A stretch of 64,000 nucleotides of DNA, taken from NCBI GenBank assembly GCA_029891345.1, contig CM057002.1:60130777-60194776 (forward strand). The letters run 5' to 3'. The position numbers and the translations under genes were made by a program. Below are positions 1 to 64,000 of this stretch, in pieces. The notes under the pieces were generated by a model, which worked only from the letters and a program-made list of their open reading frames with translations, was not told the DNA's origin and ran no database searches. The stretch's first letter is position 1. Each line of letters starts with the position of its first letter. This DNA is from Dryococelus australis (Eukaryota > Arthropoda > Insecta > Phasmatodea > Phasmatidae).

Positions 1-1725
1 CGTTGACGTGACTGTTTGAAAACAAACACCATGTAATTACCAGTATTTGTAAACAAACAACATATGACTGCCTGTTTTTTTTGTAAACAAACTGCATGTG
101 CCTCCTTCCAAATGACTTTTAGAAGCTGTGAAGGGCTGTTCAAACAGTTGCAGGTTGGCCAAAAATCCCATTTTTTTTAGTTTATAAATATTTTATGTAA
201 ATGACTAACAGCCCATGTAATAAGTCTATAAATTGATAATGTTTTATCTTGCAAGAAATTTGTAATCAGGATGCACGAAAATGAAATTGTATTTTGACTG
301 TCAAATGAATAAAAGATATTTTACTGTTTCTGAATACACTCTAGATATATTAATGACTAAGCTTGTCCCACTTACCTGAAGTAAGTTCTTGTAAACATAA
401 AAATTTAGCATGGTTTCCACAAACACCAAATACCAAGATCCCTCCCCCCCCACCCCAAGGAATGAACAAATACCGAAATACCACCCCCCCCCCTTATTTC
501 ACACCCCAACTTCTTTTCAAAGACAGTATACATTCTTATATACAGGCTATGCCTAATATTGCATTAAAAGTACATAATTCAGCTTTGTGGTATGATATGA
601 CAACAAACTCTGTACAGCCTGATACTTTTATAGTGGTTATTATTCGCAGAATGTAGGTAGCCAAAATAATATTTAAGCAAATGTTCCATAATTTCAGTAA
701 TTTTAATAACTCTCATTTAGTAACTCAAATGTTAAGTATTGCAGGCCTCCATACAACATACTTTAATAACTTTTCTTAAATACCTGTGTTCAAATTGTCA
801 TGCTACAAATAAAAACTTATTTCTGTCTCAGTGTTGATATTTACACTGAAGTTCAGTCGCACAACCTCCCTCCTCAAATTGTGAATACAGCCCTAGGCTT
901 TTTCTCGGGTACCTAATTAAAAACTGTAATTAAGTTCAGATATGTTACAAAGCGCTCTAGAGAAGCAGATGTGACCTACAGCAACAATATACCTAACGAA
1001 CATGTTACTTACACACTAAAAAGATGTTCCACCTACCCAAGATTGAAGACATCATAAAGTTAATTTTCCTTAGCGATAATTTTGGAATATCGAAGTTCCT
1101 GCTGATGCATGAGGCACTTCTTTATGATGTAGGAGCACCTTTGCTGGGTGCTTAAATTGAAATAATTTTGTTTGATAAGCATGTTGTAATTTACTTGATA
1201 TCAAAAAATTTTCTTACCAATATAAAGACTGTTTATGTGAATTATTCTTCTGCTACTCTTACAGTATTCTTAACAACATATGTTAAAAACATATAAGCGT
1301 TTTTAATTTGCAAAACAAAAATGCTCAAAACGTTTATGAAAGACTCCAACGTTGAAACCTAAATGCCATTATGTTACTTTCAAATACAGCTTTTAAAAAC
1401 AGGAATAACTTTTAAATTTATTTGCTAACAAGTATCCTTGCGTAAAAAGCTTGACAAATTTTATATACGTTCAAAAAATACAAGTGATACAACTTACAAG
1501 TTTGTATGGCCAGTAAGCTTTACATTTTGAAACCCTCCAGAACCAGAGTGTTAGAGTTCCAATCAATAATAACACAGAGATATGTTCATAGCAATGAAAT
1601 GTGGGCTCAATTAGGGTATCATCTTTATTTTATTTCTAGGGAAAAAGGAAAAAAAGAGCAGAGCGCCCGGGGAGGACTTTAGTTTATCGTCTTTCGTGAG
1701 ACTGGATTATTTCAATGTTCTTGCG

Positions 1726-2240
1726 ATGCCGGAATCACATAGCCACAACGTGCCCGACATGACGGACAACAACCAATGTAATACAAGATATATCGTCGTA
1801 AGCCCGACCGATTCTGTCATCCGATCAGCAATTTTGGATTAGAAATTATTTTTATTCTTCGTCATGTCGTGCGGCACGACGCACAGAATGTACAACATTG
1901 CAAAACCAAATTATATTGAAAGCTTTCCCTACAATGGTAAATACGCAGTTTAAAAGAAAAATATATTGAAAACTACTGTATTTAACTCTTAGAAATAATA
2001 ATTTTTACTTTTGTATGCATTAGCGATACCAATTGGTCACCACTATATATTACAAATTTCCCTCTTGTTCACCACCTTTGAGACTAATGTAGCCTATCAG
2101 CGCCTTCTAAATAGTCAGGTTAAATGTCCAGAGTGTGGTGTCGGTCGTGCTGTAAATTCAAGTAGTCACATTGAAATGTGTCGTGGTTGCGTTTTTGGTC
2201 GTGTCGTGCTGTGTTGGTCGGGGCTATGTGATTCCGGAAT
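1726..2240 (-). mobile_element. MITE with CCGGAATCACATAGCC-type ends (copy 1)
   Basis: The left end reads TGCCGGAATCACATAGCC and the right end reads GGGCTATGTGATTCCGGAAT, an inverted terminal repeat. The interior holds repeated GTCGTGC/GCACGAC-like words. The whole element aligns in reverse orientation with 20341-20887, including subterminal segments such as the AAGCTTTCCCTACAATGG/CCATTGTAAGGAAAGCTT region. No transposase frame is present. I could not define a clear target duplication. Confidence 0.7.
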
Positions 2241-4199
2241 GAGTGTGTGGCATTTTGAGTTGCATATTGTTTTGATGGCGCAGTGGAAAATTTTGCTCGT
2301 ATGGAAGTAACATTTAAATTATTTAACTTCGAAAATTATAATTTTAATGAAAATAAAAAACGCTATACATACGTTGCTGTTCGTATTCGTACAGATGCAG
2401 CAACATATACACGCACACACTTTGACCGAAGGTTAAACTTACACTCGAATTTACGATGTAGACAAACAAATATTGTTCACTCACTACAAAAGTGTGGAAA
2501 ATTGCGGAATTTTTCAGGCCACGTGCATTTCAATAATTATATTAACGGTCTACAAACATTTAAAAAACACACAAACTTACTGTTGTAACCTCTTGAACAC
2601 GTGTTTTTCTATGGTAATCCTTACGAATATATTTCACTAAAATCACGTTTGTTCGTCAATAGCATTAAATAATTTATTTGCAAAATAATTCAGTAAAATC
2701 AACACTGTGAACGTTTCCTGATACAAAAAAACTTAAACTTATATACAGAAATTATATTCGTGTCGCTTCATTGTGGAAGGCGGTTAGGGAAATGGCGGAA
2801 CGAGCAGTTTTAACGACGTGCCGATCCATATTACATTTCACTCAACAAAATGCACTACAACGGTACCTACAACCAGCTATGTTTGAAAAAAGGCAAATAA
2901 AAAATAATTAACTACAGATTAAATATTCAGACAACACTAATTTGATATTCGTATAATAAACACGATGAGAAAAAAAGTGCACGCACAACTGCCTTCACCT
3001 GGCTGGAAACATAAACATGGCTAGCCATTGGCTGGAAACGTTTACTGTTCCTATGTGTCGACATACTCTGTCATTAATGCTGAACATGTTTTAAAAGTCC
3101 CGTTACTAATAGCCAAGAAAATTGAATATTGTTTTAGAAACATAATTTAAACCTTATATGTTATAAGTATAGTTAAGATTTTAAATTACAACTTTTAAGT
3201 CCGAGTACTATTTTCTTCCAAAAACATCATCAAAATAGCCAACCTAACAACACGGATCCCGCAGCAGTTCATCAGCTGATACAGTAGTGTAGGAGCGAGA
3301 GCATTTACTGTTTACATAGTGCGTAGGTTGGTCACATTGTCTGTCAAATTTGAGACCACTTATATGGAATGGACTCTAGCTGCGTATTGGTAACATTTGC
3401 ACGTATGAGAGAATGAACTTCCAGTAGTTTATCGCAAGTGTATTACGATAAATTTTTAAGTGACCATTAAACTACTGGGCATCCATTGAATTCTTATGCC
3501 ATCGGAAAAGCTCACTAAACCTAAATTAGGTAGAAATGTTTAAGTCATAATCCGTTGTTAGGAGCAACAGACAGTATAATAAATATTTAAAGTAGCTTAT
3601 TTATCAAACTAACATTCTCTTGTAATACGATAATCATTCTAGTGCTAAACGAGTACCGTATTTCTCAGCGTCTTGACATTTTATCAGTTGCATACGTTTC
3701 AAAATTGAACAATTTTCTGAACAAATTTTGGTAAATGTGTAATAATACCGATCTACTTTTCTGATTATAGTTTAATACTACATATACATTTTATTGGCAA
3801 ATTCCTATACATAAGAAATTGTAATTAAATATTTTTAGAAAGTTCTTAAATGAATTAAAATTATAGAACATGTGTCATTCGTATTTCAGATAAGTTCTTG
3901 AACATCAGTAAAATTTGAAATATGTTTTGCGGAAGAAAATGTGCAGAATTTTGAGTTTCTGATGGACAGGTTATGGAACTGAATAAAGCAAAAATTGTAC
4001 TTACTGATGTATTACAAGAAAATGTACAGTGAATTTCTTGAAGCTATTTAAAGAAAAATTGAACGAGCTATCCAAAAGAATAAATACTTTTATACTACTG
4101 CAGTTTTTTTGTACTGTACTGCGCACTACTCCCATGTTTCCTGTTTGCAACATTTCATGGGAAACTTACAACAATATTTTTCTTCTTCCACTAGCAGTA

Positions 4200-4491
4200 G
4201 TGGAATGTGTACAAAGACAGCGATGAACAATAGGACGGGCTGTATCACTACGCAGCCAATTGTTTTCTTTGGTGTCACTGATGGCCACCTTCTTCTATGG
4301 GGATACCAACAAGAAAATGTTCTTGTTTCTGAAGTGATAAATTGAGTGGAATGTGTACAAAGACAGCGATGAACAATAGGACGGGCTGTATCACTACGCA
4401 GCCAATTGTTTTCTTTGGTGTCACTGATGGCCACCTTCTTCTATGGGGATACCAACAAGAAAATGTTCTTGTTTCTGAAGTGATAAATTGA
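4200..4491. repeat. Perfect 146-bp tandem duplication (two copies)
   Basis: Bases 4200-4345 and 4346-4491 appear identical over 146 bp, each starting GTGGAATGTGTACAAAG and ending GTGATAAATTGA. Sequence before and after shows no further unit. Such identity in an otherwise decayed region points to a recent duplication or an assembly artefact. The unit holds a short open frame on each strand but no recognised protein. Confidence 0.85.
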
Positions 4492-5096
4492 GCGGAAGCA
4501 CAATCTATAGCTAACGCCCTATCCCAAAACAAGTTCTCATTTAGATGAGCCAGGTTAAATAATGAAGCATGAAACTAATTCTGACTTGTGCTTGGTCACA
4601 AATGAAGAAACAAGTTTTCCTACGCTCTGTGACACCCTGTCTACAGACTTTTCCACACAACCAGTTCCTACACGTTATTTTACATTTTGGGACGTAAGTG
4701 CCAGTTAGTTAAATTTTGCAAAACCCACGGTGGAATTCTACAAAAAAATGCATAGTTGTGAGAAGTTTGTTCATGATCCTAACTGTGGCATTCACTGGAG
4801 TTTACCCACGTCCATCAACAATCGCAGATTTTCTCATATGGTGATCTCACCTTCCAATAACGAGCAACATTCCCAGAAGGACTGAGAGTAATAAGTTCAG
4901 TGATTTCTTAAACGTAATTGCACATAAATAACTAATGACCTCATACGCAGCCTGCATAAGGAATAAGAGAACAAAATAGAAGCATGGGTTAGAACTGATA
5001 AAAGCACGCGCTTCAAATCACTAGAGAAGAATTACTTGGAGCTTTTGAAAGAAGTTAGAAGGCGAATATAGAAAACCTCAGGCACGTTTAGAAATG

Positions 5097-6101
5097 CGCT
5101 CTACATCTGAATCAGTGAGAAATCCACTGTTTCAATCACTCAACGTATCTGACTGAAATAACAGTCACTTCGGTGAATTTAACTGACGAACCAGTGAAAA
5201 AATACCACATTTCCTTCAATGATTGATTCAGTGACATTTCCCACTGATTCGCCAGTAATTTTTTCCACTGTTTTTTCAGTGGTTTATTTTTTGACTGGTG
5301 GACAAGTGAAACATCTGAGCAACTTGCTCCGTCTTATTTTTGACTTATGTGTCAGTGAAACTACGTGTAAAAATGGCCGTCGAACATCATTTGGAAATGG
5401 CCGTTAAACGACGTGTATCAAGTGAAGTGCCGTAACAACGAATAAACGAATAAAACTAATACAAAATACTTCCTCAAATGCGTTTTGTCTTTCAAAACGT
5501 AATTTTACTAGGTAATATGAACACACAGACTTTCATTCATTTATTTTCCATTTATTCGTCACAGCGCTATGTTTTAAGGTTTAAACTTAATTTAATCTGG
5601 TGAAGAGAGTGCACTCATGTATACTATTCGTTTTAAGAATCCTAACGGTACAAATCAAACCAAAAACGAAAAATACGAGCATACAACTTCAAACTACACG
5701 ATTTCGCCGTGATACTACAACAAATCTATTTTCCTCTCAGAATTTCAATGTGGTGTTGTAGCTCAGATGGCAAGGCAACAGTCTAGCTAGAGTCGTAAGA
5801 TGCGTGCGTTCATCTCGGCCACCTGCGAAATTGTTTCACTTTTTTAAATTACTGTAAATTGCACATTACAATAGTAAACTGTCGTAAATATGTTTATATC
5901 ACGTAAATATTTACCTACACTCAGTAAAGGCAATATTTAATTCGCCGCTGCAGTCGGCGGACACTTATTCAATCAGTGAAATTTCTTCACTGAAACAATC
6001 AGTGGTTTTCCACTGGTTCTAAGTGTAGCCATTTTCACTGATTAGAGGAGTTGAATTTCACTGCGAATCAATGGTTCCCCACTGATTCGAATTTAGAGTG
6101 T
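5097..6101. mobile_element. Foldback element with CACTGATTC-type internal motifs
   Basis: The left end GCGCTCTACATCTGAATCAG and the right end ACTGATTCGAATTTAGAGTG are inverted copies. Inside, both arms (about 5097-5345 and 5950-6101) carry many scattered short words related to CACTGATTC, CAGTGAAA and TTCCACTG in both orientations, so each arm can fold on itself and on the other. The centre holds a tRNA-like segment. It shares RCRCTCTA...TAGAGTGT ends with 42181-42947 and 57657 onward. No protein is encoded. Confidence 0.65.
5754..5826 (+). other. tRNA-like segment inside a foldback element
   Basis: It reads GTTGTAGCTCAGATGGCAAG with a good A-box, then an anticodon-like region, then a degenerate B-box (GCGTTCATCTC). 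No matching acceptor stem is apparent and the B-box has changes from GGTTCGAATCC. It is most likely a tRNA pseudogene or SINE head rather than a working tRNA. Confidence 0.4.
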
Positions 6102-7012
6102 GAAAACTAATAGAATTACAAAAAATATTGTTCATATTTCTAGAGCGAAATCAGTTCAATTGCATTCCAAAATAACACAGGCCTGCAAATATTAGGCCAT
6201 TGAAAACTTTTTTCAAAATTTATGCTTTCCTAACATGTTTTTTGGAATGCTAAATGCGAAACTGACTTCAGTTTTCCGCTATCAAGTACTAATTGTTTGC
6301 AATCCACCTTTTTACTGCAAGTCTATGCACTGTTGCTAAATTATTGGGGGGGGGGGGGGTATATTATTGAAGAAAGCATTTTTGTATATCGATATTTTAT
6401 TAGAACATTCACAAAATGCTTAAAATTAGTATTTAATTTAATTCGATATTGATATAGTCATTTTTCTCTTAGTCATGAAGGAGCTGGTTTAGTTTTCCCG
6501 CTTGTGCGCAGAGCTCGCATTGGCGCAGGGAATAACGCAACAAGAAGTAAACATTAACAAGTATTTGGGACTTTTTTTTCCTTCATTTTTTTCAAAACGA
6601 GTATGTATGAAGTAAAGAAGTTCCTTAAATATGAAAAACGCGCATCTTACATTAGTCAGTTACATAACCTCATTTTTCGGAGAAACCTTGCGTGATATTC
6701 GAATTTGAGTCCCATTTTCGAATTCTGCACACCAAAATACTTATAGGTAGAGGAGGAAAATGATCAAAATAGGTTTAACATCGCAGGTCTGTGAAACTGT
6801 ATACCTTAGACACCTTGAAAAAATATTGTTTGTCAGCATATATCTAACGATGTTTTTCACTGTAGTGGAGGGCTTCTGTAGATTTAAATGTTACAAATAA
6901 TGAAAAGTAACACGTTTCCGTAGTACCATTACTTTTTTTTAGGTACATTCAAACAAATACTAAAGTAAATACCTGATTGATATTTTGGATGTCTCGCACT
7001 ATAGCTTTATAG

Positions 7013-7817
7013 TGTTACGTTCTTTTACCCGGCACTGTGGCGTTGGATCCACCCCCCCCCCCCCCGGGTGATCTCCTGACGCCCCTTTCTGGGAAACCTG
7101 TGAATAATGGACAGCGGGCTGTCGCGCTGCTCGGCGCCTTGGATGCGTCACTGCCCCTCTCCCCTGCTGGAGGTTTCGACGAGTCTGGCGACGACGCAAG
7201 AATGTTCTGGTGAGATTGGCTGGCGCCTCGGCCCTCCGCGATACATCACCGGTGTTGGGGAAGATTCTAGTAGGCGGCCTAAGACACTATATATACTGCC
7301 GCAACCCAGCGGCTGGCAGTCTTTGACGGAGGCCGCCTGGCCGTGTGTGCGCGAGTGAAGTGTGGACGACGACTGGAGATTGCGGGACGACGGCGGGCGA
7401 GGTGTTCGTGGCGTGAATGGACGAGAGGGTGTGAAACCGACGAGTGAAGCCTACTGTGCGTGAGGGCGCTTGGAGGTCTCTAGAACATTGCGACTGGCGG
7501 GACATGAACTGAACTGAGGTGGGACTGAATGGAAGTGTAATACGGGTTTTATTGTAAATATTCGAACTGGAAAAATATTTTACAGAATATTTAAACAGGT
7601 TGATACACTATATATTGGGACTTATCTTTAATTATTTAATTGATTGCTTTGTGGTAGTTATAAATTGTATTAAATTGGAGTCATTAGTTGTGAACAGTAA
7701 GTGGTATAAATCTATTGTGAGATTTTGAATTCAGAGAATTTTGCTGTAGTTATTGTAAATAAAATAAGAAAATTATAATAAATTATTTTAATTGATTAAG
7801 ACCTCCATCCCTTAACA
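7013..7817 (+). mobile_element. LTR of a Gypsy-like retrotransposon
   Basis: It starts TGTTA and ends TAACA, the usual short inverted ends of insect Gypsy LTRs. A TATATATA box lies near 7288-7296, followed by a GC-rich transcribed part. AATAAA signals occur near 7758 and 7777. Immediately after it comes ACTTGGTATAGCCC, positioned like a primer binding site. No second LTR was found downstream, and flanks show no clear target duplication. The element therefore appears truncated after its 5' LTR, leader and the start of its first gene. Confidence 0.6.
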
Positions 7818-7872
7818 AACTTGGTATAGCCCACTTAATTTCTAGAGAGAGAAATTGTAACAATCCTTTAAA

Positions 7873-8034
7873 ATGTTTAGGATAACTGGTCAACAAGACA
7901 ATGTCGCTGAGAGCTTTGGATTAATAATATTAATAAGAGTAGCTTCCCAGCTTGCTGGAGCTACTGGAATTCTGTCCAATGCCAGTAATATTAAAGATTA
8001 TACTTGCCAACATGCTTATAGACCGGTGCAGTGA
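7873..8034 (+). pseudogene. Short 5' remnant of an LTR-retrotransposon gag-like ORF
   Basis: An ATG 55 bases after the LTR end opens a 53-codon frame beginning MFRITGQQDNVAESFG and including VASQLAGATGIL. It stops at TGA (8032-8034). Position and context (after LTR and presumed primer site) suggest the gag start of a truncated element. The peptide itself is not diagnostic of a known gag. Downstream sequence to about 8500 shows no continuing frame. Confidence 0.4.
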
Positions 8035-9666
8035 TCGTTGATCTCACTTCCATTTTCGACAATGTGGAGAAACATCATTGCATACAAAATTTGAAAACAA
8101 TATGGATAATACTAGAGCATCACATAATTCATATAATCTGAAACCTGTATAATGGAATATATTTACTTCAACATGTCCGAAAAACGTTTGACAGAAAATC
8201 TTTCTTTATTAAGGTGCTTCTTTCAGTAGGGGCGCTTCACACAAGCTCTCCAAAATCCTGCCATCTGAGCAACATATTAGCACAGACTACCTGAAATGCG
8301 ATTCTCCGAAACTGCATCATACTAAGTAATCCGAACAGAAAACGTCTGGATGTAATACTGCTACATATCGTAACACATAATGAACACTTGTCCAACATAG
8401 AGGTCAAATAAAAGACCAGAAATGACATCAGAGCTTGATAGTATTACGTTGGTCTTTTGAGCATTGGCTAGACGACTTTCTGCAATGAGCCTAGAATATC
8501 TGACACTTGAAAATAGTTATTCTATTTGGCACGAAAAGGTTAATAGTGTGTATGGTTGCATTTTACTCAACTAGAAATATGAGAATAATTACTGGTGAAA
8601 TAAGGTCAACCCAACTGAACTGATTGAGCCCCATCAAAGATTTGTATTTCCAGCAACCTCGTTTGAGAGTCAAAATAAAGTTTCGCAAACTTGTATTCTC
8701 CCACTTTATGAATGAAATTCCAAGAGTTGCAACCTGCAGACTGATATGTAACAGCCCTCCACTTTTTTTTTTTTGGCGCAGTAGAATAGCAGGAAAAATA
8801 TTATTCCTCTTTCTTAATAGTCCCGTAAAATAATTATTTGCGAAGGAATCGCCTACAAAGGACGTCATCATCCTTGGTTGGCATCCGAATACACGCAGAG
8901 ATGATTGATTTGCCTCTCCTCACTTCCACTGCCACGTGTTTGACAGTCACGTCCTCTGACATGTACAGTGAACACTTTAGCTCCGCATCACTGTCGTTTT
9001 GTTTGTTATAAATTATTTTATTATTTTAATTAATATATTAATTTTCTCATTGCCCAAACTGCGTTTTCTTTTTACGAAAAGCTTTGGAAAAATTAATTAT
9101 AAATATTATTCAAAGTGTTTATATAAAATTACCCACCAGCATTTAATTTCTAATAAAATATATAGAATTTCAAAAATACAATTTAATAAAAACTTATTTC
9201 AGCTTAAAATATAAATAATCAGCATAACTAAATGGGGAAATAAACACTCGATGAATTTTTTTTCTGATAGTCAAAATGCTTAAGCAAATTAATAAACTGT
9301 ATGTAATCAGTTCCTTAAATGTACCTAAGGCGCGTTCACTTAAGGGCGTAAAGACGCTGGGGGATTGAGCTCGTCACTATAGTTCGCAAAGAGGGTGCAA
9401 CGTAACAGCGAATCGAATGGAATGCGAATGTTCCCGATGGGTGGGAAATTATTTTCGTCGCGGCTCATCCAGCACACAGGTTCTCACTTCCACCTGAATA
9501 ACTGGCTTTCTCTTAGTAAGCATCGAACACGGAAGATATGGATATGCTTCACATGTTTCATGCCTGCGTACCTGACTATGCTGTAACTGCGGGAAATACG
9601 TGCAAACGATATAATACATGACATTAAATGCCCTGGGAACGTATCGGAATTTACTTCATGTGTGAC

Positions 9667-9884
9667 TAATGCCCAGTTGCACCATCGTGGTTCGACACTC
9701 GATCCCAGATCGGATGTAAGATTTTCACAGAGAACTGTTGCAGCCTCTTCTAACATCTTTGGTTACACCATCAGGGTTCAAGCTTCCAACCAAAGATATT
9801 ATAAGAGCGTGCAACAGTTTTCTGTGAAAATCTTACATCCGATCTAGGATCGATTTCGAACCACGATGGTGCAACTGAGCATTA
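9667..9884. mobile_element. Palindromic MITE with ~100-bp arms
   Basis: The arms 9667-9769 and about 9780-9884 are near-perfect inverted copies, starting TAATGCCCAGTTGCACC and ending GGTGCAACTGAGCATTA. A shared inner block is CGGATGTAAGATTTTCACAG. The trinucleotide GAC flanks both sides (9664-9666 and 9885-9887) and may be the target duplication. A transcript would fold into a long hairpin. There is no coding content. Confidence 0.75.
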
Positions 9885-10438
9885 GACAACCCATCGGTTG
9901 GAAACCTTGGTGTTTTAATTTAGTTTTATGTGTTATATATTTTTTATTGATGAACTTTTATCGTTCTATTTTGCGTGAATTAGGGAATCATTACTTATTT
10001 CATAATCTCGACAGTTCTCACGTCCATAGTGACACTGGGATAATTTTTATTACATAATTATTTAGAGAACCGAATAATGCGTGTGCGATTCTTCAATTGC
10101 GTGCAGCACACTTGCTAATGTTAATGTTGCATTAATACTTGGTAAAAACATGATAAGAACATTTAGGTAAAAGTAACGGGTCCGATTTCACGAATCAGTT
10201 GCTGAAACTTGTGATTTAGGTTGTATTGGAAATACATATATTCAATATATGTGCAACAGAATTTTTTTCTTTTTGTTTTAGAACGATCCCAGCACACGTG
10301 TTACACGATGTTATCTGTGCTCAACGCTCTAGGGCGCGTACTCTGAAATACAAGGAGGATAATTATGTCAACAAAACAACTTTTGCGATACTTGGACCTT
10401 TGTCCCCACAAAGCTATAACTAACAGAATATACTGATA

Positions 10439-10854
10439 TAGGCTATTCATGCTAAAATGAGCACTGTTGAAAGCCCTGCTAAAGATTTACTTTTATGCAC
10501 GTTGTGTATCATTCCACCTTATGTAAGATTAAGATTTTCATGGGTCTCATTACTTTATTCATGCGTCGGTGAAGTGAAACGGTGAAATTATTAGAAAAGT
10601 AAATATTTTACAAATATGCTCAAGATTACACTCCGATGCGTTAAAAAACCAGAAAGTTAAAGAAATAATTTAAGTAAACAGTTACCCAACACTTTTTATT
10701 CGACGTTAAGATTCGGAACTACTTTCCCATCCATCGTTACCAACTTTACTGGGCCCATATCACTCATGGCACCGTTAAAATATCTGCAGGTCGGAACAGT
10801 GACTTTTTTCTAAGGTTGGTTTCGAAAGTGCTAACTTTATCGTGAACGGCCTTT
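10439..10854 (+). mobile_element. TA-flanked MITE, subfamily A (copy 1)
   Basis: The ends are TAGGCTATTCATGCTAAAAT and CTTTATCGTGAACGGCCTT, inverted repeats of the family AGGCTGTTCACGRTAAAGTG. TA dinucleotides flank the element at 10437-10438 and 10855-10856. It has internal homology to 45899-46324, 48314-48737 and 50733-51153. TA duplication and length suggest a Tc1/mariner-type MITE without coding sequence. Confidence 0.78.
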
Positions 10855-13800
10855 AATACTGCTACTGGAGTCTGGTCGGTGTTACCCTGAGAATTGTTTA
10901 CAAACAATTTTCTGTGAAAATTCCCTTGCAGAATATTTTCTGCCTAGCAGCGGGGGTAATGCGGTTAGGCGCACCTATCCAGTACCTGTGTCATCGGGAG
11001 CACGCAGCTGTGTTCACGCGCGCTAAAGTATGCCCTCCCCCCTTCTCTACCATCCACCTGTGCTATCAGATATTGGCCTGGGCGATACCTGGATAAATTA
11101 CGGGGCCACGTGCCACCCTGCGTCGTGGGGAAATGTATGTACGAGCCTGATAGACGGCCAATATAGTACACCCCCTCCCTCCTCCACTACCACCAACCGA
11201 CAAAAAAAAAATCTCTTCGATACAGATACCGGCGGCAACACCGAAAACCAATCACAATTTCCCGGAAAAATCCCCCCTTAGTACACTGTTGGAAAACGTG
11301 TCTGTGAAATTACGCAAGTGCACTGCTTAAAAAAAAAAAAAAAAGTCATAAATCTCCGTAAAAGGACAGACGCGTCGTTTTGTATGTAACGAAATTCACT
11401 AAACCTCACGGACCTTGTCGTAATTTAATGATATATTTCGTAAATTTCTCATTTATTATTGTAGTTTTTCTTTTTGAAATGGCAATACAAAGAAAGTGTT
11501 GTAGGCTTGACATATATAAAAATAAATATTTTTTTTGTTATTCCGATTGAAGTTTTAATTAGAACCAACCATATATAAGCACAACTCTCTGGCTAAATCA
11601 TGAAGTTAGTGGCACATGCATGTGTTCAATTTTCTGTGATGTAATTTTTTTTTTTTTTTTTTTTTTGGAAAAATAATAAGTTCATCTCGCTAATCACAAA
11701 ACATGGGAAACCAAATTAACGAGTGTTGAAAAGAATTTTTGTTTGACAAGCAGTTTCATTACAACAATTTGGCAGATAATTCCAAAGGAATTATTTATTC
11801 TACTACAAAAAAGAATCGTATTATATAGCGGAAAAAATGTTATGCTGCTTATTTTCAATAATAAAGGCCGAAGGTAAAAATTCCACGCAGTTAATTCCTC
11901 ACAGTCGTGTATGAAATCAAGTATGTGAAGTATTTTCTCAACAGCACAGAAATCAGTCCAATTTACCCGTTCTCTTTGTGCGTATCGTTATACAGTAACA
12001 CTTTTTTCACTTTAATAGCGTATGATTTTGACACGGGACCTACACTTTTAATGCGTTACAAAACTCTCGAGAAATATCTAGATCGTCACGAATTCCGTAT
12101 CGTGCTGGGACATGGGATCGATTAAACAATCGCAGATTTTTCTGTTGGTAACCCGCCCTTTGACGCGTTAATTAGCATTGCTTCGAGCACTCGAACCGCC
12201 TACGAAGCAAATAAGAGTATTTCGCAATTTTATGTAAGTGGGATTTTCTTTCGGCTGTGCAAAATTCTTGACCCCTTTCACAGAACGTTAACGAAATATT
12301 TCAAAATATTTCACTTAATCAAAACCGATATACTCTGAACAGGGCATGTGATTTTAACAGTTTTAAACTTTATGAGTTGCTTATATTGAATACGGTAGCT
12401 CTTAAGATTTTTCACGTTATATTGCACATTTATGTAAGGAAAAAAAACCAGGTATATTACGAAACTTGGTACGAGGGCTGTAACTATGACAGCATCATAA
12501 ATGTCAAATTCGATTCATCATTTATTTTGGGAGATAGTGCCGCCTGAACAATGGAGGCCCATATATTGCTATCCAGAAAATTATGCGTGAGACATTTATT
12601 ATGAAAAATAAGCTCTTAACGTTCCTCTCAGTTCTGGGATCATTACATGGTGACAGTGCCAATAGAATCACATACAAAAGGTGCCATTTATTTTCATTAG
12701 CCGTTGGCAGACGGCTAATGCGTCTAGTGCGTAAATAATTTAAACATTTTGAAATTTTTTTAAGATTTGGAGCGTATTACCAATTAATTAAATGAGCAAG
12801 TAATTTAATAGAGTGTAATCATTATGTTGAGTTTCGTTAATAGTGCATGTGACATTGGAAAAAAAGTTACGCATGCCTAAAAAAATTTTTTTGGATGATA
12901 TACTACCATACATCTAAAGCCATTTAAATGCTGGTAGCATAATTTTGGTTAGAATACTATATCTACCAGTGGAAGAAGTTATAATACTATAGTTTTCGAA
13001 AAAAATCACTATGAAATCATCTTTGTGTTTATTCTGTCAATTCGGTTGGCACTGTACTTATCTCGAAGCAATCGTATAAATAGTTTTTTTTTTTTTCAAA
13101 GTGTGTTAAAAGTAACTCAATAAGCAATAATTTAGAACTTGAGAATCACCAATTAACTACTTAATAAATTTCAGTTTTCAGGTAAGTATATTTACTGTAA
13201 AAGTATTGTGATAATAAGACACACGCTATAGTTTAGAAGAAAATTCTCTGTGCAGAATCTATGTCTTAAACCAAAACCTTTTTATGTGAATATCCAAGAA
13301 TATTAACAGAGTTACTTATTAATTTAAGTACACGTATACCTAGGCTAATAAATAATATAGAAACATGGTATTTTTTCACATATTGCAAAAAAGTGTTTTT
13401 AAAAAAATTGTTTATTTTATGTTATTTGGTCGTTTAAATGTGTGCAGAGTGTGGGCGGTACCTCAATTTCTGCTATGGGAATTTTCTTCTTTCCTGTGCT
13501 CGTCCGTTAACGTTCTTTCATAGCCTTGCAGTTAATGAATAATGCTATAGACAGCTCAAATTATTTTGGAAGTTTTCCACTGGGGTTATATTATTTTCTA
13601 TTTGTGTCTGATTCTGAGCGCAAAGTGTTGCTTCTCTTGTACTTGAAAACCCAGTAGAATACAGTGTATCTTGCTCTTATGTTACCTGAACCTCATGCAC
13701 ATCGAAGATAATGAAGATATTCTAACTCATCTAGTTGCAGGCTCCTTACCTGGCGTTTTATATCCCATTATATTTAGATAATTCGGTTAGCATTGCATCT

Positions 13801-14072
13801 TTCATATGTATCAAACAAGCTATCAAACAACATTATCATAAATGTTGTCCAGATATGTAAATGCTTCTATAATCATCATTCAGCAGGATTTCCACAATGT
13901 TCCTCGGATCCCTTTGAATAATTCATCATTACGCCATCACTGCCTGGCATGTTTTTACAGAATTATTGAATCGATTCTGGCGAGCTACAATGGGTGAGTT
14001 TACACATGCGGTAGTTTGTGTCCTCTCCGCGTTAATACACGCGCGGTTGCTTGGTATTTCCCTGTGCTGCCT

Positions 14073-14150
14073 ACAATTGTTTAAGCTACTTTAGTAACTA
14101 ACAAACAACAATTGTTTAAGCTATTTATAACTTTAGTAACTAACAAACAA
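14073..14150. repeat. Short direct duplication (ACAATTGTTTAAGCT...)
   Basis: The words ACAATTGTTTAAGCTA and CTTTAGTAACTAACAAACAA occur twice in tandem, beginning at 14073 and 14108. The second copy has an extra TTATAA-like insertion. No other feature is seen. Confidence 0.7.
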
Positions 14151-14549
14151 TACTTCACTTAAGGAATGTAAATGCAGAAAATTTAGGTTATTTAAAACTA
14201 TGCGACAAAATAAAATAAAACTCAAATACGCTCACCAAAAATTGTCTGTCTTTTATTTGAACATTCGCGTAAACTCTTCAGCTCCATATAATGTGACAAA
14301 TTTTGTCTTGTGCATTTCAAATTAATTATTTTTAACTGAATTAAAGTATAATCAGTAAAAACAAGGAATTTGCGCACACGGAAACGTGTAGATTGCAGAC
14401 ACGAAGGCAGTTGTGGTGTAGAGGAAAGAGGACCAGTGTTTGTAAAAACCATGGACGTGCCATCATATTGATACGGCTCAGTCAAGTCGCTGCCACTAAA
14501 CCAGTAATGAAATAAGAAAGGAAGGATTGTATACAAGATATGAGGAAAA

Positions 14550-14694
14550 CTACCCCTATATCATGGCAGGGAAATGTGGCCAACTCCTTAATTAAACTAA
14601 AAGGAATGAACGATGTACGAGAAATAGATGGAGGTACCTAACCATACGTTCTTCATACCCAAACTGGCAGCCATGGAAAAATGGAATTAACCGG

Positions 14695-14733
<39 letters not shown>

Positions 14734-15410
14734 GACTTGCTTTTTTCCTGCTGTAGCTCATATAAGAGGTCATCTTAAAAATATTCCTATACTAGAAGTA
14801 TAAGAAGAACTACATACTGGATATAAGAAGACTATCAGCTGTTTCTCAAAGAGGCAGCCACCCTAAAGTCAGTAGTGAAATCAGTGTAAAGAAAGTGATT
14901 ATGTAGGAGAGAGGCAGGACTGATTACCTATTACTGAGGCTCGGACAAGAGACCATTCCAAATTACTTAATAAAAGTAAAATTATAACTGAGCATTGAGA
15001 AATACTAGAGCCATCCACCTGCTGTTACCCAGACAGGCAGTCATCCTAAAGCCAGTTGTGAAGTAAATATAAGGGGAGAAAGAGTATGAGATATAGGTAG
15101 AGCTTCCCATATTCTGCTGTGGCTCACGAAGGCGGCTTTCTAAAGTCATTCCCGAACTAGATATAAAAGGAAAACTATTTACTGAACATAAGCAGGTCTA
15201 CCCACAGCTGTTTGTCACAGAGGCAGCCGCCTAGAAGTCAGCTGTTAAGTAAGTATAAAAAAAGTATCTGGGTACGAGAGAAAGATAGAAGTGTCCACAT
15301 TTTGCTGAGGCTTATGTAAGAGGTAGCCAAAGTCCTCAACTATAAGTAAAAGAATAACTGTTTATGTGAAGTAAGTAGAGCTACCCACACATTGTCACCC
15401 CTGGGGCATA
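14550..15410. repeat. Degenerate tandem array, period about 185 bp
   Basis: Related words recur at regular spacing: CTGCTGTAGCTCATATAAGA near 14748, a version near 14933, CTGCTGTGGCTCACGAAGG near 15115 and TTGCTGAGGCTTATGTAAG near 15303. Interleaved copies of CAGGCAGCC...CTAAAGTCAG and AAGTATAA...AGAGA accompany them. Units are strongly diverged. A last partial unit (ACAGGCAGCCGTAAAGAAG) lies at 15908-15926, close to the exon C donor. 15411-15900 interrupts the array with unrelated sequence bounded by poly-G and poly-C runs. Confidence 0.6.
14697..14730. repeat. (GA)n microsatellite
   Basis: About 17 uninterrupted AG units lie within the degenerate 185-bp array. Confidence 0.95.
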
Positions 15411-15948
15411 AAATATGGGGGGGGGGCAGGGGGAACATGGACTCCCACCCACATTTGTGAGAGGTCAACCCCCCCCCCCCCTCGGAACTTTTTTGACATT
15501 CTCTAACTGCAGTTGCGCTATTCTATGCAGCATTTACTTCCTTTTATCACATATTTGGTAAACGATAAACGAATGTTAAAGGCATAGCAGGAAGACTGAT
15601 GTTCCCTTTCATACATTTGAATATCCAACAATGCAGTGTTTCGTTAAAGCTACATTTATTTGCAAAGCTGCAGTTTTTATCACAGTAAGTAAACTCATAT
15701 TTTGACTACTATTGTACATATGTATTCTCTTTATTCCACGCCACATAATAGAAAACAGTGGTGACAGAAAATATTTTGTAATAAATGTATGTAGGTATAT
15801 AAGGACAACGTTATTATTCACGGAAATTTTTTATGTAAAGAGTGGAGGCCCTCCCCCCCCCCCCCACACTAACTTTATGAACAAATATGCACTCATATGT
15901 CATCCAAACAGGCAGCCGTAAAGAAGAAGTTAAGATAGAGTGACGAAC

Positions 15949-16145
15949 CTGTTATCGTGGGGTAGATAGAGCCCCAGCTGCTCAGGATCGCCCTGCTCTG
16001 CCAGGTAGAGGCGGTGTCCCTCGGCGCCCACGGCGGATGAGATGCAACCCGCCAGCTCCCACAGCACGTTACCCTGGCTGGGATTCCTCTGCAGGGAGCG
16101 CGTCAGCTCCTGCAGCATATGCCGCTTGTCCGCGTGCACGCAGAA
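15949..16145 (-). CDS. Exon C of the PDE10-type phosphodiesterase (start of GAF-A domain)
   Basis: This is a 197-nt GC-rich exon on the minus strand. The acceptor is TGTGTGTTGCAG|TTC at 16148-16146 and the donor is AACAG|GTTCGT at 15949/15948. It enters at phase 0 and leaves with two spare bases. The peptide begins FCVHADKRHMLQELTRSLQ and continues with VLWELAGCISSAVGAEGH and RLYLAEQGDPEQLGLYLP. The pattern ELxxxIxxAxxAxGxxLY matches the start of GAF-A in PDE10A ([20 protein letters not shown]) better than PDE11/PDE5, which have ADRCSLFL there. GAF-A contributes to dimerisation and cyclic-nucleotide binding. The rest of GAF-A, GAF-B and the HD-type catalytic domain should lie at lower coordinates, but I found no convincing next exon in 1-15948, so that intron probably runs past the window edge. 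A degenerate repeat array reaches the donor side of this exon. Confidence 0.88.
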
Positions 16146-16231
16146 CTGCAACACACGCACACACATGTACATACAAGGTTAACGTTGAAGGAAAGTTAGT
16201 TTCCTTCTTCCGCGCATGCCATCAACTTTCA

Positions 16232-16386
16232 CTCACAGCCTATTGTCCATTCACAGTTACTTCCAGCTGCTCTGAAGCCCTGGCAAAGTTCTACTTCCAG
16301 GGTATTCCTACGCCTCATGCAAACAAAGCTTACCCGAGTCTAGGAAAATACACCAAAGGGACATCGCACCAAATTCACGCGCACCC
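16232..16386 (+). mobile_element. Half copy of a palindromic MITE family (related to 46359-46638)
   Basis: It shares CATTCGCTGTTACTTC/CATTCACAGTTACTTC, AAGTTCTAC(G/T)TCCAGG, GCAAACAAAGCTT and TACACCAAAGGGACA with 46490-46638, in the same order. Only one arm is present here. It lies about 85 bp upstream of exon C in transcription direction, so the insertion is close to the acceptor. Confidence 0.7.
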
Positions 16387-18540
16387 AGTGTAATTATACT
16401 TTGCATAATAATTATTTATTACTAAGTATTACCAACACACCTGTTATCACACCGATTTTATGTACATTAAATATTACAATTTATAGATAAAACATAAGTT
16501 CTGTGTAAACAAAAAATAAGGTACTTTTGTGTGAACAGATGTATAAGACGCATGTGATGCATGGCATAGATAGGACAACCAAACACCTCATCCAGGGGGG
16601 GGGGGGTGATTTTTCAAAGGTTAGATTCAAAAAGAGTGAAGAAACGCGAATAGCTTATAACAACAGTGCTGTCGAAACCATGAAGTTGGCTGCTTGGCGT
16701 TTGTTTAAAATTTAGTTTCTACTAAAGATACATTGCTTTATAAAAACTTTTTCGATATTATATACATGCGATATATCACTAATTTGAAAAGAATATTGTT
16801 TCAAGACGATACTGAATTTTTAAAATAAATAAAACAATCGATAACATTAGTAGTTATAGTTGGTTATAGTTGGTTATAGGTTAACGTCTTCTCTGCTGAA
16901 CGGAGAAGAATTTTATCGGTCGAAAATATATGGTTTCTATTTGGCATATCCTGTGCTTTTCAAATTAGTAACACCACTGTCTTGCGAAAACAATTAGTTG
17001 CTCACCATCATGGTCACAAACATTCAACATTTCTGCCGTCGCACTCAACGTGCCACTGTCCGACTGGAATGAAAGCGTGTGGATATGTGACTTACTTGGT
17101 CCGCAATTCACATCCCCGTATCTTTGTCCCAGGACTAATCAAATTATACCACCAATTACAAAAACACTTTCCATATTGCTTTAATAGAAACATTTTCAAG
17201 CTACTTAGAGAACCAGAGCTACGTAGCAGAAAAAATATGTCATGGTGAACCTACATAGAAATTAAATACTAATTAAAATTAATAATATAGATTACATTTT
17301 CTTTTAATCTTGCATATCACTTTTTCTTGTGTCAAAAATTTCCGACTTTGAAAATTTTAACTAATTTTTTCATGCATCTTCCTTCAATTTCTGCAAAATC
17401 AATATGTGATAATTGTACATACTTTTTAACAGATATTAATTATACGTAGAACATTTATGTGAACTAAAATCGAAATATTTTCTCTGCGTGAACATAAATA
17501 CATGGCCGAAAATGAAATTAAGATATCGTAAAATATTAAACAGCATTTATCATAGTTAAAGTATTGCTATATCTATCAATAAAATTGTATGTGAACCCCA
17601 GTTCACGATGTGTTAACTATTTTAATAGATGGTTCGATGTAGTAATAAATGATTTGTAGTGCAAGCTTTTGTTCTTTTCATATATGGAGTTATGACCTCA
17701 GAGTTTATATCACATATATATTTTAATCATTACATTATAGTCCTACTGACTTCGTACTGAAAATATCTTACATTATTTGAGTTGTTAAGAGAATGTGGAA
17801 AGATCCTAGTTATCCGAAAAAATAGATAAAAACACCAACATATAACCGAGACTAATTATGTCATAATGTAGCGACAAAGCTATAAGTTCAGCGACCTTTG
17901 TACGCGAGGATGACAACACGATCTCCAAATATTTATACTAAAGAACACTTAAAAGTATTCCATATAGTATGGGTATCTAGTTGCAAAATAATATTTCAGA
18001 CTCTTAGTAAAATATAGGACACTTCATTCCATGTTGATGCAATAACTTCTTTAAGTCTCCACTTATTCCGTAACACTGCGGAAAGTAGATCTTGGAATAT
18101 TATAGACATTTTGATGAGGTTAGCTATTCTATAGTTAAATGTATTCTGCGTTATAATGTGTTATTTGACAATAATTATACCTTCGTTGTGAGGCTGCTGA
18201 AAAAAGAACATAAATACTTAACATCTTGACGTCCACACAAAGTTACTGAAATTGTAATAACAAATCTGAAAGCAAGTCACTTGTATCTACCATTAAAGTA
18301 ACAGCATTTCTGTGGCTCTCCGTTTCCCCCACTTAAGATCCGTTCTACTGGTTCCCACTAAACAAGATACGCCACAATGTACAGCATTTATTATTTGTTG
18401 TCAGTCAACGGAGTGCCGAGTTGATATTGTCCCACTCAAATGTAATTTCATAACTCGCTGGTTCGCTGTTCAACATATTTTTAACCAACACTTGAGAAAA
18501 ATATATGTGCCAATAAATTTGCATAATTTAAGGGCCACAC

Positions 18541-19205
18541 TGAAGACAAAAATAATGACGTGCACTAGGGCTGGTGATCAAATTGCCACTGTGCTGATGG
18601 ATGGAGAAAAACTAGACCAAGTAAAGGAATTCAAATATCTGGGAAGTGTAATCACAGCTGATGGAAAATGTACAAGAGAAGTAAATGTCCGAATTGCACA
18701 AGCGAAGGAAGCTTCCTCAACAAATAAGAGCCTCTTACTAAGACAATCAACATGGAGGTACAGAAACATTTCGTGAAAATCTTTGTGTGGAGTGTTGTAA
18801 GTTATGGGTCAGAAGCATGGACCCTGCGAAAAGCGAAAGTACCGAAACTCAGGTCATTTGAGATGTGGTGCTGGCAACAACTTCTAAGAATGCCTTGGAC
18901 CTATAAAGTCACAAACGAGAGTGTTCTAGAAAGAGCAACTGAAACACGCATCATTGTTGAAACCTTAAACAAGAGAAGAAATAGCTTCCTTTGCCACTTG
19001 CTTCGTCATTCTATCTGGTGGACCATCTTGTTTGAGGGGAAGCTGGAAGGTAGAAGGTGCAAAGGAAGACCAAGAGCAAATTTTATAGACGGCATTAAAG
19101 GCAAGCACACTTATTTTCACTTGAAACTGTTAGCCAAACAAAGGAAACGCTTGGGAGACATTCATGTTACCCGCCAACTTGAAGGTTGAGGAGAAGAAGA
19201 AGATT
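18541..19205 (+). pseudogene. 3' end of a non-LTR retrotransposon (LINE) reverse transcriptase ORF
   Basis: The frame from 18541 includes KTKIM, VKEFKYLGSVITADGKC and RIAQAKEA. After a frameshift near 18755 it continues with FVKIFVWSVVSYGSEAWTLR, SFEMWCWQQLLRMPW and KRRNSFLCHLLRH. These are the C-terminal motifs that follow the palm of LINE reverse transcriptases (FKYLG, YGSE(T/A)WTL, EMWCWR). The element is 5' truncated and frameshifted, so it is inactive. It ends at a stop near 19187 followed by a GAA-rich tail, consistent with a retrotransposed 3' end. The clade is not assigned. The catalytic YADD motif is not present in this fragment. Confidence 0.82.
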
Positions 19206-19239
19206 GAGTGGTATGTCCCTTGTATGCCAGATTTTTATA

Positions 19240-19912
19240 AACAAATTATATTAAACACCAGAGTGGGGTGGATGTACAACCGGAGCACATTTCATCAAGG
19301 AACCAATAATAGCCTAAAGTTCATAGTTAACCCGGTAATAGCAGTAGATATGTGCAGGGCGGGTAGGCAATCACAATAACAAGGCTACACGCAGTGCAAT
19401 CAGATGACATTTTATTTACACATTTGGGATGAAGGCATTAGGACGCAGTGTGTCTGTCCAATGCCTCTGTCCAAACTGTCCGCCACCGTCGTCCACACAG
19501 GTGGTGTGATGTCAGGCGAGCGTGGTGGCCATGCTACGGGGACTCCCCTACCTATCCACCGGTTTGGGAAGTGCATGTCGAGGTGCCGGCGAACTGCAAT
19601 GGCGAACTGAGGCCCCGTCCTGCTGCAAACCACGTCGCCTCACGAGCATCTGAAGGAACTTCCTCCAAGTATTCCGGTAACACGTCCTGCAGGAACTGCA
19701 GATACGTAGCACCTCCGAGCGGTGTTATCAGGTACGCAGACCTGCGCACACGCTGGTTACAATGCCGCGTACACAAGGTTGCATACCCGCCCCTGCACAC
19801 TCCCGCTTCCATTAGCAGGTTAACTATGGACGTTAAACTATTGGTTCCTTGATGAAATGTGCTCAATTTGTATTTATCTACTCCAAACAGGTGTTTATTA
19901 TCATTTGTCCGT
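19240..19912. mobile_element. Mariner/IS630-like element with ~150-bp inverted ends
   Basis: The arms 19240-19395 and 19765-19912 are inverted copies sharing GAGCACATTTCATCAAGGAA and ATAGTTAACC, plus outer ACAAAT...TAAACACC. Between them lies a minus-strand transposase remnant. The unit of about 670 bp looks like a deletion derivative that kept long inverted ends and the catalytic C-terminal part. It sits directly after the LINE tail. Confidence 0.68.
19430..19731 (-). pseudogene. Mariner/IS630-type (DDE_3) transposase C-terminal remnant
   Basis: One minus-strand frame reads GATYLQFLQDVLPEYLEEV (19731 downward). Another reads AVRRHLDMHFPNRWIGRG followed by VAWPPRSPDITP. These match the region around the second catalytic aspartate and the PNRWIGR...WPARSPDLTPLD signature of this superfamily in insects. 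Between them the QDGA word occurs in a third frame, so at least two frameshifts break the gene. The usual LDFFLWG continuation is missing. The remnant is inactive. Confidence 0.75.
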
Positions 19913-20340
19913 GAACACCCGGTAGTTGGCAGCGATAGAGAAAAAGTAGCGACACGCTGCAATGACAGAGCGCACTGAGACTACACAAGTCACACCGCCA
20001 CATATATCGCGATATCCAGTCGCACACGCTAACAAAATTGCGTCACCAGCCTGCAACACCTTGGAATACCGTTCACAAGTCAGCGCCTAGTAACCTACTT
20101 GCCAGTCAGTAGCCAAGCCAATAGGAAGCCTTTCGCAGCGCACGGTAACCAATCAGACACAAGGTCCGTTCACAGAGCCTCGCGTAGCCAATCACATCAA
20201 ATGATCCGTAATGCTATTTCGTCCGTGTGTGCCTACCTACTCTGTATACTGCAACGTCGTATTTAAAACGTGACGTTTAAATTTGTGCATTCGGAATTAC
20301 ATTAGGTTTTGTTAATTTTCGCTTTATGCTTATAGGAGAA

Positions 20341-20887
20341 ATGCCGGAACCATATAGCCCCGATGAGCACAGCAGGACACGAGAAAAACCGCAACCACGA
20401 CCATTTTCAATGTGCCGGCTCGAATATACAGCCCGAAAATTTACTGACGCAACACAACGAGTAGAATATTTCGGATCCATTTAGAAGGCGCTGATTAACT
20501 ACGCTAGGTTCAAAGGCGGTGGGCAGACGGGAAATTTGGAATACATGATGGTGACAAAGTTTTATAGCTAATGAATACAGAGGTAAAATTATTATTCATA
20601 AGAATTAAATACAATAATTCTCATCATTTATTTTCTTTTGAGCTAGGTATTTCCCATTGTAAGGAAAGCTTATCACACAATTTAATTTTGCAAGGTTGTG
20701 CACACGGTGTGTGTCGTGCCACACGACACGACGAAGAATAGAAATAATTTCTCATCCAAAGAGCTGCTGGTCGTACGACAGAATTGTCGGGCTTACGTCA
20801 GATCTATCTTGTATTTAATTGGTTGTTTAGTTTTTGTCGTGGTGTGCTTGCAGTGTCGTGCTGGTCGGGGCTATGTGATTCCGGCAT
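20341..20887 (+). mobile_element. MITE with CCGGAATCACATAGCC-type ends (copy 2)
   Basis: It starts ATGCCGGAACCATATAGCCC and ends GGGCTATGTGATTCCGGCAT, so it is a non-autonomous element of about 547 bp with inverted ends. It is the same family as 1726-2240, in the opposite orientation. Subterminal blocks shared by both copies are AGAAGGCGCTGATT and GTCGTGCCACACGACACGACGA-like palindromes. There is no coding capacity. Confidence 0.7.
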
Positions 20888-22589
20888 TACAATTAGAATA
20901 TAGTAAACGTTTTACAGACATAAATATCTCACACATAATGTGATCTAACCATGAATATAGAGGGTGGTTGCATGGTAATGTTAATTCCAACGTGGCGATA
21001 GTATACGAAATTAATAGAGAAGTAGATATGAAAAAAAAGATTCCATTTACTGAGTTAACCGCGCACATAATTTAACAGTTTATGTAACCTTTTGATTTAA
21101 TTTCGTGTGTATGCCGGATGATTATAAAGTAACTTCACGGCTTAGAATATGAATACGAAATCATTGAAAGGACTACGATATTTATTCAGGTTAAAAGTTG
21201 TAAAGCTACTTGAGCATCATCCTGTGAAATATGAATGTCGTTCAGGAATGTTGCCGTTTTGTTCTTGTATTATCACAATGAACACTAGCGAAATAATGAA
21301 AATATATACTGCGGGTTTTGTTTTAAAAAAGTTAGCTACAGTCAGATGTGGTCCTCAAAGCATCATGACCAACAATAAAAATTTCACTGCCTATCAGAGA
21401 TCTGGAGAAAAAAAAAAAAAGACATTTCTGGCCCATTAAATAACCACGCCACTGGTTTCCGATTCCAATAAATAAATAAAAAATGCAAGCTTTAAAAAGC
21501 AATCGGCTTTATGGGTTCACCGATAACCCGCACTTACATTTAATCCACTCGCAGAGCCAACGGCGCAATTCGAACAAACGCCTCGATCGCAAATGGTCGG
21601 CGAGCAAATATCAACCACATCGACAATCCTAAATGAAACGACCTGGCAGTCTGGGCTATAGAACACCCCATCCACCAACATTCCATCCACTTCCAACGAC
21701 CAAGGTCACGTGTGAGACAATTCTGCCAGCTTCGTGTTTGCTTTCACGAGTGCCGCATGGTTAAGTACACATTCCTTCAGTCTATAAAGGTCATGTCTAA
21801 CCGACTATAGCGGATAATTTCATTCCTTACTGATTATATTCTAAAAAAAAAAAAAAAAAATGTTCAAAACGCTATTTTTTTTAGTTTTAGTTCTTTGCCT
21901 TACCTTTTTTGTTGGTGATAATTCGTTACTACTGCAAAAAAAATACTACAACAGAGAAAAATTGAACTAAATGCCTAGATTACCTACCCGTAAGTAGGAC
22001 ACATAAAAACTGTTAGGCCTATGTAAAATGTTACTGAAGTCGAAGAAAAGTCGCTCCCTTAAAATTACTTAAATTTTACGAACAGCTGGTAACCAAAAGT
22101 TTACAAAACATATTTAGCGCGACTTAGCGGTGTATTAATCTGTTTAATATTGCAGTTGTTGCCAAAAAAAATATCAAACCGTTAATGAGCACGGACAGAC
22201 AGAGTTGTAATTTATGACAAACTCTCACGCGATCAGTTGGAATCAGAATGTTTAGTAAACTTGCAGTTACGAGCAAATAAATATTTGTCTTCGAGCAGCC
22301 CATAGTAAAAAAAAAAAACCGCATATATCGTTGACAGGGAGAAAAATAATTTAAATGAGGTTTTAATGCTTCGGGTCATTTCGAAAGTGCTTGGCCGTGC
22401 TCTAGCGTTCCGTAGAAATATTCTTGTTTTTGTTTCTTTGCGAGAGCATTCGAAAATTATTCGTCGGTCACGTGCTAAGTTTCTATTCACGATATGTTTA
22501 GTATCAATCTCTGTATCAACCTGGAGAATCAGTGAGGCAGTTCGAGTCGAATGGAACAAGGAATCCACGTAAAAGTAATAATAAAATTG

Positions 22590-22910
22590 AATACAAACTT
22601 AATTGAGCATTTTCTTTTAAGGTGCGTCTTAGATTGTTATTGCACGGAGAGGACTAGTAGCAGTTAGATTAGTAAACCGTTTCTGGCTCAGAATTCAGTA
22701 GGCGTTATGTTTATTTTTAAAACTGTAAGTTTCATGAGAGATATCTCTGGAACCCTTATACGAGAGTGCACCGATATTAGGGTACAAATCATAACTTATG
22801 AGAGCTTAACATTTTACTTTACTATTTTCGGGGCAAGAGCCATCAGAAGTTAAGTGCGAGCATGCTCTACTTTACAAAACGTTTCACTTTTTTACTTGTG
22901 AGAAGCAGTG
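22590..22910 (+). repeat. Diverged interspersed repeat, left copy
   Basis: It shares AGATTGTTATTGCA(C/T)GGAGAG, ATGAGAGCTTAACATTTT, GTTTATTTTTAAAACTGTAAG-like and GCTCTA...CAAAAC(G/T)TTTCAC with 33400-33680, in the same order and orientation. The family is unknown. It lies just outside the Polinton-like element. Confidence 0.6.
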
Positions 22911-23738
22911 AGACAGGTTGGGCTAGTTGCCTCGCAACACTGCCCAATCTGTGAGGATTTCTCTTTCCAAAATATTTATTTCATGTAGTTCAACACTGTG
23001 ATACAATCTTCGCGTGCTTATATATTGGACCTGCATGGTTTATTATTTCTTCTTGGCGCCAAATTAACATATCCTTTCGTCACATTTTGCACTAATTTTA
23101 ATTCTTGTTTACATTCTCACGTGTATTTTTTTCCACCTGTGTAATTCCAGTAGATGTTACAAGGTTCGTAAAACTTTAACTTATACGGAGGTTTTCGAGT
23201 TTAGACATTCGGGACTCTTACGTTACGCCGTCATGTCTTTCCATTAGTTCGTGCTAAAAACTTAATTATACGAAGTTATTCGGAGGTAAATTGCTGCAAT
23301 GCACACGTTTTACATACAACCTTCGCTGCTGATAGAACTGACGGAAACGTGAATAATATCCTCTAAATGCCATAAAAGGAGGAAGCCTTCATGTTTTTTT
23401 TTACAGTGTAGATGAATATGACGTAAGACGTTCCACAGTACGCTTTGTAGCAAGTCGGAGCAGCATGATTAACAGGTCGTTTAGTTTCGCGAGATCAAAC
23501 TGAGATATTCCAGGCGGGAAACGTATTTTTATGTGCCGAGTGCATGAGGTGTACAGTGAACTTCAGAAAGTAAGGAGCGTAAACGGATTAAACGTTTTCA
23601 TGTCGTTGCAAGAGTCTTCAAGATGAGGAGTGTAAAATATGTAGATCACACGAGTATAACGACGTTTTAAAGCCATGCTTGGGATAGAATCCGTATACGA
23701 CCGTCGGAAAACGTGCCGGATCATTCAATGTTTCCAGC

Positions 23739-23889
23739 TCAACTATTTACAAGTGTCTGCAGCGAATTGGGAAAGTGAAAATTAATGAGAATTTGGGTAC
23801 CACCTGAGCAACATAAACGGCTGCGCCTAGACATCTGAAATAAGCTTCGTGTTTCGTCAACACAATTAGCCCCTAATAGATCGTATCGC
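23739..23889 (+). pseudogene. Mariner-like transposase fragment
   Basis: The plus strand reads STIYKCLQRIGKVKINEN and, after a frameshift, WVPPEQHKRLRLDI, a stop, then NKLRVSSTQLAPNRSYRDI. This resembles the mariner segment with a GKV(K)K...WVPHELxxxNKxxRxDIC pattern between the helix-turn-helix and the first catalytic aspartate. No inverted ends were identified. It is a short dead fragment. Confidence 0.55.
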
Positions 23890-25600
23890 GACATATCATG
23901 AATAGAGTATTATATATGATAATCGTAATCAAATGTGATAATAATTGGAAGTTGAAGAAAATTTCAAACAGTTTCTAATACCAAGGCTGAGCGACACAAT
24001 AAACTGTCGCTGTTAGTGCAGTGGAGATCATTAATATTAGTCTCTAATTATTATCTTTTGATAAAACAATCAACGCTCTCTAGTACTGTGAAGAATTGCA
24101 CGAAATGTACCTGTAGTTGATAAAAAAAAACAGCCATTTTTTATTATGGGATGTGTCTTTTGATCTTGACAGCCAATACCCAAGTCCATGTGGAAAAAAT
24201 TACGAAACAAAGACTGGCCAAGGCTATGTAATAACCTCACATCCACTATGTCTCCTGGACGTAGCAGTAGAGGGAATTAGTCGGTTCTGGCACAGGAGAC
24301 AGGAGGCGGCTCCGGCTCCGACCGCCGCCAACTTGGATTACATATTTTCCGGCTGCCATCATGTTAGCCAGTGCTCCGCCATATTGTATTACGTCGTTTA
24401 AGGCCGCCATATTGCAAGCCAGTGTGCCACCATATTGGTAGCCAGTATGTCGAATTCCACTTTATATCATTCCATGTTGCCTATATAATTCCAAGTGTTT
24501 TCTCTGAGTGCTCCCATTTTTTCATGCTCTTGCATTACAGTCATGCGACCTCCATCGTGTTTTTGCACTTCATGCTCTATCATTCCATTCATGCGAATTC
24601 AATCTTTGATTCAGCCATTTTGTTTTTGCATTTCATGCTCTATCATTCCATTCATGCGACTTGCATCTTTAATTCACAGACTTCCTACAGTATCATTCCA
24701 CCTCGGTATTCACCATCTAGAAATACATTTCTTCATGCTCTATCATTCCACCTCGGCATACACCATTTCGGATTTCTGGACTTTCTGCGCTATCATTCCT
24801 GTCAATCGACTGCCATGTTGGATTCAGCCATTTTATATTCCACCGACTTAGATTCTGTCGCGTAGGATTCCACCATTATGGCAGCCAGTATGCAGTAATT
24901 TTGTTTTTTACTTCATGTTCTATCATTCCAAGTTTCCTTCCTTGCATTCAAAGGGTTTCCTCCGAGTGTTCCATTTTACTCTCTTGCATTCTTTCTCTTT
25001 CTTTCCTCTTATTCCTTTATCTTTCTTTCCTCTCGCCTTTGTTCGATAAGTCGCTATACAGCCATCTTGCAAATTTACCACCAAAGAAAATTCCAGTGAC
25101 GACATACTGGATTTATATTAATTATGCTAGTTAAATTTGTAGTCATTTTTTCCTGCTCCACCTCTTTCGTCCGACTCTTTATCGATGGGGCATGCAGGTT
25201 TGGACAGATCGTCACGGTCCAGACTTGCTATCGCCACCAGCCTAATGATACTTGCATGTCGCTCCATACACCTCTTGGTACAGGCCCCAAAGTTTCAATC
25301 CTACTTGTTCAAAAAATATTAATTATTAACCAGAATGCTTATAAGAACTTTTTTTTAATCTTTGAAGGTCGTAAATGTGCTTTTGATGTGTATTGAAAGG
25401 TTTTTATATAAGCCAAAGTGCTTTTAAAGAGTATCGAAGGTTTTTAATATCAACTTTAAAGCTTTTAAAAACCCAAACACAATTAAATAAATCCTGAGAG
25501 TAATTATTTTAAAACCAAAATTCTTAAAACAATATATTCAATATTATATTGTAGCAAAATATTCACAAACAATATATTTTAAAACCAAAATCGTCACCCA

Positions 25601-25604
<4 letters not shown>

Positions 25605-25645
<41 letters not shown>
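25605..25645. repeat. (TA)n microsatellite in the left Polinton arm
   Basis: About 20 TA units lie between AGTGTG and TTCCGATCGACC. Confidence 0.95.
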
Positions 25646-25646
<1 letters not shown>

Positions 25647-25689
25647 CGATCGACCTTATGAGCATCAGCTCGCTATTTGCAGAATTATG

Positions 25690-25752
25690 TTTGGAAATGG
25701 CAGGATTTGGACCCAGCCTTGCGGCTAGATACTTTACCATTAAGCTACAGCC
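25690..25752 (-). other. tRNA-like segment in the left Polinton arm
   Basis: The minus strand reads GGGGCTGTAGCTTAATGGTA (A-box), then AGCCGCAAGGCT, then GGGTCCAAATCC (B-box). The variable region is shortened and no acceptor stem partner follows the B-box, so it is tRNA-derived, not a functional tRNA. Its inverted partner is at 32139-32200. Confidence 0.55.
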
Positions 25753-26067
25753 CCAAACACACAAACTCAATTATTGAAATGCTATATGAACCTTTGCTAC
25801 CAAGTCATCCAAACACTAGATAAATGTCAGCCTGTATGCCACTCGGTACAGGTACATACCATAGTTGTTGAAAAAATATATGTAAAAGTAACCAGGATGC
25901 CTGCCTATAAGGACGATTTTCCAAAATCTTTAAAGGCCGTAAATGTGTTCTTAATGTGTATTGAAAGTTTTTTATATCAATGAAAGTAATTTTAAAGGGT
26001 ATGAAAGGTTTTTAATATCCACTTTACAGTTTTTAAAAACATAAGCACAATTTAAAAAGCATGGGAG

Positions 26068-26070
<3 letters not shown>

Positions 26071-26140
<70 letters not shown>
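26071..26140. repeat. (TA)n microsatellite, second tandem unit of the left arm
   Basis: About 35 TA units are followed by the same TTCCGATCGACCTTATG as after 25645. Confidence 0.95.
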
Positions 26141-26142
<2 letters not shown>

Positions 26143-26749
26143 CGATCGACCTTATGTACATCATATGATCTACAACATAATCAAACAAAGTATGAGGAAC
26201 CAAAAAAAGTTTTTATATTATGTAAATTACAAACACATATCTATTATATCTATTGCTGTGGTTCATGTTCACCACATATAATATTATTTGCAAAACAACA
26301 CATGTCTTTGATGTTCATTTTGTATCATTAATGTAGTAAGTGTCTGTTGGAGCCCACACAGCTCCTGTAGAACACCATCCATCATAATAACTTATTCTTC
26401 CATCACATACTGTATGTAATATATTTCCGGGTTGTACTTGGCAGGACTTCTTGGTGTTGACAGGTGTGGTGAGTCTCACTTACCGCATACAGCACCATTG
26501 CTCGATGGTGGTGTCCCCAATGCCGAATCTACAGTGGGTAGGTATTTGGGTGTATGTAGTCTATCCTAAGGCAATGGTTCAAATGTTGAAGGTGATATCA
26601 CTGGTGACTCTGCTGCGAACCACATGGCTTAAGTACTGAGTCAGCTCTATCAAATACCTCGTATTGTTACAAACACACAAATGATGTGAAATAACAACCC
26701 ATGATATTTATACATGTAAACCTAAAGGTCAAACATAGAGATGACAAAG

Positions 26750-27206
26750 CTACTTGTCCCTCAAGTCATTCATATTCACCCAGCTGTCTTTGGATTTCGG
26801 TAGCCCCAACCATCTTGCTAGTATTTTTTCCTTTCTTGCGACGTAGGACTTTCTCAACCAAATCTATATAAGGAATTGTCGTGACCTTCATTTCCTCTGA
26901 GTAGAAGGCTCCACGTATAGGCGCACTATCAATATCTTCCAAATAATATACGCGATGATAGTGATGTCATATGTGAACAGCATGATAGAGCTTTGTAGAC
27001 CACTTCCCTGCATATCACTTGGTAAATACACATTTACGTCTGTTTATGCACACATCATCACCAAATTCAGCTTTTGGTTTGCGAGGATCCAAAACATTTT
27101 TAACTTTATACACTGTTTTTAGCAGTGAGTTGTGTCTTTCATGTCCTTGGGTCTCATACATATCCTTATTTGAAAAGAGGACTTATATTCAGTCACCAGT
27201 GTATAT
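26750..27206 (-). pseudogene. Polinton-type integrase C-terminal remnant (chromo-like end)
   Basis: The minus-strand frame reads GHERHNSLLKTVYKV, then VLDPRKPKAEFGDDV, then a stop after CVFTK, KWSTKLYH, another stop, then VYYLEDIDSAPIRGAFYSEE and DLVEKVLRR. A one-base shift then gives RWLGL...DSWV and a TAG at 26752-26750. The order (DPRKPK..GD, WST, YLLED..G.PI.G.FY.EE, YLVEKVLRR, VKWLG..SWV) is that of the C-terminal region of Polinton/Maverick integrases. It has two in-frame stops and one frameshift. The catalytic core upstream is not recognisable. Integrases of this family insert the element; here it is dead. Confidence 0.72.
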
Positions 27207-27239
27207 ATAATCACATATTTCACACGACAAACATAAAAA

Positions 27240-30200
27240 CAGAAACCTTAAATTTTCCCACCCCTTTCATGTAGTGTCTTTACACCAGCATGCACACTTT
27301 TCACTTGGGGAATATAATCTACTTATATGCAGCTCAAGACAATCTATGCTAGCAAGTGCCCAACCTGAACCTTTGACCATATATTCTTCTTCACGACAAA
27401 GTTTCACAAGGGCCACTGTCAAACTAAGCTTCCTAACTGGAACCTAGCTGCTAACATAGGTACCACACCAGCCTATGTAACTCATTAACACCACCTGCTC
27501 TACCAAATAATACCAGACTAAATATACTCATCATTCATATTAGAATTTAAGCATACCTTGGCCCACACTTACTAAATTATACCAAAATCGTAACATTAAC
27601 ATGCCTGTAATTGCCATCAGATACCAGTTAAATATATATGGGAAAATATATAAGCCAACATACCATCCATGTTAAACCAAGCATATTCTATAGTCCATTC
27701 TTACCATCTGTCAAACCACCATTAGACTGATACCAGACCAACCAACATACCATCACCTATAACCAAAGAAAAACTCAATCCTACCCCACCACTCAAGACA
27801 CCAATCATAAAATCTATCGTAACTCGAGCAACTCTACAGCTGAGACCAGCCAATAACCTAATACCCATTATACATGCTCTACTAATATACACCACCTATA
27901 CCTAACAGCCACACCACCCACTGTAAATATAGCAGACTTCAACCATTCATCCATACAAGCCATACAAAGCAAACATACAGTCCATACCAGTGACACAATC
28001 AACCTCTTCTTATACCTTCCACCATGCTTACTGACACTTGTCAAAATGCTCTGACCACCCATACCAAACACGTTTATAACTCAAGCACACCTTACCTTTA
28101 TAGGACTCATCGACACACACTTACTATCCACACCATTTAATATATATAAGCAATCATAAGACATATATACTAGAAAATATACTATGCAGCATACCATATA
28201 TAATAACCCAAGCATACAAAGCAAATTTATAGACCAGACTAACCTGTAACAAAAGCAATCTAAATATCTTTAAAACCGTTATTACTTACCAATACCAGAC
28301 CAAACAAACACACCATCACAAATATCCAAAACACAAATATCCCTGCCATCTGCCCTACCAATTAACACCAGACTAAATAATTTTTAAAAATTACCTACTG
28401 GTCATACTTTGTACTCTACTGGTCAACACCAGCCAAAATATATACTAGTCACTATACCACCATACAAACCATTATAACCTAAGTCATACCAGACCACCCA
28501 ACATTCCATCTCCTATAACCGAAAAAAAAATCAATTCGCCCTTCCACCAAATACACCAAGCTCAATATCCATCATAACCCAACCAACTATACAGCTGACA
28601 CTAGCCCACAATCTAACACCCATTTTACAAAATCTACCAACCAACACAACTTAAAACCTTCTGACTATACCACCTTCTATAACTCTAGCATATCTCAATC
28701 ATTCGTCCACACAGGCCATATAAAGCAATCTTAAGGCCCATTCCAGTGACACAATCAACTTCTCATACCATCCACCATGCTGACTGACACCTATCAAAAT
28801 ACACAGATCAACCATATTGAACAATATTTTACTCAAGTATACATTAGCTTAAAGGACTTACCAGCACACACATACTATCCACAACATTCATGTACCAGCA
28901 ATCACAAGACAGTTATATTGTAAAACATATCACCCAACACACCATTCTTGATATCTTACGCGTACCAAGCAAATTTATAGTCCAGACCAAACAGTCATTA
29001 CTGACTGATGCCAGACAAAACTAACTTACCATCACCTATAACCAAAGAAAATCTCAATTCAACCATACCACCCATACCATCTGCTCTACCAACCATCATC
29101 AGATGAAATATACATAACAGTCAAACCAGAATTCAAGCATACCTTACCCCACACTCACTAAACTGTCCAAAATTATATTTCCAAAATGTTTGTCATAGTA
29201 TAAGACACCAGCCAAAATATCATTCCAGACATTGATATAAATCGCTCAATCAACCATCCATACCAACAAAGAATGCTGACCATCACACCTCGGGCATACA
29301 AAAACCGAATATCAGTAACCCTGCTGTCCAGGAGTATTGGGTACTATATCAACCATAACCCAGAATACTTCAGTCATACCACACATATCACATTGTATAT
29401 GCAACATATGAACGACCTATTTCATACCACCACACACCATCCACTAACCACTACCAACTATATCATACCAGTTAACATACCTCCAGCATATCGAACAACA
29501 TTATCGATAACCTATTGGTACTGAATACCAAAACAGATATAATACCTTTCAACATGTCATTAGCTTGCCTCACCCATGCATCGTCGAATGGCTTACAACC
29601 GAGCATACCTACAGACTATGCCATCTCATTATATCACCGAATCACCACAACAGGCAACCATGCCAACCAAAACATACAGCCCCAAACCATATCATTCACT
29701 CTAACTACAAGCGTACCTCATACATGCTGTTAATGATACAGGCCATATCAACCACCATACCTCAGCCTTACTAATCAATCATAACAGTCAACTAGATTGA
29801 CTACCATTTCGACCCATCTAACTTCACCAGTTACACATATCAACAAGCCATACCAGCACCTGAGCCAATCAAAATATTCCAATCATAAGCTCCAACCATG
29901 CTATAATAAGATCAGTACTAATAATTTAAGTGTCAATGACATCTATACACTCATAATTCTACAATATCATCCAACTATACTAACCTACCATATCAGCTAA
30001 GCATTCTGCCCTCTCAAGCTAACTTATCAAACCATTCCGCCCTTACAAACTAATCGCACGATCAAGCTATTCTCCCCACACACCATCTAAGCTACACTTT
30101 TAGCATACTTCCAAAACAACCAAACATGTGATAAAGGCATACCAATCAACATAATGGCTATACCAAACACACAAGAAACTAACTGTACAATCAAGTCATA

Positions 30201-30760
30201 CCGATAGGTTATACTATCAAGATGTACCAGCCATAAAAAAACCAAACCATACAGGCAGCCTACATCAGTAGACAATACAATCATGTTCCTCCATCCATTT
30301 CAGTTATTCAAAGATACCATACCAACCAAAAAAATCACACTAGTTAGTTATACTACCAAAACGTATTACCAAAACAATCTACCTATAACATCCATGCAGA
30401 GAGGCCATACAGCACAAACATTCTAAAACACCTCTACCAATGATAACCCTACTTAAAATTCATATTATCAGACTGACCAACATAATTCAAGCCATACATT
30501 TCGACTTTCTTTACTAACCATCACACCTGTCATCACACCTCCTGCCCTCCTGTTTAACAGCCATACAGGCATGTCACACTCAAAGACAAAGCAGGTCCAT
30601 AAAAAAAGCTCGCTCCTATCATCAACCCAAATTACAAAAATGTCCCAATCACACATTTCAGACATCGCTACTACCGTTTTGATAGACCATACAGTCAAGA
30701 CACACCACCAAACAAGTCAACCCATGAATATACCCAGGTAAACATATAGTATAGTTTAAA
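27240..30760. repeat. G-depleted region with ~760-bp tandem repeats
   Basis: The plus strand is almost free of G for about 3.5 kb. In sampled 60-base lines I count 2-6 G against about 17-23 C. Sequence is built from ACC, CCA, CATA and ACAA words. Two long diverged units lie in tandem about 757-760 bp apart: blocks CCATCACCTATAACC (27752 region), CTACAGCTGA, ACACCCATT and CCAGTGACACAATCAAC recur at 28500, 28590, 28616 and 28744. A third partial copy starts near 29013. No protein is recognised; open frames here are short and composed of T, H, P, I and Y by composition. Composition changes sharply near 30760. Confidence 0.7.
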
Positions 30761-31959
30761 AACACCAGAGAGATCGCACACACATCTCTAGCAAATCTCT
30801 TGTATAGATAAGTGCATGAGTGACTCGGTCGGTGTGTCACCCTGGAGCCTGCCTCGATTCTCGACTTGTGTATGTACCATCCCTTTGACTCGTGGAGACC
30901 TGCACGATGCCTAGGCCATTGGTCAACCACACATCTACTTTTCAGATTCACATGTTGATAGTTATTTGATCTCACAGGGTTGATGCATTCCACCACTAGT
31001 ACAGTGAGTGTTGGCTGTAATCTGATTTTGATGGTTTCATTATGATAGGTTCTCAGGGAAAGCATTTGCTATTCTACCGTACTAGCCAGGACTGTCTGTT
31101 CTTGATTAGCCTGTGTAATATGCATTGGTTGGAAAGTGTTTATAAATAGTTTCCTTTATATTTTGTTTGCAAGGGTATGTAGCGGTGACGACCTTGTCGC
31201 ACAGACTACTTCTCGACTCTGTAATAATATTTTTATTTTACTCTAATGAGACGTACATTGCTCGATACTTGCACATTTTGAGTTGTTTGGTAGTGGAATT
31301 GGTATGTCTCTGTACTGTAGCCAAACTCGGTCGGAGGCTGTACGTGGGAAAATCGTTTGATATTTCTGCTGTACTAACCAAGACTACCACATCAGTTTTC
31401 CGATATCAGATCTTGTATAAGAATGACTGATGTGATGTACAGTGCTTGTTGCTTGTACAACTCGCGTTTCTTGGTGGGCATTTACAGCAGTGTAGTCGTC
31501 TTCTACATGGCCACTGGTTTAAATGTAAACCTTTACAAGACTGTGTAATGTGAGTCTTCAAATTATCACCGCTGGTAAATAATTTACTGTACGTGACATA
31601 ATAGAGAATTTTTTTGTGAGTTTGGTCCTGGTGATTTAAGTTCATTTTCTCTCATTAACGGACATTCCAGCTTTTTGTACCGAAGTTCACAACGCAATAG
31701 AAACACTGATACGAAATATCGTGCATCTGCATAGTGTTTGTCGACTTTTGGTCATGTGCGTCGACACGAGTGCTCCTAGTAAACATCATCGCTAACATAA
31801 TCGTTGTTGGCATCCCCCACTGACAAGGGTAACGAAGATGGTCCGAGACATTTGCGACCCTAGCAGATTATAGTTGTGCACTTTAGCGGACGACTGGAGA
31901 AATGAAGATGGCGATATCATCTGTGTGTGTATGTATGGCAATTGATGCCACCAGGTCTG

Positions 31960-32960
31960 AAAGGATCAAAGATTTTGGAAAATCACCCTTATAGCATCCT
32001 GGTTACTTTTACATATTTTTTGAACAAATATAGTATGGACCTGTACCGAGTGGAGTATGGGCGGACATGTATCTAGTGTTTGAATGACTTGGTAACAAAG
32101 GTTCATATAGCATATCAATTATTGTGTTTGTGTATTTGGGGCCATAGCTTAATGGTAAAGTATATAATATCTAATCGCAAGGCTGGGTCCGAATCCTGCT
32201 AGTTCCAAACATAACTTTGCAAATAGCGAGCTGATACTCATAAGGTCGATCGGAATATATATAAATATATATATCTAGGTTTTTTTAACTATAAAGTAGT
32301 ATTAAATTCATTTGATACTTTAAAAGCACTTTGACTGATATTAAAAACTTTCAATACAAAGTTAACTAGCGGATTTAATGTAAATCCGGCGGACATGGCG
32401 GATTACATGATGGCAGAATCCAAAATGATTTAATCCAACATGGTGGTCGTGTGACTGGAATGATAGAGCAAGAAGTCCAGGAATCCAAGATAGTGAATGC
32501 CAAGGTGGAATGATAGTGCAAGAAGAAATGTAATCCAAGATCGTGGATGCCGAGGTGGAATGATAGAGCAGGAAATCTGTTAATCATAGATGGAAGTCGC
32601 ATGAATGGAATAATAGAGCATGAAGTGCAAAAACAAAATGGCTGAATCAAAGATGGAATACACATGAATTGAATGATAGAGCCTGAAGTGCAGAACAAGG
32701 TGGTGGTCGCATGACTGGAATGCAAGAGAATGAGAAAATGGGAGCACTCGGAGAAAACACTCGGAATTATAGAGGCAACATGGAATGATAGAGCATGGAA
32801 ATTGACATACTGGCTACCAGGATGTCTAAGTACTGGCTAACAATATGGCGGAGCATGGCTAGCAAGATGGCAGCCGGAAATGACGTAATTCAAAATGGCA
32901 GCGGTCGGAGCCCAAGCCGCCTCCTGACTCCTGTGCCAGAACCGACTATTTCCCTCTATT
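31960..32960 (-). repeat. Right terminal inverted repeat of the Polinton-like element
   Basis: Reverse-complemented, it follows the left arm from the terminus: GTCGGTTCTGGCACAGGAG, CTCCGACCGC, TTTCCGGCTGCCATC, then the CATTCCA-type units, then the tRNA-like segment and TAAAAGTAACCAGGATGC. Unlike the left arm it lacks the tandem duplication and has only a short AT tract (32258-32273). Confidence 0.75.
32139..32200 (+). other. tRNA-like segment in the right Polinton arm
   Basis: It reads GGGGCCATAGCTTAATGGTA, then CGCAAGGCTGGGTCCGAATC, the mirror of 25690-25752. It carries an extra ATATAATATCTAAT-like insertion relative to the left copy. Both copies keep recognisable polymerase III boxes. Confidence 0.55.
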
Positions 32961-33399
32961 CCTAGCACTTTCAGACTACCTCATGGCTAAGCATGTACGG
33001 CACTTCCTAGTAAAGAGTGTTGAAAAACTCGTGATAGCGTGGTGAGTGCATTTCAGGACTTACTTGTGTCACGAGATAACTTTTTTTTTTTTAGGAAAAG
33101 GATTTTGAATCATTGTCTGAGATATTTTTTGTGTTTGTTGGAAACGGAGACTATTTTGAACGGTGCCGATATATTTACTCTTCCCGAAGTGAGCATGTGC
33201 ATGAGGTACGAAAACAGCTGTTGGTTCCCGAACAACTTCATTAGATACATATAAAGAAATGAGCGATCACAATTCAATATCACTGAAAAAATATATATGT
33301 ATTGGCCAAGTATATGACGTGAGAAGTTTGGATATCCTAAGTCTAAATAATAAATTTGAATTTGGTATTCACGTAATGAAAGAAAAAAAAAAAAACATT

Positions 33400-33680
33400 A
33401 ATTCCTTTTCTCAAAGATTTTTTTTTTTTCCAGATTGTTATTGCATGGAGAGTTCTAGTAATCCATTTTCCGACCCAGGATTCAGGATTTATTGCTTGTT
33501 TTTAAAAGTGTAAGGTTGGTGAGCGATGTATTTGGAATCCTAGTACAAAAATGGTCCACGTAGATATACTATGAGAGCTTAACATTTTCCCTTTCTATAT
33601 TCGGGACATGGGGCCACCTGAAATAGAATGCGTGTGTGCTCTATCATACAAAACTTTTCACTTGCTTTCAGCATGATTCA
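33400..33680 (+). repeat. Diverged interspersed repeat, right copy
   Basis: It is the direct-orientation partner of 22590-22910, sharing AGATTGTTATTGCATGGAG and CTATGAGAGCTTAACATTTT. It is not an extension of the inverted repeats between the two copies because the orientation is direct. Confidence 0.6.
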
Positions 33681-35993
33681 TTCTGATTTAAAACTGACAA
33701 CGCCAAAGATATTGCAGTTTTAAAATAATAGGAAAAGTTGATCTTATAATGCATGAGATGATGCACGTAGAGCACGACCAGCGAACGGGCAGTTATGTCT
33801 GGGGCTCTGTGAATTTACATCTATCACAGTAACAACGCGATCAGGTGTCAGAAAGTGTCAGATAAGCCAGGCAACGCTGCACAGCCCACGAATAATTCAG
33901 TCAGCTGAATAACTACGAGAGTAATACGATCATCGCGCTGGTATCTGTTACAAAGCCAGCATTCATTACAATCCGTTATCTGCGTATGAATTAGCCGTTA
34001 CCCACATGATACTATTGCAGTATTGTTACTTATTAATTCATAACTCTCACAAGGATAAAATGTGCTTGTGCGATGAGATTGGGATTCACATATCAATGTA
34101 AACCTTTAATTACGCCCATTAGTAGCAGACATATGTATTAGCCCTACCAGGGATTCAAAACCATGATATAATTCATCATAATCTGGCGTAGTAAATGAGT
34201 GCGCTACAGAGATACACGTGTAAGCGTATTTTACCTGATATTGTATTCAAGTGTTTTCACTTAGTGCCAGAATGATACTACTAAACATGCATGCCGTTGT
34301 GTCAAATTACAAAGAATATTGTCAGGGTTTAATATATAGCACAGAGTTATGTTTGTTTACAGGTATGCTAATTAGCTGCATATATGTTTTTTGGACTCTA
34401 ACACATGTTTATTTACATATTGTTTGATGGATTCGTATTACAGTATGAACACGTAATTTTTACATTGTAAACTACACATCCATTTTTTATTTTCTTACTC
34501 CATGATATTTTGCGTAGTATTCTGAGATATTACATATTATTTTCCTAAATATGTACATTTTGATTTCTATGCTATATTTATTTCTCAGAAATTATTTTTC
34601 AATTTTCAAAATGGAATTATTTCTTTCTTGTATTATTTTTAATTATGGTTAGTATTTTCATTCAGATTTTTATTTCTTTCGCCGGAAGTACCTCCCCCCT
34701 ATCATCTCAGATAATTAAATAGTTGCCGGAAGTCAGTGCTTCTGGAGAGGGACTTTTTAAGGGTCCAGCAACGAGAGTTTCCACTGGAATGTCAATTTTA
34801 GAAATCCCCAGCATCGACGTATTATTAGATTAGCATTTAGACTCCAGAAGTTATGGTAAGGTTTTCTGAGCCAGTCACGTAAATAATAGAGTTGAAACTC
34901 AGTTCTTTAGTTAGAATGCATTAGTAGTTCCAGCTGGAGAAGAGACGCCGTCCAGCGAGACGCCGACACCATGATTAAGAGTACGGTTTAGGCGTACATC
35001 CAGGTGACGCCAACTTCATTTTAGAGTTTGAGTCACGTTTGATACATATTCAGTCAGATGTCTGCATACACCAAAGCGTCCAGTTAATGGAATATATGTT
35101 TAAAGAATATCTTAATGAGTTATTGCCAGGAATATTAGGGTAAAAACCAGAAGTTTATCTTTACCGCTGAGTGAATCGCCGGAGAAAACTTTTAAAGAAC
35201 CCGAAATAATTTTATTTGAAATATTTTGACTCTTATTAAGAATAACTTCAATTCTCTGAGATTTAGTGAGATGGAAGTACATATTTCATTTGTTTTTGAG
35301 AAGAGAGAACTCATTTGCACTAAGTTTATAATGAAGCTCGGTTACCTCTGCACAGGCTTTACAGACAATCGTTCAGAAATATTTCTTGGTTTAAATATTT
35401 TAATTAATTTTTATTTCAAAATTCAATTTATCTCAGCAACACTAATTAAATTTGTTTAATTGATTTCTTAATGCCCTTTAAGTTACCTACTGTAAGGATG
35501 GTGTTTTTTTTTTATTCCAACGAACCTACTTGCAGTAAAGTCAATTGATTTTTCCTACCTAACCTAACCTTAAAGTTTAATTTGTTTCTACACGATCAAG
35601 TATTTATGTTTGCAACCAAGATATTTCAAGCACTCATGAATATTTTCTTTTCAATTTTCAGTATGAATAAAATATTTTATTTCACCTATATCTTCCACTT
35701 ATTAGTAGTTTGCAAGTGGCATGTGCATGAGGGTAATTTGTGAATATATTTCAGAGTTCCTGAGTCAACAAGAGTACCTAGATAAGGTAAAATTGAGGTA
35801 TCAAAGTGCAATTACATGTATGCCTCACTCGCCCAAAGCACGCATTAAATACCTTCTTTACTCAAATCTCTCATATCGATTCCTACACACATATGTGATT
35901 TGCATGGGTATAAATATAACCCTTGCAATATACATGATAAATATGCTATTGTTATTATCATCTTAGTTTTTTTCATCAAAGTCTAAATGAAAA

Positions 35994-35995
<2 letters not shown>

Positions 35996-36076
<81 letters not shown>

Positions 36077-36080
36077 TACA
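35996..36080. repeat. (TA)n followed by (CA)n microsatellite
   Basis: About 32 TA units run directly into about 8 CA units. Confidence 0.95.
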
Positions 36081-36148
36081 CAAAATTGTAAATACTTTTT
36101 TTGCCCTTAGAAGAAAAATCATAAACACTAATTTAAGTGCAAGTTCGG

Positions 36149-36151
<3 letters not shown>

Positions 36152-36211
<60 letters not shown>
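36152..36211. repeat. (TA)n microsatellite
   Basis: About 29 TA units, separated by only about 70 bp of unique sequence from the previous tract. Confidence 0.95.
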
Positions 36212-36213
<2 letters not shown>

Positions 36214-37025
36214 GAGTCAGTCTCTTTCGCTGCGTGTTTGGAAATGCACTCTGTAGTTCTCGGCGACATCCGCTTGCAAAATTAACGAGCCTGAAAAATC
36301 TCTGGCCATATCTAATCAGCTTGAAACTCCGACCTTTGTCACACCAAGCGGACGTTTTCAGCGCTACATTACAACTAACTCGAATGAGCAAAGAAGTGTG
36401 AATTATAACCTACATAACGGTGTATAGGATCCATAGTACATAGCAATGAACAATTACTTTGTTTTCCGTGGTTTACACTATTATTGTTGTTTCCACGCCA
36501 TTTGCGAAACGCGTTTTCATTCCCTGCCACACTTATTTTAGTTGAGTTAGACGTGTATAATACCTAACTAGTAACCAGTGGACACTCAATGTGTGTGTAA
36601 ACATACTCGTTGCGGCCATTGAAAAGGTATTAAACGAGCAAGACGCAAGTTTTATTTGTAAAAATATTTTAAAACGTAAGAAACAATTACTTTATCATTA
36701 ATTACGTACTATGTTTGTGGTTTTAGAAAATGCGAAAATTTGTAACATCGTCATTTATGGGTATTTTTCCCAACGAGACTAAACCTCAGAAAATTGATCA
36801 TTTCTTAAAATAACATAACCGAATTACATATTTAGTGTTACTGAGTTAATAAGTAATATATTTAATACAATTTATATTTTAATTTGCTTGATACTGTTAC
36901 TGTCAGAATTCAGCAATATTATTTCGGTAAAAAACATAATTAATGGGCTGAGTCGTCTACACGGCCGTCTATGGGTGGTGAGAGGAAAAATAATGATAAG
37001 ACTGTGTAGGTTTGTTTAAATAAAT

Positions 37026-37269
37026 TTATTTCTTATTAGCACGCATCTCGTCACGTGACGTGGCACGTGATGATGACGCAATCGCCACGTCCGCATCTCG
37101 CCACTGCGTAGAATTGTCAACTTCTTCTTCATGTAACTCCGGAATGGATTGAGGTAGCCGAGTCATCCTTCCAGTATTAGATTTGTCTTGACGAGCACTA
37201 TTCGTGTTATTAATATCTGCAGTGTCTTTTTTTCGCTTAGCTCGTAATTTAACAATTTTGGTTTGTAAT
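37026..37269 (-). CDS. Candidate terminal exon of an unidentified gene
   Basis: The minus strand has a clear acceptor TTTTCATTTGCAG (37272-37270 = CAG), then 80 codons open to TAA at 37028-37026. An AATAAA overlaps the stop codon. The peptide is hydrophilic: LQTKIVKLRAKRKKDTADIN near the start, then MTRLPQSIPELHEEEVDN, and SRATSRDEMRANKK at the end. The acidic/basic, Ser/Asn-rich composition is typical of a disordered protein tail. The local base content is more GC-rich than its surroundings. I recognise no family. It may be the last exon of a gene nested in the phosphodiesterase intron, an alternative exon, or part of a decayed transposon gene. No upstream partner exon was found. Confidence 0.33.
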
Positions 37270-38599
37270 CTGCAAATGAAAATTAATATTGGTTAGGAAG
37301 TAACTACGTCTGTTTACTATTTATGATTATTGTTTAGTTACACTTTTTTTTTACGCACTGATTGACACGAGAATTTCTCCGATCAGTTTCGCAGCGTGGC
37401 TCCCACCGCGGCTTGATGACGTCAGAACGATAAGTTTGTGTGTGAAGCATGAAGCCGAAGGACCGACCTGCAAGTAGTATCGTGCATTAACATTTAACGT
37501 ACTGCTCATTCTCAACGCTTACACAACGAGAGAAAAATTTTGTGACTCTCACTTTCTGACCGTAAGGGCTGATCTGTAAGATGTCACGTCAAAAACTTCG
37601 CGCAACAAAACCTTCAATTTTTTCGTTTGTCCAGGTAGTTAATTAGGTAAAATCTTCCCCTCCTTTTTCTGACACGAATAGGTCTTCGTGTGATTCGTGT
37701 ACATTGAACAATTGAGGTAAGGAGGCCAGGCACTTGCTACAGCCGCTAAGATTCGGGTAGACCAATACTGCCAACAAATGGCAAGGAATGCGAAAATAAC
37801 ATTCATAACGACAGGGACTGAAATGAAAGTACTTTTATTAATATTTCAACTTCTTTCAATGTAAGTTTCAGATGTAGGCCTTTATTCAGTTATTTTTCCA
37901 AGTATATAAATAACCATTGAGTGTAGCCCTATATTCGATGAACTCAAAACTGACGTGCGCGTTTAAGTATTATACATTAAACAATTCCCGATAACTTTCC
38001 TGCCCGACCATTAAAACACAAATAATAAAAAAAGTTCACATTTTTCATTACTTACTCTGAAATTATCGTTTATATTTACTTTCAACAAACCCTTCCCAAG
38101 AGTTAATTAATTTTAGTTGGAGCTTTTATCGGAAGGGAAAGGGTTGCTTGGGGAGTCAAACAAGTTCTGTCGTTTATAAAGATATAAAAACCCCATTTTT
38201 AATGAACATTTTCGTTTGGTGTAATATAGATCACGAGAAACCTATACGTCGTAATTCTCGTGCAATACTAAAGAAACAACTTTTCATTTTGCCAAACGCT
38301 GTAGCGCCCTAATTTGTAATATCAAGATTATTGTAAATTCGGTGAAATTGAGGAAACATGTATATATTTATATGTAAATATGTATAATTGATACACGGAC
38401 GAATGTATTTGTATTAAAGGTTCGTTTTTTCTTTATCGATATCTCTCTATTTGCAAATATTTACGGCGTAAATTCAGAAAGCGTACACTTTATTTCAGTG
38501 TCTTTAGTTTTAATTGAAAATGTTGAAATATATATTTATTTTCTGTTTCTGATCCGCTAAACACATTTTACTCTTGCTGCTGTTGTTTATTTGATCTTT

Positions 38600-38813
38600 A
38601 CCGGGCGAGGTGGCGCAGCGGTAACGCACTGGACCCGTATTCGATTCCCGGCCCGGCCATTCTGATTTCGGCCTTCCATGGTTTTCCGAAATCACTCCAG
38701 ATGAATGCTGGGATGGGTCCCTGACAAAAGGAATCTGCCATGGCCTTTGTCAGGTCCAATTATTCTCCAATCCCTCTTGCCTGCGCAACATGCACCGTTG
38801 AGCACACCTACCA
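38600..38813 (+). mobile_element. tRNA-derived SINE with perfect 13-bp target duplication
   Basis: The head reads GGGCGAGGTGGCGCAGCGGT (A-box) and GATTCCCGGCCC (B-box, partly deleted). The body includes CCGAAATCACTCCAGATGAA and GCTGGGATGGGTCC, a tail known from widespread polyneopteran SINEs (recalled). The flanks TTATTTGATCTTT at 38587-38599 and 38814-38826 are identical over 13 bp, marking the insertion exactly. It lies about 730 bp from exon B. Confidence 0.85.
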
Positions 38814-39540
38814 TTATTTGATCTTTCTTTCGCCAAAGTGTAGCTGAGGGACATACTAAAAACAAGTGTTTTTCAGTGTCAGAGAAGGATGGCGAATGGG
38901 GTTAAATCATCCAAGTGTCACCCTAGGAGCGTCCCATACAACCGCAGGAGCATGCCAAATCACGGAACTGCATTTTAGTAGCCCATTTTTAGTTATAATT
39001 TTTTCGCTAGAGAAAAGTTAAAATGGCAACATGCAGTCAAACCTAGTCAGCATAGTCCATTATTACTTTCCATTTCTGATGATATTTCATTGGAGGAAGC
39101 AGTTTAGTGAATAAGTTCTTCCAAAATAGGCAAGAATTCAGCATTGTAGCATGAGTATCATCATAAATAAAGACTGACCGAAATAATTAATGAAAACGAA
39201 GTGGCTACACAGCGCGCAAATCATCTGAAACACATGCACATATACGTACACACACAAATTTCTGTTTTCGGATTTCTATCATAACTTAGCTATAATTATT
39301 TTGAAGTGAATTAGTATAGGAGGATGACGTGATACAACCGGAGACATCTAAGCAGTACAGCCACTCTGGGCATCTCACGAGAGAGACGAGCTTTATACTG
39401 ATTTATGCTTAACGCTTGTGAAGATTACAGCTAACAGCTGAAGTCTCCTTCAGCTTGCTGACGATTGTTCTCATTTAATCAACCCTCCTATGCCAACCTT
39501 ATTTTTGTATCTTTGCAAATTGTTGTTCCATAAGACTTAC

Positions 39541-39578
39541 CTTCCAGCGGGATAAACTCGTCTTGCGGCCGTTTTTAG
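39541..39578 (-). CDS. Exon B (38-nt microexon) of the PDE10-type phosphodiesterase
   Basis: This is a 38-nt minus-strand exon between acceptor TCTCTTACAG (ending 39579) and consensus donor AAG|GTAAGTC (39541/39540). Exon A ends with one codon base (G). Exon B begins CT, which gives GCT (Ala), and then reads KNGRKTSLSRWK in frame, ending at phase 0. That is the phase exon C needs for its FCVHADKR start. From memory, insect orthologs carry a very similar RKTSLSRWKFCVHADKR segment before GAF-A; this is recall, not a search. The peptide is basic with a possible kinase-type site (RKTS), so it may be a regulatory linker; that is inference. The exon is far too short to be called by ORF length and rests on splice sites, phase and peptide continuity. 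Confidence 0.78.
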
Positions 39579-41224
39579 CTGTAAGAGAAAAAAAAAATTA
39601 CTTTCATTTAAAACTTCGACATAGGTAACCAATTTAAAAAATGAGATATCACATGCAACACGTTTTCTAGGCAGTTTGTAAACAGACACGCATTACATAC
39701 TATCCTCGTTAAAAAAAAAAACACTTTTAGCTAGGCCAGTGATGATTATTACAACTTCAAAGCTTTCTAATAAGTAAAATTGTGTAACTTATAAATGCCG
39801 GTAATTTGAAGCGTGCAGGCTGTTTGTCAGGGAACTTGCGTATTAATTTAATGTGAGAATTTTTTTTAAGTTGGAAGTTAAAAAAGGCGACTTGTTGCTG
39901 AACTGAATAGTCCGATGAACCGCTGTATGAGGTCACCACAGTGCTGAAGCCAATCAGAGGGTTTGAGTTACGAACCTAACTGAGAGATCGTTTTACAGGA
40001 AGTTTTACTTTGAAGTTATGTTATATTTAGAGTTACGACTTATTTCCACGCATTGAGTGAGTGGTCTTTATGAACAGAAATTTGTTTGCATATTCATGCG
40101 CATCAGGCGGCTTTTCTTTGCTTAATATGAAACTTTGACGCGAAATTTGACATTGCATTGAACAAGAGGAGTAAGCTCCTTTTCTTCTTAAACTCTTCAA
40201 GAGATTAAAATTTAATGGTGTCTCAAGATTGCGCGTGATGAAGTTATATAGAGGAAAATTGCGTGTCTGCAAATCATACGAAAATTATTATTAAAATGTG
40301 TGAATAAGTCATTATAATGGAAACGATCTACAGACAAATCGATTTGGACAAGAATGTGTCAATGATGCACTATATAATTTTTAAAATATAGAAAACTTGA
40401 TGTATTTGACATAATAACAAAATACGTCGATAATTCAAAGATAAGTTTTTGAGCTAGTAATTTTTTTTTTTTTTGACTCGTACAACAAAACTTTTGAAAT
40501 ATATACATATAGGCCTCTATGTTTGCTTTTGAAAACATTAATATGTTCTTGCAACATATTGGGTGGTATGTTATCAGAATACTACTTAACACTATGAGTA
40601 ATACACATTAAGGTTTAAGAAATCTTATGTTGGCATGCAATTAAAAATTATTCATTTAATCTGTCAATCATTCCGTTAATCAACAGAGTTATAATGCTTA
40701 TTTGAGCCAATTAATAATATTGTAGTAATAACTGGGAAAACCAAAAGTGACTAATATTACGTTATATTCGTGCCAACACGTGTCACTGATTTTCATTATC
40801 AAAACTTATATTAATATATATTTGTCGTGCAAGTTTTCTTTTCTAAGGTTGTAATGTTGATTTCATGAATGCATAATGAAAATTATTTTTAAATGTAGGC
40901 ATTTATCAAAATAAAATAGTTGTTTTAATATAAGTTACGCAACCAGCACTGTGGACTAAGGTTTCAATATTACAGAAGTTGCTGTCGGCGAAAATTTCAA
41001 CACGATCAGGAAGAAATTTCTATTCTGTTAGGTAACTGTCATCTCACGATGCATTCAGCTAGTATAGTGATTGAGGAACAAAGCAAATGGAATATTCACG
41101 GTGTTTTTTAAAGTGCCGTGTTCTAACGGAAAGACGCGCAAGAAACTTCGTGTTAGGTCATAAACGTTCCTCTGTTTGCACAGTTTTATAAACACGAGAC
41201 GCGTCTGCGCCCTATCACAATTGA

Positions 41225-41264
41225 CCCCGTTATTCAACGCGAACTTTTGCGTTGAATAACGGGG
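41225..41264. repeat. Perfect 16-bp inverted repeat (hairpin)
   Basis: CCCCGTTATTCAACGC and its exact complement GCGTTGAATAACGGGG are separated by 8 bases (GAACTTTT). A third part copy, GTTGAATAACGG, follows at 41264-41275. Confidence 0.9.
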
Positions 41265-41734
41265 TTGAATAACGGAATGCTTCAGGAGAAATTCTCACTA
41301 ATTTATCAATGTTTTAAAAAGTTTGTTACGAAACCTGTTCGCGTATCTGTACGCCACGGACATGTGACAGCCCGCAATACAAACAACATTGTGTATCTCG
41401 TAGATAAATAATTTGGTAGTTTTGATAGCAACCTAAAACAAATTCTGCCCAGTACTATGTATAGGCTATTCTAACAATCGCATTAACTGGCATGCTGCCC
41501 GTTAAGTTGGCAGCGACACAGGAAAAATAGTTATATTAACGTCGGTTAAAAAAAATGTGGCGTTTAATTTTCTCTACAATGATTTAATTTCAGTTTGTAT
41601 AATTTTGTTTTATGCATAAAATAAAAAGAAATATCACATTAATATATCATGTTCACGTCCTTACGAACTCGTCAGTTAAACTAGATCAGGGCATGAATAA
41701 AGATACCATGTCCCTGGCAACATCTTAATAATCT

Positions 41735-42005
41735 TAATTTTAATCTTAATAATATTATATATGCGAACGTTTGTATGTTTGTTCGCTACTCAATCACGTC
41801 CTAACGGCTCGACGGATTTGGATGAAATTTGGTACATGGGAAGATTATATTCTGGACTAGTACAAAGGGCACTTTTCATCCCGGAAAAACGAACAGTTTC
41901 TTAGGGAATGTAGGAAGTAGGCCACCAACCATTAAGTAGACCACTTGGTCATTATAATTAAGGTTTGAGTTTTACACGCGGGTGAAGCCGCGGGCATCAG
42001 GTAGT
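41735..42005 (+). repeat. Interspersed repeat with conserved core and GAAGCCGCGGGC tail
   Basis: It contains CTCAATCACGTCCTAACGGC, GATTTGGATGAAATTTGGTA, ATCCCGGAAAAACGAACAG and the tail GGTGAAGCCGCGGGCATCAG. This combination recurs widely in arthropod genomes as the 3' end of a retroelement-like repeat (from memory; class not certain). The 5' side is an AATCTT-rich tract. No coding frame is present. Confidence 0.5.
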
Positions 42006-42180
42006 TATTTCTGTACATGGCTGAAGGTTACTAAACAGAAACGACTGCATAACATGAGCACGGCTTATAAAATGTTACATTAAGTGTTAAGAACGTTGGT
42101 CACAGATTTGCCACGTCAAAGGATAAGCGTAATAATAAAGTGCGGATAGTATGTATGGTATTTTCCCCTTCTCCTATAGA

Positions 42181-42947
42181 ACACTCTACAAAATGTCTTT
42201 GTGCTTTTACAAGAAAAACCCTTGGAAACCCAGTAGCCAAGAAAATCCTTTTTTAAAAACTGAAAATAGTTTTCTTGTAAAATCTGCAAAACATTTCTTT
42301 GTAATATTACAAATGGTTACGATGTATTACAACTGACATTGAGAAGTGTAAATTATATATTTTTTCCTCTAAAAAATGTAATAAATTAGTAACAGAACTA
42401 AAAAAAAGCATTTAAAACATAATTTACAAAAAAAAATATCATACCTCGCCGGCACGGTGATTAGAACTCGCATATTTAAGTTATACGGTTAAGAAGAATA
42501 GGTGCCTTTTTTTTTTTGAGTTAAGGGAATTGGACGCCTCTTAACAACGGGATATTAAGAGTCGATTTAAGAGTTATGTTTAACTAGGAAACACTAATAA
42601 ATAATAAATAATACGGTCACGTTTTATTGAACTTGTCGTTTTATTATGATTATTTGAGTTGTTTCAAGTGTTTTACGTAATTCAAACTTGCAATGCATTT
42701 CTTTTTTCACCCGTAGTTTTTGCAAAAACAGCTTTATACGATTTTACATTGTTGAGTGTCCGCCATTTTGTTGAAGCTAGTGGATACGGCTCAGTATAGT
42801 ACAAATATTTCCTAAGGTCTATTACGAACATGGACCTTGTAGTTTTACAAACGAGTAGTTTTACAAGAATAATCTCTGTACTGTTACAAACATTTATTAA
42901 ATTACAAACAAATTCTCAGTAAAAATTACAAAAAAATTTTAGAGTGT
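42181..42947. mobile_element. Foldback element with TTACAA/TTGTAA internal motifs
   Basis: It starts ACACTCTACAAAATGTC and ends TTTTAGAGTGT, inverted ends. Both arms repeat TTACAA and TTGTAA words many times (42205-42335 and 42835-42930), giving many alternative stems. No protein is encoded. It shares its terminal ACACTCTA with 5097-6101 and 57657 onward, but its internal motif is different. Confidence 0.6.
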
Positions 42948-43174
42948 AACTTTACTACTCTTGTTAAGGTAGAAAGATGTCAAATTTTGATGTAAATGTG
43001 GCAAATTCGCTTGGTATCCACACATAAACTTTTTATACTTGCTGACAAATATTCGAATACATATTGTTCAGCAAATTTTACTGGCTTTATGTTTTAACAA
43101 AAGGAACCTTAAGCTCGATGTGGAAATGATCTGTTTAATTTTTAAAAGTATGTACCGTGTGGAATATTCTTTTG

Positions 43175-43244
43175 CGAGAGTAGGACAGTGACTTTTTTTT
43201 CTAAGGTTGATTAGAAAAGAGCTCAGTTGATCGTGAGCAGCCTT
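43175..43244 (+). mobile_element. 3' fragment of subfamily A MITE
   Basis: It matches the last 60-70 bases of copies at 10790-10854 and 51090-51153 (CAGTGACTTTTTTTCTAAGG, then GATCGTGAGCAGCCTT). It ends at the TA (43245-43246) shared with the next MITE. Confidence 0.7.
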
Positions 43245-43246
43245 TA

Positions 43247-43486
43247 TAGGCTATTCACGGTAAAGTGATCACTTTTGAAAGCCTCTCCTTTGGAATAATA
43301 TTCAATAGATATTTTTTATTTTACCATTAAAGGTTAATTTCAGAGTGCGATGGGATATACGCACTGCGTATGTTACCTACATATCAACATTTATTTTAAA
43401 AATGTGGTTAAAGGATAAAAAAAAAATGGCTGAAAGAAAAAAGTAACAAGGACCTGAGAAGTGCTCACTTTACGATGAACGGCCTA
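43247..43486 (+). mobile_element. TA-flanked MITE, subfamily B, abutting the exon A splice donor
   Basis: The ends are TAGGCTATTCACGGTAAAGT and ACTTTACGATGAACGGCCTA. TA flanks lie at 43245-43246 and 43487-43488. The right flank TA is also intron bases +2 and +3 of the exon A donor on the minus strand (G at 43489, T at 43488, A at 43487). The element supplies every intron base from +4 onward. It has internal homology to 55880-56115 (GGCTGAAAGAAAAAAGTAAC versus the inverse GTTACTTTTTCCTTTCAGCC). Confidence 0.82.
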
Positions 43487-43489
43487 TAC

Positions 43490-43678
43490 CTGGGGCGCCG
43501 GTTGAGTCGGGGCGCTTCTTGGCGCGCTGCATGCTGCGGATCATCCAGCGCTCCAGCTGCTCCAGCGGCACCTCCTCCAGCACCCACTGCTCCAGGAAGT
43601 CCGGCCGCGCAGACAGGAACCTCCGCACCAGGACCTCGCTCGCCAGAGCCTCCCCTTCGTTGCCGCCGGCCGACGTCG
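43490..43678 (-). CDS. Exon A of a PDE10-type dual-GAF cyclic nucleotide phosphodiesterase (N-terminal exon)
   Basis: This is an internal coding exon of 189 nt on the minus strand. It is strongly GC-rich in an AT-rich setting and fully open. The acceptor is ...TGTGTTGCAG at 43681-43679 and the donor is CAG|GTATAG at 43490/43489. It starts with the last two bases of a codon and ends with one spare base. The peptide contains FLSARPDFLEQWVLEEV followed by LERWMIRSMQRAKKRPDS. This resembles the short N-terminal helical segment before GAF-A in PDE10 and PDE11, where human PDE10A has a similar pattern (HPQVLDEF...VEKWLKRK). The family hydrolyses cAMP and/or cGMP in the cytosol; GAF domains bind cyclic nucleotides. 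The exon carrying the start codon is not identified. The donor lacks the usual G at +5 because a MITE begins at +4. PDE11 or PDE5 is the alternative family. Confidence 0.82.
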
Positions 43679-45898
43679 CTGCAACACAGAACACCACGCC
43701 ACGGGTTTATCCTCAGTTATTCGCTAATTTCACGTTTTCGTTGAGTTTCGAAAGCTCTCGAAACGAATAAAACCTTCGAGAAAGTCATAATTCGTCACAG
43801 CCCTCCGAGGCTTCGCCAATGTTCGGGTTTTCGTTAGCGAAAGCAGGGTGGCAACACTGCGCACATGAACATTAAGAGTTATATGGGCCTGCAGGTTTTT
43901 TTTTTTTTTTTTTTTTTTTGTGAAATAGTTGTTTACGCGGATACGCGTATCTCGGTAAATAAATGTTCTGCAAATACGACTTCTTGTCAGAAAAAGATAA
44001 ACAATATTTATCTACGTCCCTAGTATTTTACGTGTCTCATATTTAGTATATTCTTGGAGAAAAAAAAATTAGTGAATATGCCTATACAATTTCCTTAAGT
44101 GGCAAGAGAAAAGTACAAAGATACGGGTGTAGTTTAATCTGTGGTCTTTCATCGCGTGTAATATAACATCTATGTCACAGATCTAATTTACACAGTACAG
44201 CGTCACGACGGAAACTATACACGCCTTGCGCGTAGGAGAGATGAGGCGCTAGGCGTGCGTGTTAGTGTCGCCCGTATCACTCACTCGCTTCTTGACCTTG
44301 GACGCGCAGCTCCAACTAACTGTTACCTGTTTTAGGAGACTTTGTTCGTAAATTATGAATAACTAATATATTTTGTTTGCTTTTGGCGTGTTTTAAATAT
44401 TAGTATTAAATACATAATGTGTTATAAGAAAAAGGAATATTTCGTTTGTCAAGCGTGTCAAATTTGCTGACGATCTCGTACTATCTTGTAACTCAGCTAT
44501 ACATGTGATCTATTACACACAAATGCGCTTTAATTTCATTTGCACTAAGTTGAAACAGACTCGCATGTACGCTGATAAGACAGAGCAGACAGAACTTTGG
44601 TTGTTACATGTCCGAATATTTTTCTCAGTGACTATTTTGCTGTTTGGCTGCAAGCTATTTACGAACAAGCATTTCCCTCGGTTATTTATAATACCAAGAT
44701 TATAAAATACGCGATTGGCAAGAAACAAGACACTGTCGTGTTTCTTGTGGACTGTATTAATATCAATACATGACTTTTCACTCGATTATTTTCAAGAGAA
44801 AATATTTTGGTTGTAAACCACCAAGAATTATCTACTGTTTAGCGCTGCCTATCTTGTGATTAACGAACTACATTTTGAAAGCAAATTTTTTTTAAATAAA
44901 ACCATTGTGTTTATGTTCTCTTATTTCATTATAAACATTTGTAATAATCTAATAAATTCCTTCACAATAGCCAGCCTACGCTGCTGCTTAGATAGTTCAC
45001 AAATTAAAACAAAAAGGTTGACAGGTGCTTTAAAATTTTTCTTTCAGAAATATGTATTTTTATGTTCCTGTAATGCATAAAGGCACATACATTACATCAT
45101 CTTATTTCCCAAAAAAAAAATATGTTACACACACCAGCCAAGTTTTTATAATAAATCTCGGTAACGAAGGCCCGAACGGCTTCGTTTTCGTTTAGAGTTT
45201 CTGAACGAACATAGTGGCGTCAAACGAACACTAAAATGCGGTTAGAATAGCTCCTTTCGTTAGGAAACGAAAATTCGAGGAATCATGAAAAAAAAATTTT
45301 GTCGAGAGGAAACGAAATGAATAAACGTAGAATAAGCTCCCAGACCACCGACACGCCCGACCTGGTTGACGCACCTAGACTCTGGTCTATCCGCTCTTTC
45401 TGCCACACTTTTCGAGCCGAACCTTTGGAAAAATACCCCATGTATGACGTGCTTTGTTAAGCCATGTATAGAGATGATGGTTTGTCGCAGGAAAAGTTGG
45501 TTATTTGCTAGGATTCAACGTGCCGTACATTTGTCCGACCGTTTTCTTTCTTTATTGGCTGTCATGCATGTACAAAGCTACTATCCCATTTCACTGGGTC
45601 AATGAGGATTCTGATACTACGAGGCAGAACTTTCGTGATTGGTCTGCAAACAAACTTAGCGGAGTCAAACCCTTGATCATCCAATCATAAAAGAATAAAC
45701 TAGTTAGAGTGTTATAGATGGTATGTCGGCACAAAAAGTGTTCGCGATTTTCCATCATCTCTAGCCATGTATTACAAGCGTTTTATATTTCTGTGAACAT
45801 GAAAGTACCTTATTTCTTGTTAAATTTAACAAGTTATAGTATTTATTTTGTAACTAATATAATAAACAAAGGGAAAATATGTTTGATGGTAATGCCTA

Positions 45899-46324
45899 AA
45901 GGCTGTTCACGATCAAATGAGCACTTTTGAAATCAACCGTAGATAAAAGTCACTACCCCTACATGCAAATATTTAAATCCGGGGCAATGAGTGATATGCG
46001 CCTTGTAAAGTTGGTAACGATGGAGGGGAATTATTTCCATGTCTTAACGTCGAATTAAAAGTGTTTGGTAACCATTTGTGACAACACAACATTTTTGTTT
46101 AGCTTTCTGTTTTTTTTTTTAACGCCCCGAACTGTAAAAATGTGCAGATTTGATATATATTTACTTTTCTAATAATTGCTCAGTTCCACTTGACCGATGC
46201 ACGAATAAAGTGATGAGGCCCACGACAATGTTAATTTTACATAAGCTAAAAGAATACACAGCGTGCTTACAAGTAGATCTTAAGCAGGGCTTTCAAAAGT
46301 GCTCATTTTACCATGAACAGCCTA
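45899..46324 (-). mobile_element. TA-flanked MITE, subfamily A (copy 2)
   Basis: It starts AAGGCTGTTCACGATCAAAT and ends ATTTTACCATGAACAGCCTA. TA flanks are 45897-45898 and 46325-46326. Orientation is opposite to 10439-10854, as shown by AGATCTTAAGCAGGGC at its right side. Confidence 0.82.
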
Positions 46325-46358
46325 TAGTAAGAAATAATTATGATGCAAAATACACTGA

Positions 46359-46638
46359 GTGAGCATAAATACAGTCCGTTGGCCTTGTGGTGTAATTTTC
46401 TAAGCTTTGGTTGTATGAGAAGGAGAAATATCCTGGACGTAGAACTTCAGCAGGGCTTCAGAAAAGTTGTAAGTACCCGTGAATGGAGTATACAGCCCAT
46501 TCGCTGTTACTTCTAACTTTCCTGGAGCCGTGCTGAAGTTCTACGTCCAGGATATTCCTCTGCCTCTGCAAACAAAGCTTTACAGAGTCTGGGAAATTAC
46601 ACCAAAGGGACAACACACAGCATTCCTGCGCACTCACT
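46359..46638. mobile_element. Palindromic MITE with arms of over 110 bp
   Basis: The arms 46359-46490 and about 46500-46638 are inverted copies sharing ATCCTGGACGTAGAACTTC and GGTGTAATTTTC/GAAATTACACC. It is separated from the previous MITE by only about 30 bp. A single-arm relative lies at 16232-16386. Confidence 0.75.
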
Positions 46639-48176
46639 TCAAAAATATTTTGCATGACAACTATTTCGTACTATGCTTTACCAACACACCTATTTACTCT
46701 CTGTTTATATGTGTATTAATTATAAGTTTATAATTTATCGATCGAATGAGTGATCCATTTACAAATGGTACCTTGTCCGTGTACATGGAATGTCGTGAAA
46801 CAGCGAGAAATATATTATGGAGGGTATTTCTTAATGTGGCTGTATTAACTTTGGTGTGGATATTACTGTTGGTCACGAACATTGTCTGTACACATTAGAG
46901 CCCTCTGAAACCAAGCATTCCCCTTAAAATAAAATAAATTGTAATTAATGTTTGTGGGCAAGGGCTACTTTGGAAATTGGGTGATTATTAAACCGGCATT
47001 TAAAAGACCTTGGCGTTGTTTTGGACCCATAAAACATGTGTCATTCCATATCAAAAGCTGGGAAGGAAACAGCAGAATAATGACTGTTAATTGTCATATT
47101 TGTGTACCAGGAACGCTCTGGAAATTTACTGCTTAAATATACGTAAAATATTATAAATTTATTCCAAGGGATACATAAAACGCTACTAGATCCTCATAAT
47201 ATGTGTGATGGACATTCCTCGAAACCCGAGTCACTATCGAATTCGAGGGCTCTTTCAAACAATATATTCACCTGGTCGGCCAGCAGTGCTTGAGGAATTC
47301 AAAGGGAAATTTATCCCAAAAGGTCCAGCCATTACTAAGCGCAGATGATGCAGGCTCCCCAAATAACTAAGATATACTAACTGAAGAATTGGAACGGTCT
47401 GACGAAATACTAATCACCTCTGGTGCATCAAACTTTTCATCCTTAATCGCTGGCCTTCTTTCGCACTCGCCTCAACTACAATGACACGATTTAAAAACCA
47501 ATCTATGTTAGGTTGAGAGTCATTGTTAGAGACCTGCAAAATTTGCGTTATTATTAAGGGACACATTAAACTTAAAACACATGTAAATCTGTTTCTCATT
47601 GGTCTGTGCTTTATCTGACACGCCCTGAGTAGCTCTGCGCCAATAAACGAGCACTTCACAATTGTTTAGTCCGATCACGTGCAATCCAGTCGGAAAGGAA
47701 GTGACTCCACATCTATGCAGCAGCCAATGGAGAAACGATGCTGGTTCGAGTATATACGGCACTGTGAATAATAACCCGGCTTTATTCCGGATAGCCTTCC
47801 GTCAATTTACCCACTCAGTGCTCTACCTCTGGATACAGTCCCCAACTGATTCTCAGTTATACCCTCCCCCCCTAGCCCTTAGTTACAAGTACGGCCAGAA
47901 GGCGTATTTTGTAACTATTAACAATTCCCAGGTCCCTGCACTGAACGAATTTTTCCCACTTTAACTGTGAAATGTACCTAGGATTGACAGATGTCATGTA
48001 ATTATTTTAAGTACACAGGTACTTCTAAATTCCAACACAATTCCTCTGGCCGATTGTTTGACGTGCGTATATATTTAAAATGAAACCAACACGTGGCGTA
48101 GCAAGATGGGAACGGCAATATAACGTTTCCATGGTGCCCCGCTCCGACACCATAACCTCTTGACTATAGACTGTTC

Positions 48177-48830
48177 ACGATAAAGTGGGTACTTTTGAGA
48201 CCCTAGTTATTTTTTCCTTTCAGCAATTTTGTATCCTTGCGCCACCTCTTAACATAAATACTAGCATGTAACTAATAAACACAATGTGTATATTCCACCG
48301 CACTCGGAAGTTAAAGCCTGTTCATGATAAAGTGAGCACTTCTGAAATCAACCTTGGAAAAACGTCATTTCTCTTACCTGCATGTATTTTAACTGGAGCA
48401 CTGAGTGACATGCGCCCAGTAAATTTGGTAACGATGGACGGAAAGTAGTTCCATAACTTAACGTCGAATAAAAAATGTTAGGTAACAATTTGCGATGACT
48501 TAAATTATTTCTTTCGCTTTCTGGTTTTTTTAAATGAGTCTAATTATAAAAATGAGCGGATATGTAAAATATTTTCTGTTTTTAATAATTTCACAGTTTC
48601 ACTTGACCCACGCATGAATAAAGTGATGAGGCCCATGACAATGTTTATTTTACAAAAGGTGGAAGAATACACTAAGTGCATAGAGGTAGATCTTAAGTAA
48701 CGATTTCAAAAGTGCTTATTTTACCGTGAGCTACCTTTACCTGCATGGGGGCTAAAATAAAATATATTAATTGACTAATATTCCAAATGGGAGGGATTTC
48801 AAAAGGGCTCACTTTCCCGTGAATAGCGTA
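48177..48830 (+). mobile_element. Subfamily B MITE interrupted by a subfamily A copy
   Basis: The outer ends are TAGACTGTTCACGATAAAGT and ACTTTCCCGTGAATAGCGTA, flanked by TA at 48175-48176 and 48831-48832. Its two halves align with the uninterrupted copy 55880-56115: GTGTATATTCCACC and CTCGGAAG before, ATTGACTAATATTCCAA after. The interruption is 48314-48737. Confidence 0.82.
48314..48737 (-). mobile_element. TA-flanked MITE, subfamily A (copy 3), nested in a subfamily B copy
   Basis: The ends are AAGCCTGTTCATGATAAAGT and ATTTTACCGTGAGCTACCTT, with TA at 48312-48313 and 48738-48739. It is homologous to 45899-46324 in the same orientation, including AACGATGGA and GTGATGAGGCCCA(T/C)GACAAT. Confidence 0.84.
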
Positions 48831-49396
48831 TAGTAAAACAATTAAAATAAATTAGGCCTCGTTCGATCGGGAACATGCATATTGTTAACTTTCGGGAGAA
48901 AATTCACGGGCAGTTATCTCGCGACTCCGGTGTGCTAGCGCACTGGTTTTTGTGCCGGACGTAAGGTATCGTCTATATCTGTCGATTTAAGTTGTAAAAT
49001 ACAAGTATCAATTTCGTTATTTTAATTCCATGCCCATATTCCATATGAAATATTACCCGATAGCACAGAAGTATTCACGTAGAATCCACAGCTATGTTTC
49101 GAACGCAGCCACACCCCGATTTCAAATGCAACTAGGAGTTATAATAAGGCTACGCTGGACGATGATCCTTTCATAACATGCATGTATGTTGGAAAACTGC
49201 ATATAAATGTTATTGCAATCTCTGATCATGTGATTTAGATCGCAGTCTTCGTAAATTACCTAGCCATACGTACAAAAGGCACACACTTTTAGTTAATCGA
49301 CTGCTATGGAAAATAATATTTCCTGAGTATTGTTCCAGCCATGTCTCCGGGAAAATTACGTCCCCAATAGTTAAATATTGTAGTTTGCCCAGGAGG

Positions 49397-49427
<31 letters not shown>

Positions 49428-50732
49428 AAACAAAATTATTATTTTTTGTTCCCAACCCCTCGGCGGTAGGCCAAATGTTAAATTCCGGATGTATCCAACG
49501 ACGCACAAGGGGTGTAGCAAAATGACACAGCAGGTATACCGTCCTAGAGTGAGACAACATTGTCCCAAAAGACCAGGCTGTCCTGAGAGAGCTGCGGTTT
49601 GTGAAGTTAATACTGGGAGGAGGTTGTTGTTTTTTTTTTTTTTTTTTGTTTTTTAAACGTCGACAAACTCTGGGAGTTATTTCTTGCGGGGAAAAAAAAA
49701 AAAAACATACCGAAAATATATGTATCACGTTTCCTCATATAAGAGTTTAGTAAGGTAATTTCGCACACCCAAAAATTGAATTTTAAATATCTTTAATTCG
49801 AAATATCATAAACTACTTGCGATTTAGCACCAACTCGGTGAATGGTGTTTCATTAAACGGAAATTTTACACCTCTGAAAACAGCGGTTGGTGAAACTGGT
49901 AGGGGGGGGGGGGGGGGAGAAAGCATCATATTACTGGATGTAAATTTTGTAACCCTTAGAGAAACACAATTTTTTAAAACATCTTATGATTCAGCACGGT
50001 ATAATTAACAAAGCTACCAACCATCTTGTCGCAACAGTCTGGTTGAAACATTCTAGAGAAACCCACGCGTTACTCTCAATACAGAATGTGTGCTGCATGT
50101 CAAGTAGGCAACGCACTATACACAGGAAGGCATTTCGGAATAGAATTTTATGGGCGCGCAGAGCTCCCTTAAAAATCACGTAAGGAGAAACGAGTATTTA
50201 CATATATTTTCGCCTTGTATTTTCGTGACGAATGGCATTCTGCATATTAACACTATTATACGCTCAACGCCGGCCAAATGCTGAAACTGCCACGATTCGT
50301 TCAAATTCGAGTTGTACAGCCTACATTTACGTTAATTCCTTGGCTAATGTTGTTCAAGGTCATTTTATAAAGAATTTTCTAGAGTCTCCTCCATTGGAAT
50401 GGGTTTCTCTCTTGCTTTGTTAATTCGTACCATGGTGAATTTAAGTTTATCTAAGCTTGTGGCTACATTTTAGGAATAAACTATTACTGACGGCAAATTC
50501 ATAATGCTACGAGTTTTAGGATGTGCGACGAAAATATACACACCTCAAAAAAAAAAATGTCCCCTCATGTCTACTGAATTTACTCGGCTTCTCACGGCTA
50601 AAGAGAAGATGTAGGATGAAAATACACACTGTCTGAACACAGATAACCTCGCATATCATTCCGATCCTCTTTGTGTCCCAGCGAACATCCTTCACGAACA
50701 ATCAAATTATTCAGGTGTGTATTCCTCTGATA

Positions 50733-51153
50733 AAGGCTGTTCACAATTAAGTGAGCACTTTTGAAAGCCCTGCTTAAGATCTACTTGTATGCCCGTTGTG
50801 TATTTTTCCGCCTTATGTAAAATTAACATTGCCATGTGCTTCATCACTTAATTCATGCGTCGGTCAGGTGAAACTGTGAAATTATTAGAAAAGTAAATAC
50901 TTTACACATCTGCTCGTTTTTGAATTTCAATATATTAAAAATAACAGGAAGTGAGAGAAAAAATGTAAGTTATCATAAATGGTTACCTATCACTATCTAT
51001 TTGATGTTAAGATATGGAACTACATTCCCTCCACTATTACCAACTTTAATGGGCGCCTGTCACGCTGTGCGCCCGTTAAAATATATGAGTTTATTAGCAG
51101 TGGATTTTTTTTAGGTTGATTTCAAAAGTGCTCACTTTATCATGAACAGCCTT
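50733..51153 (+). mobile_element. TA-flanked MITE, subfamily A (copy 4)
   Basis: The ends are AAGGCTGTTCACAATTAAGT and ACTTTATCATGAACAGCCTT, with TA at 50731-50732 and 51154-51155. It shares GAAAGCCCTGCTTAAGATCT and ATTCATGCGTCGGT with the copy at 10439. Confidence 0.84.
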
Positions 51154-51869
51154 TATGCGAGAGTGAGGCGCGCTTTTTAACAGTTGTTAAAACTATTAAT
51201 ACCACTTGGATAATGCCACGTCTAGTTATGACCAAAAATATACTTATAAGAAGAGGCCTCCTGACTATAGTGTGCTACAAATATGAGTGATGTTCCGAAA
51301 GTTCGTGAACTGGCAACACTGCGCCGATTCTACGGAAGCAATTCTATGGCATTCTATACACTAAAGATGGGGTAGACATGTGTTTCGTCTTGTGCTCATG
51401 TACCCAATATCGACCTCTCCCATGGCAATATAACTGTCATAGTCATGGTCAACTGTGATGAATGTAATTTTTTATATCTTAATTTTCAAACGGTAACTTT
51501 TATGAGAATGAAAGAATTTTATGAATTTTAATTTAATCAAAATACTTGCTTACTAAAAAGTTTTCTTACCTCAAATCCTACACTCATAGTTTATGCCAGT
51601 CGTATTGATATAAAAGCTGTTCAATTTTTGGACACGGAGACTGGTTTTGCGCAGCTAACGTCATCACTCTACCTCATATTCTATCTGCGTGGATTACATT
51701 TTTTTTTTTTTATTTGACTAAAGCCATCGCGCTGTTGGTCGCATTAAAACCCTGAACTGCAGCGGGTACTGCAGTGATGGTTGCAGATAAGCACTGCTGA
51801 TAAACAGAAAGAGGATTGCAGTATTCAATGTGTGGAAACACAGTGACTCTTCAATACATGTTATAAAAG

Positions 51870-52605
51870 GAAGTCCCTGGTGTGCGTCTGTCTGTCTGTA
51901 TGGCTGCGCTAATCTCGAGAACCACTGAACAGATATGAATGCAGTTTTTACTGTTATGACCTGCATTTATTGAGGAAGGTTTGTGTGTATTAAAAATTGC
52001 CCTGGCACTTATAGGAGCTGAGCATTAACGGTATTAGTGTATCAAGTCGGGGAAAAAAGTTTGCAGCCTGCACGCTCTCATGGAATAAGTTGTCTGATCC
52101 TTTAGAGATATAACAAAGTCATGTACGAAAGATTTGTGTAGAATTAAGTGATCTACAAAACAAGTCTGCGGCAACATATATCTATCTTTAATATATAAGC
52201 AGTAAAAAGCGTATTTACAATTTAAATTACGCAATAAAAACAAACGTTAAATTCACTGTCTTATGCAACCATAAAGAACTTTGTCCTTATAAAAAATTAA
52301 TTAGTTCACAAAAAAATTGTTTAATGTAGATAAGAAATGCCCTTTACATCATTCAATTATCGCCAATAATTTAAAAGTCATAGAAAGTTTTGTAAAAAAT
52401 GACTTCTAAACTCGAGACATGCGTGCACGGACCTACATGTTGACGTGAGTTGTCGGCGCGGGGTGTGGGTTATACGGAAGACAAGATGGTTTGTAAGGGG
52501 GGGGGGGGAGGTGTATGAGGCGAGTGCGCAACCCCGCACGCCGCGACCGCAGAACAAACTAAATTGTACCCGGACGAAGCCGGGCCGGATCGCTAGTTTC
52601 CCAGG
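51870..52605 (+). repeat. Interspersed repeat ending GACGAAGCCGGGCCGGATCG
   Basis: The left part has GTCTGTCTGTCTGTATGG and GAACCACTGAACAGATATGA. The right end has ACCCGGACGAAGCCGGGCC and GATCGCTAGTTT. This is the same general class of tail as 41735-42005. Between them lies AT-rich sequence, a 12-bp poly-G run near 52498 and a short GC-rich stretch. It may be a composite of more than one insertion. Confidence 0.4.
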
Positions 52606-55600
52606 TTAATCTTATGGGACTACGATTGAAAGGTCTTAGGGGCTAAATGGCCTTACCACCGTGATGGATATCGGATACGGTGTCTATGTAATGGATTCTA
52701 TCCTTATAGCATCAACGGTTCGGAAATTATGAGTACATTTATAAAAAGGGCTTAACTAAAAAATGACCTTGTCAGAAAGGGCATAAGTAAAAAAATGCCT
52801 TGTTGTAACGTAGGCGATGCGTTGTATTTAATTTAAACTCATTACTTTTCTAAAAAATTATGATAACCCCAACCCCAAAAATTACCGAACCTAGCCTCCC
52901 TTTTTAGACGATTGTCGATAGGGGCGATGCAGCCAAATTCCCTATGTCAAGCTCGCCTCCGACACTCTCTCCCCAGGTTAAACCTTATGACACTACGCAT
53001 GTCGATGTCGATAAGGGCGAAGGCGGGGTGAAACACCACCCGCCCATACTACGAGTTCGGTTGAGGATTGCAATTCGCAACAAAAGACCTGAGTTACTTC
53101 GCGAACCGTGTTTTGTTTTTGAAGAATAACAGTAAGCTACATATGGCATGATAGATTATGGAAACTTTGAATAAAGATTTTGGGAAGGGCCTATACAATA
53201 TTTCATTCAGTACAGACATCGCACCATTCCGATTTTTGAAATTTCCCAACACGTAGGGAAGAGTTAAGAAGGAAGTGGTTTGGTTGAACAGGAAGTGAAA
53301 GCTTGCACATCCGCTATTTTCACACCGGCTCTCAGATAATTGTCTGCAACGTGTGCCTGGGATGCTCGGCACAGAGAGTGTAAAGATCGCTATTTAAAAA
53401 ACAATTAATTTACCAAGAAAATTTATCTCAGACCACGAATTTTCACAACAACCCTCGTAGTAGTGTTAATATACGTCGCCGATAAATTGAGCTATGCCGG
53501 ACATAAACTGTCGCCATACCAACGTTCTTTTTCACACATCAGCATGATTCCATTGCCAAACACTACAATTTATTACACTCCGTTGTAGAATGAAAGTGTA
53601 AGCTGTGCGAGTAATATTTAAGGCTTGCCATTTAAAGCAACGAGAAAATGTACCATGTAGAGTAAGTAAAATAAATTACTGAACGGATTCCACAGTTTGT
53701 GTAATGGAAACGAACGGTGTGCGAGGAATACTTCAGGTTACTCGTTATAATTAACAAGTAAGAGCATTGCGTAAGTTAATTAATGCAGTCATATGAATAT
53801 ATATAGAACTCGAGCTGTTACCGCCAAAGTGATATTTATGTACGGGTTGAGTGGAATGTGCACACACATAGGACAGTGCTAACTTTCCCGTGATTGTCAC
53901 CTTAGCCCTCAGACGACGAACTTAGAAGGACACAGGTCTGGGCTAGAAATCACGGGATTGCCGTATATCCGCCACGAACAGCCTGTTGCTTGTAGAAAGC
54001 AATGAAATGCCATATTGGTACAAACATTTCTAAAATATCTCTCCTCGAAGATCATAAAACAGACTTCTTTCTTGACCGCTTAGTTTAGAGAAGAGTTTTA
54101 AACCTGCGATCGCATAAGGCATTCCTCTCTATGCATCTTACAAAGAAACAAAACGTCAAAACTCTCATTTATGTTTACACTGCACCACAGAATCTTGAAA
54201 CCCTTTTATTACTCTGTTATTTCAAATTTTTAACCATTTTCTATAATATATATGCGGAGAAACAAACTGCGAATTGTACTTTTTCAACAGTAAGTTGTTT
54301 CACTGCAATATAGTATTAGAAAACTAACGCACACAAACATACTCTATATCAAAGTGGTTTCCAATTTATTGTCTTTTTACTGTGTAAGTGGTTATCAATT
54401 TTGAATTCTGTCACTCAGCCGTTCTTACGTCTGTCCCTAGTACGCAACTCCAACTTTAATATGTAATTTTAACATCGAAGAAAGGCCTCCAGTCAGTTAT
54501 TTTGTATGAGCGTCCCTAGAGAACTCCGAGCAACTAGTTTACAGGGAAGTCTTAGATTATTGAAGTACTTTCGATACAAAATTATATATCTTAACCCAAT
54601 ACTGTTCTTGTATGACCGCCAAACTCGTGGTCTCTAAAAAAAATGGCTACGCTAGACAGGATGCTTGTCTGAAACGCTCTGCCCTTTGAAACTCTATAGT
54701 CTTGCTTGAGTGCTATCCTCGTCTCTAACTGTCAATGAAAGTGCCGGATCTCTGTCGCCGTTAGCTGCTCCGAACCATTATCGGGATTGGGGTTACCTTC
54801 TGGACCTCCTGAAGCATACCAGTTTTCAGCCACCTTCCACCGCTAGTCCAATCTTCATTGTTTGGTCACCTTGCACGACCTCAAATAGAGCCAAACGATC
54901 GCCAGGTGATACTATTTAATTTTCCACAGCGTACTGAAAAGTCAACAGTCACATGGTTACTAAGCGGTTCTGTAGACACTTTTCTTCGGGAAGCAGCGGC
55001 AAATATACACGAATAGCAGAAGAATATTCGGTTAATTTGTTACCATTATTTATCTATAGAAGGAGTTGTTTGTTCAGTAAAATGATCAGTGTGTCGTGTT
55101 ATATGAACTACACATTTAGTAGCAGATCAAATCGCAGACCGCTACTAACAGACAATTCCTATGATATTCCGGTCGACAATAATAATATTCAAAAGCATCG
55201 ACAACTCATATTGTTACTATCACTGTATTAGGAGTTTAGAAGTGTAACAGATAACCAAATTTGGTTCGTACTGTAAGGAGCGAAATAAGATATAGGCCTA
55301 TATTATCTCCTACAGACCTATATTAAAAGTTGTATATGTGCCCGTATGCAAAGCAGCCTAAGAAATTTGCTATTTAAATTGGTATTAGATTTTTATTATA
55401 TGTATACCTAGAGGGAAAAGATTATTAACATATTATTTTAATTCCAAATAACGAGGCAGAGTGAAATGGAATCCTACACTTTAAATTTATATTTGTTGTT
55501 GATTTATTTTCTTTAATCAATGTAAGCGCTAAGAGTAAGGTAATAGTATGTTGTTTTAATGTTTGAATACTAGGTGCGACTGATTGTTGTGTATTAAAAG

Positions 55601-55879
55601 TTTTGCAAAAAGGAAATATTAATTCTCCAGCTTGTGCTTTTCAGGAGGACTAGTTTCAATAATTAGCTGTTTTATAATTTAACATTCCTATTATTCAAAT
55701 CCATTCTAGAAGAAATGTGTTTTGTAAAGAGAATGTGCGGGACAAGAAATAATGATTAGGCTATTCCGGAGAGGCTTTTGCTCTTATATATGAATCCTGC
55801 ATAATTTAAATATTACCACAATAAATATTTTGTATTAGAGATGAAGATGATAAAATTTTGTGTTGATTACATGGTGGTA

Positions 55880-56115
55880 TAGGCTGTTCACGGTAAAGTG
55901 AGCACTTTTGAGGCCCTAGTTACTTTTTCCTTTCAGCCATTTTATTACCTATAGCGAATTTTTAAAATAATTATTGCCTTGTAAGTAATAAACGCAGTGT
56001 GTATATTCCACCATACTCGGAGGTTTGCACCTAAGGCTACAGTAAAATATATTTATTGACTATTATTCCAAGTGAGGCGTCTTTCAAAAGTGCTCACTTT
56101 ACCGTGAACAGCGTA
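55880..56115 (+). mobile_element. TA-flanked MITE, subfamily B (intact reference copy)
   Basis: The ends are TAGGCTGTTCACGGTAAAGT and ACTTTACCGTGAACAGCGTA, with TA at 55878-55879 and 56116-56117. It is 236 bp and uninterrupted. Confidence 0.85.
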
Positions 56116-56450
56116 TAATGTTAAATCTCACATATGTTTTCTTTTAAGCTAACCACGCTTACAATGAATGGTAATTGTATGCTTAAAGTTAAACTTAAAG
56201 TTAAAGTTAAAATTATAATTAATCCAGTAGATACCAGAGTGTGGAGATTATAACTCAAGAGGCGGAGATCATTGATGAGAAAGTTTTCCCAAAACTAATC
56301 ATTAATTTTTAATGTTGTGGATCCATCAAAACTTCCGCAATTTCACAGATTACCATTTATTGGCAAAACTTAATCATTCCTGTGGTCTTCGTTCACAAAT
56401 ACGCTAGAGTAGGATTTAGATATAATTTTTCTGTCTCTCTTGTTTGTGAA

Positions 56451-56514
56451 GTAGACTTGTATTGACGTAGACTTGTATTGAAGTAGACTTGTAGTGAAAT
56501 AGACTTGTATTGAA
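56451..56514. repeat. 16-bp minisatellite, four units
   Basis: The unit GTAGACTTGTATTGAA recurs at 56451, 56467, 56483 and 56499 with one or two changes each. Confidence 0.9.
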
Positions 56515-56961
56515 ATTAGATAATATGAAACAAGATATTCCTGGTATGCATATATTAATCTGGTGATTTATTAAATTTCGGATGCGTGTTATAATAAGGT
56601 TGGTACTATGATCCCACATACTGCACGCTCATTTAGCGTCAAGAAAAGAAATACATAAATGTGCGCTGTAACTTCATACTTACTCATGTACTAGTAGAGG
56701 TGAAAATTCAACCCAATTTTGAATTTAAAACTACTCTCACAGTAGGTAAAATACGTTTATCCCCCCCCCCCCCCAGTACACTTGCGAGGTTAACGACGAG
56801 ACTTGCCGGCTGACTTCTGAAATAGCCTGATTGAATGGTTGGCAACAGAACGCACGTACAGAGGGAAGGGGCCCTTGTCGGGCAAGAATTCCGCTTCCCA
56901 AGTAAGTTTACACGTCAGAGATGCGTAGGTACTCACGGCCGACGCCAGGGGAAACTATGAC

Positions 56962-57305
56962 GTGCATGCTGATGACGGCATCACTTAGCTGGCGTTTGGT
57001 TCGCCAGGAATCTGCCCCGGGCAAATGCGGACGTCTCATCTCACCAGCATGCTGATGACGGCATCACTTAGCTGGCGTCTGGTTCGCCAGGAATCTGCCC
57101 CGGGCAAGTGCGGACGTCTCCTGTCACCAGCATGCTGATGACGGCATCACTTAGCTGGCGTCTGGTTCGCCAGGAATCTGCCCCGGGCAAGTGCGGACGT
57201 CTCCTGTCACCAGCATGCTGATGACGGCATCACTTAGCTGGCGTCTGGTTCGCCAGGAATCTGCCCCGGGCAAGTGCGGACGTCTCCTGTCACCAGCATG
57301 CTGAG
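56962..57305. repeat. 83-bp GC-rich minisatellite, four full units
   Basis: Units start with CAGCATGCTGATGACGGC at 56962 (degenerate first bases), 57045, 57128 and 57211, with a partial fifth at 57294. The period is exactly 83. Each unit holds TGGCG...CGCCA (a short stem around GTCTGGTT) and CTGCCCCGGGCAAGTG. Inner units are nearly identical while the first has several differences, as expected from local expansion. Confidence 0.92.
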
Positions 57306-57350
57306 AGGGATCATTGTAGCTCTGCACCCAGCATTTGGTTTCTCGCCAAC

Positions 57351-57592
57351 GACCCTGGGGACAAGGTTAGCACGCTCGCCTCCCACCAAGGCGAACCGGG
57401 TTCAATACCCGGCCGGGTCACCGGATTTTCGCAAGTGGGAATCGTGCCGGACGATGCCGTTGGTCGGCGGGTTTTTTCGGGGCTCTCCCTTTACCCCGTC
57501 CCTTCATTCTGGCGCCGCTCCATCTTCGTTTCAACCACCCTCATCGGCTCTCAAGATCTCGCTGTTAAGAGCCGCTAAAATATATTCACTCA
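57351..57592 (+). mobile_element. tRNA-derived SINE (Gly-like head)
   Basis: The head reads GACCCTGGGGACAAGGTTAG then CGCTCGCCTCCCACCAAGGC and GAACCGGGTTCAATACCCGG (B-box). GACCC at the start can pair with GGGTC at 57415-57419, so the tRNA fold is partly kept. The tail CCCTCATCGGCTCTCAAGATC is shared with 60353-60445. Similar flanks CTCGCCAACGACCC (57342) and CTCACCAACAACCC (57593) may be the target duplication, with two mismatches. Confidence 0.7.
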
Positions 57593-57656
57593 CTCACCAA
57601 CAACCCCCACCTTAGTGCACGCCGCACGCGATGCAAACCACTTTCAAGCTGTAAGT

Positions 57657-57945
57657 ACACTCTAAGAAATTATTCCGAAATTTACCATACTAGTGTATAC
57701 ACTTAGTGAGAAAGCAGTAATGGTAATGTTTCCCCCCATTACATTCATTGTAGCTTTCCTACATTTGCTCAGGAAACAGTCAAATGCATAGGGAAGTTTC
57801 CCAACTTTGTATAGTGCCTCTGCTAAACATTCCTATATCTGCAACTTGTTGTGTGGTATTACCATACAGTGTATAGGTTAAAAACTTCCATTACAGTTTA
57901 GGAAGTTTACCAGAAAATATTTTACAGTATAGGGACAGACGTCTA
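57657..57945. mobile_element. Probable foldback element end with ACACTCTAAG terminus
   Basis: It starts ACACTCTAAGAAATTATTCC and then repeats words such as TTTACCATA, GGTAATG, ATTACCATAC and GGAAGTTTACC in both orientations. The right boundary is not defined; no TAGAGTGT was found near it, so the copy may be truncated. Confidence 0.35.
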
Positions 57946-60352
57946 ATTTCTAATACCCTTAAAATAACATGTTTTCCAGAGAGATTCCTTCGGGCTTCTC
58001 CTTTGCGTATCCGGTAGACAATTACAGAACTTCCTTATATTCACTGCAACTCACTTCCTGAATATAAAGCGCAGCCGAATGCCAAAATTGATATAAAATT
58101 ATTTTCTACATATTCCTACTTGGACAAATTAAGTTGCCAAACCTCAAAAAAAAAAAAAAAAAGAGCAACCTATCGGATGTGTAAGCGTGAAAGAAAAAAA
58201 AGAACTTTTAATATTGTATCGTATTTAGTTTATCTGAGATGATAAATGTAGCGAATAGATTTAGAGAATATCTAGAAATACATAAAACTGCACTAAAACG
58301 AAGTTCATTTTCGGTATCTGTATGTGCGGGATGCTTCAATATGTATGCATACTATACACACACGCACGTGTGATAAAAGGCAATTCGCCATTTTCCGCTG
58401 CTTAGTAGCAATTAGTAAATAATTTATCCTCAAAATAAGATGCCTCTTATATGGAAGGTAACAGTTCAGGAAGAAAATTTAGGCAGTGAAACAAATTCTA
58501 AATTCATGTAACAGATTAAACTAAAGTGTCTTTCATATAGCTTTATTTGGCTGACCATACTAATTTGCAAAGTATAGTAGTACTGCCTAAAAATATAAAT
58601 ATGATATGTGAGAAGTAGTAAGAGGTACCTTTTGACTTCAAACGTGGGTAGCAGATTGGACGAAGACGCTCGAGAACGCGAAAGAGCAGGAGAGAATATC
58701 AGGTCAGAGGATGGGAGGAAAGAGAGGTATAGGACGATTACTTGAAAAATAGGAAATATGTATGTGACACTGCATCCGCACGATTTTCCCTGTTCGGGCC
58801 AGGTTGAACAAGAGTGAGAGTAGAGGGAGCTATGCAGGCAGCTGTAAAGGACAGGAATATCCATCCTGTCAGCACAGATAATGGCTTGGGTGGTTAAGGT
58901 TGGGTACTGGCAAGGGACTGAACGAGGACAAGCAATAGGGGGAGACAGGAACACACCGATAAAACATCCACACCACGTGCTGCCCACCAAACCACAAACA
59001 CGATTATTCTCAATCAAGCAATTCCTTGCCCGCAGGGCCTCGGACTAAAGCTGAAGAGCTCAGTGGTGCAGAGCTGGATGGAAAAAAAAGTCAGCACGGA
59101 AGGAAAAACGGACAACCGAAAATCAGCATTAGCACAGAAATTTTCTGTCGGTTTATTAAATCTCTAGCTGCTGTGGGAACAACACGAATATTGCTTCATT
59201 CGAAATTTTGGGAGAAAAAAACAACATCGCTTATGTAGTATGGATGGATTGGTCTGCTTTAGAGGTATTGTATACACCACAATCCAAGAGACGCAGTAGT
59301 AATTCCTCAGGTCAGTATTTCAATTTCCAGTAATTTGTTAGTGTTCTTTGAGTGTGTTTACCATAAGTCAATAGACCTGTCTAGATTTTGTCAAACGTTG
59401 TGTGTCATACGAAGTATATTTATGAATTCAATCCGTAAATACGAATAACTTATTTCAGTCATGAAAAATAGTGTAGTCATTTATTAGTGAGGAGACACTG
59501 GATATTCACTTATATCTGTAAATAGTGCAATTTCTGATTTAGAAATATTAAATAAAATTACAACAAATTAAAAATTGTTTTCGGAGAAATTACACTGGAA
59601 ATTTTTGCACCTACTTATAAAAATCTCCAACAAAATTCTTGACACGGTAATATATTTCCTTTGTGTGTGTTTATGGATGTGTGTTTTTTTCCCCAGTTTA
59701 TTTCTCATGTTTTAAAGTTAAGTTCTCACTCATGTGTTTCACAAATCATCATCAACAAAATACTCATATTGAGTTTATACTTCACGTACATACTATAATA
59801 GTTTCTGCCCTATTAACCGTTAGATACATATTGGCAAGCTGGAATATTCCAACGGCGGAAATTGAATAATTGTTCTGAAACAAGAAGTTCTAGTATTTTA
59901 TACTATTTTACAAGAAAACCAAAAACTTTACTTCACAATTGTTAATTAAATATTGGATCTTTAACTACTGTGTAACTTGCAATAACTTAATTCACCAAAA
60001 CGGCCTGACCTCGCATTCTTTGAATTTGGGATGTATCAGATTTTCTTTCAGCCACGTATGTGTGATTTCTAACTCCAGATATTCTGCTTGTACAAGGTTC
60101 TGGAGCGCGTGAGTGCTAAGGATGTCCCAAGCACAGTACTGCTCTAAATATCCTGCACCACATTTTTTCGTGCATCAAAAATTGTCTGTGAAAACACCTT
60201 CTTTAGACACTTTCACTTCTTAAATAAGTCTTAACGACGGAGACATACAGTACGAAGGTAGCTAGCACCTAGACGTGACTATGTTTTCAAATGCTGTACA
60301 TATGCAAAACAGTAGACAGAATTCAATTAACACCTACCCGACTATCTGCGTT

Positions 60353-60445
60353 ATTCCGACACTGCTCCATTCTCACCTGATTTCACCCTCATCGGCTCTC
60401 GAGACCTCGTTGAAAGCCATCCAAATCTCTCAACTCAACTCCAAT
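60353..60445 (+). mobile_element. 3' fragment of the SINE family seen at 57351
   Basis: CACTGCTCCATTCTC, CACCCTCATCGGCTCTCGAG and ACCTCGTTGAAAGCC match the tail of 57351-57592. The tRNA head is absent. Confidence 0.6.
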
Positions 60446-60600
60446 CAATCCATGTCAATTAAAATACAACAAGCGAAAGTTCGATTTACCCGAAACAATA
60501 CACTCACAATAAAACGCAGTCTTAAAAACAAATTTAGTTTCTTCGCTACCAACTTAACAGTGATCCCGCATACTAATGTGCTATGTAATATATATGCAGT

Positions 60601-60663
60601 TACAGGCAGTGATTTTTTTCAAAGGTTGATTTCAAAAGTGCTCACTTTGCCGTGAACAGCCTA
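60601..60663 (+). mobile_element. 3' fragment of subfamily A MITE
   Basis: CAAAGGTTGATTTCAAAAGT and GCCGTGAACAGCCTA followed by TA match the right end of 50733-51153. Confidence 0.7.
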
Positions 60664-61669
60664 TAACAACGTGTACTTCACCATACCTGTGAAAATTCCT
60701 GCTAGTTTTAAGCTTCGTAAATCTCAGCTATTCTTTCCGGAGTCTTGCACTCAAGAATTTCATGTCAAGGGAATCTTCTCTTTTACCATAACTTGTTTTA
60801 CCGTATCATGTTGGAGACAGAGATATTTCACTGCTCCTCCGCTTGCAACATCCAACCGCATTTTTCAAATGCTTTCCAAGGTTCCGACAGTAACTTTTAT
60901 TCCTTTGGCTGTATATAGAATTCCTCCTCGGCCAGCTTGCACACGAGTTTTAAAGATCATGGGCGGAAGGCACTCTGCAATATACGAAATTCATCCGCGG
61001 CCTTGATTCTTTTTCAGTGCCGTATCGCTAAACTCACATACATGAGCAAATTTTTATATTTTTAACAGTGCTCTTCTTTAGCACCATGTAATTAAATAAG
61101 CAAAAAATAGTAAATGTCCCTACAGTGGAGAGCCAAGAAAATTTCCTCAACTAAATGAACATATGCCACTAATTACAAAAATGTTTGAGCCCTATCCTTT
61201 CAAATATATTTGTATTTTCTAGAATAATACCAAAATATAATTTGTAATAGCCATCATATAGAAATGCTTCATAGTAAAATGCCATAAAAACTAGATTTTA
61301 GAGGAAGTAAAAAATTGGCAAATTACACCAGTCTGCATTATAAGTTTTCTTCTCGTATGATTTATTAATATAACTAATATTAATAAAGTTCTTCAATAAA
61401 GTTTTTATGCTGATTCTAGAAATATTTCCATTTTTTGCACGAAATAGGAAGTTATGTTGTCAATATTCTAGCTATTGTAGAACAATGTATTTTCAAACGC
61501 GATTTTACACAAAGATTACTTTGTTTAGAAACTTACGTTTGAGACACTGTAAAGAACTGTCCTAATAAATTCGTTACTACTGTGAAGCAAAACATAAAGT
61601 AAACAGTGTTCGCTTTATTTTCAAACTTTGTCTTTTTTTCTTTTTTGCAATTCCTCCATATTTACCATC

Positions 61670-63004
61670 CTACTTCAACTTACAACAACAGTCAGCTGTC
61701 ACATTTTTATTCCATCTCCCCAGGAACCTCTTCTCCATTTCTTTAATATCCTGGTGAAATAATTCTCCGTGCTCATCACTAAATTGGCCCAGAATTTCCG
61801 TAAAGTTGTCCATATGGCAGTGTAGAAAATGTACTTTTACTTTCATGTTATAGACCAGCTTATTGGAGTTTACCAACATTGTTTCAACGATGTTCCTGTA
61901 ATTTTGATTTTTGTAACTACCTAGATAGTTTTCGGTGACAGATAGGAAGTAGGTCCATGCATCCTTTTCTCTCTTTTATTGTTTCCTAAGAATCTTCTTC
62001 CTTCACCTGTTTGGGGATTTGAGGACCCACAAAAATTCTAGCTTCAAATTTTTCTTGTGCGATGACGAAGAAGTAAATTGCAATGTACATCAAGCAGGCG
62101 TTGTCTAATGCGTCATTAAACCAAATTTCATGTGTAGTGATAGGAGCAAGACTATTTGGAGGTCTACAACTGGATTTGAATTGGCTTATTCACGTCCCCT
62201 GCTGTTATGTCTGAAGACTTATCAGGGGACGGCTTATAAACTACCTTAAACAAGCACCCATGCCTCGCCCGGGATTCGAACCCAGAGCCTCCCGCATCCC
62301 AGACCGGAGGCGCACCAACCGACTGCGCCACAGGAGGTCGACTGGAGGTCTACAAGCAGTTTATGCTTGATGTTTTTACTTGCAGGAGCAAAAATTTGTT
62401 CGCTCTCGCCAAACTGCCACACTCTAAAGCCTTTGCTTCGCCCGACTGCCCTACTCACATAGAACGCAAGGTATTTTCGCGTGCCCAGCTTGTTGTCCTG
62501 ATAGCATTCCCATATCTTCAGAGTCACAACATATTAGCTATCTGTGTTCCACATACTGAATACTTGTTAACCGTACCTTCACGCTCTCTAATGTCTCGTT
62601 CATTTCAACTGAATCGGCGTCGGGGATGGAGACATACACGTTACCATTGTGGAGTAACACTCCCTTTCACGCTGCTCTTGGATGAGTAAATCTCCTCTGA
62701 GTAGTGCCATGTTCAATGTCACAGAAGTGCATTAACTTGTTGATGCCATTGCAGCAAACTAAGGGATCGTTGCATGAGAATAAAGGAAGTTGTTCTTTTC
62801 TCTGTGTGTGTAATTTCAAAAGTGTGTTCCTGGTGCCAGAATACTATTATTTTTTAAGCCGAGAGCCAAGTAATTCTGCAGATTCCTTTCGCAAATTCAG
62901 ATCACGTACTAGATAATTAAATTTAGTATGAGAGAACCGTTGTAGACAGCACTACCGTCTTCCGAGATTGCCTGACGTTCACTTTCAACATCATCTTCCG
63001 CCAT
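61670..63004 (-). pseudogene. Broken copy of a multi-copy conserved insect protein of unknown function
   Basis: Read on the minus strand from an ATG at 63004, blocks occur in colinear order but in shifting frames: YLVRDLNLRKESAELLGSRL, CNDPLVCCNGINKLMHFCDI, VLLHNGNVYVSIPDADSV, ASKNIKHKLLVDLQ, LLLSLHMKFGLM, IFVGPQIPKQVKEED, DAWTYFLSVTENYLGSYKN, KVHFLHCHMDNF and SDEHGELFHQDIKEMEKR. From memory, this order (LVRDLNLSK, LLHNGN, KNI...LVDP, LLPPLHIKLGLM, FVGPQI, AW..F....NFLGN, HFL.SHLDFFP, DEHGERFHQDI) is a protein found in many copies in insect genomes and annotated as uncharacterised; its abundance suggests mobile DNA. This copy has several frameshifts, an in-frame stop near 61986 and a SINE insertion (62170-62342). 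It cannot make the full protein. Confidence 0.68.
62170..62342 (-). mobile_element. tRNA-derived SINE inserted in the pseudogene, perfect 13-bp target duplication
   Basis: On the minus strand the head reads CCTCCTGTGGCGCAGTCGGT (A-box) and CTCTGGGTTCGAATCCCGGG (perfect B-box). The tail includes CCCCTGATAAGTCTTCAGAC and CAGCAGGGG, a 3' hairpin. TGGAGGTCTACAA at 62157-62169 and 62343-62355 are identical 13-bp duplications, so the element is full length at 173 bp. It splits the block between LLVDLQ and LLLSLHMKFG of the host pseudogene. Confidence 0.88.
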
Positions 63005-64000
63005 GTTTCACTGAAACAGCTGGAGGATGACGGGCAGGTAGGCCTTCTCCATGTGGAACTGACATAATGGCTGAATACATTTTTTGATACACAATTTGAT
63101 TCCTATTTTTTTTCTTCAAATTGCATTCCTTAACGTTAACTAAACAGAAATACAGCCATTAAAGTGCTGCCTTTAAGCTCCATTTGACACCATAAGAACT
63201 GCAAACGGCATCCACATTTTATTCTCTTTTGTCCACATCGTTAACCTCTCGACACAGTAGTGGTAAACGTTCTTTGGTGCCCATGCCTTAACCAGGTCAT
63301 CAAGTTTTACTCCGAAATAAGTATAATAACCTTTCTTGACAAAGTATGTTATGCGTATTATTTTATTAAGTACGTCATAATGTCCACAAGTGCAACAGAC
63401 TGTAGACGTAAAACAATGCGGTCATAGAGCAATAAATTAAGGACAGTTCTCGAAATGCGAACACAATAAAGAAATACAAAGTGAGAACAGCTTTATAAAT
63501 TCAAGCGTCTAAGATTCACAACATTACAATCTTAGAAAATAATAACTAGCAGCATCAGTTGTGCCAACGTTAAAGCTTACTGATCTGTATTACAAAATAT
63601 CACTTCAACAATAATTACTCATTATCTACTGGCTCATAAGACATGCAATACCACTTCAATTGAGACAACGATCAGGCATTTGTTACGCTGATACCGCAAA
63701 ATACTGGGATTATAAATCAGAGTTGAGGGATATTGAAAAATATATTCACCCATGTCGTAAACAATGGAAAATACTGGAATATGGTAAATATTACTTTCGG
63801 TGATAAATATTTGAATTCGACTTTGGTCCAGTGTGAAAAACACTATACGTTATGGAAGAAGACTAAAAACAGTTCTGGAATCAGCATAAAATTATTGAGG
63901 TAATAGCACAAATCAGTTTTCAATCATCTGATAACACCCAGACCACTGATTACTCGATATGAACAACTACTCAATTAACTGTGAAATAATTTCATATTAA

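Follow-up and report, generated by a model that had tools for sequence, protein, structure and literature searches.

The placement of a transposable element in the genome of Dryococelus australis provoked a question: what becomes of a 5' splice site when a transposon is inserted into the middle of its consensus? The window analyzed here comprises 64,000 nucleotides of contig CM057002.1 (C10:60130777-60194776), part of a genome of 3.415 Gb in 646 contigs. On its minus strand, exon A of what looks like an animal phosphodiesterase gene ends in CCCCAG and the intron begins GTATAGGCC. The last exonic base lies at 43490, the donor GT at 43489-43488 and the +3 A at 43487; +4, at 43486, is the first base of a MITE. 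The initial annotation had placed the TA target at donor positions +2/+3 with the MITE following from +4, and both the coordinates and the evidence on the TA duplication presented below bear this geometry out. It had also given 43247-43490 as the MITE. The element does lie within that span, which additionally holds the target duplication on the exon side, the donor G and the last base of the exon. The statement that the MITE supplies most of the donor was too strong: the host contributes six of the nine donor bases and the MITE three (+4 to +6).

Features of the locus in window coordinates; a slash marks the boundary between exon and intron.
Feature	Positions	Strand	Remarks
Exon A	43490..43678	-	189 nt; phase 1/1; N-terminal segment like an assumed PDE11A-type motif
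Donor GTATAG (+1 to +6)	43484..43489	-	GTA from host/target duplication, TAG from transposon
TA target duplication, exon side	43487..43488	-	donor +2/+3
MITE	43247..43486	-	240 bp; donor-side end TAGGCC... comes first on the minus-strand reading
TA target duplication, intron side	43245..43246	-	
Donor-like GT in MITE (AAA/GTGAGC)	43467..43468	-	best-scoring GT of 43740-43000; follows the TAA at 43472-43470
Acceptor-like AG in MITE	43430..43431	-	after pyrimidine tract (TTTTTTCTTTCAG); TTTCAG in 24/30 copies
Exon B	39541..39578	-	38 nt; in phase with exon A; donor GTAAGT
Exon C	15949..16145	-	AG acceptor at start; end putative (CAG/GTTCGT); FCVHADKR...

We examined whether the inserted stretch has the properties of a MITE. 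Its termini form an inverted repeat (43245-43274 and 43459-43488) of 30 nt with 83% complementarity, counting the flanking TA, and it belongs to a family of high copy number and similar length. A 34-base terminal pattern had 7,454 exact matches genome-wide (3,796 + 3,658), a figure that may include longer sister repeats with like ends; the reversed control had none (0 + 0). Scoring 40 of 2,422 candidate places yielded 46 matches, a number that counts the focal copy and short terminal hits, and among the places listed the copies were mostly 220-243 bp long. A second full-length copy is found within the window at 55880-56115, with further pieces and terminal matches elsewhere in it. Against a consensus built from every aligned copy, with the focal one as a row, the focal copy departs at 29 of 235 sites. 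Against one built from seven close relatives that were chosen for their likeness to it, and that are each 3.4-6.0% off that consensus, it departs at 18 of 237. TA-target MITEs of the Tc1/mariner type, such as Stowaway, have a 2-bp TA duplication and terminal inverted repeats of about 30 nt, and are too short for a transposase; the focal element resembles them in these features.

The ends of the element were compared with those of 30 other copies: 29 loci of best-scoring matches plus the second copy in the window, a sample biased to likeness from which the focal locus (refetched as L010) was excluded. TA flanked the donor-side end in 26 copies, the far end in 27 and both ends in 23. At the donor-side end, position 1 was T in 27 of the 30, position 2 was A in all, and position 3 was G in 27; TAG occurred together in 24, TAGGC in 18 and TAGGCC in six. 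The end at +4 therefore belongs to the repeat family, as the initial annotation had assumed, and is not ancestral unique sequence.

Because intact copies read TATAGG...CCTATA, a TA duplication is indistinguishable from a TATA duplication at filled sites. One copy (L023), however, is nested in another repeat, of which 18 related stretches span the insertion site uninterrupted. There they read TA followed by A in 16 cases, CA in one and AAAAA in one, with TATA in none; in a subset of 11, all show a single TA. The target duplication of the family is TA. A TATA duplication, which would make the empty donor GTATAA, is ruled out by this nested copy. Two further nested candidates (L033 and L038) were left out of the comparison because the alignment at their junctions was poor. 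The window also contains copies of a repeat of about 400 bp (45911-46312, 48326-48727, 50749-51141 and 10453-10841) whose ends match the terminal repeat of the MITE; this repeat, the host of the nested copy, is likely a longer sister family of the MITE.

With the duplication fixed at TA, the donor before insertion can be read by joining the flanks with one TA. The result is CAG/GTAAAGG, compared with CAG/GTATAGG at the filled site; it is rebuilt from present flanks, the far one of which may have mutated since the insertion. Over the nine donor positions, the two differ only at +4, where A has become T. The initial annotation had the insertion removing +4A, +5G and +6T. That loss holds for +4A, but +5 and +6 are A and G in the reconstructed empty site just as they are now. 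The earlier account is thus partly supported: right on the geometry, and mistaken or unproven as regards the consensus bases said to be lost. Posteriors for the original bases, taking assumed donor frequencies as the prior, were 0.98-0.99 for A at +4 and 0.87-0.96 for G at +6 across all settings. Position +5 was less clear-cut, at 0.63-0.77 for A and 0.22-0.35 for G with divergences of 0.04-0.076, and 0.51 vs. 0.47 with a divergence of 0.12.

These values leave some room for an original donor with +5G (e.g., GTAAGG) that the insertion destroyed, making the damage larger than the reconstruction implies; this is a variant of the explanation that we favor below and is compatible with it. G is the usual base at +5 of donors. 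Yet the present flank reads A, and with an original A no later change need be assumed. Moreover, the donor of a catalytic exon further along what is presumably the same gene reads CAG/GTAAAT by eye, so +5A donors seem to be tolerated there. We regard an original +5G as unlikely, though deserving of more weight than the other alternatives considered here.

How strong is the donor that resulted? Scored with assumed donor frequencies, which are not drawn from this species, the filled site has 1.01 bits, the empty site 3.99, the exon B donor 8.61 and the consensus 8.73. On the same frequencies, 267 of the 4,003 minus-strand GTs in the window equal or exceed the score of the filled site, 38 reach that of the empty site and two that of the exon B donor. 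The donor of exon A is weak by this measure, as had been expected. The energies of the U1 duplex were -7.7 kcal/mol for the filled and -8.3 kcal/mol for the empty site (-10.6 for exon B and -14.0 for the consensus). The two measures disagree on the loss at the donor, which is about 3 bits by frequency but little by U1 pairing energy. Comparing the filled and empty sites, we conclude that the insertion probably somewhat weakened an already imperfect donor, through a single base change.

The secondary structure of the element might offer a second route to weakening. Folding of a 256-nt segment comprising the MITE and its edges gave -61.7 kcal/mol, compared with an average of -42.4 for shuffled sequences (z = -4.49; 0/200 shuffles as good). 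In the minimum-energy structure, the hairpin has at its foot the U of the donor GU together with the bases that come next. We calculated the cost of opening positions -3 to +6. With exon lengths of 50 or 100 nt and 260-400 nt of downstream sequence, it was 4.0-5.9 kcal/mol at the filled site vs. 2.8-3.1 at the empty one. With 200 nt downstream, values of 2.7 vs. 3.0 (50 nt of exon) and also 3.3 vs. 2.4 were obtained. With 180 nt of exon, the cost was 6.0-7.9 vs. 0.1-0.3 already at 200 nt downstream, a difference that appears before the second terminal repeat enters the folding window. In these models, a contribution of the hairpin to the weakening is possible rather than established. The hairpin as sole cause was rejected, the effect being moderate and varying with the folding window.

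All of this presupposes that exon A is an exon. It joins exon B and then exon C in frame, and is in phase 1 at both ends. Compared with an assumed PDE11A-type N-terminal motif it scored 57, with 0/2,000 shuffles as good; with an assumed PDE6A-type motif it scored 26, a value reached by 73/2,000 shuffles. Exons B and C match what we take to be an insect-type motif, and the gene name PDE11 is an assumption drawn from these motifs. Further along C10 on the minus strand are matches to PDEase_I at 60092579-60092791, 60089267-60089509 and 60086435-60086572, the nearest of them about 38 kb outside the window. The nearest solved structures to the first of these are PDE10A and then PDE5 (among the 60 of 141 matches listed). 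Downstream catalytic exons on the same strand fit the GAF-type class of phosphodiesterases (PDE5/6/10/11). From strand, distance and class, we infer that exons A-C and the PDEase_I exons constitute one gene.

Might exon A nonetheless be spurious, or real and unused? A search with exons A and B found no match in Pfam and five weak matches in the PDB, none of them a phosphodiesterase, which counts in favor of such a reading. Against this stand the open frame, the match in phase and an N-terminal motif (albeit an assumed one) that outscored 2,000/2,000 shuffles. We judge such an error very improbable. With its single genomic match, its length and phase, and its in-frame joins to exons B and C, exon A looks real. 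A MITE-free paralogue or retrocopy of the exon was also sought; the sole DNA match in the genome is the site itself, although a diverged paralogue could escape such a search.

Given a real exon, the next question is whether its donor predates the MITE. The donor GT includes the T of the target duplication, and the donor was probably already there. Alternatively, exon A might once have been longer, and insertion into a coding GTA might have made a new 5' splice site in the manner of half an Introner. The empty site would permit this, since it reads open for 15 residues past exon A, and Introners whose 5' splice site derives from the target duplication have been described (PMC9860276). But the empty site is already a donor-like GT in the top 1% of the window (38/4,003); a donor at this exact spot before insertion is therefore unlikely to be due to chance. 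Furthermore, the GC content, 0.71 in exon A, drops beyond the MITE to 0.47 over the nearest 30 bases and 0.39 over the nearest 100, and the score and this drop together support a pre-existing donor. The size of the intron likewise speaks against a donor made by the MITE: an Introner makes up the whole intron and has its two splice sites at its termini or close to them, but here the acceptor of exon B lies 3.9 kb away, before 39578. The two cases are alike in involving a non-autonomous DNA transposon with terminal inverted repeats and a 5' splice site overlapping the target duplication (PMC9860276). They differ in that the focal MITE borders a 3.9-kb intron on one side and probably inserted where a donor was already in place. 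Creation of the donor by the MITE seems to us quite improbable.

We consider it likely instead that a non-autonomous TA-target DNA transposon entered a pre-existing donor, CAG/GTAAAG, which survives, weakened but used. In this scheme, the element would have inserted at the TA occupying +2/+3. Duplication of the TA would have kept G-T-A on the exon side, allowing the donor to persist as CAG/GTATAG with transposon bases now at +4 to +6. The site would be weaker through the change of +4 from A to T and possibly because the hairpin's foot modestly sequesters +2/+3. Exon A would likely be included, though some skipping might occur, and skipping would preserve the frame given an upstream exon that ends in phase 1.

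Could such a donor act as a splicing switch? A weak donor and a hairpin might together lead to regulated skipping of exon A or to the use of splice signals borne by the MITE, an extension compatible with the reading just given. The length and phase of exon A would suit it, and the gene strand of the MITE carries the donor-like AAA/GTGAGC and the acceptor-like TTTCAG. The arrangement of these signals is less favorable. An in-frame stop, TAA at 43472-43470, follows exon A. Before that stop, the only in-phase GTs are the one at 43489 and, 9 nt further, GCC/GTTCAT at 43480; there are also in-phase GC dinucleotides, nine within exon A and one within the MITE (43483). Between 43740 and 43000, five GTs score above the actual donor (43468, 43628, 43376, 43324 and 43380): one lies in exon A out of phase and four in the MITE past the stop, so that 0/5 are both in phase to exon B and before the stop. 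Use of the MITE-borne donors past the stop would give truncated products. Frame-neutral skipping, for its part, is an assumption about the phase of the upstream exon. On the sequence evidence, we find a switch doubtful.

The motif of the AAA/GTGAGC site, AAAGTGAGC, lies near the donor-side end of the family's copies and is present in 24/30 of those aligned, as is TTTCAG. Together these motifs are a possible source of exonization elsewhere in the genome.

Is the insertion otherwise out of the ordinary? Alternative 5' and 3' splice sites are reported as the predominant MITE-related modes in mulberry, where MITE sequence overlaps the splice site as it does here (PMC6593561). The mulberry cases are described as exonizations and have transcriptome support (PMC6593561), whereas in the focal case a donor that probably existed already is cut between +3 and +4. 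Among the titles listed by literature searches on transposons and splicing, none described a MITE end at donor +4.

The number of opportunities for such a hit is large. A narrow pattern with the end of the focal subfamily had one match in the genome, and a wider pattern found 413 exact ends with the CAG/GTA context (CAGG before TA). With thousands of exact ends, and 413 of a slightly different pattern in this context, a hit on one true donor is no great surprise. We inspected 30 of the 413 (the first listed, all on C1) and found the open frames upstream to be mostly short; six of these loci were translated, and no protein was recognized by eye. Two pairs among the 30 had similar upstream flanks. 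The event is of a known kind and, taken by itself, is a chance insertion of a highly abundant element, a neat accident but an ordinary one. It nevertheless shows cleanly how a transposon with a preference for TA targets can insert into a 5' splice site and leave the GT intact, and the flanks allow the site before insertion to be reconstructed, albeit with some doubt.

A more ambitious reading is that the MITE end works as a regulated weak donor, with U1 pairing limited to CAG/GTA and the hairpin foot on +2/+3 together determining how far a frame-neutral N-terminal exon of a signaling phosphodiesterase is included. We would call this a long shot. If it were true, a family with 413 exact ends in the CAG/GTA context could tune donors elsewhere by the same geometry.

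The focal copy may have company. A copy of the terminal repeat (L046, in C10:60084500-60094400) lies beyond the second catalytic exon, where it reads CTAGGTATAGGCTG; it probably sits in an intron of the same gene.
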